Assembly (NCBI GenBank): GCA_026386845.1
Contig: JAPLMW010000094.1
Coordinates: 1-53,371, forward strand
Direction of reading: 5' to 3'
Origin: Phycisphaerae bacterium
GTDB taxonomy: Bacteria; Planctomycetota; Phycisphaerae; Sedimentisphaerales; UBA12454
DNA length: 53,371 bases
Shown piece after piece: positions 1-53,371 of this stretch. Made by a program: the position numbers and the translations under genes. The notes under the pieces were generated by a model, which made no database searches, had not been told where the DNA came from, and worked only from the letters and a program-made list of their open reading frames with translations. Numbering within the stretch: position 1 is the stretch's first letter; every line of letters begins with the position of its first letter.

Positions 1-270
1 GTCGCTCAGTTCAAGATGGATACCGGAAGATATCCAACTCAGGAAGAGGGGCTTACCATTCTGGTTGAACAGCCCAGCGATGTTACAAATTATCAGCAGG
101 GCGGGTATCTTGATTCGACGACAGTTCCAAAGGATGCCTGGGGCCACGATTTCATATATATTGCTTATCCTGAAAGCGGTAAACCTTATGTAATTGTCAG
201 CGATGGCGCCGACGGCCAGGAAGGCGGCGAAGGCTATGATGCCGACCTTTACAGCACTGATGCAGAATGA
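1..270 (+). CDS. gspG: Type II secretion major pseudopilin GspG, C-terminal part
   Basis: The reading frame is open from base 1, so the N-terminal prepilin helix lies outside the window and only 89 codons are visible. The remaining part has the GspG hallmarks: DTGRYPTQEEGL, followed by a PKDAWGHDFIY segment and a glycine- and aspartate-rich C-terminus (VSDGADGQEGGEGYDADL), which in this family forms the calcium-binding loop. GspG is the major subunit of the periplasmic pseudopilus that pushes substrates through the outer-membrane secretin. The gene is first in a run of pseudopilin genes, the usual GHIJK order of type II secretion operons. Confidence 0.93.
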   Translation, partial: VAQFKMDTGRYPTQEEGLTILVEQPSDVTNYQQGGYLDSTTVPKDAWGHDFIYIAYPESGKPYVIVSDGADGQEGGEGYDADLYSTDAE

Positions 271-276
271 CAATGA

Positions 277-317
277 GTTCGACCCTTCGACTATGCTCAG
301 GGCAGACAGGCTCACCA
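277..317. repeat. Dispersed 40-bp repeat, copy 1 (intergenic)
   Basis: The segment starts GTTCGACCCTTCGAC and ends GGCAGACAGGCTCACCA. It closely matches copies at 8314-8355 and 45478-45517. It fills nearly the whole gap between gspG and the next pseudopilin gene and ends 4 bases before that gene's first ATG, so no Shine-Dalgarno sequence is visible there. Short repeats of this kind (TTCGAC...GCTCAGGGCAGGC...CTCACC) are, to my recollection, common dispersed elements in some bacterial and environmental genomes. Its mobilising enzyme is not identifiable here. Confidence 0.85.
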
Positions 318-321
318 TAAA

Positions 322-897
322 ATGAACCGTTATTGTTCAAAACATTTGCCGATGTGCAGTGCCGCCAGAAGCGGGGCAATACTGGCGGAAATTATTATGG
401 TACTTTTCATTGTCGCGATGTTTACGATGATGACGATGATGAATTTATCAGATGTGCTGAGCAGAAACAGCTTCAAAGGCAAAGCGTATGACCTTGTAAA
501 GCTTTGTCAAATGGCGGCGACAAGCGCAGCCGAGACCGGCAGAAGATATGAAATAATTATAGACTTTGCACAGAATTCATATACGCTGCGGGAAATTATG
601 ACCGGTCTTGTAGCTGTCGAAGATATAGAAGAACAGGAAATTATCGAAACAGGACAATTCAGCGATCGCTTTCAGTTGTCTTATGTGATGTTTGACGACG
701 GCGAATGGACAAATGAGGCGCCGGCCTTGTTCAGAGTCGGTAAAACCGGCTGGCAGTATGGCGGGAAAATCGTTATTACCGACGAAAATGGGAAAGTATA
801 TTCAATCGTAATCAACAGGTTGAGTCGAATGATAAATATTCTTGATGGCGATGCGGTAATTCTTGTACCAAGAAGCGAAGATGAAATGGGTTTTTAA
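322..897 (+). CDS. GspH-like minor pseudopilin
   Basis: A 191-residue protein with a type IV prepilin N-terminus: a short basic leader ending in ARSG, then AILAE, with the conserved glutamate at mature position 5 and a hydrophobic helix to about residue 42. Prepilin peptidase should cut after the glycine at about residue 18. The rest is a soluble domain with no further motif I recognise. Position after gspG and before three other prepilin-type genes suggests GspH, a minor pseudopilin near the pilus tip. The first ATG (322) has no clear ribosome binding site because a dispersed repeat lies directly upstream; ATG 352 is an alternative that leaves an 8-residue leader. The end overlaps the next gene by 17 bases. 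Confidence 0.8.
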   Translation: MNRYCSKHLPMCSAARSGAILAEIIMVLFIVAMFTMMTMMNLSDVLSRNSFKGKAYDLVKLCQMAATSAAETGRRYEIIIDFAQNSYTLREIMTGLVAVEDIEEQEIIETGQFSDRFQLSYVMFDDGEWTNEAPALFRVGKTGWQYGGKIVITDENGKVYSIVINRLSRMINILDGDAVILVPRSEDEMGF

Positions 898-1771
898 GAA
901 AATTTTGTTCCTTGGGCAAAACTCAGGACAATCGCAAAACCGTAAGGCTTTTACGCTGATTGAGGTTACGGTTGCGCTGATTGTATTCGGAATGATAGCG
1001 GCGACCGTGCTTGTCGTCATCAACAAGGCAATCGAAACAGTCGTCCTGTGGCAGACTAAGATGCAGGCATTTGAGATTACCAGAGAAAATATGGAAAAAA
1101 TTCTGGCACAATCGTCCGTTACCGATTTTGTTGAATACGGAATGAGTGAAACAAATCCCGATATTACCTGGGAAACAACGGTTTCATCGTTCTATGAGCC
1201 GCTAACAGACCAGATGTGGATGCGGGCAGTTTGCACTGCACAATTTGTCGACAGCGAAGGCGAAGAACAGAAAATCGAACTTACACACTGGCTCACCAGC
1301 CTGAACCAAGAACAGATTCGTCAGATACTCGAACAGAAACAAAGAGAAAGCGAATACCAGGCAGCAATGGGTACGCTTCTCAATGAATCGTCTGAAAGTG
1401 TGGGGCAGCAGGGACAATTACTGGCTGGACAACAAGCTAATCAGCTGCAGCAACAGGCAGATCATCTGCAGGAGCAGGCAGATCAACTGCGGGAGCAGGC
1501 TAAGCAGCCGCAGACTAAGGAGCAGGCGGAGCAGCTGCAGCACCAGGCAGAGCAACTGCAACAGAAGGCAGATCAGTTGCAACAGAAGGCCGAGCAACAG
1601 CAACAGGCCGAGCAGATGCAGCAGCAGCAGGCTGAGGAGCCACAAAACCAGCAGGATTCTGATGCCCAGAGCTGGAAAGAAATAGAAAGTTTGATTGGCC
1701 CGCCGCCGGCAGGTTATAACAGCTGGAAGGATGTACCGTTGGAACAGTTCTGGGGAGCTATGATGAAGTGA
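881..1771 (+). CDS. GspI-like minor pseudopilin with glutamine-rich C-terminal tail
   Basis: The ATG at 881 gives a leader ending in RKA before FTLIEVTVAL, a prepilin processing site with Glu5 and alanine at -1. A TTG at 863 would add six residues and is less likely; 881 is preceded by a purine-rich stretch and overlaps the preceding gene. The N-terminal 120 residues or so resemble a small pseudopilin of the GspI kind. About 80 residues (roughly 176-258) then form an almost pure Gln/Ala/Leu/Glu heptad array (QLQQQAD-like units), probably a coiled coil, and a short Trp-containing end follows (SWKDVPLEQFWGAMMK). GspI proteins usually have about 120-130 residues, so the tail is an unusual addition. 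Overlaps the next gene by 4 bases. Confidence 0.75.
   Translation: MKWVFKKILFLGQNSGQSQNRKAFTLIEVTVALIVFGMIAATVLVVINKAIETVVLWQTKMQAFEITRENMEKILAQSSVTDFVEYGMSETNPDITWETTVSSFYEPLTDQMWMRAVCTAQFVDSEGEEQKIELTHWLTSLNQEQIRQILEQKQRESEYQAAMGTLLNESSESVGQQGQLLAGQQANQLQQQADHLQEQADQLREQAKQPQTKEQAEQLQHQAEQLQQKADQLQQKAEQQQQAEQMQQQQAEEPQNQQDSDAQSWKEIESLIGPPPAGYNSWKDVPLEQFWGAMMK
1406..1654 (+). repeat. Degenerate 21-bp tandem array coding for Gln-rich heptads
   Basis: Inside the GspI-like gene the DNA is a series of imperfect 21-base units built on CAG/GCA/CTG, such as CAGGCAGATCAACTGC. Each encodes one heptad (Q-L-Q-x-Q-A-x). On the opposite strand the same DNA gives a leucine-rich spurious ORF. The repeat can expand or shrink by slippage without losing frame, so its length may vary between strains. 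Confidence 0.8.
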
Positions 1772-2619
1772 TTCGGAAAGAAATGAAACAAAACGGCAGA
1801 AAAAAATATTGTTTCAGGGAATCAGGGTTTACGCTTGCCGAGGCGGTCGCGACCCTTGCAATAGCTGCGATGATTATGGTTGCCGCCATCGGCATCTACA
1901 CGGCGGTAAAACGGTCTGAAGCAGCGATAAACAAACGGCTCGAAGGCGGGTTCGTCGCTCTGGAAATACTCCAGAGAATCGCTGAAGATATAGACAGGCT
2001 CGCTCTGCCGGGCTCCGATGTAACAATGACTATAAAAAACAAGACCGAAGCAGGCGGATATAAAAGCGCTCAGATGATTATCGAAAGCAAGATTTACGAT
2101 AAAGACAACAAGCCGCAGGTGTTCGAAAAAATCATCTGGCAGAGCCGACTCGACCCTGATATGAACAGCCTTGTAGTCTATCGCGCTCACGGCGGATATA
2201 CCCTTGAAGACAAAATGCTCGATGAGCCGAAGGAAAAATACGAAAGAGAGCGATTTATACCCATAAGCAGCGGCGTTACCGTTTTTTCCATCGAAACAGT
2301 GAGCGACAATAATACCATAGGTCAGATATGGGAAAGCCAGAGTCTGCCGCCGGCCGTTAAAGTTTCAATATCATTCGCCGCACCACAGCAGGATTTGCTT
2401 GGCAATCTGGCTGTGCCCCAGGAAGAGATAAAAACGGGAACCGTTGTCATCGACCGGTTCAAGCAATTAGCCTATCAGTTTGTATATAAGGAATTCCTTG
2501 ATGCCAATCACACTGCCGACGTGAACGACCATAATGTGCCAGCGGAGGCAAATGAACCGAATATGTATATGGAACCTAATGGAATATCAGGAAGTATGAA
2601 TGAACGGACAAGAAGATAA
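1768..2619 (+). CDS. GspJ-like minor pseudopilin
   Basis: A 283-residue prepilin-like protein: basic leader, then ESG before FTLAEAVATLAI with Glu5 and a hydrophobic helix to about residue 47. The soluble domain (EILQRIAEDIDRLALPGSD and onward) has the layout of GspJ, the minor pseudopilin that joins GspI and GspK at the pilus tip. The GTG at 1768 overlaps the stop codon of the preceding gene and has GGGGAG 10 bases upstream; ATG 1783, just after GGAAAGAA, is a possible alternative start. The C-terminus is rich in Asn, Pro and Glu and overlaps the next gene by 20 bases. Confidence 0.78.
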   Translation: MIRKEMKQNGRKKYCFRESGFTLAEAVATLAIAAMIMVAAIGIYTAVKRSEAAINKRLEGGFVALEILQRIAEDIDRLALPGSDVTMTIKNKTEAGGYKSAQMIIESKIYDKDNKPQVFEKIIWQSRLDPDMNSLVVYRAHGGYTLEDKMLDEPKEKYERERFIPISSGVTVFSIETVSDNNTIGQIWESQSLPPAVKVSISFAAPQQDLLGNLAVPQEEIKTGTVVIDRFKQLAYQFVYKEFLDANHTADVNDHNVPAEANEPNMYMEPNGISGSMNERTRR

Positions 2620-3976
2620 AATTCGTGTCAGCGAACATCGAACAGGTTTCGCATTAATACTCGTGATAGTCGTGCTTGTAGTGCTTACCGCCATAGTATA
2701 TAGATTAAGCTCATCCATCAGCCAGTGGAAACACAGGCAGCAGTATATGATTGATTACCAGATTGCCAGATACGGCTGCGAATCGGGGCTGAAATACGCT
2801 CTTGTAACAGTTAACGGACTTGCACCTGTGTATGTTTCAAGGCCGAACGAGCCGGATTTTTCCGACCTTTTTACGATGAGCGACGAGGAGTATAAACAAA
2901 TGATGCAGGACTGGGCATATAAACTTGGAATGGAAATTGACGCGAACAATCTGGGTAAAGATAATTTTACCGCGAATTTTATGGATTTCAGGTCATTGTT
3001 CAAGAGCAATGACGTTAACGACTTAAACAGTCTGCCAACAGATTATAATCTTTTTAGCGAGCCAAATAATATTAATGATGTCAATGAGTCAGGTCTGTTA
3101 GGGTCGAATGAGCTTTATGTTCACGGCCCTTACGGGCCGCCGTGGCCTTATGTGATCGAACCAGTTGAAATAGAATTCGGCGATGCCCGCGTGAGAATAG
3201 AAATTATCGATGAAAACGCCAAACTGCCTCTATGCTGGGGCATCTCCTCAGACGAGAAAGTGAAAAAAGAAGCAAAAGCCGCCGTTGTTACTTTCTGCGA
3301 ATGGATGCAGATGGAACCAAACGATATCGAACCGCTGCTGAAACAACTGGCGGGCATAAAAGAAATAAAACCGTTCAGCGTAAATTTAAAACCAGTTGTT
3401 ACAGCTACATCGCAGCAGGCAACACCTGGCGGGGAAGAAGCCAAAAGTCCGCAAAGCAGGAGAATGGCCCGCAGAACCAGAACCAGCCGGACAAGAAGCA
3501 CAACCGTTCAGGAAACCAGGTCGCAAATGGCGCATACTATGGATTTTGCAAAACTGATGCACAGCCCGATGATAGACCTTGAAAAACTCGCAAAACCGGT
3601 TAATGAAGATGAAAACCGCTCGGAGTCGGCTCTTAAATATATCAGCCTGTGGGGCACAGGGCAGGTAAACGTAAATACCGCGCCGCGGCAGGTGCTTGAG
3701 GCGGCTTTTACCTTCGGCGGAGATGCGGCTGAAATAGCGAAACAGATAATAAAACTGAGAAAGGAAATCCCCTTTCAAAATATCGACGACCTTAAGAAAA
3801 GGCTTTTCAGCTACACCGACTCAATCGAAAAATCCAAGTCGTATATAACTTTCCAAAGCAATTGTTTTTCGATTCGAGTGAGTGCGACAAGCGGCGTGGC
3901 AAAAGTAAGCGCAACGGCGGGCATAAAGAAAGAAAAAGAAGGAAATGCTCAAAAAATCGGTATAATTATCGAATAG
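2600..3976 (+). CDS. gspK: General secretion pathway protein K (GspK)
   Basis: 458 residues. After a basic leader, HRTG precedes FALILVIVVLVVL. Position 5 is not glutamate, as is usual for GspK, the pseudopilin that caps the tip. GCESGLKYAL follows the helix. A helix-hairpin-helix-like segment near the end (VNVNTAPRQVLEAA ... IDDLKKRL) is the typical SAM-like domain of GspK. Between them (about residues 272-313) lies a Ser/Arg/Thr-rich low-complexity insertion, so the protein is longer than the usual 300-330 residues. The ATG is preceded by AGGAAG with 5-base spacing. Translationally coupled to the GspJ-like gene. Confidence 0.85.
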   Translation: MNGQEDKIRVSEHRTGFALILVIVVLVVLTAIVYRLSSSISQWKHRQQYMIDYQIARYGCESGLKYALVTVNGLAPVYVSRPNEPDFSDLFTMSDEEYKQMMQDWAYKLGMEIDANNLGKDNFTANFMDFRSLFKSNDVNDLNSLPTDYNLFSEPNNINDVNESGLLGSNELYVHGPYGPPWPYVIEPVEIEFGDARVRIEIIDENAKLPLCWGISSDEKVKKEAKAAVVTFCEWMQMEPNDIEPLLKQLAGIKEIKPFSVNLKPVVTATSQQATPGGEEAKSPQSRRMARRTRTSRTRSTTVQETRSQMAHTMDFAKLMHSPMIDLEKLAKPVNEDENRSESALKYISLWGTGQVNVNTAPRQVLEAAFTFGGDAAEIAKQIIKLRKEIPFQNIDDLKKRLFSYTDSIEKSKSYITFQSNCFSIRVSATSGVAKVSATAGIKKEKEGNAQKIGIIIE

Positions 3977-4000
3977 TTGACAATTACGGAGCAATAGCAA

Positions 4001-5458
4001 TTGGAACAGAACAGATGTCTGGGTATATATGTTGAGCCTGATGGGGCTACGATAGTCCTTGCGGCGAAGACCGGCAGCAAAATTGAAGTTATAGAGCAAT
4101 TTTGTATTGCCGCTTCGGCGAGCTTGGCCGAGCCGCAGCAATCCTTCAGTTTCGCCCAGGCCGCAAAGGATATTTCTGCCGCCTGCCAGGAAAAACAGCT
4201 TGCCTTTACGGATATCGCTGTCGCCATCGACTGCAGACTCTACAGGCAGCAGGTTCTGCATTCCGAATTCACTGAGCCGAAACAGATTTCTCAAACAATA
4301 AAATTCGACGCCGAAGAAGTGCTGGCTGTGAATGCCGCCGAGACGGCTGTTGCGTTCGAAATTGCGGGAAAAGGGCTGTCAGGCTCAGAAGTTTCAGTTT
4401 TTGCCGCTGCTGCCGGCGTGATGTCTGAAATAATACTGGCACTGCAAAACAATAAACTCGACCCTGTTACTGTTGAACCGGATTCAATATGCCTGCGAAG
4501 AATGATACAGCAGATGCCGGCGTGGAATGGGGATTCAAAACCAATATGGATATCGCTGTCAAAAAACAAATGTTTTATCATTTCGCCGCCCGCGCAGAAA
4601 GGTAATGTGTCGACAAGAACGTTTCTTGTCGGCGCCAGTCAGAACAGAAATATGCTGCTCTCAAGAGAGATAATGCTTACTACCGCAGCGGCCGGAGGCT
4701 CATGGCAGGGACGAAAAATAATGATATATGATTCAGTCAGCCGGGTTGATACCGACGCTCTGACTGAGCAGTCAGGTTTTGCAGTTGAAATATTTGACCC
4801 GACTGAAACAATCACAGCAAAAGCAGAACAACCGCCCGACAGCGACAGGCTTAGTATGATAATCGCTGCCGGCGCCGCAGCAGGAATGCTTGCGAAAAGT
4901 GAAAAGGTCGATTTCCGTCCTGATTTTATGCCTTATCAGGGCAAAAGAGCAGCTTTTGAAAAGACCATTAAAGTGCTTAGTATAAGCCTGGCGGTGCTGT
5001 TTATCGCACTGGGGGTTTTCGGCCATCTGCAGTATTACAAAGCAAACAGTTACAGGGGTCGTTTGGAGAAAAAATTCAGCGCCGAATATGCCATTGCGAT
5101 GACGGGGGCAAAATTTACAAGAGGCTCGGAGGCGGTCAAGAGGCTCAAGAGCGAAATAAACAGGATAAAAGATGTTAAAAGCGGCATATTGAGCGCTACG
5201 GGAGAAGAATCCGTAGAGGCAAAGCTTGCCTTATTCTTCGAGGCTCTTAACAGTGTGCCGGCGAGTGTTGATATTGAAATAGAAAAAGTTGCCATTACCA
5301 CAACGACAATGACTATTACCGGAAATACGAGCAGCAGAGGATACCTGGAGCTTTTCGGAGCGGTTGATAAACATCCGAAACTTAAAAGGGGACAATCGAG
5401 TTATCAGTCGAAAGACAATCGAGACTACTTCAGGATAAACATCGAACTGAAACAATAA
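4001..5458 (+). CDS. GspL/PilM-like inner-membrane assembly protein
   Basis: 485 residues. The first 320 or so look like an actin-fold, PilM/GspL-type cytoplasmic domain (CLGIYVEPDGATIVLAA at the start). A single membrane helix follows at about residues 327-347 (VLSISLAVLFIALGVFG), then a periplasmic coiled coil and a small ferredoxin-like domain (VASVDIEIEKVAI is approximate; the visible text is VPASVDIEIEKVAITTTTM). This is the GspL architecture: it recruits the secretion ATPase in the cytoplasm and pairs with GspM in the membrane. The TTG start at 4001 is supported by GGAG 9 bases upstream; no better ATG exists before the conserved N-terminus. Product name inferred from layout and operon position. 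Confidence 0.72.
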   Translation: MEQNRCLGIYVEPDGATIVLAAKTGSKIEVIEQFCIAASASLAEPQQSFSFAQAAKDISAACQEKQLAFTDIAVAIDCRLYRQQVLHSEFTEPKQISQTIKFDAEEVLAVNAAETAVAFEIAGKGLSGSEVSVFAAAAGVMSEIILALQNNKLDPVTVEPDSICLRRMIQQMPAWNGDSKPIWISLSKNKCFIISPPAQKGNVSTRTFLVGASQNRNMLLSREIMLTTAAAGGSWQGRKIMIYDSVSRVDTDALTEQSGFAVEIFDPTETITAKAEQPPDSDRLSMIIAAGAAAGMLAKSEKVDFRPDFMPYQGKRAAFEKTIKVLSISLAVLFIALGVFGHLQYYKANSYRGRLEKKFSAEYAIAMTGAKFTRGSEAVKRLKSEINRIKDVKSGILSATGEESVEAKLALFFEALNSVPASVDIEIEKVAITTTTMTITGNTSSRGYLELFGAVDKHPKLKRGQSSYQSKDNRDYFRINIELKQ

Positions 5459-5471
5459 GGTAAACTGATGA

Positions 5472-5672
5472 ATCCCGTTAGAAATCATAAATCCCGTTAG
5501 ACCTGGTTATGGATATATATGTTTTAGTGTGCCAAAAAACAGGAATATTTTTATAATGATTGCACCAAATTAAAGGAGGTCTAACGGGATAAATGGAAAA
5601 GAAGGTTTTTAATGGGACGAATCCTGTTTAAAATATTAAATGGTTATAATGAAAAAGGATTTCTAACGGGAT
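5472..5672. repeat. Nested inverted-repeat element with four CTAACGGGAT copies
   Basis: Outer arms: ATCCCGTTAGAAATC (5472-5486) and its exact reverse complement GATTTCTAACGGGAT (5658-5672). Inner arms: ATCCCGTTAGACCT (5491-5504) and AGGTCTAACGGGAT (5577-5590). All four share the 10-mer CTAACGGGAT, two in each direction. A perfect -10 box (TATAAT, 5552-5557) with only a poor -35 lies inside, and AAAGGAGG precedes the inner right copy. The right end overlaps the ATG of the GspM-like gene. It resembles a small terminal-inverted-repeat element, but I see no convincing target-site duplication. Confidence 0.85.
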
Positions 5673-6177
5673 GAAAGATATTTACAAAAAGCCGATTTTT
5701 TATTATGTGCTTGTGCCGGTCCTGCTGGCCGTCTGGCCTTTGTGGCTGTTTACACTCGGTTTGCCGGGCGCAAAAGACAGCTATAAAAAGGAAGCCGGCG
5801 AATATAGCGAGGCAGAAAAACTCATCGGGCAGATACTCGGCGAGCTTGACCCGCAGCGGCTCGATTACGCAAAAGCAAAAAAAGGCAGCGACCAGTTCGA
5901 TTATGTAACCGCAATCGACCAGGTAACCAGACTTTGCAGAATTTCTCCGGCGGCTTATAAGCTCAGCTCCAGTCCGTTAAGAAGTATGAAAGGCGGCCAG
6001 AAGAGCCAGGATGCCGCGGTGGCCATCGACCAAATTGATATCGAAAGACTTGCAAAATTCCTCTCCGTAATGCGTATGCGATGGGTGAATCTGCAGTGCA
6101 CAAATATATCGCTGGTAAAACTCAAAGGCGAAAAAGACGCGTGGAAAGCAGATGTGAGGTTTATGTATTATCAGTAA
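5671..6177 (+). CDS. GspM/PilO-like inner-membrane protein
   Basis: A 168-residue protein with a short basic N-terminus (MKDIYKKPIFYY), one membrane helix at about residues 10-30 and a periplasmic part that starts with a coiled-coil-like region and ends in a small mixed domain. This is the shape of GspM and PilO proteins, which pair with GspL/PilN in secretion and pilus machines. Last gene of the operon; it follows the GspL-like gene after a 212-base gap that holds the inverted-repeat element, and its ATG is formed by the end of that element. AAGGA lies 11 bases upstream. Sequence similarity to GspM cannot be judged directly, so the name rests on topology and place. Confidence 0.6.
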   Translation: MKDIYKKPIFYYVLVPVLLAVWPLWLFTLGLPGAKDSYKKEAGEYSEAEKLIGQILGELDPQRLDYAKAKKGSDQFDYVTAIDQVTRLCRISPAAYKLSSSPLRSMKGGQKSQDAAVAIDQIDIERLAKFLSVMRMRWVNLQCTNISLVKLKGEKDAWKADVRFMYYQ

Positions 6178-6182
6178 ACACA

Positions 6183-6277
6183 GGAAGTAAAGAAGTAAGG
6201 AGGTAAAGAGGTAAGGATAATTAGAAATATCGATTGTTTTTTTCCTTACATCCTTGCTTCCTTATTTCCTTACTTCC
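6183..6277. repeat. Long imperfect hairpin of GGAAGTAAG-type units
   Basis: The left arm (6183-6217) is purine-rich and made of repeated GGAAGTAA/AGGTAA units; the right arm (6243-6277) is its complement with 29 of 35 positions matching, around a 25-base loop. It sits between the end of the secretion operon and the gpmI promoter. It may help end transcription, but it has no clean T-run of the classic type, and the internal repetition suggests a slippage-made or mobile palindrome. Confidence 0.75.
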
Positions 6278-6285
6278 TTTTTAAA

Positions 6286-6314
6286 TTGACTTCTGCATCG
6301 TTTTTACTTAACAT
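6286..6314 (+). promoter_or_regulatory. Sigma-70-type promoter of gpmI
   Basis: TTGACT (6286-6291), 17 bases, TAACAT (6309-6314). It follows the preceding hairpin directly and lies 38 bases before the gpmI start, which has AGAGGT as ribosome binding site. Likely drives gpmI and mutL together. Confidence 0.7.
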
Positions 6315-6352
6315 ATTGCGTTCAATCTAAAATTTCAGATTCCAGAGGTATT

Positions 6353-7924
6353 ATGACTAAAGAAAAGACAGAACTTAAACGGCGGCCATTTGTGCTGATT
6401 ATCCGCGACGGATGGGGTTATAATCCCAATCCCGCCCAAGACGCATATAACTCAATAAAGCAGGCTCATATACCTACGGATGATATGCTGATGAGCCAAT
6501 ATCCGAATTGCATTATCCATACGAGCGGCGAAGATGTCGGATTGCCCGCAGGCACTATGGGAAACAGTGAAGTCGGACATCAAAACATCGGAGCGGGAAG
6601 AATCGTTGACCAGGAATCCGTAAGAATCAGCAAGGCTATCCGTGAAGGCTCCTTTTTTGAGAATGAGCAATTTGGCAAGTTGATAAATTTTATCAGGGAG
6701 CATAACAGCAAGCTGCACCTTCTCGGCCTGTGCAGCGATATCGGCGTGCACTCGTTTCTGGAACATCTCTACGGTCTGCTTGAGCTTGCAAAGAGAAATA
6801 ATCTTACAAAAGTTTATCTTCACGCTTTTACCGACGGCAGAGATTCTCCGCCGGACAGCGGCAGGGGTTATCTGCAGCAGATAGAAGATAAAATGGCGCA
6901 AATCGGAGTCGGCAAAATTGCTACCGTAATGGGGCGGTTCTACGCGATGGACAGGGACAGCCGATGGGACAGGGTGCAAAGGGCTTACGAGTGTATGACG
7001 CAGTGCAAGGGCGGCAGGGCGAAAAGCACGGCAGAAGCCATCGAGCAAAGCTATCAGAAAAAAGTAATGGATGAATTTATCGAGCCGGTCTGTATTCTCG
7101 ATGAAAACGACCAGCCGAGAGCGAAAATAGAGGATGGCGACGGCATTATCTTTTTCAATTTCCGAGGCGACAGACCCAGAGAAATCACGCGAGCCTTTGT
7201 CGATGATGCGTTCACAGGATTTGTCAGAACCGCAAGGCCGAAGGTTTATTACCTGTGTATGACGGAATATGACGCGACGATTCCGGCGCCGGCAGCGTTT
7301 GCGAAACCGCCGAAGATGAAGAATATCGCGGCGGCTTATTTCAGTGAGCTGGGATTGAAACAATTCCGCTGTGCCGAAACAGAAAAATACGCGCACGTTA
7401 CGTTTTTCTTTAACGATTATACCGAAACTCCGTTCCCCGGCGAAGACAGGCAGATTGTGCCGTCGCCAAGGGTTCGGACTTATGATTTAAAGCCGGAAAT
7501 GAGTGCATCGGAGGTCTGCGATGTTGTGATGGAAAGACTCGATACCGGAAAATACGATGTCGTGGTTGTCAATTTTGCCAATCCCGATATGGTGGGACAT
7601 ACCGGCATTCTCGAAGCTGCGGTAAAAGCGGCTGAAACGGTTGACACCTGTGTTGGGAGGATTCTCGAAAAGGTAAAACAGCTTGGCGGCGCTGCGATTA
7701 TCACTGCAGACCACGGCAATTTTGAGAAGATGCGCGACGAAAACGGAGGTCCGCATACCGCTCATACAATCGGTGATGTGCCGCTGATAGTTTTTGATGA
7801 GCTTAATAAAAACAGGAAACTCCGCAGCGGCGGAAGACTTGCCGATGTTATGCCTACACTGCTGGAAATGATGGAACTGCCGAAACCTGCGGAAATGACA
7901 GGGAAAAGTTTGTTAGCACATTAA
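6353..7924 (+). CDS. gpmI: 2,3-bisphosphoglycerate-independent phosphoglycerate mutase
   Basis: 523 residues, normal length. It interconverts 3- and 2-phosphoglycerate in glycolysis and gluconeogenesis in the cytoplasm, using two metal ions (usually manganese) and a phosphoserine. Visible signatures: RDGWGYNPNP at the start of the phosphatase domain; MGNSEVGHQNIGAGR with the catalytic serine; DGRDSPPDSG in the transferase domain; NFANPDMVGHTG and ADHGNFEKM with late metal ligands. AGAGGT lies 5 bases before the ATG. A promoter lies just upstream and mutL follows after 29 bases, so the two are probably cotranscribed. Confidence 0.95.
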   Translation: MTKEKTELKRRPFVLIIRDGWGYNPNPAQDAYNSIKQAHIPTDDMLMSQYPNCIIHTSGEDVGLPAGTMGNSEVGHQNIGAGRIVDQESVRISKAIREGSFFENEQFGKLINFIREHNSKLHLLGLCSDIGVHSFLEHLYGLLELAKRNNLTKVYLHAFTDGRDSPPDSGRGYLQQIEDKMAQIGVGKIATVMGRFYAMDRDSRWDRVQRAYECMTQCKGGRAKSTAEAIEQSYQKKVMDEFIEPVCILDENDQPRAKIEDGDGIIFFNFRGDRPREITRAFVDDAFTGFVRTARPKVYYLCMTEYDATIPAPAAFAKPPKMKNIAAAYFSELGLKQFRCAETEKYAHVTFFFNDYTETPFPGEDRQIVPSPRVRTYDLKPEMSASEVCDVVMERLDTGKYDVVVVNFANPDMVGHTGILEAAVKAAETVDTCVGRILEKVKQLGGAAIITADHGNFEKMRDENGGPHTAHTIGDVPLIVFDELNKNRKLRSGGRLADVMPTLLEMMELPKPAEMTGKSLLAH

Positions 7925-7953
7925 AATATTTCAATATTCCTGCCGGTGTTATA

Positions 7954-9801
7954 ATGGGTCAGATAAAAGTACTTGACCAGAATATGGTAAATATGATTGC
8001 TGCCGGCGAGGTAATCGAAAGACCCGCCAGCGTAGTCAAAGAGCTTGTCGAAAACAGCATTGACGCAGGCGCGACCGAGATAAATATCTATATAGAAGAA
8101 GGGGGAATAAAACTCATCCGCGTAGTCGATAACGGCTGCGGAATGGACAATGCCGACCTTGCACTTGCGTTTGAGCCGCACGCGACAAGTAAACTTAAAA
8201 CCATCGCCGATTTACTGAACATCTCCACTATGGGCTTTCGCGGCGAGGCCCTTGCGAGCATTGCCGCTGTGGCCAAGGTTGCCATTGTCAGCAGATGTGC
8301 GGACACAATTGTGGATTCGACCCATTCGGCAAGCTCAGGGCAGGCAGGCTCACCACAAGCAGGAGGCAAAATAGAAATCGACTGCGGCGTGAAAGATGAT
8401 ATTCGGCCGTGCAGCGCCGGTCTCGGCACAGCCGTTGAGGTGCGAAATCTCTTTTATAAACTGCCTGCGAGGAAAAAATTTCTGCGAACGGCGAATACCG
8501 AAATGACTCATATCATCGAGCAGTTTACAAGAGTTGCTCTCGCTCATACCGATATTTCGATGGCTTTGTTTCATAATGACAGGGAGCTTTACCGTTTGTC
8601 CGCCGATTCTGGGATAAGACAGCGAATCGCGAAATTGTTTTCTGCCGAGCTTGCCGAGGCTCTGCTCGAATTGCAAAGCACCGAACGAAATCTAAAGCTG
8701 GCCGCACTGCTTTGCAAGCCTGAAAACGGCAGGGCAAATACTAAATTTCAGTATTTTTTCCTGAACGGCAGATATATCCGCGATAAATTTCTCTCTGCCG
8801 CTGTCAGGGAGGCGTATCGAGGACTAATTGAGCCGGATAAACACCCGGTAGTTTTTCTTTTCCTGCAAATGCCGCCTCAAAACTTTGATGTAAACGTTCA
8901 TCCGACAAAAACAGAAGTCAGGTTCGACGATTCCAATCTCGTATATTCGCAGATTCTGGCTCTTATACGCGAAAAACTGCTGTCAATGGACCTTGATGTG
9001 CAGGCAAAACTGCCAAAGAGCGGCCAAATGCCGGTGTCTGGGGAAAGCCAGGAGATAAAACAGTCCATTGCCGGCGCAATGGCGGAGTTTTTCAGTCAAA
9101 ACAGGCAGGGCGAGGTTCCGCAGAGACATTTTGATTTTTCAAAAATCGCGCAAAAAAGTGATTCGGTTGTAGCTGAGCAAAGAGATAATTTTTACAATCA
9201 GCCTGTTTCGCAGGTAAATGAAATTCCGCAGTATCTTCAGATTCACGACAGTTACATAATAGCTCAGACTGAAGACGGATTTTTAATCATAGACCAGCAT
9301 GCCCTGCACGAGAGAATAATATATGAAGACCTGTGCAGACGCCTTGCATCCGGCAGCGGCGCCAAACTCGAATCTCAGAAACTGCTCATACCGGAAAGTT
9401 TTGAGCTGACCGCTGCGCAGTCTCAGATACTTGAAGCAAACAAAGATTTGCTTCAGCGTCTCGGTATTGAGCTTGAACCCTTTGGGCCCGGCATCTGGGC
9501 GGTGCAGGCGTTTCCCAGTCTATTGGGCAGTGTCAAGCCGGTTGAGTTTATTATAGATATGCTGGATGTGCTGACCGACAGCGTAGGCAAAATAGATTCC
9601 GAAAGACTTCTGCATAAAATTCTTGATTTGGCGGCGTGTAAGGCGGCTGTAAAAGCAGGACAGAAACTGAACCCCACCGAAGTCAGTAAACTATTGACCG
9701 ATAAAAACACTGTTGAACGCGTCAGCCGATGTCCACATGGAAGACCGACCGCAATAAAATTCAGCCTTGCAGAATTAGAAAAGCAATTCAAAAGAACCTG
9801 A
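7954..9801 (+). CDS. mutL: DNA mismatch repair protein MutL (endonuclease type)
   Basis: 615 residues. N-terminal GHKL ATPase: ELVENSIDAGA, VDNGCGM and GFRGEALASIAAV; then the linker; then the dimerisation and nuclease domain. DQHALHERIIYE near residue 447 fits the DQHA(X)2E(X)4E metal-binding motif of nicking MutL proteins, and ACKAAVKAG and CPHGRP at the end complete the site. It therefore probably nicks DNA itself, as in bacteria without MutH. Residues 121-134 (DSTHSASSGQAGSP) are encoded by a dispersed DNA repeat inserted in frame in a loop of the ATPase domain, between the SRCAD strand and KIEID. The start has no strong ribosome binding site; coupling to gpmI is likely. Confidence 0.95.
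   Translation: MGQIKVLDQNMVNMIAAGEVIERPASVVKELVENSIDAGATEINIYIEEGGIKLIRVVDNGCGMDNADLALAFEPHATSKLKTIADLLNISTMGFRGEALASIAAVAKVAIVSRCADTIVDSTHSASSGQAGSPQAGGKIEIDCGVKDDIRPCSAGLGTAVEVRNLFYKLPARKKFLRTANTEMTHIIEQFTRVALAHTDISMALFHNDRELYRLSADSGIRQRIAKLFSAELAEALLELQSTERNLKLAALLCKPENGRANTKFQYFFLNGRYIRDKFLSAAVREAYRGLIEPDKHPVVFLFLQMPPQNFDVNVHPTKTEVRFDDSNLVYSQILALIREKLLSMDLDVQAKLPKSGQMPVSGESQEIKQSIAGAMAEFFSQNRQGEVPQRHFDFSKIAQKSDSVVAEQRDNFYNQPVSQVNEIPQYLQIHDSYIIAQTEDGFLIIDQHALHERIIYEDLCRRLASGSGAKLESQKLLIPESFELTAAQSQILEANKDLLQRLGIELEPFGPGIWAVQAFPSLLGSVKPVEFIIDMLDVLTDSVGKIDSERLLHKILDLAACKAAVKAGQKLNPTEVSKLLTDKNTVERVSRCPHGRPTAIKFSLAELEKQFKRT
8314..8355. repeat. Dispersed 40-bp repeat, copy 2 (inside mutL)
   Basis: GATTCGACCCATTCGGCAAG ... 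GGGCAGGCAGGCTCACCA. It is nearly identical to 45478-45517 and similar to 277-317. It lies wholly in the mutL reading frame and adds 14 codons without a stop. The frame used here differs by one base from that used by the copy in the zf-TFIIB gene. Confidence 0.9.
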
Positions 9802-9845
9802 TAAGTCCTTTTGCCACAGGAAGTTACGAATAAAACTTAAATAGC

Positions 9846-9874
9846 TTGCAAACCAATTGCACCCTTAATATAGT
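9846..9874 (+). promoter_or_regulatory. Sigma-70-type promoter of the DksA-like gene
   Basis: TTGCAA (9846-9851), 17 bases, TATAGT (9869-9874), located in the 135-base gap after mutL. The expected start of transcription near 9881 leaves a leader of about 56 bases before the ATG at 9937. No riboswitch-like fold is evident. Confidence 0.68.
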
Positions 9875-9936
9875 ATTGGCTCTTAAAACAGACGGTTTTT
9901 TAGCCGATAAAGGTCAAAGACCCGAAAGATTGACTT

Positions 9937-10497
9937 ATGCTTAAAAAAATTATTAACTGGCAAAAACGCGCGATGAAGAAAAAAGAGGACATAAAGAAAA
10001 AAATAATTCAGAACAGGATTTCAAAAAAACCTGTTCCGAAAAAGAAGCCTGCGCCCATATATACAAAGACAAGCGAATATCTTACCGAAGGAGAAGTTGA
10101 GCATTACAAGCAGCTTCTGCTCGACAAGATGCGGGAAATTGTCGGCGACGTCAATTCCATCGAGGATGAGGCACTGAAAAAGTCCAGACTTGACGCCAGC
10201 GGCGACCTTTCAAGCATGCCGATACATATGGCTGATATCGGCACTGATAATTATGAGCAGGAATTTGCCCTGAATCTGCTCGATGGCGAAAGAAAACTGC
10301 TTCGCGATATAATAGAAGCTCTGCAGCGAATTGAGGAAGGCATTTATGGTATATGCGAAGTTACCGGCAGAGCGATTCCAAAGGAGCGACTTGAAGCAAG
10401 ACCATGGGCGAGATATTGCATCGAATATGTCAAACTTGTCGAAAAAGGAATTGTCAGAGAAGGCGAATCTGTGCCTGAAGGCGTCGAAATAGACTGA
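9937..10497 (+). CDS. DksA/TraR-family regulator with a reduced zinc finger
   Basis: 186 residues. The first 45 or so are very lysine-rich and unusual for the family. A coiled-coil region (YLTEGEVEHYKQLLLDKMREI, approx. residues 48-70, and LLDGERKLLRDIIEALQRIEEG) and a C-terminal zinc-finger remnant follow. The DksA finger normally has four cysteines in two CxxC pairs. Here only Cys140 and Cys161 remain (YGICEVTGRAI and YCIEY), so each pair has lost its second cysteine. DksA-family proteins enter the secondary channel of RNA polymerase and modulate promoters; whether this one binds zinc is doubtful. It has its own promoter and terminator, so it is probably a single-gene unit. Confidence 0.82.
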   Translation: MLKKIINWQKRAMKKKEDIKKKIIQNRISKKPVPKKKPAPIYTKTSEYLTEGEVEHYKQLLLDKMREIVGDVNSIEDEALKKSRLDASGDLSSMPIHMADIGTDNYEQEFALNLLDGERKLLRDIIEALQRIEEGIYGICEVTGRAIPKERLEARPWARYCIEYVKLVEKGIVREGESVPEGVEID

Positions 10498-10528
10498 TTA
10501 GTCCAAGTGATTATTTTTAGCTTTTTAC

Positions 10529-10557
10529 GCCCGCTAAATTATTGCAGCGGGCTTTTT
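10529..10557 (+). terminator. Rho-independent terminator
   Basis: GCCCGCT (10529-10535) pairs with AGCGGGC (10546-10552), followed directly by TTTTT and another T-run. It ends the DksA-like transcript 31 bases after its stop codon. Confidence 0.92.
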
Positions 10558-10577
10558 ATTTTTTATAATAATAAGCT

Positions 10578-10793
10578 ATGAAAAGGCGATGTCCAGTTTG
10601 CGGGAAAAAGGTTGAAAAAAGAGCAAAAGATAAAAAACAGACCGCCCAGGTTACAGATTTCTTTCCTTTCTGCTCCCAAAGATGTAAACTGATTGACCTC
10701 AACGCCTGGTTTGAAAGCAAATATATCGTTTCCAGCCCGCTGGATGAGCGTAAAAAAGACGAGCCGGATGAGCCGGAAAATATGTTGAAATAA
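10578..10793 (+). CDS. yacG: DNA gyrase inhibitor YacG-like zinc protein
   Basis: 71 residues. RCPVCGKKV and FFPFCSQRCKLIDLNAWF give the C-x2-C ... C-x3-C zinc-binding pattern of YacG, followed by W and an acidic, Pro/Glu-rich tail. In E. coli, YacG binds GyrB and inhibits DNA gyrase; the family is short (60-70 residues) and this fits. It starts just after the terminator of the preceding gene; no strong promoter box is obvious in the 20-base gap, so transcription may begin within the terminator region or read through it. Confidence 0.87.
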   Translation: MKRRCPVCGKKVEKRAKDKKQTAQVTDFFPFCSQRCKLIDLNAWFESKYIVSSPLDERKKDEPDEPENMLK

Positions 10794-10848
10794 ACGCTTA
10801 AAGAGAGATAATATTGTTCTGGCCGTTTTGTTTTGAAAGGATTGTAAA

Positions 10849-12171
10849 ATGACGGAACAAAAGAGCTTATCTGAATGCTGCAGCAGCTTTCTGTTTTTAA
10901 ATATCTTCAGGACATTCAAGATAGCGATTCAGCCCGCAAGGCTTCTGACTGCTTTTCTGGCACTGGCGATTGTTTTTATTGCCGGCTGGCTGATGGATTT
11001 CAGCAAAACAGTCGTGGTTTCGGGCCAGATTACTGAGCGTCAGATAAGAAGCTCGGCGTTGACCGGCTCGGCAGGTTGGCCGACCGAACTGCACTGTTTT
11101 GTCAACGATTCTCAGCGCATTGACGATTTCATCAAAAGATATAAAGATGGAACGGAAAAGCAGGGTGTTTTTAAGGTCTGGTCACGTTTTTGTCTGGCAC
11201 GGTTTAATCAGGCTGCCGCCTCTTTGACAATGCTGAATTTCAACAATTTTATCATTTCCGTAATGGAATGTGTCGCTGCCTGTATCTGGGCTTTAAAATA
11301 TCATACCATTTACAGCATTGTTTTTCTTTTAATCTCGCTGGCAATGTTTTCCACAGCCGGCGGCGCAATTTGCAGAGGCGCTGCGCTGCATTTTTCGAAG
11401 GATGAAAGACCCGGCATAAGCCAATGCGTGAAATTCGCTCTTAAAAAATTTATTTCGTTTTTCGCCGCTCCGATTGCACCGATAATACTGATTATAGGTT
11501 TAGCGCTGGTAGGTATTTTATCGTTCGGCCTGCTGACAAATATCCCATGGGTAGGTGAGCTTATACTGGCGGTGTTTTTTATAGTAGTTCTGCTCGCGGG
11601 CGCTATGATTACCCTTGCAATTTTCGGCACCGCTGCCGGTGTCAATCTTATGTTCGGTGCGATTGCGTATGAAAATTCTGACGCATTTGATGCCGTAAGC
11701 AGGTCGTGGCGTTATGTTTATTACAGGCCGTGGCGGCTTGGTTTTTATACTTTTCTTGCCGCCATTTACGGCTCAATCAGTTATTTGTTTGTAAACTTTT
11801 TTGCCTTTTTGATGTTTACGGCAAGCAGGACGTTTCTATCAGCCATTATATGGACAAAAGGGGGCAAGGCCGAGTTGACCAACAAGCTGGATGTTCTGTG
11901 GCCGAAGGTGGAATTTTTCAATTTGGCCGGAGGTGGTGTCGAGACTTCAAAAAATCTGACTGAATCCATTGCGTCTATTATCGTCCATTTAGAAGTATTG
12001 GTTGTTGTCGGATTGGTTCTTGCTTTTGCCATTAGTTTTTATTTTTCGGCCGGCACCATTATCTATTGTCTATTGAGAAATAAAGTTGATAATATCACAC
12101 TTGACAATGTCTTTGTTGAAACTGAACGTATAACCCAGCCCGACCAAACTCAAGGCTCACAGATGCAGTAA
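10849..12171 (+). CDS. Multi-pass inner-membrane protein, unknown function
   Basis: 440 residues with about six or seven hydrophobic segments (near residues 32-48, 130-165, 200-265, 300-325 and 388-412). The stretch LLTAFLALAIVFIAGWLMD after an N-terminal cytoplasmic part and a closing segment (FSAGTIIYCLLRN) suggest an integral membrane protein. No catalytic or transport motif is recognised. Genes of similar look are common in Planctomycetota, but I cannot name a family. The region near residues 70-85 is coded by a GC-rich, partly palindromic patch that is not an obvious repeat copy. The next gene, a sugar dehydratase, begins 28 bases later on the same strand. Confidence 0.7.
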   Translation: MTEQKSLSECCSSFLFLNIFRTFKIAIQPARLLTAFLALAIVFIAGWLMDFSKTVVVSGQITERQIRSSALTGSAGWPTELHCFVNDSQRIDDFIKRYKDGTEKQGVFKVWSRFCLARFNQAAASLTMLNFNNFIISVMECVAACIWALKYHTIYSIVFLLISLAMFSTAGGAICRGAALHFSKDERPGISQCVKFALKKFISFFAAPIAPIILIIGLALVGILSFGLLTNIPWVGELILAVFFIVVLLAGAMITLAIFGTAAGVNLMFGAIAYENSDAFDAVSRSWRYVYYRPWRLGFYTFLAAIYGSISYLFVNFFAFLMFTASRTFLSAIIWTKGGKAELTNKLDVLWPKVEFFNLAGGGVETSKNLTESIASIIVHLEVLVVVGLVLAFAISFYFSAGTIIYCLLRNKVDNITLDNVFVETERITQPDQTQGSQMQ

Positions 12172-12199
12172 TTATTAACCGGAATTTGCGAAAGTAAGT

Positions 12200-14149
12200 A
12201 TGGTTGAAAAAGATAAAGATATTCAGACCAAAGAATCTGATGATAAGGGAAGTCAGAAATCGCTGTCTGCGGGATTGCTGCAGTTTCGAAAGCAGATAAT
12301 AGTGCTTGCGCATATTGCTGCTTTTGCGTTAAGTCTATTAATGGCTTTTCTGCTCGTCTTTAATATGCAGTTTCAGAGAGAATGGTTTTTTGTACAGTAC
12401 CCCAGACTTCTTGTATTTTTCATTATAATAAAGCTGGTTGTATTCGGCTATTTTAGACAATTTCAGGGCTGGTGGCGGTTTGTAGGCATTTCCGACCTGC
12501 TGGCTATTGTGAAGGCTTCGCTTGTCAGCACGCTGGTTTTGGTTGTCCTATGGTTCAGCCTTCTGCAGGTCGAAGCCGTCAGGATAAAATCGCAGGATTT
12601 GACTACTATCAGCCAGGCCGTTTTCATTCTCGATATGTTTGCGACGATTGTATTTCTTGGCGGTCTGCGTATGGCCGTGCGGCTATATCATGAAGAGTTT
12701 CTTACTGAAGCCGGCGGCAAACTGAAAAGATTTCTGATTATAGGTGCAGGTAATGCCGGCGAAGCCCTGCTTCGTGAGCTGCATCGCATGCCGGTTGAGC
12801 AGTATGATGTGATAGGTTTTATTGATGATGACCCCGCAAAGCGGGGTATGGAGATACACGGTATTCCTGTTCTTGGAAAGGTTGACCAGCTTCCACAAAT
12901 CTGCGCAAAGCAGAACATCGAGGAAATTGCCATTGCTATGCCGAGCGCCACGGCGAAACAACTCAGAAGTGTAGTTCAGATTTGCGAAGGTGCAAAGGTC
13001 AGATTCAGGACCGTTCCATCAATTGCTGATATTGCGAGCGGGAAATTCCGCGTTTCGCAGATTCGTGATGTTGATATCAACGACCTGCTGGGGCGCGAGG
13101 CAATTCAGCTTGACCTTGATATCATCGAACAATATCTCAAAAACAAGGTTATTCTCGTAACAGGCGCCGGCGGTTCCATCGGCTCGGAAATGTGCAGGCA
13201 GGTCTGCAACTTTGAGCCGAAGCTTTTGCTCCTTCTCGAACAGGCTGAAAACGCATTGTTTTTTATCGAAAGAGAGCTTCGCAAAAGTTTCCCGAAAGTT
13301 GCTATGGAAACTATTATATGTGATATCATCGACAAAAAAAGAGTTGAACAGATTTTTGAAAAATCCAGGCCTGAAATTGTTATTCATGCTGCCGCCCATA
13401 AACATGTGCCCCTGATGGAACTCAATTCAGGCGAGGCGATAAAAAATAATGTTGTCGGGACGAGGACGGTTGCAGATGCAGCGGATAAATACGGTGCCGG
13501 CAGCTTTGTAATGATAAGTACGGACAAGGCCGTAAATCCGACGAGTATTATGGGTTCTTCCAAACGCATCGCTGAGATGTATATTCAGGACCTCAACAAA
13601 ACCAGCAGTACGCATTTTGTAACCGTCAGGTTCGGCAACGTTCTCGGCTCGAACGGCTCGGTTGTGCCGGTATTTAAAAGTCAAATTGCCTACGGCGGAC
13701 CTGTAACCGTCACGCATCCGGAAATGAAAAGATACTTTATGACGATACCGGAGGCATCCCAGCTTGTTCTTCAGGCGGCCGCTATGGGAAAGGGAGGGGA
13801 AATATTTGTGCTTGATATGGGAGAGCCTGTCAAAATTGTTGACCTTGCCAAGGAACTTATTACGCTTAGCGGTTTTAGGCCCGGCGAAGATATCGAAATT
13901 GTTTTTACCGGCATCCGGCCGGGCGAGAAACTCTTTGAAGAGCTTTCTGTCAAAGGCGAAAATATGGTGCCTACCCGCCATTCTAAAATCGGAATCTGGG
14001 GGAATAATATCCCCTTTACCAGGGAACAGCTGCATCAGATGATAAATAATATTATTGCTATAGCGGATACACAGGATTATGCACGAATTGTTTCCTTAAT
14101 AAAACAAATGGTTCCTGAATACATAGGAGACAAAGTTAATAAAAACTGA
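12200..14149 (+). CDS. Membrane-bound nucleotide-sugar 4,6-dehydratase (WbpM/CapD/PglF family)
   Basis: 649 residues, the normal size of the large membrane form. Four membrane helices (about residues 30-160), a CoA-binding-like Rossmann domain (IIGAGNAGEALLRELH, about residue 180), then the catalytic short-chain dehydrogenase domain with GAGGSIGSE for NAD binding (about residue 318), HAAAHKHVPLME and STDKAVNPTSIMGSSKR. The family uses MxxxK in place of YxxxK, and SIMGSSK fits this. These enzymes convert UDP-GlcNAc or related sugars to 4-keto-6-deoxy intermediates for O-antigen, capsule or protein glycans. No other glycan genes are next to it except kdsA a few genes on. A terminator follows. 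Confidence 0.92.
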   Translation: MVEKDKDIQTKESDDKGSQKSLSAGLLQFRKQIIVLAHIAAFALSLLMAFLLVFNMQFQREWFFVQYPRLLVFFIIIKLVVFGYFRQFQGWWRFVGISDLLAIVKASLVSTLVLVVLWFSLLQVEAVRIKSQDLTTISQAVFILDMFATIVFLGGLRMAVRLYHEEFLTEAGGKLKRFLIIGAGNAGEALLRELHRMPVEQYDVIGFIDDDPAKRGMEIHGIPVLGKVDQLPQICAKQNIEEIAIAMPSATAKQLRSVVQICEGAKVRFRTVPSIADIASGKFRVSQIRDVDINDLLGREAIQLDLDIIEQYLKNKVILVTGAGGSIGSEMCRQVCNFEPKLLLLLEQAENALFFIERELRKSFPKVAMETIICDIIDKKRVEQIFEKSRPEIVIHAAAHKHVPLMELNSGEAIKNNVVGTRTVADAADKYGAGSFVMISTDKAVNPTSIMGSSKRIAEMYIQDLNKTSSTHFVTVRFGNVLGSNGSVVPVFKSQIAYGGPVTVTHPEMKRYFMTIPEASQLVLQAAAMGKGGEIFVLDMGEPVKIVDLAKELITLSGFRPGEDIEIVFTGIRPGEKLFEELSVKGENMVPTRHSKIGIWGNNIPFTREQLHQMINNIIAIADTQDYARIVSLIKQMVPEYIGDKVNKN

Positions 14150-14170
14150 TTATAGATGGAATGCATATAA

Positions 14171-14203
14171 AAAAACCCGCCCCTAATGATGGGCGGGTTT
14201 TTT
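14171..14203. terminator. Bidirectional terminator between the dehydratase and xer genes
   Basis: An A-run, then CCCGCCC (14176-14182) paired with GGGCGGG (14191-14197), followed by six Ts. It can serve the plus-strand dehydratase and the minus-strand recombinase, whose stop codons face each other. Confidence 0.93.
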
Positions 14204-14219
14204 GTTGTCCCAGGGTTTG

Positions 14220-15215
14220 TTATGAATTTTGTTTCTGTTCATCACGAGGATGAGCGCTGTCATAGACTTCTTTTAACTTCTTTGTGGTAAGATGCGTGTA
14301 AATCTGGGTTGTTGACAGCGATTGATGGCCTAAAAGCTCCTGAACGCTTCGCAGGTCAGCCCCATTATTGAGCATATGGGTTGCAAAACTGTGTCTTAAC
14401 GTATGCGGGCTGATTGACGGGTCAAGACCTGCTATCTTGAGATATTTATCCATCTTTCTGCGGACGCTTCTTGTGCTGAGTCTTTTGCCGTGCTTGTTGA
14501 CAAACAGAACCTTCGAATCAAAGTTGCCGTTACTCTGTGCACGTTTATTGCGGAACTCCATATAGTGCTGAATTGCCTGAAGCGAGGATGAACCTATCGG
14601 AGTCAATCTTTCCTTTTTGCCTTTGCCTCTAATGTGCAGAACCTCACTGAGAAAATCCACATCGTCGATATTGAGCCCAACCAGCTCGCTGACTCTCACG
14701 CCGGTGCTGTAAAGGGTTTCCATTATCGCACGGTCTCTGGCGCCGAGCCAGTTGTCAGTCGGCGGTGTCTCAATCAGTTTTTTAACCTGTTCGTATTCGA
14801 GAAATTTGGGCAGTTTCTTTTCCTGCTTCGGCGTTCTGACCGCCGTAACAGGATTAGTGCTCAAATGCCCCCGTTTTACGAGAAACTTATAGAAACTTCG
14901 CAGTGTCGCCAGTTTTCTGGCAGTAGTAGATTTCGAATATTGTTTATCGTTCAGAGCGGCCATAAAGGCTCGAACGACATCGGTTGTTATCGACAAAAGA
15001 AGCTGCTCAATTTTCGTTTCTGTTTGTGTGGCGACAGAACCGCCCGTGTTGTGGTTGCCGCCGGACCAGCCCTCTGAAGAGCGGCCGCCTTCGCCGCTCA
15101 GGTATTGGCAGAACTGCCCGATGTCTGCGTTGTAACACTTTGCTGTATGTTCGGAGAAGTGCTTCTCAAATTTTAGATAATCCAGAAACTCATGAATAAT
15201 CGGGCAAATTTCCAT
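14220..15215 (-). CDS. Tyrosine recombinase of the XerC/XerD type
   Basis: 331 residues from ATG 15215, which has GGAG 9 bases upstream; a TTG at 15230 would include that ribosome binding site and is unlikely. An N-terminal SAM-like core-binding domain (HFSEHTAKCYNADIGQF) is followed by the catalytic domain with the R-K-H-R-H-Y set: STGVRVSELVGL, GKGKKERL, HTLRHSFATHML, LLGHQSLSTTQIYTHL. XerC and XerD resolve chromosome dimers at dif; sequence alone does not tell which one this is. An extra Gly/Ser/Thr-rich stretch of about 35 residues (approx. 47-78) is inserted between the core-binding helices and may be a flexible loop. A small unknown gene lies upstream and may be cotranscribed. Confidence 0.92.
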   Translation of the reverse strand: MEICPIIHEFLDYLKFEKHFSEHTAKCYNADIGQFCQYLSGEGGRSSEGWSGGNHNTGGSVATQTETKIEQLLLSITTDVVRAFMAALNDKQYSKSTTARKLATLRSFYKFLVKRGHLSTNPVTAVRTPKQEKKLPKFLEYEQVKKLIETPPTDNWLGARDRAIMETLYSTGVRVSELVGLNIDDVDFLSEVLHIRGKGKKERLTPIGSSSLQAIQHYMEFRNKRAQSNGNFDSKVLFVNKHGKRLSTRSVRRKMDKYLKIAGLDPSISPHTLRHSFATHMLNNGADLRSVQELLGHQSLSTTQIYTHLTTKKLKEVYDSAHPRDEQKQNS

Positions 15216-15260
15216 TTTTATTGTCTCCAAACCGCCATATTAACAATGAAAGTTTTTTCT

Positions 15261-15518
15261 CTAAATTTCAAAAGACTCAACAATTTCCGGTGCCGGGTCA
15301 TTCAACAGTCTGTCGGCTTCGCTTATCAGCGACTGAACAAGCTTGAAACTCAGAACAGCGGCGTCAAACCAGTCAAAACTGGTACGACTATCCGATGCCT
15401 GTGTAATCAGCGCCTCAAGAAGTTTATCTTCGCAGCCTGCCTGATAACGGAATATGTACTTTTCAGAACCTTTCCTGAGAACAAGTTGTTTTAAATTCTG
15501 GTTCAATTGTCTGCTCAT
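15261..15518 (-). CDS. Small conserved-looking protein, unknown
   Basis: 85 residues, mostly helical, with no signal peptide and no recognised motif (starts MSRQLNQNLKQLVLRKGSEK; later SFDWFDAAVLSFKLVQSLI). The reading frame has a sensible amino-acid mix and is 45 bases upstream of the recombinase gene on the same strand. I regard it as a probable real gene but cannot assign a function. Confidence 0.6.
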   Translation of the reverse strand: MSRQLNQNLKQLVLRKGSEKYIFRYQAGCEDKLLEALITQASDSRTSFDWFDAAVLSFKLVQSLISEADRLLNDPAPEIVESFEI

Positions 15519-15538
15519 TTTTTAGAATAAATAACCAC

Positions 15539-15652
15539 ATAACAATTATCGGCCGAATAGCCGGACCGATAACTAAATTTTAAAAATTTTCCCAAAATTA
15601 GCTGTTTTATCGCGCAGTTGTTATATAGAGGTTATCGGCCATAAATTGTTAT
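15539..15652. repeat. Inverted repeats with TTATCGG motifs in a 311-base intergenic region
   Basis: ATAACAATTATCGGCC (15539-15554) is mirrored by GGCCATAAATTGTTAT (15637-15652) at 14 of 16 positions. Within it TTATCGG (15546-15552) faces CCGATAA (15566-15572), and GTTATCGGCC recurs at 15631. The remaining intergenic sequence to 15829 is AT-rich with no gene that I can support. The motif repetition could be regulator sites for the minus-strand small gene/xer unit. Confidence 0.5.
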
Positions 15653-15829
15653 TTTCTTTAAGGGTTAAACCAAAAGATTTTAAATAAGTGCTTTTGTTTT
15701 AAGGGTGTTAGCTTGATTGGCAGGAAGGTTGAAATTCGTAATTACATTGCTTTTTTGAAATGATATCCCAGCGATATAAGATATCAGTATTATTAAGGCC
15801 AAAAAGGAGTTTCGGGGTCTGTTTTTCTG

Positions 15830-16642
15830 CTAATTTCGGGTTATTTCGTAGATTTTTTTGCAGTTTATCAGGAGTTTTTCAGCCCATTCGATAGGCATAA
15901 TGGAAGCTGCGTCAGATTTGGCATTTTTGGGGTTGGTATGCACTTCAAGAAACAAGCCATCGGCACCGGCTGCAACAGCGGCCTTTGCGAGGACAGGTGC
16001 CATATCCCTTGTACCCGCCGAGGCATTGCCAAGCCCGCCCGGCTGCTGAGTGCTGTGTGTAGCGTCAAAGACGACAGGGCAACCGAGCTTTTTCATAGCG
16101 GCTATCGCTGTCATATCGTTGACAAGACGGTTATAGCCGAAAAATGTGCCGCGTTCGGTAAGCAGAATCTTTTCATTGCCTGTTGAACGGATTTTTTCAA
16201 CGGCGTTTTTCATCTCTTCCGGCGACATAAATTGACCCTTTTTGACATTAACCGGTTTGCCGGTTTTCCCGCAGGCGACAAGTAAGTCTGTTTGGCGGCA
16301 GAGAAAAGCAGGGACTTGTAAACAATCAACCACTTGAGCTGCCACTGAAACCTGTTGAATTTCATGAACATCAGTCAGGATGGCAAGCGAAGTTTTTTGT
16401 CTTACCTTTGCCAGGATTTCAAGACCTTTTTCGATACCGGGACCGCGGAAACTGCCAATGCTGCTGCGGTTAGCCTTGTCGAAACTTGCCTTGAAAATTA
16501 TCGGGATACCGGTTTTTTTGCTTATCTTGAGTAGTCTGTCAGCGATATTCAGGCAGATTTTTTCGGTTTCGATAACGCAGGGGCCGGCTATTACAAATAG
16601 TCCGCCATCAGGTTTTATTTTTATATTGCCTATCTTGAACAT
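15830..16642 (-). CDS. kdsA: 3-deoxy-8-phosphooctulonate synthase (KDO-8-P synthase)
   Basis: 270 residues, normal length. It condenses phosphoenolpyruvate with arabinose 5-phosphate to KDO-8-phosphate, a step to the inner core of lipopolysaccharide, in the cytoplasm. Signatures: FVIAGPCVIE near the N-terminus, IIFKASFDKANRSS, LTDVHE, NVKKGQFMSP and FDATHSTQQPGG. The cysteine in AGPCVIE (about residue 22) is the metal ligand typical of the metal-dependent class, as in Aquifex; E. coli-type enzymes have asparagine there. The window has no other LPS core gene, so its partners are elsewhere. It stands alone between two repeat-rich gaps. Confidence 0.95.
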   Translation of the reverse strand: MFKIGNIKIKPDGGLFVIAGPCVIETEKICLNIADRLLKISKKTGIPIIFKASFDKANRSSIGSFRGPGIEKGLEILAKVRQKTSLAILTDVHEIQQVSVAAQVVDCLQVPAFLCRQTDLLVACGKTGKPVNVKKGQFMSPEEMKNAVEKIRSTGNEKILLTERGTFFGYNRLVNDMTAIAAMKKLGCPVVFDATHSTQQPGGLGNASAGTRDMAPVLAKAAVAAGADGLFLEVHTNPKNAKSDAASIMPIEWAEKLLINCKKIYEITRN

Positions 16643-16654
16643 ATCATTATTTTA

Positions 16655-16729
16655 TAGCCACAAAGGCACTAAGACACGAAGAAAATTATATTAATAAAAA
16701 ATTTTTGTGCCTTTGTGTCTTAGTGGCTA
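16655..16729. repeat. Imperfect hairpin of CACAAAGGCACTAAGACAC units
   Basis: TAGCCACAAAGGCACTAAGA (from 16655) faces TTTGTGCCTTTGTGTCTTAG ... TGGCTA (ending 16729); 21 of 26 aligned arm positions pair. Each arm is itself a 7-base quasi-repeat (CACWAAG). It fills most of the gap between the lipid kinase and kdsA and resembles in style the hairpin at 6183-6277. Similar arrays are, to my recollection, dispersed in many environmental bacterial genomes. Confidence 0.75.
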
Positions 16730-16746
16730 AACTCATTTTTCCAAAC

Positions 16747-17688
16747 TTATTCAAAAATTCTGAATATTCGTCTTCTCATTCCCACAGGCTTGCCCTGCGG
16801 CGGGACAAGAATCTTAACAGCCTGCGGAATGATGGTTACTTCAAGCGGTAATTCCGGGCCGGGGTCGCCGTCAAGTTCGGTTTTCAGAGGACTGTCGGAA
16901 TATATTTTGATTCTTTTACACTGTTTGTAAATAACATTTTTGCTTTTACGATGACTTTTTAATGTTGTCATAAGTGAGTGTTTGAGCAGATGCGGTTTTG
17001 AATGGCACCTGTAAATGCAAAGGTCAAGCAGTCCATCGCTGTAGTCCGCTATCTGCAATATGGGTAATCCAAGGGCGTATCTGGAGATACTGCCGAAGAT
17101 AACGATGCCGCAGTCTGAGAAAACAGTTTCATTTTCGACCTCGACAGTTATTTTCGGAAAATCATAGCTCCAAAATGTCTGCCAGATAGGCCAGAAATAA
17201 TGCAGATGAGTAATATTTCCCTTTCTCTGCATATCAACGAGTTTTACGATTTCGCCGTCAAAGCCAACGCCGCCGACTGACGTAAAAAATTTATCGTTGG
17301 CCTTGCACAAATCCAGCGGCCGCAGTACCTCTGCCTCAAATGTGCTTATGGCGTTTTTGAGTGTTGTTTTATAGCCGAGTTCATTGGCTAAAAGATTTTC
17401 AGTGCCGCAGGGCAGAAGCATCATAGGTTTATCGCTGCCTTCAAGGCCGTGGACAACCTCACGAATCGTGCCGTCACCGCCGGCAACTATAACCATTGAA
17501 CAGTCGTATTTGACTGCTGATTGGGCTGCAAGTTCCTGAGCGTGAGAAAGGGATTCTGTATAGTCAATTTTTACTTTAAAGCCTTTTTGCTGCAGGTACT
17601 CGATAAATTTTTTTACCGTCAGCTTTTCACAGGAGGCACCTGCGCTGGTGTTTATTATCAGCGAGATATAACCGTTTTGGGGGTTCAT
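16747..17688 (-). CDS. Diacylglycerol-kinase-family lipid kinase (YegS/DgkB-like)
   Basis: 313 residues. The DAGK catalytic fold is evident: NTSAGASCEKL at the start, VAGGDGTIREVVHGL with the GGDGT nucleotide-binding loop near residue 70, and LPCGTENLLANELGY. C-terminal LDGDPGPELPLEVTIIP is the usual ending. Such kinases phosphorylate diacylglycerol or related lipids with ATP at the membrane face; the exact lipid cannot be read from sequence. The ATG overlaps the stop of the upstream CYTH gene (ATGA, 17685-17688), so the two are translationally coupled. Confidence 0.88.
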   Translation of the reverse strand: MNPQNGYISLIINTSAGASCEKLTVKKFIEYLQQKGFKVKIDYTESLSHAQELAAQSAVKYDCSMVIVAGGDGTIREVVHGLEGSDKPMMLLPCGTENLLANELGYKTTLKNAISTFEAEVLRPLDLCKANDKFFTSVGGVGFDGEIVKLVDMQRKGNITHLHYFWPIWQTFWSYDFPKITVEVENETVFSDCGIVIFGSISRYALGLPILQIADYSDGLLDLCIYRCHSKPHLLKHSLMTTLKSHRKSKNVIYKQCKRIKIYSDSPLKTELDGDPGPELPLEVTIIPQAVKILVPPQGKPVGMRRRIFRIFE

Positions 17689-18251
17689 TGTTTGGTATCA
17701 AATGTTATCTTTTTTTTCTTTATGCCGGTTTTTGCAATCGCCTCTTCCATCAGATGTGCATAACTCTGAGGTATGTGTTTCAGGTTTCCAAGCCCAAGTT
17801 TTTTCTGAACCTGTTCGATTGTATCGTCGCCTGGCCCTTCAATCTCCACGAATTTGCCGAGCAGCGGCAGTTCGTCCAGCGCAACCTTACAGCCGGCAAA
17901 AGCCCACAAACTTCTTTTCTTTTCAAAAGCGAGCTTTTCCTTGTAGCCGAGTTCGCCAAAGAGATTTGCAAGCTCTTCGGCTTTTTCGACTTTCAGGCCG
18001 ATTTCACGGCGAGTCTTAAAACGATGATTTTCTCTTGCACCTTTATAGGTCAGTTCTATTGCCTCGCCGAGATGATTTTTGTGCTTTCTTATCCGCAGGC
18101 AGCGGTCGGAATTAACCAGTGAATCTTCCGAGTCATCGTAATAAGAATCGGTCTGGATAAAATCGCCTTCAAACTCGGCGCCTAATTGTTTAAGCTTCTC
18201 CGCTATCGGCTGCAGACTGTCAATTTTTAATTTCAACTCTATTTCCAGCAT
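17685..18251 (-). CDS. CYTH-domain protein (class IV adenylyl cyclase/thiamine-triphosphatase fold)
   Basis: 188 residues. It begins LEIELKLK, the ExExK motif of the CYTH superfamily, followed by alternating strands with many charged residues inside the tunnel (RCLRIRKH, ELTYKG, TRREIGLKV, FVEIEG). The family includes class IV adenylyl cyclase CyaB and inorganic or thiamine triphosphatases; the ending HIPQSYAHLMEEA is typical of CyaB-like members. Substrate cannot be fixed from sequence. It lies 4 bases after leuS and overlaps the lipid kinase by 4 bases, suggesting a leuS-CYTH-kinase transcript. Confidence 0.85.
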   Translation of the reverse strand: MLEIELKLKIDSLQPIAEKLKQLGAEFEGDFIQTDSYYDDSEDSLVNSDRCLRIRKHKNHLGEAIELTYKGARENHRFKTRREIGLKVEKAEELANLFGELGYKEKLAFEKKRSLWAFAGCKVALDELPLLGKFVEIEGPGDDTIEQVQKKLGLGNLKHIPQSYAHLMEEAIAKTGIKKKKITFDTKQ

Positions 18252-18255
18252 TTTG

Positions 18256-20913
18256 CTAACCCGTAACTATATTTACCAGTCTTGATTTAATTACTATCAC
18301 CTTTTTTATCTGTTTACCCTCAATTGCAGAAGCGACTTTCGGGCACGCAAGAGCCTTTTGCTTTATTTCTTCTTCGTCCGCGTCAATAGAGACGGTGATT
18401 TTATCCTTGATTTTCCCCAAAACCTGGACTGCAAGCTCAATCTCTTTTTCCCGTGCGAGGTTCTCATCATATTTCGGCCATTTTTCATAGACCAGCGTAT
18501 TTTTGCTGCCAAGCATTTGCCAGAGTTCCTCTGCGATATGCGGTGCGAAGGGGGCCACGATGAGCACAAATGCTTCTATTGTCTTTTTTGGTTTTGCTTC
18601 GAGCCTGTTTATGTGATTTACAAAAATCATCATCTGGCTTATTGCCGTATTGAAACGGAAGTTTTCAATATCCAGCGTAACTTTCTTTATAGTCTGATGA
18701 AGTATTCTCTGAGTTTCTTCATCAGAGTCGATGTCTTTTATACCGCTGTTTAATTCACCGGTCTGTTCATCGATTACTATCCGCCAAAGTTTATTCAAGA
18801 ACCTGTGAACGCCTTCGACACCCTGCGTGCCCCACGGCTTTACGGCCTCCAGCGGCCCCATAAACATCTCATAGAGCCTCATCGAGTCGGCGCCGTAATC
18901 GGTAATAACCTTATCGGGATTGACGACGTTGCCTCTGGATTTGCTCATCTTCTGATTGTCTTCGCCTAAAATCATTCCCTGATTTATGAGTTTTGTAAAC
19001 GGCTCCTGAGTGCTTACATAGCCCAAATCGTAAAGCAGTTTGTGCCAAAACCGCGAGTAAAGCAGGTGAAGAACAGCGTGCTCAGCTCCGCCGATGTATA
19101 AATCGACTGGCATCCAGTATTTTTCCTTATTTTTGTCCCAGCCGGCGCTATCATTATGCGCATCGAGATAACGCAGGTAATACCAGCAGCTTCCCGCCCA
19201 CTGCGGCATTGTATTTGTTTCTCGCTTTGCAGCTTTGCCATCAGGCAGTTGAACATTGAGCCAGTTATCAATCTTCGCAAGCGGCGATTCACCCGTGCCG
19301 GAAGGCTTGAAATTGCCGGTCTCCGGCAAGACAAGCGGCAAATCTTTTTCATCAAGTGCGATTATGCTCCCGTCTTGGCAATGCAGCAGCGGGAAAGGCT
19401 CGCCCCAGTAACGCTGCCTGCTGAACAGCCAATCTCGCAGTTTGTAATTAACTGCCTTTTTGCCGAGGTTTTTATCTTCAAGCCATTTTGTGATTTTTTC
19501 CTTAAATTCCGCTGTCGAAAGGCCGGTAAATTTTCCGCTGTTTATCGCAATGCCGTCGCCGATAAAACAATATTCACCTTTTTCAACCTGCTGGGCAAGG
19601 GCTTTATCTGCCGGTTCAACTACCGGAATAATCGACAGGTTAAATTTTTTCGCAAATTCAAAATCTCGCTCATCGTGAGCGGGAACGCTCATTATCGCGC
19701 CGGTTCCATAGCTAATCAGCACATAATCGCTAATCCAGATGGGAATTTTTTCGTCATTAACAGGGTTGATTGCAAAAGCTCCTGTAAATACACCTGTTTT
19801 TTCTTTTGCGAGGTCTGTCCTGTCGAGGTCACTTTTACTTTGCGCCTGTTTTTTATATTCTTCGACAGATTTTTTCTGACCGTCTGTTGCAATCTCATCG
19901 ACAAGCGGATGCTCCGGAGCAAGAACCATATAAGTCGCCCCGAAAAGCGTGTCAGGACGGGTAGTAAAAACTGTTATTATTTCATCGAAACCATCGACCT
20001 TAAAATCGACTTCTGCGCCGATACTTTTGCCAATCCAGTCGGTTTGCAGTTTTTTAATCGACTCAGGCCAATCAACGAATTTTAAATCTTCAAGAAGTCT
20101 GTCTGCGTATTTTGTAATCCGCAGCATCCACTGGCGCATCGGTTTTCTTATAACCGGATAGTCTCCGCGTTCACTTACGCCGCCGATGACTTCCTCATTT
20201 GCCAGAACCGTTCCCAGCTCAGGACACCAATTTACCGGAACTTCGTCTTCATAAGCAAGCCGATGTTCATTTATGAATTCTTCTCTTTCTTCTTTGCTAA
20301 GCTCAAACCATTTTCTTGCTCCGCCCGGCTCTCCTGTTACCGCGTGAAGAGGGCTGACATAAACAATTTCGTTATCAGGCCCGATGTAATATTTTTCCGC
20401 ATCCAGATTTTTGATAAGTTCGGAGATTGGTTTTGCCTTTTGCTCGGTTTCGTCAAAGTAGCTGTTAAATAATTTCAGGAAAATCCACTGTGTCCATTTG
20501 TAATATTTCGGGTCTGTGGTATCGACCTGCCTGTCCCAGTCATAGGAAAAGCCAAGTGATTTAATCTGCCGCCGCATATTTTCGATATTCTGCTGAGTTG
20601 TTTTGGCAGGGTGGGTGCCGCTCTGGACAGCGTATTGCTCCGCCGGCAGGCCGAAGGCGTCCCAGCCGATTGGATGCAGGACGTTAAAGCCTTTCATTCT
20701 TTTATAGCGGGCGATGATGTCGCTTGCGGTATAACCTTCCGGATGTCCGACGTGCAGACCCTGTGCGGAAGGATATGGAAACATATCCAGCACGTAGTAT
20801 TTGGGCCTGGATTTGTCGCAGTCCTTAGCGGCGAAAGTCTTATTGGTTTCCCAGAACTTTTGCCATTTTTTCTCTATTTCGTTGAAGTTGTAGAATCCCT
20901 TGTTTTCTTCCAT
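18256..20913 (-). CDS. leuS: Leucyl-tRNA synthetase
   Basis: 885 residues from ATG 20913 ([18 protein letters not shown]). A longer version from 20967 would overlap the preceding gene and adds 18 non-conserved residues, so it is rejected. Class I signatures: [14 protein letters not shown] with the HIGH box (HVGH), the editing domain with [12 protein letters not shown] and [13 protein letters not shown], and QKMSKSRGN (KMSKS) near residue 640. The enzyme charges tRNA-Leu with leucine in the cytoplasm and edits mischarged products. The C-terminus carries the usual anticodon-binding helices. It follows the FmdB-type zinc-ribbon gene after 5 bases and both are probably read from the promoter at 21177-21205. 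No T-box leader is visible. Confidence 0.97.
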
Positions 20914-20918
20914 AGTTT

Positions 20919-21134
20919 TTATAGTCCTGAATGAGGGCAGGTTCCGCCTGATGGGCAGGTATGACATTTTGAAGCTGCCGAAGGCTGCTTTACTATCCCT
21001 GAAAAGGTTGAAAATTGCTTTGTCAGTTTTTTACCGCCGCAGGCAGGGCAGATATGGTCGATTTTAGCATCAGCCTTTTCCAGAAATTCACTTACCTTGC
21101 CGCAATTAGCGCATTTATATTCGAAAATTGGCAT
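20919..21134 (-). CDS. FmdB-family zinc-ribbon protein
   Basis: 71 residues from ATG 21134, preceded by AAGGA 5 bases upstream. [18 protein letters not shown] is the signature start of the FmdB/CxxC regulatory-protein family; ICPACGG gives the second CxxC of the zinc ribbon. The C-terminus adds a further [14 protein letters not shown] cluster, seen in many members. Function is unclear (proposed regulator or ribosome-associated factor). The gene is directly upstream of leuS, 5 bases away, and shares its promoter. Confidence 0.85.
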
Positions 21135-21176
21135 AAAATCCTTCTGAAATCGAGTTTTAGGCTTTAAAAACAAAAC

Positions 21177-21205
21177 AGTATATCTCTTTAATTGGCCTGA
21201 GGCAA
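21177..21205 (-). promoter_or_regulatory. Sigma-70-type promoter of the zinc-ribbon/leuS unit
   Basis: Read on the minus strand: TTGCCT (21205-21200), 17 bases, TATACT (21182-21177). The expected start near 21170 leaves a leader of about 35 bases, too short for a T-box. Confidence 0.72.
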
Positions 21206-21263
21206 GGAAAAGATTGACGAAACAGGGTTTTGTATATCCAAAAACACAAAATAAAAAGAGGGT

Positions 21264-21292
21264 TTGACGACCCGAGAGATGTGTAGTATATT
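21264..21292 (+). promoter_or_regulatory. Sigma-70-type promoter of the 21420 gene
   Basis: TTGACG (21264-21269), 17 bases, TATATT (21287-21292). Transcription would start near 21299 and give a leader of about 120 bases before the GTG at 21420. The leader has no terminator-like hairpin that I can see. Confidence 0.68.
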
Positions 21293-21419
21293 ACAATCTG
21301 CCGTGAGTTGGTATCTTTGACTGGATATGAAACGGTGTGCGTCTTAGAGAGTAATAAATATATAGTTGAGTGCAGCAAAAAGAAAGTTATAAACCGACTT
21401 GAGAAAGTAGAGCAGGATT

Positions 21420-21905
21420 GTGACATTTCAGCATTGTCCGGACTATGGCAGCATTCTTGATGACCCGCACAAAATAGTACAATTCATTAACGAGCGAATC
21501 AGCAGCAAATTGGATTGGTGCCGGAAAAACTTAAAGAACTACGAAGGTAAAAAGTGGCCGACATGGCAGCGTAAAGTTATTGAGGTGTTTTACGAGGGAA
21601 ATCTTAGCATCCTTATCCCTCAACATGGCCAGGTGCTAAGTGAACAAGGCGATGAACTAATAATTAAGTGGAAAAGCCCTTGTCCAATCCTGCGGTGTTG
21701 TCAAAAGCTCGGTCTGGCTACAAGTCACGTTTGCAGCACACTCTACCATGTTCAGTACCAGGTGCTGCTATCCCTGATTGTTCCAGGCGCTTTTTTTGCA
21801 AGGGATTACAGTCAATTGCGGCCGGACACAGACTCCTGCCTTGAGATAATCATTCGCAGACCTGATGTGGTTCTATTGTCAGGAAAAGAAACTGAGACGC
21901 AGTAG
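21420..21905 (+). CDS. Uncharacterised cytoplasmic protein with a Cys-rich C-terminal motif
   Basis: 161 residues from GTG 21420, with GCAGGA just upstream. The C-terminal half carries CPILRCCQKLGL, HVCSTLYHVQYQ, FFARDYSQLRP and DSCLEIII. This arrangement (CP...C, a short helix, then a D/C pair on the last strand) is loosely like the L-2-amino-thiazoline-4-carboxylate hydrolase-type or V4R-like domains, but the match is from memory and weak. No signal peptide or membrane helix. It has its own promoter and ends 16 bases from the convergent epimerase gene. Confidence 0.65.
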   Translation: MTFQHCPDYGSILDDPHKIVQFINERISSKLDWCRKNLKNYEGKKWPTWQRKVIEVFYEGNLSILIPQHGQVLSEQGDELIIKWKSPCPILRCCQKLGLATSHVCSTLYHVQYQVLLSLIVPGAFFARDYSQLRPDTDSCLEIIIRRPDVVLLSGKETETQ

Positions 21906-21921
21906 TTTTACTGGTTTTAAA

Positions 21922-23169
21922 TCAGTCAATGAAAATCCGCTTCAGGTGCCTATCGTAGATATTTTCCGTAACTGTTTTTGCGATTGTATCTTCGTATTTT
22001 TCAAGTGCCTCGATATAGCAGTGCCCCATCTTTGCCGCGATTTTGTAGCCGACGTGGATTAACTGCCTGAAATTAGGATTATAGTCCTTACATTTCTGGT
22101 CGTGGCGCAGGGTATTTGCGTATTTTACACTGTCCCATTTTGCAACTTCGTCAGGTGAAGGCAATTTAGCCTTGTCTATATCAATAACCGTTGCGTAAGG
22201 TCCGCAAAGCTCATCAAAATGCTCAAGTGCCTGATTATAAACTTCTTTTGCGATATCAAGGCCGCAGCCGCCTGCAAGTGCAAGACCGATGATTTCCTCA
22301 AGCCAGGTTGTGCCGGCAGTTTTCAAATGCAGGCCGGCGCTGAATTTCTTCAAAGCCTTCTTAATCGGCGTATAAATTGAAAATTTATCACTGCCGGAAT
22401 GAACGCTTAATTTCAAAGTTGCCGGCAGGCCGAACTGTTTAATCGCAAAATTGATAACCGCGATATCTTCGTTGAATTCCTTTTCAAATTGTGCAATATC
22501 GCCGACATAATCGACACCTTTATTGAATCTGCCTGTAAATTTCGGCGCTATTGTCTGGGCCGGGATTTTCTCTGCGGCAATAGCAGAAAGTATAAAGAGC
22601 ATCTCAACAGGACTTTGAGGCAGATTTGATTCGTCCATTGAAACTTCAGTTACAAAGTTATCGGCACCTTTTTTCTCTGCCACGTGCCTGTAGATTTCGC
22701 CCGCCTTTTTTACTGCAAGCAGAAATTTCGCCCCGATTTTTTCAAGGTCGTTTTGTGTTATGTTTAATTTGCCTTCGATGTTGGGTATTTCAATTTTGCC
22801 GATGAATTTTTTGTTGGCTGCGACAAAGGCTTTCAAATCTTTTTCTTCGCATTTTTGGCCGATGTAATCGGCGACATCGAGTGTGAAGAAATTGCTCGAA
22901 TCAATAAACGAATCGACGGTACTCAGATTTATATGGTCTGCATCGACATAATATGAGTCTTTCCAGCCGAGCGCCTTTACAGCCGTCTCAGCCTCTTTTC
23001 TGACGTCGGCAGGCTTTGTGCCGATGATGGAATGTTCCCTGTTGGATTTATTCCAGACGGGGACAATATTACAGCCCTGCTGTTTTGCTTTTATTATGGC
23101 GGCAAGCTGGGCCTTGCCCTGATGAGCGAACCTGTCGCCGATACCGATGGAAAATTTTTCAAGCTTCAT
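21922..23169 (-). CDS. Tagaturonate epimerase-like protein (UxaE family)
   Basis: 415 residues. The segment LKLSVHSGSDKFSIYTPI is what I recall as the signature of the UxaE family, which interconverts D-tagaturonate and D-fructuronate in galacturonate use. N-terminal GIGDRFAHQGKAQL and YVDADHINL may hold metal-binding His/Asp residues. A TIM-barrel fold is likely. Length is somewhat below the roughly 480 residues I recall for thermotogal members. No other uronate gene is nearby, so pathway context does not help; a related sugar acid epimerase or aldolase remains possible. Confidence 0.65.
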   Translation of the reverse strand: MKLEKFSIGIGDRFAHQGKAQLAAIIKAKQQGCNIVPVWNKSNREHSIIGTKPADVRKEAETAVKALGWKDSYYVDADHINLSTVDSFIDSSNFFTLDVADYIGQKCEEKDLKAFVAANKKFIGKIEIPNIEGKLNITQNDLEKIGAKFLLAVKKAGEIYRHVAEKKGADNFVTEVSMDESNLPQSPVEMLFILSAIAAEKIPAQTIAPKFTGRFNKGVDYVGDIAQFEKEFNEDIAVINFAIKQFGLPATLKLSVHSGSDKFSIYTPIKKALKKFSAGLHLKTAGTTWLEEIIGLALAGGCGLDIAKEVYNQALEHFDELCGPYATVIDIDKAKLPSPDEVAKWDSVKYANTLRHDQKCKDYNPNFRQLIHVGYKIAAKMGHCYIEALEKYEDTIAKTVTENIYDRHLKRIFID

Positions 23170-23286
23170 TCAATAAACCTTTCAATATTCTTTATCGAAA
23201 TAGCTGGTATATTCAATATATCAATATGTCCTGCAGGTCAAGAACAAATCGGACGAACATTTTTTTCTCGGACAGTGTTTATTGGG

Positions 23287-23314
23287 TTGCAAAAAGATGT
23301 TTGCTGGTTATTAT
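23287..23314 (+). promoter_or_regulatory. Sigma-70-type promoter of the permease-EIIA gene
   Basis: TTGCAA (23287-23292), 16 bases, TATTAT (23309-23314). The leader before the GTG at 23340 is very short, about 20 bases, and contains the AGGAA ribosome binding site. Confidence 0.55.
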
Positions 23315-23339
23315 TATCTTCAATTTTTAGGAATGGATT

Positions 23340-25184
23340 GTGCTGAAAAAGCAATTGGGGCTTTTAAGTGTTTTCAGCATCGCTGCAGGTGCGATGATTA
23401 GCAGCGGTCTTTTCATTCTGCCGGGTCTTGCGTATGCAAAGGCGGGACCGTCCGTTGTTATCTCTTATCTGCTGGCCGGTCTTTTGATGATTCCTTCGAT
23501 GCTGTCAAAGGTCGAGCTGGCTACCGCCATGCCGAAAGCCGGCGGAAGTTATTTCTTTGTCGAGCGAAGTCTCGGTCCTTTGATGGGCACTTTCGCGGGT
23601 CTTGCAAACTGGCTTGCAATCGCACTCAATGCAACCTTTGCTATGATTGGTATCGGAGCTTTGGCAACGATTTTATTTCCTCAAAGCGATCAAATGACTA
23701 TAAAAATGGTATCCGCTGCGGCCTGTCTTTTCTTTCTTGTGATTAATCTCGTGAGCGTCAAAGGAACAGGCGGACTGCAGACCGGGCTTGTAGTGGGGCT
23801 TATTGCAATTTTGGTTGTATTTGTAGTTAAGGCGGTACCGTTCGTTGAGTCGCATAAGTTTTCACCTTTTTTGCCGTTCGGTACGAAAAATATGTTCGCT
23901 GTTGCCGGTATGGTTTTTGTATCTTTCGGCGGACTCACAAAGGTTATTGATGTTTCCGAGGAAATACATAATAGTTCGAGAAATATTCCGCTTGGTATGT
24001 TCCTGGCCTTTTTTGTGGTAAATGTTCTTTATGTGCTGGTTGTTTTCGCAATAGTAGGGGTGCTGCAGCCGGAAGTTTTGAGCGGTTCTCTTACGCCGAT
24101 TGAATTTGCTGCGAAAGCTGTTGCTGGAACTGCAGGAGAAATCCTGATTGGCATCGGTGCTTTTCTTGCCTTTGCAACCACCGCCAATGCGGGGCTGTTA
24201 AGTGCTTCACGAACTCCTATGGCTATGAGCCGTGACGGTCTTGTGCCTCAGTTTCTTTCTCAAACAGGCAAAAAGTTTCATACGCCGCATTGGTCGCTTC
24301 TGCTGACCGCAGGTTTTATGCTGTTCGTGATTTTCACTCTTTCCATCGAAAATCTTGTCAAGACCGCATCTACCATAATGATTGTTATGTTCATCCTGAT
24401 GAATGCTTCGGTAATTATAATGCGGTACAGCGGTATTCAGGCGTATCGGCCTACTTTCAAGGCACCTTTTACGCCGTGGATGGAAATTGTGATAATTATA
24501 GTGTATCTGTTTCTAATTTTTGAGATGGGCTATGTGCCGCTGGTAATGACAGGCGTCTTTGCGGTTATCGCTATGGTTTGGTATCTATTTTATGTCCAGA
24601 AGCGTATTGACCGCCAGTCGGCAATCGTCTATCTTGTCAAAACAATCGTCTCAAGGCATATCGAGAGGACCGGTCTTGAGGAGGAATTAAAGCAACTTGC
24701 TCTGCAGCGCGACCAGATAATAATGGACAGATTTGATGAGCTTATCGAAAACTGCATTATTCTTGATATAAATGAGAAAATCTGTGCGACAGACCTTTTC
24801 CACAAGGTTTCGCAGGTCCTATCAAAAAAGCTCAATGTTGACGCAAATAAGCTTTATGAACTCTTTATACAGAGGGAAAAAGAGTCCGCAACCATTATAA
24901 AGCCAGGTCTTGCTATTCCGCATGTTGTTGTAGAAGGCCAAAAAGTTTTTGAGATTTTACTTGTTCGCTGCCGGAAAGGCGTGATTTTTTCCGAACTGCA
25001 GGAACCTGTAAAGACCGTATTTGTCCTAATCGGTTCCTCCGATGAGAGAAATTACCACCTCAGGGCACTTATGTCGATTGCGCATATTGTCAGCGAACCG
25101 GGGTTTGAAAAGCGATGGTTCGCCGCAAAAAATGTCGAACAGCTCAGAGATATCGTCCACCTTTCCGGCAGAAAACGCGACTGA
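23340..25184 (+). CDS. Amino acid permease (APC family) fused to a PTS EIIA type-2 domain
   Basis: 614 residues from GTG 23340, preceded by AGGAA with 6-base spacing. Residues 1-420 or so form an APC-superfamily transporter with about 12 helices: GAMISSGLFILPG in helix 1, then FGGLTKVIDVSEE and SASRTPMAMSRDGLVP. A short basic linker leads to a C-terminal domain (about 460-610) like EIIA-2/PtsN: ELFIQREKES, LAIPHVVVEG with the phosphorylatable His at about 528, and VFVLIGSSDERNYHLRALMSIAHI. In PTS proteins this histidine takes phosphate from HPr or NPr. The fusion suggests uptake or exchange of an amino acid controlled by the phosphorylation state of a PTS; the substrate is unknown. Confidence 0.88.
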   Translation: MLKKQLGLLSVFSIAAGAMISSGLFILPGLAYAKAGPSVVISYLLAGLLMIPSMLSKVELATAMPKAGGSYFFVERSLGPLMGTFAGLANWLAIALNATFAMIGIGALATILFPQSDQMTIKMVSAAACLFFLVINLVSVKGTGGLQTGLVVGLIAILVVFVVKAVPFVESHKFSPFLPFGTKNMFAVAGMVFVSFGGLTKVIDVSEEIHNSSRNIPLGMFLAFFVVNVLYVLVVFAIVGVLQPEVLSGSLTPIEFAAKAVAGTAGEILIGIGAFLAFATTANAGLLSASRTPMAMSRDGLVPQFLSQTGKKFHTPHWSLLLTAGFMLFVIFTLSIENLVKTASTIMIVMFILMNASVIIMRYSGIQAYRPTFKAPFTPWMEIVIIIVYLFLIFEMGYVPLVMTGVFAVIAMVWYLFYVQKRIDRQSAIVYLVKTIVSRHIERTGLEEELKQLALQRDQIIMDRFDELIENCIILDINEKICATDLFHKVSQVLSKKLNVDANKLYELFIQREKESATIIKPGLAIPHVVVEGQKVFEILLVRCRKGVIFSELQEPVKTVFVLIGSSDERNYHLRALMSIAHIVSEPGFEKRWFAAKNVEQLRDIVHLSGRKRD

Positions 25185-25271
25185 ACCGTTAACGCTGGGC
25201 TTGAAGATGCTTTCTTTTTTTGCATTTATGCCTTATTATTTAATATTCAAGAAATTGCAAAGGATAATTTT

Positions 25272-25853
25272 ATGCCTCAAAAAATCCTGATACTTAATGG
25301 AAGCCCTAAAAAAGATGGAAACACCGCTGCGATGGTGAATTGGTTCAGTCAGGGTGCTCATTCGAAAGGAGCTGATGTCGAGATTGTCCGCACCGCTTTT
25401 CTTAAATATAAGACGCTGGGCTGCACATCCTGCCGAAAATGCCAGACAATTGACAAATACGAATGCTGCATTGAAGATGGGGCAAAACCTGTTTTGGCCA
25501 AAATGGCGGATGTCGATGTAATTGTAATAGCTACGCCGCTTTACTTTTTCAGCGCAAGCGCACAGCTTAAAATAATTTTCGACAGGATGTTTTCGCTTTA
25601 TAAATGGGACAATGACGCCGGCACAATGCAAACGCCATTAAAAGGGAAAACCCTTGTCCTTCTGGCGAGCGCATTTGAAAATATAGGTCTTGATGCCCTT
25701 GAAAAACCTTTTGCCCTGACAGCGGAATATACTGGGATGAAATTTGAATCTATTCTTGTCGCAAACGCAGGCGTTTCAGGTGATATTTCGAAAAAGTGCC
25801 CCGATGTCCGTGAAAAAATCGTTTCGTTGGGGATGAAGATGACACAGGAATAA
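25272..25853 (+). CDS. NAD(P)H-dependent FMN reductase / iron-sulfur flavoprotein-like
   Basis: 193 residues with a flavodoxin fold. ILNGSPKKDGNTAAMV is the FMN phosphate loop; LGCTSCRKCQTIDKYECCIEDG has the spaced cysteines of iron-sulfur flavoproteins from anaerobes (C-x2-C-x2-C-x7-C kind); ATPLYFFSASAQLKIIFDR is the conserved flavin-binding loop. It probably carries electrons or reduces quinones or other small acceptors in the cytoplasm. The cysteine pattern fits an anaerobic host. It lies 87 bases after the permease gene on the same strand. Confidence 0.86.
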   Translation: MPQKILILNGSPKKDGNTAAMVNWFSQGAHSKGADVEIVRTAFLKYKTLGCTSCRKCQTIDKYECCIEDGAKPVLAKMADVDVIVIATPLYFFSASAQLKIIFDRMFSLYKWDNDAGTMQTPLKGKTLVLLASAFENIGLDALEKPFALTAEYTGMKFESILVANAGVSGDISKKCPDVREKIVSLGMKMTQE

Positions 25854-25861
25854 GTAAGACA

Positions 25862-26179
25862 ATGAAAAAAATTATGTCAAAGGTACCGATTCGTAAAGGA
25901 AAATACTGGGTTTATATCGTTAGGTGTAAAGACGGGACATGTTATACGGGGTACACTAATAATCTGGGAAAACGTATTGCTTTACATAATAGCGGTAATG
26001 GAGCAAAATATCTTAGAAATAAATTACCGGTAGTATTGGTTTATGCCAAAGAATACCGGTATTATAAAAATGCTTTAAATAGAGAAAAAAATATTAAGAA
26101 ATTAACTCGTCAGCAAAAAGAAGAACTTATAAGAATTTATGAAATCAACAATCAATGTAATTGTGGCACCCATGCTTAG
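25862..26179 (+). CDS. GIY-YIG endonuclease-like protein (UPF0213/YhbQ type)
   Basis: 105 residues, a single GIY-YIG domain: YWVYIVRCKDGTCYTGYTNN contains the YxI...YTG core, followed by KRIALHNSGNGAKYLR, PVVLVYAKEY, and NREKNIKKLTRQQKEELI with the catalytic-domain glutamate. The family nicks or processes DNA ends; cellular roles of small UPF0213 members are mostly unknown. The gene is visibly AT-richer than its neighbours, and its last codons and stop lie in a repeated sequence (26174-26200) that recurs upstream of miaB. A second ATG at 25874 is an alternative start. Context suggests a recently arrived, repeat-associated gene. Confidence 0.85.
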   Translation: MKKIMSKVPIRKGKYWVYIVRCKDGTCYTGYTNNLGKRIALHNSGNGAKYLRNKLPVVLVYAKEYRYYKNALNREKNIKKLTRQQKEELIRIYEINNQCNCGTHA

Positions 26180-26308
26180 GTTTTCAGAAAAACAAAAAGG
26201 CAACTTATGATAAGGTTTTCAAGAGATTTTTTGGGTGCTCCCGCAGTTTTGCTTTGGCAAAACTATACGCGGGAGCAACCGTGCTTAGGTTTGCACAAAA
26301 AACAAAGG
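26174..26308 (+). repeat. Direct repeat pair flanking a palindrome, between the GIY-YIG gene and miaB
   Basis: GCTTAGGTTTTCAGAAAAAC followed by AAAAAGG (26174-26200) is repeated as GCTTAGGTTTGCACAAAAAA followed by CAAAGG (26283-26308), about 22 of 26 positions alike. The first copy holds the stop codon of the GIY-YIG gene; the second carries the miaB leader. A large palindrome lies between them. Confidence 0.75.
26233..26280. repeat. 48-bp palindrome upstream of miaB
   Basis: GCTCCCGC (26237-26244) pairs with GCGGGAGC (26269-26276) and AGTTTTGC (26245-26252) with GCAAAACT (26257-26264), with a 4-base loop and a 4-base bulge. No T-run follows, so it is not a typical terminator; REP-like palindrome or transcript-processing structure is more likely. 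Confidence 0.85.
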
Positions 26309-26340
26309 AAATAAGAAATGAAAATTTTTGTGCAAACCTA
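26286..26340 (+). promoter_or_regulatory. Perfect 16-bp inverted repeat enclosing the miaB translation start
   Basis: TAGGTTTGCACAAAAA (26286-26301) is the exact reverse complement of TTTTTGTGCAAACCTA (26325-26340). Pairing can extend with CAACCG-type bases beyond a 4-base bulge. The loop contains AAAGGAAATAAGAA and the ATG at 26318, while the right arm codes for residues 3-8 of MiaB. In mRNA this would present or occlude the ribosome binding site. Confidence 0.8.
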
Positions 26341-27682
26341 CGGTTGCCAGATGAATAAACTTGATACCAATCTGGTAGTCAATTCATTTTTGCAGGCCGG
26401 TTTCGAATTGACCGAGCAGGTTGGCCAGGCAGATGTTGTTCTCATTAATACCTGCTCTGTTCGTAATCACGCCGAGGAAAGAGTTTTATCATTGCTGGGA
26501 CATTTAAAACATATAAAAAAGACCCGTCCGAATATAATCGTTGCCGTCTTCGGCTGTATGGCTCAAAGGCTTAAGGATGATTTGCTCAGCCGCGAAGCGG
26601 TGAATATTGTCTGCGGACCGCTGCAAATACCGGAACTTGTAAATTTGGTGAATAATGCCGTCGGCAGTATCCAAAAGCAAAGCGATACAAGCGGTGATAT
26701 CAGGCAAAAACCTTCACAGGAGCAATTGCAGGAACTCGATAATTTTGAACAGATGTATGATTCAGCAGAAAATAATTTACCTGCACAGGCGTATGTTCGT
26801 GTGATGCACGGCTGTGATAAATTCTGTTCTTATTGCGTTGTTCCTTATGTCCGCGGGCCGGAGGTATCAAGAGCACCTGAAAAAATTATCGCTCAGATTA
26901 AAAAACTTGCCGAGACCGGCGTGAAACAGGTAACGCTGCTTGGGCAAACAGTGAATTCATATTGTTACAATGGATTCTCTTTTGCGGATTTACTTTACGA
27001 GATAAGCAAAATCAACGGCATTGAGTGGATTAAGTTTGTTACCTGTTATCCGAAAGATTTTGATGAGAGAATTTTTAAGACTATGGCTGATTTGCCGAAA
27101 ATCTGCCGATATTTGCACATTCCCGCTCAAAGCGGCTCAGATAAAATCCTAAAGGCGATGAACAGGCATTATACCAGCAGCGAATATCTTGATTTGCTCC
27201 AAAAGGCAAGGCAGATTGTGCCGGATATTGTCATTGCGGGCGATTTTATCGTAGGTTTTCCAGGTGAGACGGAAGAAGATTTTCAAAAAAGCGTTGAACT
27301 TATCAAAATGACTCAATATAAAAACTGTTTTATCTTTAAATATTCTCCCCGCCCCGGCACAAAGGCGGACGATAAACTTTCTGATAATATTCCGATGGAA
27401 GTAAAAAAGCAAAGAAACACCGAACTTCTCGCTATTCAGGAAAAAATAAGTGCAGAAATAAATAAATCTTTTATAGGTAAGACTGTAAAAGTTCTGGTTG
27501 AAGGAACGAGTAAAAAATCTCATCTTGATGAGACTGGCAAAAAAGAATATCCCCAACTTATCGGCAGAACGGCAGGGGATTATATAGTCGTATTTAACGG
27601 TTCGGCGGATTTGGCAGGCCGGTTTGTTAAAGTTCAAATCGATAGAGCGAGCGCATTAACATTATTTGGAGCAATGGTATAA
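26318..27682 (+). CDS. miaB: tRNA-2-methylthio-N6-dimethylallyladenosine synthase
   Basis: 454 residues. MiaB adds a methylthio group to i6A37 in tRNAs, using two Fe4S4 clusters and SAM. N-terminal domain cysteines for the auxiliary cluster: Cys10 (QTYGCQMN), Cys46 (NTCSVR), Cys80 (FGCMAQR). Radical SAM site: MHGCDKFCSYC with Cys166, Cys170 and Cys173, then VVPYVRGPEVSR. C-terminal TRAM-like domain from about residue 375 (KTVKVLVEG ... GRTAGDYIVVF). AAAGGA precedes the ATG. The start lies inside a strong inverted repeat. The 3' end is 9 bases from the convergent tsaB gene. Confidence 0.95.
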   Translation: MKIFVQTYGCQMNKLDTNLVVNSFLQAGFELTEQVGQADVVLINTCSVRNHAEERVLSLLGHLKHIKKTRPNIIVAVFGCMAQRLKDDLLSREAVNIVCGPLQIPELVNLVNNAVGSIQKQSDTSGDIRQKPSQEQLQELDNFEQMYDSAENNLPAQAYVRVMHGCDKFCSYCVVPYVRGPEVSRAPEKIIAQIKKLAETGVKQVTLLGQTVNSYCYNGFSFADLLYEISKINGIEWIKFVTCYPKDFDERIFKTMADLPKICRYLHIPAQSGSDKILKAMNRHYTSSEYLDLLQKARQIVPDIVIAGDFIVGFPGETEEDFQKSVELIKMTQYKNCFIFKYSPRPGTKADDKLSDNIPMEVKKQRNTELLAIQEKISAEINKSFIGKTVKVLVEGTSKKSHLDETGKKEYPQLIGRTAGDYIVVFNGSADLAGRFVKVQIDRASALTLFGAMV

Positions 27683-27691
27683 TAAAAATAT

Positions 27692-28423
27692 TTAACCCCC
27701 GGTTTTACTGAGAGTTTTCTTTTCCCAGTTCTCTTCGGCTTCTGGTCGGCGCAGATAAAACGGCACGAGGCTGACAGGGTCGGAAAATTTTCCTTCCGTC
27801 GCCATTTGTGAGCCGATTTCAAAGACATTTGCCGCCCTTGGCGACCAGTATTCTTTGTCGAGTATTTTTATGTTATCAGTCTGAAATTTTTTAGCGTAAT
27901 AAAGCAGACCTTCGCCAAGCAGCCATATCGGTTCGTTGTCAAATTTTACTTTGAATTGTTCCGCAGTCATCAGGCAGTCAGGCAGGATTTTTTCCCAGGA
28001 GTTGTTTTTTCTTTCAAAAACTGCGATGAAAAACTGGTCTCTTTTTGCGTCAATAATAGTAGCAATTTTTTTTATGCTGCTGTCATCAACGTTCAGAGCC
28101 ATCGCATCACTGGTATTTACTACAACAATTTTGCTCTGTGCAGCCAATGCCATCATCTTCGCAACTGTTACTGAAATTCTTATGCCTGTAAAGCTGCCCG
28201 GACCAATAGAAATAAAGACCTGATTTGTCTGGTTAGCACTTTTACCTGATTTTTCTAAAAGTTCAATTATCGTATTAAATAATTCTGCGCTGTGCCGAAG
28301 GGGGGCTGAAAAGGTTTTTTCGTCCGATAATTTCCCATCGTAACCGATTGCTACTGAGCCGAGCCTCCCTGATGTCTCCATCGCCAAGGCTAACGGTTTG
28401 TATATAATTGCTGATTTTGCCAT
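27692..28423 (-). CDS. tsaB: tRNA threonylcarbamoyladenosine biosynthesis protein TsaB
   Basis: 243 residues, normal length, actin/ASKHA fold. TsaB is a partner of TsaD and TsaE in making t6A37 in ANN-decoding tRNAs. Signatures: LALAMETSGRLGSVAIGY at the N-terminus, RHSAELFNTI, SIGPGSFTGIRISVTVAKMMAL, which is the most conserved part of the family. The protein lacks the metal-binding histidines of TsaD, as expected for TsaB. It faces miaB tail to tail, another tRNA position-37 modification gene. No strong ribosome binding site is visible before the ATG. Confidence 0.93.
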   Translation of the reverse strand: MAKSAIIYKPLALAMETSGRLGSVAIGYDGKLSDEKTFSAPLRHSAELFNTIIELLEKSGKSANQTNQVFISIGPGSFTGIRISVTVAKMMALAAQSKIVVVNTSDAMALNVDDSSIKKIATIIDAKRDQFFIAVFERKNNSWEKILPDCLMTAEQFKVKFDNEPIWLLGEGLLYYAKKFQTDNIKILDKEYWSPRAANVFEIGSQMATEGKFSDPVSLVPFYLRRPEAEENWEKKTLSKTGG

Positions 28424-28540
28424 AAGTTCAGTTTAAATAGTGAATTATCAGATATATCTGGTCAGCTTGTTCAGCCGATTTTTTAAATTTTTTACTCTAA
28501 AGTCAGCGGTTATAAGCCGATGACTATTACCGACGATAAT

Positions 28541-28566
28541 AATGGATTTTACTGTAAAAATCCATT
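28541..28566. repeat. Perfect 10-bp hairpin in the tsaB-secretin gap
   Basis: AATGGATTTT (28541-28550) and AAAATCCATT (28557-28566) around a 6-base loop. It lies in the 331-base divergent region between tsaB and the secretin gene, upstream of the secretin promoter. Possible operator or transcript structure; the rest of the gap shows no gene. Confidence 0.6.
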
Positions 28567-28611
28567 CCGAAAAGGAAATGCTGTCAAAGAAGTGTTTTAA
28601 AGAAATTTAGC

Positions 28612-28640
28612 TTGAAAAAAGTAAAAATCTGTGTTAAGAT
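28612..28640 (+). promoter_or_regulatory. Sigma-70-type promoter of the secretin gene
   Basis: TTGAAA (28612-28617), 17 bases, TAAGAT (28635-28640). Transcription from near 28647 gives a leader of about 108 bases to the GTG at 28755. Confidence 0.7.
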
Positions 28641-28754
28641 AGCTAAACTCAGCAACAGTCGTAAGATTTATAAGATGTATTAAACCGGACAGTTGCGTAA
28701 GAAAAACATTTTTTGGGCGGCTGTTATTTGACTATTATATTCAGGAGACGACCA

Positions 28755-31640
28755 GTGGCCATTGCTATATTGAGAGCAAGGTTGTCGTTAGGTATTGTTC
28801 TGGCAGTACTGTTGATTTGTCTGTCGGCGGTTTCGCTTGGTTTTGCTGCCGATGAAAAGGACGCAAAAGTTCAGACTCTTCGACAAACAGGTAAACAACT
28901 GCTTGATGTAGGTTACGAACAATACCGACGCGGCATGTATGACAACGCAAAAGAAACTCTTGGTAAAGCTGCTGCATACAGACAGTATTTGAGTGTTTCT
29001 GATGCAAGTAAGCTTGACACACTTCTTGAAAAGTTGAGTTCACCATCAAGGCCTGATGTCAATCAGATTTCAGGTCAAGGCGTTGAGCAGACAATACCGG
29101 TGCATCAGACAGAACCGGTTGTTGTCGAGCAGCCGGCAGCAACACAGCAGGCAGAGCCTAATGTTGTTGAACAGCCGACGACAACACAGCCGACAGAGCC
29201 GGTTGTTGTTGAGCAGCCGGTTCAGATACAACCCCAGGCACAGCAGCCGGCAGTCAATCCCGAATATATCGAGTTTGTTCCTGTGGAAGCCGGCGACATT
29301 AATCAACCGTCACCGCGGCCTGTAGAACAGACGGAAGTCCAGCCGGAATTCGTTACACCCGTTGGGCAGGAGCCCAATCTTGGAATCGAAGTTTCTCAGC
29401 CGTTACAGCCTCAGCAGGTGCAACCTCAAGTTCCCGCTGCGGAAAGGGCAAAAGAAGATTATATTGAGGTTGTCAGGCAAAAACAGCGTATTCAGCAGAG
29501 CTATACAAAGGCTGTTGTAAACGAAGCCATTGCAAAAGCGAAAGAGTATGCTGATAAGGAAGATTTCCTAAAGGCAAAAGATGAAATTAACCGCGCATCG
29601 ACAATCGTTGAAAAGAATAAACTGTTGCTTGGCGATACTGATTATGCTCAATACAAAGCTTCTTTGCAGCAGCTTTTGGACCAGATAAATACACGCCAGA
29701 CGGAAGTTGATAATCTCAAGACTAAGAAGACAAAGGCCGAGGCTCAGACCACACAAGAAAAACTCCGCACACAGCAGACTGCTGACAGACAGAAAAGAAT
29801 TCAGGACCTCCTGACCCATTCTCTGGAATTCCAGGAGCAGCAGAGATATGAGGAATCCCTGGCCCAGCTTGAAACCCTTTTAGCCATTGACCCGCTTAAC
29901 AGGGAAGCCCTGAGAAACAAGCAGACTCTGGAGGATGTTATCAATCTTCGCAGGCAGCTCGACGTGAAAAAGGAAATAGGACGCGAAGAAGAAAATGTTT
30001 TTTATGACACACAAAAATCAATGATTCCGCATGCGGAATTGATTACCCTTCCGAGAAACTGGCAGGACATAGCCGCAAGAAAGGCAAAAGCGATAAGCGG
30101 TCTTTCTGCCGTCGATGCCGCGGTTTACAAACAGCTCGAAATGCTGGTTGACTTAAGCGCTCTTACTCCGGATACGCCGTTTAATGAAGCCATTGATACA
30201 ATCAGGACTTCTATTGACCCGCCGCTGAAAATTATTGTTCGCTGGAAAGACCTTGAGGAAAACGCATACATTGAAGCTGACACGGTTATCGGAATGCAGG
30301 GGCTTAGCGGCATTCCGCTCGGTAAGGCCTTGAAGGAACTGTTGGATACGATTTCCGGCAGTGCTACGCCGATAGATTTTGCTGTTGAAGACGGAATTAT
30401 AACGATAGCTACAACAGGGGTGCTTCCAGCCAAGCTGGTTACACGTGTTTATGATATTACCGAAGTTGTCGACTTAAAGGCAGATTTCAGAACCGGTGTG
30501 TGGACGCCGGGGGAGGCGACATCAGCTCCTACTACGGAAACTACAACGCAGGTAGAGTTGGATCAGGAACGCCTGGATAATGCTACGATTGTAATACAGA
30601 TGATTCAGGAATCAATTGAGCCTATGAGCTGGTTGCTCAACGGCGGACAAGGCACCATCAGCTTTCAGAGCTCCAGACTTATTATAAGTCAGACGCCTAA
30701 AATTCATGAGCAGATTCAAGAGCTTCTGAAAGGCCTGCGTGAATCGCTCGGTCAGCAGGTGTCGATAGAAGCCAGGTTCCTGTTTGTTACAGAAAACTTT
30801 CTTGAGGATATCGGTTTTGGTATTAGTTCGATGAATATAGCCACAAGTAAGCTTGGTAAATTTGGCAATACGCATCTCGACTTTGGCTCACACGCGTTTA
30901 CAACTCCGGGTTCAACAGGTATTCCAGGCAGCCTGGCGACCGACTTTACAACAGGCGGAGGAACTGTGCCGCCTGCACTTGATCTTGTCGGCGGTCTTAC
31001 GTATGGAAATGCAATACTTGATGACTTGGCTGTTACATTTTTCTTAAGAGCGACACAAGCACATAAGGATGCAAAAGTACTCACCGCGCCAAGGGTTACC
31101 GTCATCAGCGGAGAAAGAGCAGCTATCTCCTTAACTAAACAAATCCCCTATATTGAAAATTATACGTTTACAGAATTAACAGGCGAAAACCAGCCGACGC
31201 GAATAATTTCACAGCCTACGGCGGGTCAACCAGCTATAGGCGGTGTGCTGTTAAATGTTATTCCAACGATAAGCGCTGATAAAAAATATATTATTCTTTA
31301 TATTCAGACCAGTTATCAAAAAGTTGACTTGCAGGATTTCGATGTTTTTGATGCACAGGGCAATGCTTTCCCGACTCAACAGCCGCTTGCGGAGACTTCC
31401 ACGGTTCAGACGCGTGTAAGTGTGCCGGACGGCGGTACATTGTTGATTGGCGGCCAGAAACTCGGTGCTGAAATCAACAAAGAGGCGGGTGTTCCGGGCC
31501 TTTCGAAAGTGCCGCTTTTGGGAAGACTGTTCAGTTCCCGCAGCAAAATCAAAGACCAGGAAGTGCTGCTGGTGCTTGTAAAGCCGAGCATTATTCTTCA
31601 GGAAGAAGTTGAACGGGATTATTTTGCACCGCTTGAGTAG
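28755..31640 (+). CDS. Secretin-family outer-membrane channel (type II/III secretion or type IV pilus)
   Basis: 961 residues from GTG 28755, which has AGGAGA 6 bases upstream; a TTG at 28713 would add 14 residues without a ribosome binding site. Order: signal peptide (cut after GFA near residue 32), a TPR-like helical stretch, a Pro/Gln/Val-rich linker with EQP(A/T)TTQ(P/A)-type repeats (about residues 105-235), coiled coil, a further TPR-like part (QQRYEESLAQLETLLAIDP), an STN-like small domain (NEAIDTIRTSIDPPLKIIV), and the C-terminal secretin domain with VSIEARFLFVTENFLEDIGF, PDGGTLLIGGQK and VPGLSKVPLLGRLF. It forms the outer-membrane gate and is the likely partner of the pseudopilin operon at 1-6177. 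Its isolation from that operon, with its own promoter and terminator, is notable. Confidence 0.88.
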   Translation: MAIAILRARLSLGIVLAVLLICLSAVSLGFAADEKDAKVQTLRQTGKQLLDVGYEQYRRGMYDNAKETLGKAAAYRQYLSVSDASKLDTLLEKLSSPSRPDVNQISGQGVEQTIPVHQTEPVVVEQPAATQQAEPNVVEQPTTTQPTEPVVVEQPVQIQPQAQQPAVNPEYIEFVPVEAGDINQPSPRPVEQTEVQPEFVTPVGQEPNLGIEVSQPLQPQQVQPQVPAAERAKEDYIEVVRQKQRIQQSYTKAVVNEAIAKAKEYADKEDFLKAKDEINRASTIVEKNKLLLGDTDYAQYKASLQQLLDQINTRQTEVDNLKTKKTKAEAQTTQEKLRTQQTADRQKRIQDLLTHSLEFQEQQRYEESLAQLETLLAIDPLNREALRNKQTLEDVINLRRQLDVKKEIGREEENVFYDTQKSMIPHAELITLPRNWQDIAARKAKAISGLSAVDAAVYKQLEMLVDLSALTPDTPFNEAIDTIRTSIDPPLKIIVRWKDLEENAYIEADTVIGMQGLSGIPLGKALKELLDTISGSATPIDFAVEDGIITIATTGVLPAKLVTRVYDITEVVDLKADFRTGVWTPGEATSAPTTETTTQVELDQERLDNATIVIQMIQESIEPMSWLLNGGQGTISFQSSRLIISQTPKIHEQIQELLKGLRESLGQQVSIEARFLFVTENFLEDIGFGISSMNIATSKLGKFGNTHLDFGSHAFTTPGSTGIPGSLATDFTTGGGTVPPALDLVGGLTYGNAILDDLAVTFFLRATQAHKDAKVLTAPRVTVISGERAAISLTKQIPYIENYTFTELTGENQPTRIISQPTAGQPAIGGVLLNVIPTISADKKYIILYIQTSYQKVDLQDFDVFDAQGNAFPTQQPLAETSTVQTRVSVPDGGTLLIGGQKLGAEINKEAGVPGLSKVPLLGRLFSSRSKIKDQEVLLVLVKPSIILQEEVERDYFAPLE

Positions 31641-31662
31641 TTGTGAATCTTTAAGGAAAATT

Positions 31663-31694
31663 AAAAAGGCCGATTTAATGTCGGCCTTTTTTTT
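31663..31694. terminator. Bidirectional terminator between secretin and aroC
   Basis: AAAAAGGCCGA (31663-31673) pairs with TCGGCC (31681-31686) plus following Ts; an 8-base T-run ends it. It lies 22 bases after the secretin stop and just beyond the aroC stop, so it can serve both genes. Confidence 0.93.
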
Positions 31695-31699
31695 ATGAC

Positions 31700-33031
31700 C
31701 TATTGTTCAAATTTTTGTTTTATGGCCTGATAGCCGTAGTGCATCAGCAGATTATCCAGAATAATCATCGCGGTATAGTTTTCCGCTACCGGCCAGACGC
31801 GTGCTACAATTGTCGGGTCTCGTCGTGTAATCGCTGCCAGCATCTTATTTTCGAGCGTGTATTTGTCGATGGTATGCTGCTGTTTGTCTATTGTCGGCGT
31901 CGGTTTTACAGCAAGTCTTATTATTATCTCCTGTCCTGTTGACAATCCGCCGGTGATTCCGCCTGCGTTGTTGGATTCAAAGACCACTTTACCTTTTTCT
32001 GCTCGCATCTGGTCATTATTTTGAGAACCGGTCATATCTTTTACGGCAAAACCTGCTCCGATTTCAACGCCCTTGACTGCGCCAATTCCAAGCATTTTGC
32101 CAAGTTCCGCATCGAGCTTGTCAAATATCGGCTCTCCAAGACCGACAGGAACGCCCCTGACGATAACTTCTACAACGCCGCCGGCCGAATCGCCGCCTGC
32201 GGAAATCTTGTTGCAGGCCTTTACCATTTCTTCTGCCGTTTGAATGTCCGGACAGTTTAGAACGGGGTGAACGCCGTATTTTTCCCTTATTTTTTCAGGA
32301 CTTATTTTCGGTGCTTTGTCGCGTATTTTGTCGATTTGGTTTTCAATCTCAGCGAAAACCGCCATTTTTTCAAGAAATCTCATTTCATTTGTTATTCTTC
32401 CCTTTACGTAAATTTCCTGATAAAACGGGTCAAGTTCTCGCCTCATCTTTTTGTAATTTTGTGTACATTTGAGAGCTTTCGCACTGTCAATATTGCCGCA
32501 GCGGACCGATGCGAGTTCCTTTACATAGCCGAAGACTTCTATGCCGCACTTCTGGAGCACTTTTTTTGCGATGCAGCCTGCCGCCACAATAGTTGAAGTA
32601 TACCTGCCGCTGAAAAACCCTGCGCCGATTGCATCATCAGCCGGCCCATACTTTATAAAGGATGCGTAAGAGGCGTGTCCCGGCCGAGGTGTGCGATTGG
32701 TGTCTTGATACTGCTTAATATGTTCAAAGTGCCTGTCGAGATTGGGAATAAGAATAGTTAACGGCGTGCCATTGGTTAGACCCTTATTTTTTGCGTTCTC
32801 TACGGTATCCGCGGCGTTGACGCCGGTATAGATTATCGGCAAATCAGGCTCTTTGCGAGGTGAGCTTAATTCATCCGCTCCGGGCTTTCGCAAAAGCAAA
32901 TCGCCGTAAATTTCCTGCTCGGTTATCGCCATAGCAGGGGGATGGCCCTGTATTACGGCGGCCAGTCCATCCTGATATGACCCGCCGGCGACGGTTACCT
33001 GAAACATCTTTCCAAAATGACAGCCTAACAT
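31700..33031 (-). CDS. aroC: Chorismate synthase, divergent
   Basis: 443 residues, longer than the usual 350-390. It makes chorismate from EPSP with reduced FMN, the last step of the shikimate pathway. Family motifs kept: RKEPD, RPGHASYASFIKYG, VAAGCIAKK, GGITGGLSTGQEI and RRDPTIVARVWPVAE. The first family motif GESHG is replaced by GGSYQ at residues 16-20, so the first of the two invariant histidines (His17 in the Neurospora enzyme) is tyrosine here; the second is kept in RPGHASY. An internal stretch around residues 190-240 (YQEIYVKGRITNEMRFLEKM) is extra. The ATG has AGGAG 7 bases upstream, so the N-terminus is well placed. aroA lies 63 bases upstream on the same strand. Confidence 0.9.
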   Translation of the reverse strand: MLGCHFGKMFQVTVAGGSYQDGLAAVIQGHPPAMAITEQEIYGDLLLRKPGADELSSPRKEPDLPIIYTGVNAADTVENAKNKGLTNGTPLTILIPNLDRHFEHIKQYQDTNRTPRPGHASYASFIKYGPADDAIGAGFFSGRYTSTIVAAGCIAKKVLQKCGIEVFGYVKELASVRCGNIDSAKALKCTQNYKKMRRELDPFYQEIYVKGRITNEMRFLEKMAVFAEIENQIDKIRDKAPKISPEKIREKYGVHPVLNCPDIQTAEEMVKACNKISAGGDSAGGVVEVIVRGVPVGLGEPIFDKLDAELGKMLGIGAVKGVEIGAGFAVKDMTGSQNNDQMRAEKGKVVFESNNAGGITGGLSTGQEIIIRLAVKPTPTIDKQQHTIDKYTLENKMLAAITRRDPTIVARVWPVAENYTAMIILDNLLMHYGYQAIKQKFEQ

Positions 33032-33094
33032 TATATATCTCCTGTTCTTATAGGTAATTCGACTGTGAAAGTATAAAAAGGAAAGTTCTATTGT

Positions 33095-34372
33095 TCAAGA
33101 TAAATTTATATCTGCTCCCAATTGTTTCATCAGTTTGACATAATCCGGGAATGTTACGTTCATCGCCTCTGCAGTGTCGATTGTGCAGGGCTGTTCAATA
33201 GCCATTGCCGCAAGTGAAAGAGCCATAACAATCCTGTGGTCGCCTCTGCCGTCAAGTTCAGTTGCTTTGAGTTTGCTTTGATGGACAATCAACCCGTCGG
33301 GTAGTTCTTCGACTTTTGCCCCCAGTTTGGCCAGTTCTTCAGCCATGCATTTTATCCGGTCGGTTTCTTTTTTTCTCGCCTGCGGGACATTCAAAAATTT
33401 TGTGGTTCCGGAGGCAAATGCCGCAGTTACCGCCATTGCAGGCAGGGCGTCAGGTGTTCTGTTCATATCAATTTCAATACCTTTAAGCTGACTTGATTTT
33501 ATATGAACGCCGGCTGGAGTAACTTCGATTTTCGCGCCCATCTGTTTAAGATAGTCAACGACAGCCTTGTCGGGCTGACTGTCTGAAAAATCAAGGCCGG
33601 TAATTGTTATGTCCGCATCAAGTATCGCAGCGGCACAGAGAAAGAATGTTGCGCTTGAAAAATCTGCCGGTATCTGTCTGTCAAAGGCCTTGTACTGCTG
33701 GCCGCCTTTAATTTTGAATCGGCTCATTTGCTGATTTTCGTATTTAATATTCTGCCAGCCGAGCCAGTCGAGAGTCATTTTTACGTAATCAGGTTCATTG
33801 AGCAGCGGCACAATGATTTCGGTATCTTTTTGTGCCAGCGGTGTCGCAAGCAGAAGACTGCTTAAATACTGACTGGTGAAGCATTCGATAGTGGTTTTGC
33901 CGCCGATAAGCTGTCCTTCTATTTCGGCAGGAGCGGAACCGTTGCTTTTCAGACATCTTGCCTTCGCTCCAAGGTCATTCAGTGAATCGAGCAAAGGTTT
34001 CAGCGGCCTTGTCTGTATTTGCGCATCGCCGGTGAAGGTTATTTTCTGCCCTTTTGGAGCAAGTGCGGCTGAGCCGAGGGCCAATCGTAATGTTGTGCCG
34101 GAGTTGCCTACGTCGATGATTTTATCAGGAACTTTTAAGTTTCCCGAAGTGCCTGTGATTTTCCAGCAGTTTTTATCTGTGCAGTCTATTTTAGCGCCGA
34201 GCAGGCGGTAACAATTGACGGCGCTTATCGCGTCGTCTGAAATCAGGGGATTTCTGACAAGACTTTGCCCCTTTGCGAGAGAGGCAATTGCCACCGCGCG
34301 TATGGTATGCGATTTGGACGCGGGAATAGCGATAGTGCCGCGAAGTCGAGATTTTTTTGCCAGCAGTCTCAT
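33095..34372 (-). CDS. aroA: 3-phosphoshikimate 1-carboxyvinyltransferase (EPSP synthase)
   Basis: 425 residues, normal length, with the duplicated inside-out barrel. It joins phosphoenolpyruvate and shikimate 3-phosphate to EPSP. Motifs: IAIPASKSHTIRAVAIAS for the phosphate-binding KSxTxR part, DVGNSGTTLRLALG, SSATFFLCAAAIL, RKKETDRIKCMAEELAKLGA with the catalytic Glu/Asp/Arg region, and DHRIVMALSLAAMA. It starts 3 bases after the isomerase-like gene and precedes aroC on the same strand, so the two last shikimate steps are made from one transcript. The PASKSHT variant in place of G(D/S)KS(I/L)(S/T) is normal for class II-like enzymes. Confidence 0.95.
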   Translation of the reverse strand: MRLLAKKSRLRGTIAIPASKSHTIRAVAIASLAKGQSLVRNPLISDDAISAVNCYRLLGAKIDCTDKNCWKITGTSGNLKVPDKIIDVGNSGTTLRLALGSAALAPKGQKITFTGDAQIQTRPLKPLLDSLNDLGAKARCLKSNGSAPAEIEGQLIGGKTTIECFTSQYLSSLLLATPLAQKDTEIIVPLLNEPDYVKMTLDWLGWQNIKYENQQMSRFKIKGGQQYKAFDRQIPADFSSATFFLCAAAILDADITITGLDFSDSQPDKAVVDYLKQMGAKIEVTPAGVHIKSSQLKGIEIDMNRTPDALPAMAVTAAFASGTTKFLNVPQARKKETDRIKCMAEELAKLGAKVEELPDGLIVHQSKLKATELDGRGDHRIVMALSLAAMAIEQPCTIDTAEAMNVTFPDYVKLMKQLGADINLS

Positions 34373-34375
34373 TTT

Positions 34376-35788
34376 TTATCGGTGCCGATAAATTTCCCAG
34401 CCAAGATAGTTGTCAAGGGCTTCTGCAATAGCATCGGCTTTGGAGCTGATATTTGCAGCGACGTGATGTTCAAACCCTGCCTTGCAGATATATTGCAAAA
34501 GCGACTGGAGGTTTTTAACCTTCATCACGCCATAGCCGCCGAAAGTGATGAGCTTGTCTGCGGTAAATTCGCCTTGACCTACGAAGCCTGCGATTATTCC
34601 GGAGGTATCGTCTGTTGTCATTCGGCAAAAGGTCGTTTTGTTCGGAGCGATTTTGCCGACAATTGTGCCGTAAGTATTTTGTTTTCCTACAGAGCCGGCT
34701 ATGATTGCCTGATAATCCATCTTTGACGATTTGAAGAACGATTTGGGCAGATTGCTGCAATGGAACAGCACACATTTATCGGGATTATTCGCGTAGTTGT
34801 TGTTCCAATCAAGCAGCGCACTGGGCTTTCCGCTTGCAAGCTGAAGAATATACATTGCCAGAAGGCCGGTTATGTCAACCTCGCAAGCGCTCGGCAAAAG
34901 GCCCTGGCTCATCATACTCATAATCGTGCAGGGAACAACGCCGAAAAATTCTTCAACGCTTGTCCAGCATTGAATCGCGGTGCCCGCAAGATTAAGGTCT
35001 TTTACCCAGTTATCGACAACACAGGCGAATTTTGCCATTTTCAAAATCGCATTATTTGGGACGTTTTTGGTTGAAGCGTATTTCTTTATAGAAACCAGCT
35101 TGTCTTTTACGATTTTGTCGTTGTCTTTTAATTTTTCGGTTCTGCCGAAGACTTCCGACAAATCGAGCGTTTCGGTTGAGATTCCCGCAAGCTCAAGAAT
35201 TTTTTCGCTATAGCGGACGGTATTGAATGCTCCTGTTCTTGCGCCGATTGCCCCAAATCTTACATTTTTAAGTCCCTTGACAATTCGGCAGACCGATGCG
35301 AAATCGTCCAGTTCTTTTTTGAACTGGGGCGAATTGACTTTGGTTGTGTGTGTTTTTGTAAGAGTGAAGGGAACGCCGGACTGCCTCAGGTTGTTGCAGA
35401 CGCTGATTTTTCCGCAGAATGAATCGCGCCTGTTTGCAATCTTCATTTTCGCGGCATCGTCAGGCTCAGCCTGAATTAGAATTGGCACATTCAATCCGCA
35501 GCTTTTAATGACCTCAGCGACGCCTTTTTCATCGCCGAAATTCGGAAGTGTTACGATGACACCATCAATTTTGTCCGCGTTTTTTGAAAAAAGCTCGGCG
35601 CATTTCTTCGCATCAGCGTATGTTTCAACACTGCCGAACTTTGTATCTTTTTCAGTCAGGCAAATCGCGTCAGAGCCGATATTTTTAAGAACGTTTAATA
35701 TGTCCTGCCGTCCTTTTTTGGCAAGTATGGCGGGGAAAAAGCCCCTGTTGCCGACTAAAACGGCGTAAGTCATCTTCTTTGCCATCAT
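34376..35788 (-). CDS. L-fucose/L-arabinose isomerase-like protein
   Basis: 470 residues. The general layout is that of the FucI/AraA fold: N-terminal Rossmann-like domains (VGNRGFFPAILAKKGR; VIVTLPNFGDEKGVAEV), a central RFGAIGARTGAFNTVRYSE, and a C-terminal barrel with QCWTSVEEFFGVVPCTIMSMM, CEVDITGLLAMYIL and DWNNNY. The Glu in CEVD and Asp in DWNN are at the places of metal ligands in the family. Many planctomycetes have several such proteins of unknown sugar specificity. Its stop is 3 bases from the aroA start, so it is in the aroA-aroC operon, an unusual neighbour for a sugar isomerase. Confidence 0.82.
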   Translation of the reverse strand: MMAKKMTYAVLVGNRGFFPAILAKKGRQDILNVLKNIGSDAICLTEKDTKFGSVETYADAKKCAELFSKNADKIDGVIVTLPNFGDEKGVAEVIKSCGLNVPILIQAEPDDAAKMKIANRRDSFCGKISVCNNLRQSGVPFTLTKTHTTKVNSPQFKKELDDFASVCRIVKGLKNVRFGAIGARTGAFNTVRYSEKILELAGISTETLDLSEVFGRTEKLKDNDKIVKDKLVSIKKYASTKNVPNNAILKMAKFACVVDNWVKDLNLAGTAIQCWTSVEEFFGVVPCTIMSMMSQGLLPSACEVDITGLLAMYILQLASGKPSALLDWNNNYANNPDKCVLFHCSNLPKSFFKSSKMDYQAIIAGSVGKQNTYGTIVGKIAPNKTTFCRMTTDDTSGIIAGFVGQGEFTADKLITFGGYGVMKVKNLQSLLQYICKAGFEHHVAANISSKADAIAEALDNYLGWEIYRHR

Positions 35789-35816
35789 AAAATTCCTTTA
35801 AATGTTTTAAAACAAT

Positions 35817-35844
35817 ATGATAATTTATATTGTTGTGCGGTCAA
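35817..35844 (-). promoter_or_regulatory. Sigma-70-type promoter of the isomerase-aroA-aroC unit
   Basis: On the minus strand: TTGACC (35844-35839), 16 bases, TATCAT (35822-35817). The leader to the ATG at 35788 is about 22 bases and contains AAAGGA. Confidence 0.62.
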
Positions 35845-35901
35845 GAATTATTCTTTTTGGCCATAATAGTGACTCTGCGGGTGTTGAGTTGTAATCATTT
35901 T

Positions 35902-36381
35902 TTATTTTAGAAGTCCGAATTCTCTTAGCCAGTATTCCGTCTCGGCTTCGCTTATGCCGTAAAATTTTGCCGGCGGTTCTGCCTGTCTTTTCTTTTTTTT
36001 CTCGAGCTGTTTTATTACCTCTGTCCAAAAATCGACGCAGTCAACGGCGTCTGCCTTTCTTTTATTCGCTGCGGTTTTTATACGTCTGTCGCTGCTGACG
36101 ACGGCAAGATTTCTCGGGGCGGAATTTTCTCGAATCAGTTTTTCAATAACGTCATCGGCTTCGTGAATTGTGCCTGAAAAAATAACTTCAAGGTTTCTCA
36201 AATTATTAAAGCCCGATTTATCTCTCGGCCCAACGCCGTCAAAGATAATTTGCCCTCTCTTTTTTGTTCTGTAAAGATATTCATCAACCATTCGGCAAAG
36301 CTGAATATCAGTAAAATCAGAGGCTTGTTCCAAAAGGTTCTGCACCGCCCTCAGCAGATTGTAGCCATCGATCATCAGCAC
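35902..36381 (-). CDS. NYN-domain (PIN-like) RNA-binding/nuclease protein
   Basis: 159 residues. MLMIDGYNLLRAV, QIIFDGVGP, SGTIHEADDVIEKLI and VVSSDRRIKTAA give the D...D...D...S/D pattern of NYN domains, which belong to the PIN nuclease fold and are related to bacterial YacP (Rae1). These proteins cut or bind RNA. The C-terminus is charged and lysine-rich. It begins 1 base after pyrC and is the last gene of the pyr operon, so it is probably cotranscribed with pyrimidine genes. RNA target unknown. Confidence 0.83.
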   Translation of the reverse strand: MLMIDGYNLLRAVQNLLEQASDFTDIQLCRMVDEYLYRTKKRGQIIFDGVGPRDKSGFNNLRNLEVIFSGTIHEADDVIEKLIRENSAPRNLAVVSSDRRIKTAANKRKADAVDCVDFWTEVIKQLEKKKKRQAEPPAKFYGISEAETEYWLREFGLLK

Positions 36382-36382
36382 T

Positions 36383-37672
36383 TTAATTTTCCTGCGCTGA
36401 GTATCTTATCTCTCCGCCGACGATTGTGTATTCGACTTTGCCTTTCAGTTTCCAGCCGTTATAAGGGCAGTTTTTGCTTTTCGAATGGAATTTATTTACG
36501 TCAACCGTGTATTCGTAATCCGGGTCGATGATGGTTATATCAGCCTGTTTTCCTTTGCCTAAAGTGCCTTTATCAACACTGATTATCTTCGCGGGTTTTT
36601 CAGCCATTATCGAGACAAGCTGCGGCCAATCTATTATCTTCGGCTCAATTAGCGCCTTTATATAAAGTCCAAGTGCACATTCAAGACTTGCTATTCCGAA
36701 GGGGGCAGCGAGGAACTCAAGCTCTTTTTCGCTTTTCAAATGCGGTGCATGGTCGGATGCGAGGGCGTCGATTATGCCGTCTTTTATCGCCTGTTTTATC
36801 GCTTTTATATCGGCCTCGGTCCTCAGCGGCGGGTTGACTTTATAATTTGTGTCGTAATCGCAGCAGGCGTCATCGGTCAAAAGCAGATGATGCGGCGCAA
36901 CTTCGCAGGTTATCGGCAGCCCTTCCTTTTTTGCCTGGCGGATAAGTTCCACAGAGCGTGCCGTTGAGACGTGCTGAACGTGATATCGCATATTTGTTTT
37001 TCTGACGAGCTGAATATCCCGCCACAGCATCATTTCTTCGGCGAGAGGGTCAATCCCCGGCAGCCCCAGTATGGTTGAATTATAACCCGAATTCATCACG
37101 CCGGTGCCGGCAAGCGAATTATCCTGGCAGTGCTGGCTTATGACGATGTTTTTGAACATTGATGCGTATTTAAGCGCCCTTAGCATCATGGCAGGATTCT
37201 GCACGCCGCTTCCATCGTCTGTAAAGCCGATTGCGCCTGCCTGAACCATAAATCCCATCTCTGCTAATTGTTCGCCGGCCCTGCCTTTTGTGATTGCGCC
37301 CATTACATAGACGTGTGTTTTTCTTGTCTGCCTGCCCATTCGGTGAATATATTCGACGCTCGTTGCCTCGTCGATTGCCGGTTCGGTATTCGGCATACAT
37401 ACTACCGAAGTAAATCCTCCCGCGACCGCGGCAGCCGAGCCGGAAGCAATTGTTTCTTCTTCCTCATCGCCCGGCTCACGGAAATGAACATGTATATCAA
37501 TCAGTCCCGGCACAACAAGCTTGCCAGCGGCGTCGATGACCGTATCGGCTTGTTTATCGATTTTGCCGACATCGGCAATTTTGCCGTCAATGGCATAGAC
37601 ATTGACCTTGCCATTTATCTTGTTGGCAGGGTCGATTACAAAACCATTTTTTATCAGTAAAGATTTGCTCAT
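36383..37672 (-). CDS. pyrC: Dihydroorotase
   Basis: 429 residues, the size of the multifunctional-type bacterial dihydroorotase. It closes carbamoyl-aspartate to dihydroorotate. Metal-binding signatures: GLIDIHVHFREPG (HxH), SQHCQD, VQHVSTARSVELI, and ALASDHAPH. GGFTSVVCMPNTEPA is typical of this class. The ATG overlaps the pyrB stop (ATGA, 37669-37672), so the two are translationally coupled, the same gene pairing that in Aquifex forms a DHOase-ATCase complex. Promoted from the pyrR promoter. Confidence 0.96.
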   Translation of the reverse strand: MSKSLLIKNGFVIDPANKINGKVNVYAIDGKIADVGKIDKQADTVIDAAGKLVVPGLIDIHVHFREPGDEEEETIASGSAAAVAGGFTSVVCMPNTEPAIDEATSVEYIHRMGRQTRKTHVYVMGAITKGRAGEQLAEMGFMVQAGAIGFTDDGSGVQNPAMMLRALKYASMFKNIVISQHCQDNSLAGTGVMNSGYNSTILGLPGIDPLAEEMMLWRDIQLVRKTNMRYHVQHVSTARSVELIRQAKKEGLPITCEVAPHHLLLTDDACCDYDTNYKVNPPLRTEADIKAIKQAIKDGIIDALASDHAPHLKSEKELEFLAAPFGIASLECALGLYIKALIEPKIIDWPQLVSIMAEKPAKIISVDKGTLGKGKQADITIIDPDYEYTVDVNKFHSKSKNCPYNGWKLKGKVEYTIVGGEIRYSAQEN

Positions 37673-38640
37673 TGTCCTTCGAGCCTCTCTTTTTTATCTT
37701 GCATCATTGCACCTTGATTGACAAGGAACAGCACAGCCATTCTTACTGCAAGGCCGTTGGTTACCTGTCGCAGGATTACGCTGTTTGGGCCGTCGGCAAC
37801 TTCACTTTCCATTTCCAGCCCTCTGTTAATCGGCCCAGGGTGCATAACAAGAATGTCTTTTTTTGCCTTTTTCATCCTATCGACGGTCAAGCCGAAATAG
37901 TGCGAGTATTCCTTTACTGACGGGAAGGGATTTACTCCCATCCTTTCAAATTGTATCCGCAGCATATTGATTACATCGAGTTGGCCGATAACGTCGTCCA
38001 GCGAATAACTGACCTTGACCGGCAATTGTTCGACTTTTGCAGGCATCAGGGTTGGCGGACCTACGAGAATAACTTCAGCGCCGAGTTTTGTCATTGCATA
38101 AATATCGCTTCTCGCCACTCGCGAATGGGCGATATCGCCCACGATTGCTATTTTAAGCCCTTCGAGGCTGTCTTTTATCTTTCTTATTGTATAAACGTCT
38201 AAAAGTCCCTGTGTCGGATGTTCGCAGCAGCCGTCGCCGGCATTGACAACGCAGGCGTTTATATTTCTGCTCAGGAATTTCGGGGCGCCTCCTGCGCTGT
38301 GCCTTATGACAACGATATCAATACCCATCGCTTCGAGATTTCTTGCGGTATCAAGCAGCGTTTCGCCCTTGCTGGTGGAGCTTACTTTTTCGGTAAATTC
38401 TATGACATCTGCGCTTAATCTGTTTGCCGCCAATGTGAAGCTGTTTCGGGTTCTTGTACTGTCTTCGAAAAACAGATTTACCACAACTTTGCCGCGGAGG
38501 GTAGGGGCCTTTTTTATGTTTCTTGTGCTTACCTCTTCAAAGCCATGGGCGGTATCGAGAATATATTCGATTTCCTCTCTGCTAAAATCCCGCAGTCCGA
38601 TGAGGTGTTTGTGTTTCCAGATAATCTGCTTTTTATTCAT
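37669..38640 (-). CDS. pyrB: Aspartate carbamoyltransferase catalytic subunit
   Basis: 323 residues, somewhat longer than the usual 305-310. It joins carbamoyl phosphate and aspartate in the first committed step of pyrimidine synthesis. Signatures: FFEDSTRTRNSF for carbamoyl phosphate binding, HPTQGLLDVYTI, and VMHPGPINRGLEM. No pyrI regulatory subunit gene is near, so the enzyme is probably the unregulated trimer or a complex with dihydroorotase. It overlaps pyrR by 4 bases and pyrC by 4 bases. Confidence 0.96.
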   Translation of the reverse strand: MNKKQIIWKHKHLIGLRDFSREEIEYILDTAHGFEEVSTRNIKKAPTLRGKVVVNLFFEDSTRTRNSFTLAANRLSADVIEFTEKVSSTSKGETLLDTARNLEAMGIDIVVIRHSAGGAPKFLSRNINACVVNAGDGCCEHPTQGLLDVYTIRKIKDSLEGLKIAIVGDIAHSRVARSDIYAMTKLGAEVILVGPPTLMPAKVEQLPVKVSYSLDDVIGQLDVINMLRIQFERMGVNPFPSVKEYSHYFGLTVDRMKKAKKDILVMHPGPINRGLEMESEVADGPNSVILRQVTNGLAVRMAVLFLVNQGAMMQDKKERLEGQ

Positions 38641-39164
38641 ATTGCTATCACCCGGTCTTTGCCGTCGGATTCCACAAAATTTACCTGTACGTTCTTTTCA
38701 GCGGGCAAATCTATTTTTAAACCTGCGAAGTCTGCCGCGATTGGCAGTTCTCTTCCGGCTCTTTCGACCAGGACGGCCAGTCTTATTGCCTTTGGTCTGC
38801 CGAGGTCTATCAGCGCATCCATTGCTGCCCGTATGCTTCTGCCTGTGTACAGAACATCATCGACGAGGATTATAATTTTGTCGTCGATATCGAAGCCTAT
38901 TTCAGTGCTTCTTACAATTGGCTGACTGTCGCCATGAGGATTATTTATGTCGTCCCGATAGAGCGTTATATCCAGGGTGCCGCAGGGAATTTTAGTTTTA
39001 AGTTTTTTGGATAGTATATCGCTTATGCGTTTGGCGAGAATTTCGCCTCTGCTCCGAATTCCGATAACAGCGATTTTGTCGCCTTTGCTTGTTTTTAAGA
39101 CAATCTCATCGGCCAGAGCGGTAATGCAATCAGCGATTTTATCGGAGCTTAAAAGAACTTCCAT
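38637..39164 (-). CDS. pyrR: Bifunctional pyr operon regulator / uracil phosphoribosyltransferase
   Basis: 175 residues from ATG 39164. A longer version from 39245 begins upstream of the promoter found at 39211-39239 and is thus not likely. ILVDDVLYTGRSIRAAMDAL is the PRPP-binding loop of type I phosphoribosyltransferases; GIRSRGEILAKRI and the closing DLPAEKNVQVNF are PyrR-like. PyrR binds pyr mRNA in many Gram-positive bacteria and causes attenuation, and also makes UMP from uracil. Here the leader is only about 40 bases and has no terminator, so attenuation at this place is not evident. First gene of pyrR-pyrB-pyrC-NYN. Confidence 0.93.
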   Translation of the reverse strand: MEVLLSSDKIADCITALADEIVLKTSKGDKIAVIGIRSRGEILAKRISDILSKKLKTKIPCGTLDITLYRDDINNPHGDSQPIVRSTEIGFDIDDKIIILVDDVLYTGRSIRAAMDALIDLGRPKAIRLAVLVERAGRELPIAADFAGLKIDLPAEKNVQVNFVESDGKDRVIAI

Positions 39165-39210
39165 ATTTTTACTCAATCCTGTATTCCAGAAGTCCGAAAC
39201 AGTAGTAGAG

Positions 39211-39239
39211 AGTATATCAACTAAGACCCTGTTTAGCAA
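39211..39239 (-). promoter_or_regulatory. Sigma-70-type promoter of the pyr operon
   Basis: On the minus strand: TTGCTA (39239-39234), 17 bases, TATACT (39216-39211). It gives a leader of about 40 bases before the pyrR ATG. Confidence 0.75.
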
Positions 39240-39311
39240 GCGCACAAAACAACCTTTGTTTTTATCGTTACCTATGTAATTATAAAGACTTAAAAATTAA
39301 ATCGGATAGTC

Positions 39312-39340
39312 TGGAAAAGATAAGTAAAATATGATACAAT
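39312..39340 (+). promoter_or_regulatory. Possible promoter of the S8 protease gene
   Basis: TGGAAA (39312-39317), 17 bases, TACAAT (39335-39340). The -10 box is good and the -35 box weak. It lies 36 bases before the TTG at 39377, which has AGGG as ribosome binding site. Confidence 0.5.
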
Positions 39341-39376
39341 GCTCCTGAGTCTTTTTTGATTTTTTAGGGTAATTTT

Positions 39377-40846
39377 TTGACCTGTAGATTGTTAAATTTT
39401 GTAGTGGTTTTATTGTTCTGCACGACTCTGGCGGTGGCCGCTGGTGAACAGCCGGGGGCTCTTGATGTTGCCGGCGTGTATAAAGTCAGGAGTATCGACC
39501 CGAATCTTACAGGCATTGGGGTAGATATCGGCCTTGTTTGCAGAAGCGATACGTATGTTGGTTCAAAGCCGCAGAATGATTATAGGCCGGATATTTCACA
39601 TAACAGTTTCAATGATATAAAGATAAGATTTTATGACAGTGGAACCGGCGATACCGGCGTATCAGGTCACTCAACCGCTATAGCTTCAATCCTGGCAGGC
39701 CTTGACCCTAATGCGTATTTATCGCCTCTGGGCAATTTTTCCTATGAAGGCGCTTGTCCTTATGCGGGGCTTGATGTTTATGAGTTTCGCCATTTTCTTG
39801 AGGAGTTTGTTTTTCCGGGCGGCTGGCCGCAGGTCGATTTGCTTACGATGAGTTTTGGCTGGGCGTCTGAGGACTGGTGGACGAGGGGTATAGACAGAAT
39901 GGCCGAACAGTTTGGTTTTCTGGTAATAGCAGCCATCGGCAATGGAAAAGATTCTTATGACTTGCCGTTATATCCTGCAGCAGGCTCAAATGTTCTTGCT
40001 GTTGGCGTAGCGGATTCAACAGATTCGCTTTCCAGCTTTGGAGTTCCTGACGTGAACCATTCGACGGCAGGACCTACTCTTGATGGGCGATGTAAACCTG
40101 ATATTGTCGCGCCGGGTAATTGCCTTGTTGCCGTTGCAGGCACAAAAAATTCTTACAGGCCTTCGGGAGACTATTCAAGTTTTGCTGCTCCTGTTGTTAC
40201 GGGGGTTGCTTCACTGCTTATCCAGAAAGCCAGGAGTGAGCCATCGCTGCAGTTTGCGGTATCTCCTTTTACGAGTAATTGTGTCCTTAAATCCATACTG
40301 ATGACCTCTGCGAAAAAACTTGCGGGCTGGCACAAAGGTTTTCCGCAAAGTGATGATGATTACGAATATCCACTCGACTTCAGTCAGGGTGCCGGGATGG
40401 TTGACGGCTTTGCCGCTTATAGTGTCCTTACGGCTGGTATGCAGCAGGACGGTATTGTAGCTTCATCCGGTTGGGACACAACCTCAATTGAGCCAAATTA
40501 CATTGCCGAGAAGGCTTACCGCTTCAAAGCGGATGGATTTAAAAACCCGTATGTTTCTTTAACACTTGTCTGGAACAGAGTTTATGAAGACGAATATCCT
40601 TTTGCTCCAGTCTGGCAAAGCTGGGCGGATTTACAGCTTGAGCTTTGGGTGGTCGATGCCAATGGCCGTGGTCAGCTTGTAGATTATAGTAATAGTTCTG
40701 TGGACAATGTTGAGCATATTTATACTGCTCTTGACCCTAATTCTGAGTATGAATTTGTCATATCCAATAGTCTGGTTTCTGATTTGCCGGACCGTTTCAC
40801 TCCTTACGCTGTTTCCTGGATGGTTGTGGATAATGAGACAAAGTAA
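39377..40846 (+). CDS. Secreted subtilisin-like serine protease (S8 family)
   Basis: 489 residues from TTG 39377, with AGGG 7 bases upstream. A signal peptide of about 21 residues (CRLLNFVVVLLFCTTLAVAA) precedes the mature part. The catalytic triad is read as Asp50 (GVDIG), His98 (GHSTAIASILAG) and Ser268 (SSFAAPVVTGVASLL), with AAIGNGK providing the oxyanion asparagine. All three motifs differ from the consensus (DTG, GHGTHVAG, GTSMAAP), so it is a divergent member and activity is not certain. The region after about residue 340 looks like a beta-rich accessory domain. It stands just before the PEP-CTERM cluster and may process surface proteins. Confidence 0.85.
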   Translation: MTCRLLNFVVVLLFCTTLAVAAGEQPGALDVAGVYKVRSIDPNLTGIGVDIGLVCRSDTYVGSKPQNDYRPDISHNSFNDIKIRFYDSGTGDTGVSGHSTAIASILAGLDPNAYLSPLGNFSYEGACPYAGLDVYEFRHFLEEFVFPGGWPQVDLLTMSFGWASEDWWTRGIDRMAEQFGFLVIAAIGNGKDSYDLPLYPAAGSNVLAVGVADSTDSLSSFGVPDVNHSTAGPTLDGRCKPDIVAPGNCLVAVAGTKNSYRPSGDYSSFAAPVVTGVASLLIQKARSEPSLQFAVSPFTSNCVLKSILMTSAKKLAGWHKGFPQSDDDYEYPLDFSQGAGMVDGFAAYSVLTAGMQQDGIVASSGWDTTSIEPNYIAEKAYRFKADGFKNPYVSLTLVWNRVYEDEYPFAPVWQSWADLQLELWVVDANGRGQLVDYSNSSVDNVEHIYTALDPNSEYEFVISNSLVSDLPDRFTPYAVSWMVVDNETK

Positions 40847-40923
40847 ATAGTATTTCAGGTATATTTTTTCTCTCCTATTTTTATTTTTACCCTCCGTGTT
40901 CTGCTGATTTATTTAGACCGACC

Positions 40924-40946
40924 GAAAAAATTTTTAAAATTTTTTC
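40924..40946. repeat. 23-bp AT-rich near-palindrome
   Basis: GAAAAAATTTTTAAAATTTT followed by TTC, nearly self-complementary. It lies in the 278-base gap after the protease gene. It could act as a weak transcription stop or a protein-binding site; nothing else is visible in the first half of this gap. Confidence 0.5.
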
Positions 40947-40993
40947 AGAGGAAATCCCTTCGGTTTAAGCCTTTTAGATGTTTTACCGGACGC

Positions 40994-41100
40994 TCCAGAT
41001 TTTATTTGCCTGGCGTTGGCCATTACCCGATTTTAATTCGTATATATTTAAAGAGTCTCTAGTCTCTGTATTGGGAGAGACTTTATATATTGAATTTTGA
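40994..41100 (+). repeat. PEP-CTERM locus leader, copy 1
   Basis: The segment CCAGATTTTATTTGCCTGGC ... GTTGGCCATT ... GATTTTAATTCGTATATATT and a following AGTCTCT/AGAGACT hairpin (near 41061-41081) are repeated with changes at 41913-42025. The promoter-like part is TTGGCC plus TATATA with 19-base spacing. It precedes the PEP-CTERM gene at 41125. Confidence 0.7.
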
Positions 41101-41124
41101 TTTATTTTAGGGGGTTTTTGGGGA

Positions 41125-41889
41125 ATGATTAAGAAATGCATTTTCGCTTTGGTATTAGCGATTTTGATAGCTTTAGAGGTTTATGCCACACCAATATACG
41201 GCACGGTTACGATGTCTAATATCGGATATGGCGCTAAAGATACGATGACAATCTGGGGTGGCGGCTGGAACGGTCTGACTGTTTATGCCGGCGTTTTTCT
41301 GTTCAACAAAACTGCCGGTACCGGTGATGGCGGGCTGCTTAACAATGGCACAATTGGTGGTTTTTGTATGGACCTTTCCGAATATCTTGCGAGCGGCAGT
41401 CAGACTTATGATGTACTTATGCTTGAGGATGGCCCCAGACCGACGATGTTTCTCGGTGGACCGATGGGGCAGCAGAAGGCCGCATTTCTGGCGGAGCTTT
41501 GGGGCAGATTTTATAACCCTGCCTGGGCTGCCGGCGGAACTTATACTTCGCAGCAAAAGAGCAATGCTGAAGCCTTTGCCGCTGCTGTCTGGGAAATTGT
41601 TTATGAAGACCTTCCGGCTTCATCTTCCGGCTGGAATGTTACGATTGACGGAACTGGCGGCAGCAGAGGTTTTAAGGCGACAAATCTCGACTATCAAACG
41701 GCCAACAATTGGCTGCATAGCCTTGATGGTACCGGCCCTATGGCTCAATTAAGGTCGCTTTCACGTATAGGTTCGCAGGATTTCATTGTTGAAGTACCGG
41801 CACAAGTACCGGAACCATCTTCAATGGCGATTTTTGCTGTGATGGGAATTTTCCTGTCCGGTAGAAAAAATTTAAAGTTCAAAGCTTAA
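41125..41889 (+). CDS. PEP-CTERM domain secreted protein 1
   Basis: 254 residues. Signal peptide (MIKKCIFALVLAILIALEVYA, to about residue 21), a middle region rich in Gly, Thr and Trp with no known domain (FCMDLSEYLASGS; LWGRFYNPAWAAGG), and a C-terminal sorting tail: VPEPSSMAIFAVMGIFLSG then RKNLKFKA. PEP-CTERM proteins are handled by an exosortase and usually end up in extracellular or biofilm material; no exosortase is in this window. Start and leader resemble those of the small gene at 42040. The FCMDL...NAEAFAAAVWEIVYE part is similar to cyanobacterial and planctomycete PEP-CTERM exported proteins, from memory. Confidence 0.85.
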   Translation: MIKKCIFALVLAILIALEVYATPIYGTVTMSNIGYGAKDTMTIWGGGWNGLTVYAGVFLFNKTAGTGDGGLLNNGTIGGFCMDLSEYLASGSQTYDVLMLEDGPRPTMFLGGPMGQQKAAFLAELWGRFYNPAWAAGGTYTSQQKSNAEAFAAAVWEIVYEDLPASSSGWNVTIDGTGGSRGFKATNLDYQTANNWLHSLDGTGPMAQLRSLSRIGSQDFIVEVPAQVPEPSSMAIFAVMGIFLSGRKNLKFKA

Positions 41890-41912
41890 AGCTAATCCCA
41901 ATTTATCATATT

Positions 41913-42025
41913 ACCAGACCTTTGCGAATTTTATTTGCCTCGCGTTTGGCATTGTCGATTTTAATTCCTATATTTATATGGGGGTTTGTAATGGTAGAGA
42001 CTCTCTGTATTCGGACTTATTTTGA
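41913..42025 (+). repeat. PEP-CTERM locus leader, copy 2
   Basis: CCAGACC ... TTTTATTTGCCTCGCGTTTG ... GATTTTAATTCCTATATTTA and AGAGACTCTCTGTATTCGG. It aligns with 40994-41100 in order and content. The first ATGATTAA of both genes also agrees. Looks like a duplicated regulatory region. Confidence 0.72.
41946..41974 (+). promoter_or_regulatory. Sigma-70-type promoter in leader copy 2
   Basis: TTGGCA (41946-41951), 17 bases, TATATT (41969-41974). The transcript would begin near 41981, about 59 bases before the ATG at 42040. Confidence 0.68.
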
Positions 42026-42039
42026 AAGAAGTTTTAGAT

Positions 42040-42378
42040 ATGATTAAAAGAAATACACTCGTTTGTTTGACAGCAGCGATGATTTTGGCAATCGGCGGCA
42101 TAGCAAATGCCAATCAGATGCAGCCGCAATCATTTGACCCCTATGACTGGGACGTTTCGCTCAGCGACACTATCATTGCCGACATAACCGCGCTGGTCTG
42201 GGGGGCGCTGGGAATCGCTGCATTGTCGTTATCCAATCGCCGTAAACACCATCAGAAGCACATCGTACACAATCACAAACAGTATTTTTGCGAGGAAGAG
42301 GTGGATATATCCGCCTTGTCTGCCGTAGTTTCAGCAAAGGCGGATGAGTATGTATGCGAAGAAGTTAAAAGTATTTAG
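42040..42378 (+). CDS. Small secreted/membrane protein, His-rich tail
   Basis: 112 residues from ATG 42040; an upstream TTG at 42022 is less likely because the ATG aligns with the start of the PEP-CTERM gene before it. A signal peptide (about 1-25, ending ANA), then a short mature segment, a hydrophobic helix (IADITALVWGALGIAALSL), a basic stop-transfer NRRKHHQKHIVHNHKQY and an acidic end with cysteines (FCEEEVD, YVCEEVKSI). There is no PEP motif, although the layout (signal, helix, basic run) is similar to a sorted protein with a long tail. Function unknown; cotranscribed with the next PEP-CTERM gene 26 bases on. Confidence 0.65.
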   Translation: MIKRNTLVCLTAAMILAIGGIANANQMQPQSFDPYDWDVSLSDTIIADITALVWGALGIAALSLSNRRKHHQKHIVHNHKQYFCEEEVDISALSAVVSAKADEYVCEEVKSI

Positions 42379-42404
42379 GAAAATTGGAAATAAGAAGAAG
42401 TAAA

Positions 42405-43094
42405 ATGAAAAAGTTAATTAAAATTTGTTTGCCGATGGTTTTGGCCGGCATTGCAATAGTTTTGACGGCAGGAACGACAAATGCCGGTGTTATTTATTCG
42501 AATGATTTTGAATCTGTTGTCGGTTCAGAATGGTCAAATGCGTCAACGGATATAACCCCTGCGGACGGCAGGAGGTTCCTCGGTCAGTTTGCCAATGATG
42601 ACTTTGTTACTTTATCTCTTGATAATCTGCCTTCGCATGAATTTATTACAGTATCTTTTGATTTGTTTGTAATACAATCCTGGGACGGCACCAGCCCTGA
42701 TTGGGGGCCGGACATTTGGCAGCTTAGTGTAAATAATGGTCCTGTATTGATGAGAACGACTTTTAGTAATACCGGGGAAGATGGCCATCTGCAGTCTTAT
42801 CCGGGTTCTTATTCTGGTTCGGAAGAATATCCGGCCTATACAGGTGCTTCAGAGATAAACACGCTCGGCTATGAGTTCTATGGTGATTCTGCCTATTCTT
42901 TAAGCTTCACCTTTAAACATTCTGATAGTTCATTAGCACTTAACTTTGCCGGATTTGGGCTTCAGGATATTTCTGATGAAAGCTGGGGCATGGATAATAT
43001 GACCGTGGCTGTAGCAGAGTTTAATATTCCCGAACCGGCGACGATTGGAATTCTAAGTCTCAGCGTTTTGGGGCTGATTAGGAAAAGAAAATAA
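42405..43094 (+). CDS. PEP-CTERM domain secreted protein 2
   Basis: 229 residues from ATG 42405; a TTG at 42384 would add seven charged residues before the signal peptide. Signal peptide about 1-26 (MKKLIKICLPMVLAGIAIVL then TAG). Beta-rich middle (VIYSNDFESVVGSEWS; WGMDNMTVAVAEF), like a carbohydrate-binding or concanavalin-type jelly roll, and the sorting tail IPEPATIGILSLSVLGLIRKRK, shown here as IPEPATIGIL plus a short helix and RKRK. Second PEP-CTERM protein in the locus. It follows the small membrane protein gene by 26 bases, so it is probably in the same transcript. Confidence 0.85.
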   Translation: MKKLIKICLPMVLAGIAIVLTAGTTNAGVIYSNDFESVVGSEWSNASTDITPADGRRFLGQFANDDFVTLSLDNLPSHEFITVSFDLFVIQSWDGTSPDWGPDIWQLSVNNGPVLMRTTFSNTGEDGHLQSYPGSYSGSEEYPAYTGASEINTLGYEFYGDSAYSLSFTFKHSDSSLALNFAGFGLQDISDESWGMDNMTVAVAEFNIPEPATIGILSLSVLGLIRKRK

Positions 43095-43121
43095 TCCCGC
43101 ATCGAGCGGCTGGTTTTATTC

Positions 43122-44132
43122 TTATTGCGCCAGACCCGCACCCCACAGATACATTAATTGCGGCGTTGTAAACTCATAAAGAGTATTTCTGTCGAGTTTG
43201 AAAATACTTTTTGCTTCCAGAAAGCTTTCAAAAGAAAAGGGCTTTTCGTATTCAACAACCTTCGCGTTTTCGATTCCCGCTAGTGATTTGGCAAGCGCAA
43301 TCGCTTCTTCCATATAGCCTATCTCGTCAATCAGTTTGTTTTCCAGTGCCTCCGATGCGCCATAGATGCTCCCATCAGCAAGGGCAGTGACTTGTTCTGT
43401 TGTCAGTAGGTCTTTTCTTGACTTTGCCACGATGCTTACAAACCTTTCATAAGCGGGACATATCAATTTCTGATTTAGGTATGCAATCTGTTCTTCAGTT
43501 ACCGGCTCAAATGATGTCGGCCAATCTTTCTTTGGACCAGATTTGACAATTACGGGTTTTATACCGAGTTTCATCTCGAAGAGGTCCTGAAGGACAAGAT
43601 GTCCCATTATTACGCCTATTGAGCCTGTGATTGTAGTAGGTTCGGCGATGATTTTGTCGCACCCGCAGGATGTATAAAGACCGCCTGAAGCGGCAACGGT
43701 TTCCATAAAGGCGACGGCAGGTTTGCCGGTTTCCGCCCGGAATCTGCAAATCTGGTCGTAAATCCGGTCGCTGGCGCCGACTCCGCCGCCGGGGCTGTTT
43801 GTTCGGAAGATTACAGCCTTTACGTTTTTATCGTTTTTAGCGGTTTTTATCTGCTGGCTGACATCTTCCGCCAGTTTATTATCGATGATACCTTCAATTT
43901 TGATGACTGCAATTTTGTTCGAGCCGGACCCTTTTTCCAGAGCTTTTTCGAGGAATGACTCGTTTCTACCGGCTGTAAATACGATTACCGACGCTGCAAG
44001 GGCGACAATTAGCGCCAGATTGGCTATTATCGAGAAGCCTAAGATAATTCCGAAAAATATCTTCCAGCCGATACCTTTGCCGGAGCTTTGTGATGGCGGA
44101 TTTGGCGGATAAGTATTTTCTATTGATTCCAT
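43122..44132 (-). CDS. sppA: Signal peptide peptidase SppA-like (S49 family)
   Basis: 336 residues from ATG 44132, preceded by AAAGGA; the longer start at 44180 falls within the promoter region and is not used. One N-terminal membrane helix (about 23-52), then the ClpP-like protease domain: VIKIEGIID, FRTNSPGGGVGASDRIY, VAASGGLYTSCGCDKI with the likely serine nucleophile, EPTTITGSIGV and IVKSGPKKDWPTSFEP with the lysine base. It is the short single-domain type, as in Bacillus. It degrades left-over signal peptides in the membrane. It has a consensus promoter of its own. Confidence 0.92.
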   Translation of the reverse strand: MESIENTYPPNPPSQSSGKGIGWKIFFGIILGFSIIANLALIVALAASVIVFTAGRNESFLEKALEKGSGSNKIAVIKIEGIIDNKLAEDVSQQIKTAKNDKNVKAVIFRTNSPGGGVGASDRIYDQICRFRAETGKPAVAFMETVAASGGLYTSCGCDKIIAEPTTITGSIGVIMGHLVLQDLFEMKLGIKPVIVKSGPKKDWPTSFEPVTEEQIAYLNQKLICPAYERFVSIVAKSRKDLLTTEQVTALADGSIYGASEALENKLIDEIGYMEEAIALAKSLAGIENAKVVEYEKPFSFESFLEAKSIFKLDRNTLYEFTTPQLMYLWGAGLAQ

Positions 44133-44162
44133 TTTAGTCCTTTCTTCATTAGTTTCCCTGTA

Positions 44163-44191
44163 ATTGTAAGACCGGCGCAAAAAAATGTCAA
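44163..44191 (-). promoter_or_regulatory. Consensus sigma-70 promoter of sppA
   Basis: On the minus strand: TTGACA (44191-44186), 17 bases, TACAAT (44168-44163). This is the closest match to consensus in the window. Confidence 0.82.
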
Positions 44192-44252
44192 AAGATTTAA
44201 AAGGGGCGCAATTTGTCGTGTAATACGGATTTTTCTCTTTTGCAATGAGGGA

Positions 44253-44280
44253 TTGACTGTTAGAATTAGGGTTTTATACT
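44253..44280 (+). promoter_or_regulatory. Sigma-70-type promoter of the CorA-like gene
   Basis: TTGACT (44253-44258), 16 bases, TATACT (44275-44280), 42 bases before the ATG at 44323. Probably drives the whole run corA-like, zf-TFIIB, galM. Confidence 0.75.
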
Positions 44281-44322
44281 GGTTAACGGCTGCAAATTTA
44301 GTATTAGTAGCGGAATGTTTGT

Positions 44323-45237
44323 ATGCTCAGAACACTGAAGATATTGGATAACAAATTAGTCGGGTGCAGCGGCTATGATGCTTCTGTGTTCGTTTATATC
44401 ACCCCGGATGAAAATGAGCGGAAGTATCTTGTCGAGCAGCTCAAAATAGATGAGCATACCCTTGCTTCTTCGCTTGACCCTGACGAACCCAGCCGGCTCG
44501 AGTTTGAACCGGAGCATATCGCGATGATTTTCAAACATCCCAAGCACTATGCCGCACAGGATGAATTTCTTTTCAAGGTGCTTTCGGCAGGCGTTTTTAT
44601 ATTTTCCGACCGTTTGGTGATAGTGCTCTCTGAAGATACGGCTTTATTCGAGGGTAAAGTTTTCAATAAGGTTGCCTCACTTCTCGATATTTCCCTCAAG
44701 CTTATCTACAGGGCGATTTCGCATTTTGTCGAACATCTCAGGGCTATTAGCCAGATTTCCGGCGAGCTTGAACAGCAGATAAATATCTCTATGGAAAATA
44801 GATATCTGTTCAACCTTTTTACCCTTGAAAAAAGTCTTGTTTATTATCTTAATGCTATACACTCGAATTCTGCTTTGATAAGCAGGCTGAAAAGTTATGC
44901 GTCGAAAATACAACTCACGCAGGAAAACATCGAATTTCTTGACGATATTTCAATTGAAAACGCTCAGTGTCTTAATCAGACCGAGATATTCTCACAGGTT
45001 CTGGCAAGCCTTATGGATGCCCGCGCCTCGATTATCAGTAATAATCTCAACATTCGCATCAAAGCCCTTACCATCTTGACTATTACGATTATGCTTCCGA
45101 CTCTTATTGTGAGCATTTTTTCAATGAATGTTCGTATTCCGCTGGCTCCCTTCTATCATGCCTTCTGGGTTATTTTTATTATAGCGATTTCGTCTTCCCT
45201 GCTGGTCGGCCTGCTGTGGTGGCGAAAGAAGTGGTGA
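44323..45237 (+). CDS. CorA-family divalent metal channel-like protein
   Basis: 304 residues. The N-terminal cytoplasmic domain (about 1-240) is followed by two C-terminal membrane helices (about 245-266 and 277-297) and a short basic end (WWRKKW). The loop between them reads FSMNVRIPL: the GMN signature that all CorA magnesium channels share near the pore mouth is SMN here (residues 267-269). YLVEQLKIDEHTLASSLDPDEPSRLEFE at the start is typical of CorA. The family moves Mg2+, Co2+ or Zn2+; with the changed motif the ion is uncertain. Confidence 0.87.
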   Translation: MLRTLKILDNKLVGCSGYDASVFVYITPDENERKYLVEQLKIDEHTLASSLDPDEPSRLEFEPEHIAMIFKHPKHYAAQDEFLFKVLSAGVFIFSDRLVIVLSEDTALFEGKVFNKVASLLDISLKLIYRAISHFVEHLRAISQISGELEQQINISMENRYLFNLFTLEKSLVYYLNAIHSNSALISRLKSYASKIQLTQENIEFLDDISIENAQCLNQTEIFSQVLASLMDARASIISNNLNIRIKALTILTITIMLPTLIVSIFSMNVRIPLAPFYHAFWVIFIIAISSSLLVGLLWWRKKW

Positions 45238-45238
45238 A

Positions 45239-45697
45239 ATGGATTGTCCCATTTGCAAAAGTGCGATGATTGTGCTGGAACTTGAGCAGGTCGAAGTCGA
45301 CCACTGCACGGCCTGCGGCGGCATCTGGCTCGATGCGGGCGAACTTGAATTGCTGTTTAATGATGCACGGCAGGCCAAACAGCTTGTAAGCTCTTTCCAT
45401 CACGCCCCTGGCGTTAAGGAAAAAGTTCGCTCCTGCCCGATATGTCTGAAAAAAATGCAGAAAATTCATGCCGGCGGGTTCGACCCATTCGGCAAGCTCA
45501 GGGCAGGCAAACTCACCGCTGGCAGCGAAGATGAGCCTGTTATTATTGACCGCTGCCCGAAAGGGCACGGCCTGTGGTTTGACAGGGGAGAACTGCCGCA
45601 GGTTCTTGCAAAGGGCAGTTTTGATAAGGAGCGAAAGGTAATAAAACTCCTGTCGCAAATATTTGGCGGCGGAAGCGAGGTGAAAAATGGCGGTTGA
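45239..45697 (+). CDS. Double zf-TFIIB zinc-ribbon protein
   Basis: 152 residues with two zinc-ribbon modules. First: CPICKSAMIVLEL ... HCTACGGIWLDAGELELLF. Second: CPICLKKMQKIH ... DRCPKGHGLWFDRGELPQVL, in which the last CxxC is CPKGH, so one ligand is changed. Residues 80-93 (GFDPFGKLRAGKLTAG region) come from a dispersed DNA repeat inserted in frame into the turn of the second ribbon. Proteins of this family are of unknown function, sometimes in transcription-related or membrane-linked contexts. The gene starts 1 base after the CorA-like gene and overlaps galM by 11 bases. Confidence 0.83.
   Translation: MDCPICKSAMIVLELEQVEVDHCTACGGIWLDAGELELLFNDARQAKQLVSSFHHAPGVKEKVRSCPICLKKMQKIHAGGFDPFGKLRAGKLTAGSEDEPVIIDRCPKGHGLWFDRGELPQVLAKGSFDKERKVIKLLSQIFGGGSEVKNGG
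45478..45517. repeat. Dispersed 40-bp repeat, copy 3 (inside the zf-TFIIB gene)
   Basis: GTTCGACCCATTCGGCAAGC ... GGGCAGGCAAACTCACC. Almost identical to the mutL copy. Read here as FDPFGKLRAGKLT, a frame one base different from that in mutL. Confidence 0.9.
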
Positions 45698-46727
45698 AAA
45701 AGGAAGTTTCGGAAGTCTGAGCCAAAATAAAAATATCGAATTCTTCATTTTAAAGAACAAAACCGGCTTAAAGGCAAAGCTGATTTCATTTGGAGCGACT
45801 CTTGTTTCGCTCGAAGTTCCCGACAAAAGCGGCAGGCCGGCCGACATTGTTCTCGGTTATGATGATCTTGCGGGCTATATGAATGACAAATGCTATTTCG
45901 GCTGCACTGTCGGTCGTTTTGCCAATCGCATAGCTAATGCGAAATTCACCCTTGACGGCAAAGAATATAAACTGGCTGCCAATGACGGCAAACATCACCT
46001 CCACGGCGGAATCAGGGGTTTTAACAGAGCTCCCTGGCAGGGTCAGGCATTTGAAAAAGACAATGTCTGCGGTGTGATATTCAAATATTTAAGTCCTGAC
46101 GGAGAAGAAGGTTATCCCAGCAATCTCGATGTTTCCGTTACTTATACCCTGACCGATGATGACGAGCTGCAAATCAGCTACGAAGCGGCAGCGGACAAGA
46201 AAACAATTGTAAACCTTACCAATCACAGCTATTTCAATCTTGCCGGCCACAATGGGGGTGATATCCTTTCTCATCAGATATATATAAATGCCGACAGGAT
46301 TACAGTTGTTGACGGTAGTTATATTCCTGACGGACGAATCAGACCTGTCGAGGATACCGAATTTGACCTTACAGAGCCCAGGCCTATCGGCGAGAATATC
46401 GGAAAATTCAGACTCGGATATGATTTCAATTATATTCTTAACAAGCCTTCGCCGGCAGAGCTTTCTTATGCCGCAAAGGTTGTTGAGCCCAAATGCGGCA
46501 GGGTGCTGGAGATTTACACAACTGAGCCGGCAATCCAGTTCTATACCGGCAATTTCCTTGATGGCATAAAAGGCAAATCCGGAGCCGTTTATAAAAAGTA
46601 TGGTGCTTTGTGTCTGGAAACCCAGCATTTTCCCGATTCGCCCAATCAGCCGGATTTTCCTTCTGTGGCGCTTGAGCCGGGTGATGTTTACAGACATCTT
46701 ACTGTTCATAAGTTTAGTGCAGTTTAA
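45687..46727 (+). CDS. galM: Aldose 1-epimerase (galactose mutarotase)
   Basis: 346 residues, usual length. It converts beta- and alpha-anomers of galactose, glucose and related sugars in the cytoplasm or periplasm; no signal peptide is seen. Signatures: ISFGATLVSLEVPDK at the start, FGCTVGRFANRIANAKF, HHLHGGIRGFNR, LTNHSYFNLAGH with the general acid histidine, and ALCLETQHFPDSPNQPDFPS with the catalytic base glutamate. It overlaps the preceding zf-TFIIB gene by 11 bases. No galactose catabolic genes are next to it. Confidence 0.94.
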   Translation: MAVEKGSFGSLSQNKNIEFFILKNKTGLKAKLISFGATLVSLEVPDKSGRPADIVLGYDDLAGYMNDKCYFGCTVGRFANRIANAKFTLDGKEYKLAANDGKHHLHGGIRGFNRAPWQGQAFEKDNVCGVIFKYLSPDGEEGYPSNLDVSVTYTLTDDDELQISYEAAADKKTIVNLTNHSYFNLAGHNGGDILSHQIYINADRITVVDGSYIPDGRIRPVEDTEFDLTEPRPIGENIGKFRLGYDFNYILNKPSPAELSYAAKVVEPKCGRVLEIYTTEPAIQFYTGNFLDGIKGKSGAVYKKYGALCLETQHFPDSPNQPDFPSVALEPGDVYRHLTVHKFSAV

Positions 46728-46745
46728 AATCGGAAAGGACGTTTT

Positions 46746-47300
46746 ATGATAGGGATAATTATTCTTGTATCGCTTGTTATTGTTGTTGCCATAATTGGTA
46801 TGTACAACTCTCTTGTCAGACTGCGCAATCAGGTTGACAATGCCTGGTCGCAGATTGATGTTCAGCTCAAGAGACGCCACGACCTGATACCAAATCTTAT
46901 TGAGACCGTAAAGGGCTATATGCAGCACGAGCGCGGGACTCTCGAAGCTGTTACAAATGCCCGCAGTCAGGCGATGGGCGCCAAAAGCGTTGTCGAATCC
47001 GCCAAAGCCGAAGGTGTGCTCGGCAGGGCGCTGAGCAAATTCCTGCTTACGGTCGAGGCTTATCCCGATTTAAAGGCAAACCAGAATTTTCTTGCTCTGC
47101 AGGAAGAACTGTCGAGCACGGAAAACAAAATCTCCTTTTCCCGCCAGGCTTATAACGACCAGGTACTGTTCTTCAATAACAAAACCCAGATGTTTCCGTC
47201 GAACATCATTGCGTCAATGTTTAATTTCGCAAAGCGGGACTTTTTTGAAATAGAAGATTCCGTCGAAAAAGCTGTTCCAAAAGTTAGCTTCGGAAATTAA
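46746..47300 (+). CDS. LemA family protein
   Basis: 184 residues. One N-terminal membrane helix (about 1-22), then long helices typical of LemA: LVRLRNQVDNAWSQIDVQLKR, RHDLIPNLIETVKGYMQHE, and RQAYNDQVLFFNN. Function is unclear, but in many bacteria a lemA gene stands directly before an M48 metalloprotease gene, as it does here (6 bases apart), which suggests a common task in membrane protein control. AAAGGA lies before the ATG. Confidence 0.93.
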   Translation: MIGIIILVSLVIVVAIIGMYNSLVRLRNQVDNAWSQIDVQLKRRHDLIPNLIETVKGYMQHERGTLEAVTNARSQAMGAKSVVESAKAEGVLGRALSKFLLTVEAYPDLKANQNFLALQEELSSTENKISFSRQAYNDQVLFFNNKTQMFPSNIIASMFNFAKRDFFEIEDSVEKAVPKVSFGN

Positions 47301-47306
47301 TTTTAT

Positions 47307-48512
47307 ATGTGGGAGCAAATAAGGGCCAATAAGCGAAATTCAATCCTGCTGCTTATGTTGATGGCAGCAGTGCTCGGCCTTTTGGGCTGGATAATCGGAA
47401 TGTCGGTTTCTCCCGACCCGCAGGCGGGGATTTTTGGGGTTGTTGTTGCCCTGGTTATCTGGTTTGTTCTTGCTTTGGTCAGTTTCTCCAGCGGCGATGC
47501 GATATTTCTTGCTGCCAGCAAGGCGATGCCGGTTACGAAAGACGTTCATCCGCAGCTTTTTAACGTTGTAGAGGAAATGGCAATCGCGGCTCAATTGCCT
47601 GTGCCGAAGGTTTACATAATAAACGACCCTGCCCCGAACGCCTTTGCCACAGGCAGAAGTCCGCAAAGTGCCTCATTGGCTGTTACGGCAGGCTTGCTCG
47701 GCAAACTCAACAGGGATGAATTGCAGGGTGTTGTCGGCCACGAGATGAGTCATATTCTTCATCGTGATATTTTATTTGTAACCGTTGCCGGCGTTATGCT
47801 CGGCGCGATAACGCTGATTTCGCAGGTCTTTCTTCGCAGTATGTTTTACAGTTCAATGGGTTCAGGCAGACGATATTCATCGAGAGGCAGAAATGCCGGC
47901 GGGGCGCAGGCCATATTGCTTCTTATCGCGATTATCTGTGCCATACTTGCCCCGATTATGGCGACGCTTTTATATTTTGCACTTTCCAGAAGGCGTGAAT
48001 ATCTTGCCGACGCCGGCTCAGCGAGATTGACTCGCTATCCTGAAGGCCTGGCAAACGCGCTTGAAAAAATTTCGCAAAATACCGTTCCTCTCGCTGTTGC
48101 CAACAAAGTTACCGCCCCGATGTATATTGTAAATCCTTTGCAGCAGGAGGGAATGAAGCTGTCGGATTTGACGAGCACTCATCCGCCGATTTCGGAAAGG
48201 ATAAAGATACTTCGCGGTATGTCAGGCGCGTCTTTCGCGGATTATTCCGACGCTTTTAATAAAACGACAAGCCGCACAACTCCTATACCTTCATCTGCTC
48301 TTAAGGATGAGACGGTTCAGATTCGCTCCTCTGTTCAGCAGTCGCCTGCCTCAGCAAAAAATCAGCACAGGAATATCGGCGATATTATGCAGCGGACAAG
48401 CGGCTATCGTTTTGTGGATTGCTCCTGCGGCCTGAAACTCAAAATACCCCCGAATTACAAAACCGATAAAGTGCAGTGTCCTCGCTGTGGACAGGTGCTG
48501 CCTATCTCATAA
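47307..48512 (+). CDS. M48-family membrane metalloprotease (HtpX-like) with zinc ribbon
   Basis: 401 residues. Two N-terminal membrane helices, then the protease domain with VVGHEMSHILHRD (HExxH, zinc ligands) and a third ligand in SRRREYLADAGSARLT; two further helices lie between (VAGVMLGAITLISQVF; AILLLIAIICAIL). TSTHPPISERIKIL is the usual end of the domain. A Ser/Thr-rich linker leads to a C-terminal zinc ribbon (DCSCGLKLKIPP ... VQCPRCGQVLP), an addition not present in HtpX of E. coli. The protease probably degrades damaged membrane proteins. It overlaps the convergent gene by 11 bases. Confidence 0.92.
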   Translation: MWEQIRANKRNSILLLMLMAAVLGLLGWIIGMSVSPDPQAGIFGVVVALVIWFVLALVSFSSGDAIFLAASKAMPVTKDVHPQLFNVVEEMAIAAQLPVPKVYIINDPAPNAFATGRSPQSASLAVTAGLLGKLNRDELQGVVGHEMSHILHRDILFVTVAGVMLGAITLISQVFLRSMFYSSMGSGRRYSSRGRNAGGAQAILLLIAIICAILAPIMATLLYFALSRRREYLADAGSARLTRYPEGLANALEKISQNTVPLAVANKVTAPMYIVNPLQQEGMKLSDLTSTHPPISERIKILRGMSGASFADYSDAFNKTTSRTTPIPSSALKDETVQIRSSVQQSPASAKNQHRNIGDIMQRTSGYRFVDCSCGLKLKIPPNYKTDKVQCPRCGQVLPIS

Positions 48513-49146
48513 CCCATTCTTTATTCTTATAGACAAGCGTGGTATTGCTTCGCAGGTTAGCGTCGCCGCCGATGGAGTATTGGAGCTGGAGCGTTTTTCT
48601 CAGATACATTTTTTCAGGGTTGCCGTTCGGGTCTTTTTGGGTCGGATGTTCGACAGCCACTGTTTCATTGCTTAAACCTGCCAGAAACAGCGAAATATTT
48701 TTGGCCTTGGGCTCGAAGTCCGGCCAGATTATCGCAAGGTCTTTTGTGTTGTCCTGCCCCTGAAGAATTTTGTTATCCGCAAACTCAAGCGATTCGAGGA
48801 ACGGATATTTCTTTTTATGTCTGTTTTTAATTTTGTCGAAAACTATATTTCTCGTATCCCGGTAAGCCGGTATTATCTGGAAGGTATCCGTCATCAGTTC
48901 GCAGCCCGGATAGAACGGCACGTCAATGTTGGAATTGTTGGTAAGGGTTACAATGATATACCAGAATCGCTGCGCCTTTGGCTGGCCGGGCAGCTTAACG
49001 GTTATCTGCTGCGGCTGAGTGAAAACAACGTTTAGTGTCCACTGATTCGCCCCCGACACAACCGCCGGTTTGGGTGCGGAAATCACGATAGACGATGCAA
49101 AAAGGATTATTGCTGTAATACCAAAAAAAAGACGTTTCTGCTTCAT
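48502..49146 (-). CDS. Secreted protein of unknown function
   Basis: 214 residues from ATG 49146, preceded by CAGGACAA; an upstream ATG at 49164 lacks a ribosome binding site. Signal peptide MKQKRLFFGITAIILFASSI, cut after about residue 24. The mature part looks like one beta-sandwich domain (FWYIIVTLTNNSNIDVPFYP; NISLFLAGLSNETVAVEHP), similar in style to planctomycete periplasmic proteins of unknown role. No catalytic motif seen. Tail-to-tail overlap with the M48 gene. Confidence 0.7.
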   Translation of the reverse strand: MKQKRLFFGITAIILFASSIVISAPKPAVVSGANQWTLNVVFTQPQQITVKLPGQPKAQRFWYIIVTLTNNSNIDVPFYPGCELMTDTFQIIPAYRDTRNIVFDKIKNRHKKKYPFLESLEFADNKILQGQDNTKDLAIIWPDFEPKAKNISLFLAGLSNETVAVEHPTQKDPNGNPEKMYLRKTLQLQYSIGGDANLRSNTTLVYKNKEWVMR

Positions 49147-49212
49147 TTGTCCTGCCTTTTCCATAAATTTAAGGTCAAAACATCATTTTACCAGAAATCG
49201 GTCGATTTTCAA

Positions 49213-50055
49213 TTATTTTTCCCTGCAAAATTCTGCCAGTTCGCAATTTGGGCAGTATTTGTTCTGCCTGCCGGTGCAGTTCTCAAGGATTCCTATTCTA
49301 CATAGTGCAAAGTCGTATTTGACAGGGTCTTGCGAACAAATTGCCGCAAAGCCGGCGGTTATTTCAACAGCGGTCTTGAGGTTAACTGTTTTCCTGTTAT
49401 GCAGGCCTAAAATTTTGCTCAATCGCCCGATATGCACATCGACCGGCACAATGAGTTTTGTTTTATCGATTTTTTTCCACAGTCCTGTGTCAACTTCGTC
49501 TTTTCGCACCATCCACCGCAGGAAGAGAAACAATCTTTTGGATGTCCCGCCGCCCGCGGGGTCCGACAGCAGAAATTTCAGGCCATTGCTTGTCTTTTTG
49601 TTATGTATTTTAAACAGGTTCTGAATGAATTTTTCCGCCGCCGGTATGATATTTTTGTCCGAGTTCCTATAACCATTAAGAAATAGATTTTCCAAACTGC
49701 CGTATCGAATAAGAACCTTTTTTGAAATTTCCAGCAGACTGATTATGTCTTCGCCGGTATTAAATCGGTATTTTAAGGATTTAAAGAGTTTTTTGTCCTG
49801 AGTTGAAAAGTTTTTAATAAATCCGGCGGGGCTGTTGCCCATTTTATTTAAAAGGGCGGTAAGGAATTTTTCAATTTGTTCCACTGCTCCGTAAGCAAAA
49901 CAGGCGGCCAGAAAGCCTGCGATTTCCATATCAGCCGTTTTTTTGTAGTGATATACGAATTGAAGCGGGTCGGGCGGTATGAATCTTTTATGATTATATT
50001 TGCGATATAGTCCTTCAAGGATGTTTTTGAGTGTTTTGTCACCGTTTTTTAACAT
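49213..50055 (-). CDS. TIGR02757/DUF2400-family protein, endonuclease III-like fold
   Basis: 280 residues. The family is conserved but of unknown function. Visible: FIPPDPLQFVYHYKKTADME, AACFAYGAVEQIEKFL, RLFLFLRWMVRKDEVDTGLW, and PVDVHIGRLSKILGL. The last resembles the VDxHxxR part of endonuclease III, with Asp206 in the place of the catalytic aspartate. The C-terminal Cys260, Cys268, Cys271 and Cys277 (C-x7-C-x2-C-x5-C) match the endonuclease III iron-sulfur loop (C-x6-C-x2-C-x5-C) within one residue. This points to a helix-hairpin-helix DNA-glycosylase-like protein, although the glycosylase lysine motif is not seen. No close partner gene. Confidence 0.82.
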   Translation of the reverse strand: MLKNGDKTLKNILEGLYRKYNHKRFIPPDPLQFVYHYKKTADMEIAGFLAACFAYGAVEQIEKFLTALLNKMGNSPAGFIKNFSTQDKKLFKSLKYRFNTGEDIISLLEISKKVLIRYGSLENLFLNGYRNSDKNIIPAAEKFIQNLFKIHNKKTSNGLKFLLSDPAGGGTSKRLFLFLRWMVRKDEVDTGLWKKIDKTKLIVPVDVHIGRLSKILGLHNRKTVNLKTAVEITAGFAAICSQDPVKYDFALCRIGILENCTGRQNKYCPNCELAEFCREK

Positions 50056-50100
50056 AGGGGCATATTAGCTTTTAACATCCCAAAGGCAAGTTTATTGTTC

Positions 50101-50130
50101 TTGACAGTTCTGTTTTGCCGATATTATATT
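50101..50130 (+). promoter_or_regulatory. Sigma-70-type promoter of the amidohydrolase gene
   Basis: TTGACA (50101-50106), 18 bases, TATATT (50125-50130); a TATTAT with 15-base spacing overlaps it. Located 48 bases before the GTG at 50178. Confidence 0.68.
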
Positions 50131-50177
50131 ACTGTTTGTAAGTTATTGCTTTACAAGGGCTTTTCTGGAAAAGAACA

Positions 50178-50963
50178 GTGATTATTGATTGCCATACGCA
50201 TATAAACTGTCCCGGCTGTGATATCAGCACCGAGGACCATTTTGCCGCTTCTGAGCCGGTCGATGCCTGCATTGTGCTTGCCTGTCCGTCAGAATCTAAT
50301 CGGCAGTCCAGCGAGATTGTCGCCAGATACGCCGCCAAACATCCGAAAAAAATGTTTGGTTTTGCTGTTGTTAATCCGGTAAAGGATGATATTTCAAAAA
50401 AATACTGGTCTGGTATTTTGGATGACTTAAATCTTAAGGGTGCTGTGCTTTATTGTGCCGGCGAAGGGTTTCATCCTGCTCACAGCAGGGCGCTGCAGTT
50501 TTATGAGGTTGCACAGGATTTGAAATTGCCATTGTTCTTTCATAATGCTCTGCCTTTTACCGCTGATTCGGTTCTCGAATACGCAAGACCATCGCTTCTG
50601 GACGAAATAGCCCAGAAGTTCAAGGGTCTTAAAATTGTCATTGGTTCTATGGGTTTGCCTTTTGTGAATGAAACCATTTGTATGCTCGCAAAGCACGAGA
50701 ATGTCTTTGGCGATTTGACTGTAAATCCTCAGAAGGTCTGGGAAGTTTACAATACGGTTCTTGTCGCTCACGAAGCGGATGTTTTGGGCAGGTTATTTTT
50801 CGGCAGCGGTCTGCCTTTCGGCAAACCTCAGAATTGCATTGAGACGCTTTTAGGTTTTAACAAATTGTTTGCCGATACGAATCTGCCGACCGTCCCGCGT
50901 GAAAAAATTCGGGAGATAATCGAACGCGACAGTCTCGCAATTCTTGGGATTGAACACGCCTAA
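50178..50963 (+). CDS. Amidohydrolase-family TIM-barrel protein
   Basis: 261 residues from GTG 50178, with GGAAAAG upstream. IIDCHTHINCP gives the HxH metal motif at strand 1; LPLFFHNALPF, IVIGSMGLPF and FGSGLPFGKP mark later strands. This is the amidohydrolase-2 (uronate isomerase/decarboxylase-like) layout. In the third position many members have GHxG or HxG; here the text is GSMG, so a histidine ligand may be lost. Substrate unknown. It is 19 bases before the sodium symporter gene and probably cotranscribed with it. Confidence 0.84.
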   Translation: MIIDCHTHINCPGCDISTEDHFAASEPVDACIVLACPSESNRQSSEIVARYAAKHPKKMFGFAVVNPVKDDISKKYWSGILDDLNLKGAVLYCAGEGFHPAHSRALQFYEVAQDLKLPLFFHNALPFTADSVLEYARPSLLDEIAQKFKGLKIVIGSMGLPFVNETICMLAKHENVFGDLTVNPQKVWEVYNTVLVAHEADVLGRLFFGSGLPFGKPQNCIETLLGFNKLFADTNLPTVPREKIREIIERDSLAILGIEHA

Positions 50964-50982
50964 ATACTTAAAGGATTGACCT

Positions 50983-52542
50983 GTGCCTAAGGAACGATGG
51001 TCAAGCAAACTTGGCATAATCCTCGCGGTCGCCGGAAGCGCGATAGGCTTGGGGAACTTTCTGAGATTTCCTGTTCAGGCCGCAGGCAACGGCGGCGGCG
51101 CTTTTATGATTCCCTATTTTGTGGCATTGCTTTTGGTCGGTCTGCCGTTGATGTGGATTGAATGGACTATCGGCAGGTTCGGCGGCGGTTTCGGCCACAG
51201 CACCGCCCCCGGTATGTTTCACACTCTTTGGGAAAAAAACAAATTCATCAAATATTTCGGCGTCATCGGCATCTTCGGTCCCATCGTTATTTTTATTTAT
51301 TATGTTTACATCGAATCCTGGCTGCTCGGCTACAGCGTTTTTGCGTTGCTTGGTAAATATAATTCCTGCACGACCGAACAAAGTATGTCTGCTTTTCTGC
51401 AAGCCTATCAGGGCCTGGTGAAAAACGAATTTTTCGCCGGAATCGCCCCCGCTTACTTTTTCTTCCTGATAACGTTCATTTTGAACGTTTGGGTTGTTTA
51501 TATGGGCATCCAAAAAGGCATTGAAAAAGTCTGCGAATGGGCTCTTGCAGTGCTTTTCTTATTTGGAGTGATACTCGTTATCAGGGTCTTAACCCTCGGC
51601 GCACCCGACCCTGCAAAACCGGACTTTAATACAATTAACGGCCTTGGCTTTTTATGGAATCCTGACTGGTCTGCGCTAAAGAGTGCAAAGGTCTGGCTTG
51701 CTGCCACAGGCCAGATATTCTTTACATTAAGTTGCGGCATTGGCGTTATCCTTACTTATGCAAGTTATCTTACAAAGCAGGATGATGTCGCACTCTCCGG
51801 CCTGTCTGCCGCTTCCGCGAATGAATTTGCGGAGGTTATCCTCGGCGGCAGTATTGTAATACCTGCCGCTTTCGCCTTTTTTGGTCCTGCAGGCGCAAAG
51901 AACATCGCCGCAGGTGGAGCTTTTAATCTTGGCTTTGTTACTATGCCTCTTGTTATGGAAAAAATTGCCTTTGGCAATATCTTTGGCTTTATGTGGTTTA
52001 TGCTGCTCTTTCTGGCAGGCATAACATCCTCGATTTCCCTTGCCCAGCCTGCAATCGCGTTTCTTGAGGATGAATTTAATTGTTCAAAGAAAAGAGCCTG
52101 CGGCATCTTTGGAATAGTTACTTTTGTTTTGTGTCAGCCCGCGATTTTTCTATTAAGCAAAGGTGTTGTTGACGAATTGGATTTCTGGGGCGGCACATTT
52201 TGTCTTGTTTTGTTTGCCACGATTGAGTCGATTCTTTTTGCCTGGGTTTTTGGAATGGAAAAAGCCTGGACTGAGCTTCACGTCGGCTCTGATATTACAA
52301 TTCCCCGAATTTATCGCTTTATTATTAAATATATCACGCCTGCCTTTTTGCTTGTTATCCTGGGTATGTGGTTCTGGCAGGATTGGCGCAGTGTGATTTT
52401 GATGAAGAATGTTTCGCAGGAAAACAGGCCGTATGTATTGGCAACGAGAATAGGATTGGTAATCTTTTTTGGAATACTTGTATTTTTAGTCTTTCACGCC
52501 TGGCAGAAAAGAAAGCAGAAAGGTGAACAAAATGCGTCCTGA
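50983..52542 (+). CDS. Sodium-dependent transporter of the NSS (SLC6) family
   Basis: 519 residues from GTG 50983. Around 12 membrane helices. Helix 1 carries ILAVAGSAIGLGNFLRFP, the sodium- and substrate-binding unwound region of NSS proteins such as LeuT; GNGGGAFMIPYF follows. Helix 6 to 8 parts: FFTLSCGIGVILTYASY and FLAGITSSISLAQP. NSS members import amino acids or related solutes with sodium. A 32-residue partner gene overlaps the stop codon by 11 bases. Confidence 0.94.
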   Translation: MPKERWSSKLGIILAVAGSAIGLGNFLRFPVQAAGNGGGAFMIPYFVALLLVGLPLMWIEWTIGRFGGGFGHSTAPGMFHTLWEKNKFIKYFGVIGIFGPIVIFIYYVYIESWLLGYSVFALLGKYNSCTTEQSMSAFLQAYQGLVKNEFFAGIAPAYFFFLITFILNVWVVYMGIQKGIEKVCEWALAVLFLFGVILVIRVLTLGAPDPAKPDFNTINGLGFLWNPDWSALKSAKVWLAATGQIFFTLSCGIGVILTYASYLTKQDDVALSGLSAASANEFAEVILGGSIVIPAAFAFFGPAGAKNIAAGGAFNLGFVTMPLVMEKIAFGNIFGFMWFMLLFLAGITSSISLAQPAIAFLEDEFNCSKKRACGIFGIVTFVLCQPAIFLLSKGVVDELDFWGGTFCLVLFATIESILFAWVFGMEKAWTELHVGSDITIPRIYRFIIKYITPAFLLVILGMWFWQDWRSVILMKNVSQENRPYVLATRIGLVIFFGILVFLVFHAWQKRKQKGEQNAS

Positions 52543-52630
52543 CGGCTGGATATTTATGATTGTAAGCTGGCTGGCGATTTTGTCGCTGTTTATTTTTTCC
52601 CTCGTCAAAATCCTCCGCCAAAAAAATTAA
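52532..52630 (+). CDS. 32-residue single-helix protein, probable NSS transporter small partner
   Basis: ATG 52532 to TAA 52630, overlapping the symporter gene by 11 bases. Sequence starts MRPDGWIFMIVSWLAILSLF and ends KILRQKN: one membrane helix and a basic end. An AGGTG ribosome binding site lies 7 bases upstream. Small MetS-like subunits next to NSS transporters are known (MetPS of Corynebacterium) and many NSS genes are followed by a tiny ORF with a Trp-containing helix, which is the basis for this call. Too short to prove by sequence alone. Confidence 0.7.
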   Translation: MRPDGWIFMIVSWLAILSLFIFSLVKILRQKN

Positions 52631-52647
52631 CTCTTTATTTACCATAG

Positions 52648-52673
52648 GGTTATCTGCCTGTGGCGGATAATCC
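52648..52673. repeat. Hairpin after the NSS unit
   Basis: GGTTATCTGCC (52648-52658) faces GGCGGATAATCC (52662-52673) with one mismatch/insertion and a 3-base loop. No T-run follows. It looks like a REP-type palindrome; the gap 52631-52940 otherwise shows only a TTGACA box at 52720 with a poor -10 (TTCAAT). Confidence 0.65.
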
Positions 52674-52940
52674 AGCCTGTTAGGTCTTTCTTCCTGCCAC
52701 AAAAAATGCTGGATTTTACTTGACATTTATCGTATCTTTATCTTCAATAAGTTCGCAAACTAGTGTGTAAAGATTTCCAACCCTGAAGGTTTAGCAGAGG
52801 AAACTAACTATAGCGGGAAACTTGCTATTGAGCAGGACGGATTTATTGGTCTGTTGTTCGCTGAAAATTGTGGATTGCCCGAATGTGGTAGGATAGCCGG
52901 GCGGATATAAATAAGAAAGTTTAATTTAAGGAGAGGAAAT

Positions 52941-53371
52941 ATGAAGAAGCATAAATTCATCCCGGTACTAACATTAGCCCTTGGCATATTATTGACCGTT
53001 GCTCTCGGCATTGCTGATGGCGAGCCCAATGTGGTTAAAGTCCAGATTCATGTAATAAATGGTTCAGGCCTTACCGAGGCGCAGGTAAGAGAAGGGCTCA
53101 TGAAAGCCAACCAAGCCGATGCGAACGCCGCCCATTTTGTTGTGGACAGCAACCACTACTACAACGACCCCAATACCGACCCGAATGACCCGAATAAAAA
53201 CGACCCAAACAGAATAAATATATGGACTGTATATAGGTGTAAAGTGACGGGCGAACCTAATAATGTATCAGGACAGCAGGGTAATATTATAGAGCTGGTA
53301 GACCCGAACGCCACAAAAGACTCAAACGATGCGAACGCCCCCAAAGTTTATATGAAGGATTCTACTCTTGC
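52941..53371 (+). CDS. Secreted DPN-rich protein, cut by the window end
   Basis: The frame from ATG 52941 stays open to the last base (143 codons visible). An AAGGAGAGG ribosome binding site precedes it. Signal peptide MKKHKFIPVLTLALGILLTV, cut near residue 24 (GIADG). After NVVKVQIHVINGSGLTEAQV the protein contains Asp-Pro-Asn repeats (NDPNTDPNDPNKNDPN at about residues 74-89), then more Asn/Asp-rich text (VDPNATKDSNDANA). Such runs are common in secreted planctomycete proteins; in calcium-binding linkers the same composition occurs. Function unknown. Confidence 0.8.
   Translation, partial: MKKHKFIPVLTLALGILLTVALGIADGEPNVVKVQIHVINGSGLTEAQVREGLMKANQADANAAHFVVDSNHYYNDPNTDPNDPNKNDPNRINIWTVYRCKVTGEPNNVSGQQGNIIELVDPNATKDSNDANAPKVYMKDSTL

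Follow-up and report, generated by a model that had tools for sequence, protein, structure and literature searches.

A self-nesting 24-nucleotide repeat unit inserted in frame in mutL and elsewhere in a Phycisphaerae genome

The closest known kind of repeat to the one analysed here comprises the intragenic REPs and the Rickettsia palindromic elements (RPEs). REPs lying within genes, uvrA, recB and polymerase genes among them, are described in a study that also treats the Rickettsia elements RPE-4 and RPE-6 and leaves open the relation to untagged repeats (PMC3733652). Here we examine a repeat within the mutL gene of a Phycisphaerae bacterium, on a stretch of 53,371 nucleotides (the window; contig JAPLMW010000094.1) belonging to a 2.4-Mb draft genome of 96 contigs. 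About a hundred 24-nt insertions are present in this genome; many of them lie within essential genes, which stay unbroken.

The mutL gene lies at 7954..9798 on the forward strand. Its frame is open through the repeat, as had been predicted, and family scoring identifies its product as a full-length MutL, the MutL family model matching it over nearly the entire length. When the protein was aligned with those of 29 relatives, nearly all of the latter ran directly from an SR(T) turn into the next conserved stretch and thus lacked the repeat, whereas the window's MutL has 16 residues extra. Alignment to solved MutL structures places the insert within the ATPase domain, where it falls in a gapped region of the alignment between the GFRGEA motif and the GT motif. 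The original prediction described an insert of 40 bp and 14 codons; comparison with relatives instead gives 48 nt, or 16 codons, in frame at 8313..8360 (forward strand, ends ±1 nt), made up of two nested 24-nt units. The outer unit, GGATTCGAC...AGGCTCACCACAAGC, is split by an inner unit, CCATTCGGCAAGCTCAGGGCAGGC, at 8322..8345, which sits directly before the NN-GCTCA of the outer one.

A genome of the same family (G001, locus L036) carries only 8 extra residues in MutL at the identical codon position, corresponding to GTGGATTCGACAGGCTCACCACTGGCAGG, the outer 24-nt unit without the inner one. The window's mutL DNA is this unit, slightly diverged, with the 24 nt of CCATTCGGCAAGCTCAGGGCAGGC added in its middle. 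Because G001 has exactly one unit at the same codon, the insert in the window is a second 24-nt unit inside a first, a doll nested in two steps, with G001 representing the one-unit state of the site. In the MutL tree the window's genome (G000) groups with G004 and G001 groups with G012, neither partner having the insert; this topology needs at least two changes, and the outer unit would therefore have been gained twice at one site or precisely lost several times. The loop itself is evidently tolerant, since G056 and G022 hold other inserts there, that of G056 looking like a variant form of the 24-nt unit. The insert in mutL of G022 (L051) is unrelated and in frame, and consists of GGACAGAG-type tandem repeats.

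Two further copies lie in the window, and all three (275-324, 8313-8362 and 45476-45525) form a single direct-repeat family, in agreement with the original prediction. One is a double unit of 48 nt at 45476..45523 (forward strand, inner unit 45485-45508), in frame in a gene for a Zn_ribbon_TFIIB protein whose 16 additional codons are missing from four relatives. The other is a double unit at 275..322 (forward strand, inner unit of 24 nt at 284-307), in the gap from a gene end at about 270 to an ATG at 322. That the repeat is dispersed holds genome-wide, and its copies far exceed the three first named: across the whole genome the pattern TTCGAC-N0-14-GCTCA has 131 matches against 15 for the reversed pattern. 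With the loop restricted to N2-3 the counts are 96 and 1, an excess far above chance. Elsewhere in the genome a Cas1 gene (L110:1150-2094) contains two separate in-frame units, and the sigma-54 factor gene rpoN (L076:905-2425) carries a unit, also in frame, close to the end of the core-binding domain.

At least 81 units were catalogued by the strict core from stretches around the matches. Aligned, they read nnn-TTCGACnnGCTCA-nnn-CAGGC: TTCGAC and GCTCA, separated by a short loop, stand between two short complementary arms, and a tail of CAGGC or variants of it follows. The ends of the unit are placed to within about one base. Because the search fixed the core TTCGAC-N2/3-GCTCA, this part is invariant by design; the arms lie outside the search pattern. 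All three arm positions are paired in 51 of 81 units, against 10.8 in shuffled sets (maximum 20), and the pairs observed include TCC/GGA, TGG/CCA, CCC/GGG, TAG/CTA, CAC/GTG, TCT/AGA and GAC/GTC, among others. Units pre-selected for two pairs out of three show 46 double-sided arm changes and almost no G-T pairs; the near-absence of G-T pairs hints that the arms pair as DNA. Folded alone, the hairpin reaches -0.5 to -1.8 kcal/mol, weak values that do not improve on those of shuffled sequences.

Fifteen further genes carry in-frame inserts relative to their orthologues, most of them of 24 or 48 nt, as judged from segments of 16 further unit-bearing proteins sized against up to four relatives (G004, G006, G001 and G009). 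An excess of 24 nt is found in valS (valine-tRNA ligase), a TrhP-like gene, rdgB, an alkaline phosphatase gene and L107, and one of 48 nt in the zf-TFIIB gene, dtd (D-aminoacyl-tRNA deacylase), a UVR-motif gene, L011, a GH2 gene and ddl (D-Ala-D-Ala ligase). The excess is about 24 nt in murF and the topoisomerase VI B gene (topoVIB), where the alignment is doubtful, 63 nt in gyrA (gyrase A) and about 96 nt in holA (DNA polymerase III delta); in a TrpG-like protein the unit lies in the variable N-terminus and gives no insert size. One locus, L123, was considered as LpxD and rejected; it matches TrhP-type U32 proteins. At 14 gene sites there is no multi-base target duplication; unit and flank frequently end in the same base, which is possibly an alignment ambiguity.

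Genes keep only multiples of three, and non-coding DNA was therefore used as a control for size. In five of five pairs of occupied and empty non-coding hairpins within the same genome the length difference is exactly 24 nt, with no more than one mismatch; the empty copies here are members of a hairpin family ending in CTAA, and the stem filter applied favours central insertions. Since the non-coding copies are also exactly 24 nt longer, this length is intrinsic to the element, and there is no need for the proposal that the repeat is selected for open frames. Mobility, which had earlier been an inference, gains support from such occupied and empty site pairs, in genes as well as in non-coding DNA.

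The nesting seen in mutL recurs. Within the window's genome 25 nested arrangements were listed, 17 of them spaced at 24 or 25 nt (25 being readable as 24 where the outer loop is 3 nt) and the others deeper dolls or overlaps. Arrangements of this kind indicate a single fixed point of entry for new units, TTCGAC^NN-GCTCA in the centre of an older one, which gives repeats built like Russian dolls. We scanned 84,980 genomes for a unit directly after TTCGRC and obtained at least 115 stretches, where base counts give an estimated chance expectation of about 0.02 exact matches. Among the matches listed, records with a nested unit come from Planctomycetota, Verrucomicrobia, Lentisphaeria, Kiritimatiellia, Chloroflexi, several Patescibacteria, Desulfobacterales, Nitrospira, Nitrosomonadales, Acidobacteria, Bacteroidetes, Elusimicrobia, Fibrobacteres, Babeliales, Sumerlaeota and FCPU426, and the Lentisphaeria and Sumerlaeota records contain dolls several levels deep. 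Also among the matches listed, the outer GCTCA, which was outside the pattern, is at its predicted position in 64 of 83, and pairing of the outer arms spans the inner unit (143 against 89, with a maximum of 110 in 2000 shuffles). Nesting of the same form is present in at least 12 bacterial phyla. Of the nested units that have sufficient flank, half fall in long open frames, compared with 64% of random positions (again among the matches listed), a mild avoidance only.

The unit has a patchy distribution within the phylum, with most genomes close to background and a few rich (281, 120, 96, 64 and 50 matches). The count is 3-28 in relatives of the window's genome and 93 in G034. Such copy numbers look like the result of bursts. 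One 48-nt query found no match in phage and plasmid collections, and 2.9 million viral contigs contained two stretches, so no vehicle is seen.

We consider that the unit is a non-autonomous mobile micro-element of 24 nt, with co-varying arms and a capacity for self-nesting, which would be moved by an enzyme acting in trans and whose copies are tolerated in genes; we give this reading a probability of roughly 0.7. The putative enzyme would recognise the unit in the form of a single-stranded hairpin and insert it without clear target duplication, preferring the tips of hairpins. Each event adds 24 nt, to coding or non-coding DNA alike. Primary gene sites show no hairpin (mean stem 2.14, compared with 2.20 elsewhere), and the preference for tips accordingly rests on self-nesting and on the five non-coding hairpins. 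The persistence of copies in genes such as mutL, gyrA, valS, holA and rpoN would follow from a unit length divisible by three, from the absence of stops in five of the six frames and from the position of the surviving insertions in tolerant loops. More tentatively, and with the odds somewhat against so full a statement, the element may be among the smallest known, placed by a putative undescribed trans-acting enzyme as a single-stranded hairpin into the centre of its own copies, across a dozen or more phyla, and a source of hidden 8-codon insertions in core proteins.

A Y1 REP-associated tyrosine transposase (RAYT) might instead mobilise the unit, which would then be part of an ordinary REP family with some copies landing in genes. 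There are five Y1_Tnp matches in the window's genome, one of the corresponding genes (L093) has a unit about 26 nt upstream of its frame, and intragenic REPs in DNA-repair genes have been published (PMC3733652). The unit nevertheless has no GTAG or CGTC tag, and two inverted copies flank none of the five Y1 genes, that of L093 with its upstream unit being the one partial case. Across genomes the number of Y1 genes does not follow copy number (281 matches with two Y1 genes, 35 with none, background with nine), and only 3 of 30 Y1 loci from these genomes have anything unit-like within 1.5 kb. Two of the five Y1 genes (L093 and L095) are, moreover, flanked by hairpins of a different family, whose G+C-rich stems, variable and 19-22 nt long, are followed by CTAA(A/C); members occur at L006, L016, L023, L067, L085, L099 and other loci. 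A 7-nt inverted repeat lies upstream of 41 of 186 GGCTAA sites, as against 0-3 for control words. These CTAA hairpins look like the true REPs of this genome, and the 24-nt unit inserts into their loops. An ordinary REP origin for the unit itself is thus unlikely, though it is the best placed of the alternatives. A sister unit, CTTCGCCAAGGCTACG, with pairing arms, was also noted in CTAA hairpin loops (L093:1823-1872 and L077), and more than one such micro-unit may exist.

Selection for function, in which the inserts spread because they serve as Ser/Gly/Pro-rich linkers or regulatory hairpins, would fit the peptide DSTHSASSGQAGSPQAG encoded in the mutL frame, which has the appearance of a flexible loop, and the presence of other inserts in the mutL loop of other genomes. 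It accounts poorly for gene copies that use all five stop-free frames, in both orientations, and yield unrelated peptides (the antisense frame reading TGA was not seen among unit copies in genes), for orthologues that manage without the inserts, and for non-coding copies that are equally regular; we regard it as highly improbable. Slightly less probable again is an artefact of assembly, binning or sequencing, or simple slippage. The source genomes are mostly metagenome-assembled drafts, but the same architecture recurs in independent projects and phyla, diverged in-frame copies are found in conserved genes whose orthologous sites are empty, and the left-left-right-right order of nested units with pairing arms is unlike a product of tandem slippage.

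If a trans-mobilised, self-nesting micro-element is the correct reading, a single element accounts for many odd 8- and 16-residue insertions in the conserved proteins of uncultured bacteria, and the dolls record the order of insertion and so provide a relative clock. Self-targeting insertion of a fixed 24 nt would further imply a specific, unnamed enzyme, which could be sought by comparing unit-rich with unit-poor relatives.

We found no description of the 24-nt unit in open-access text, where the core, on both strands, led to unrelated subjects, probably primer sequences. It shares with PARCELs (PMC2996958) a palindromic character, a coding location and a horizontal distribution, but these are tandem protein domains of 25 residues, whereas the unit is an 8-residue insert in unrelated proteins. 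The RAYT-REP systems (Nunvar et al., 2010; PMC2817692) likewise consist of small hairpin units with no gene of their own that are presumably moved in trans; in the present case RAYT-type genes are neither flanked by the 24-nt unit nor correlated with its copy number. The GTAG/CGTC REPs (Di Nocera et al., 2013; PMC3733652) are similarly short, palindromic, high in copy and patchy across phyla, with some members inside genes, including those of replication and repair, and sub-families with compensating stem changes. The unit differs from them in that it is without a tag, has co-varying arms around an invariant core in place of a plain stem-loop, comes in an exact quantum of 24 nt and nests centrally in itself, where these REPs form head-to-head dimers. 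Finally, the Rickettsia palindromic elements (RPE-1, RPE-4 and RPE-6) resemble it in their frame-keeping insertion into housekeeping genes and their absence from orthologues, and the unit is set apart from them, by description, in its fixed length of 24 nt, its self-nesting and its occurrence in many phyla outside the Rickettsiales.
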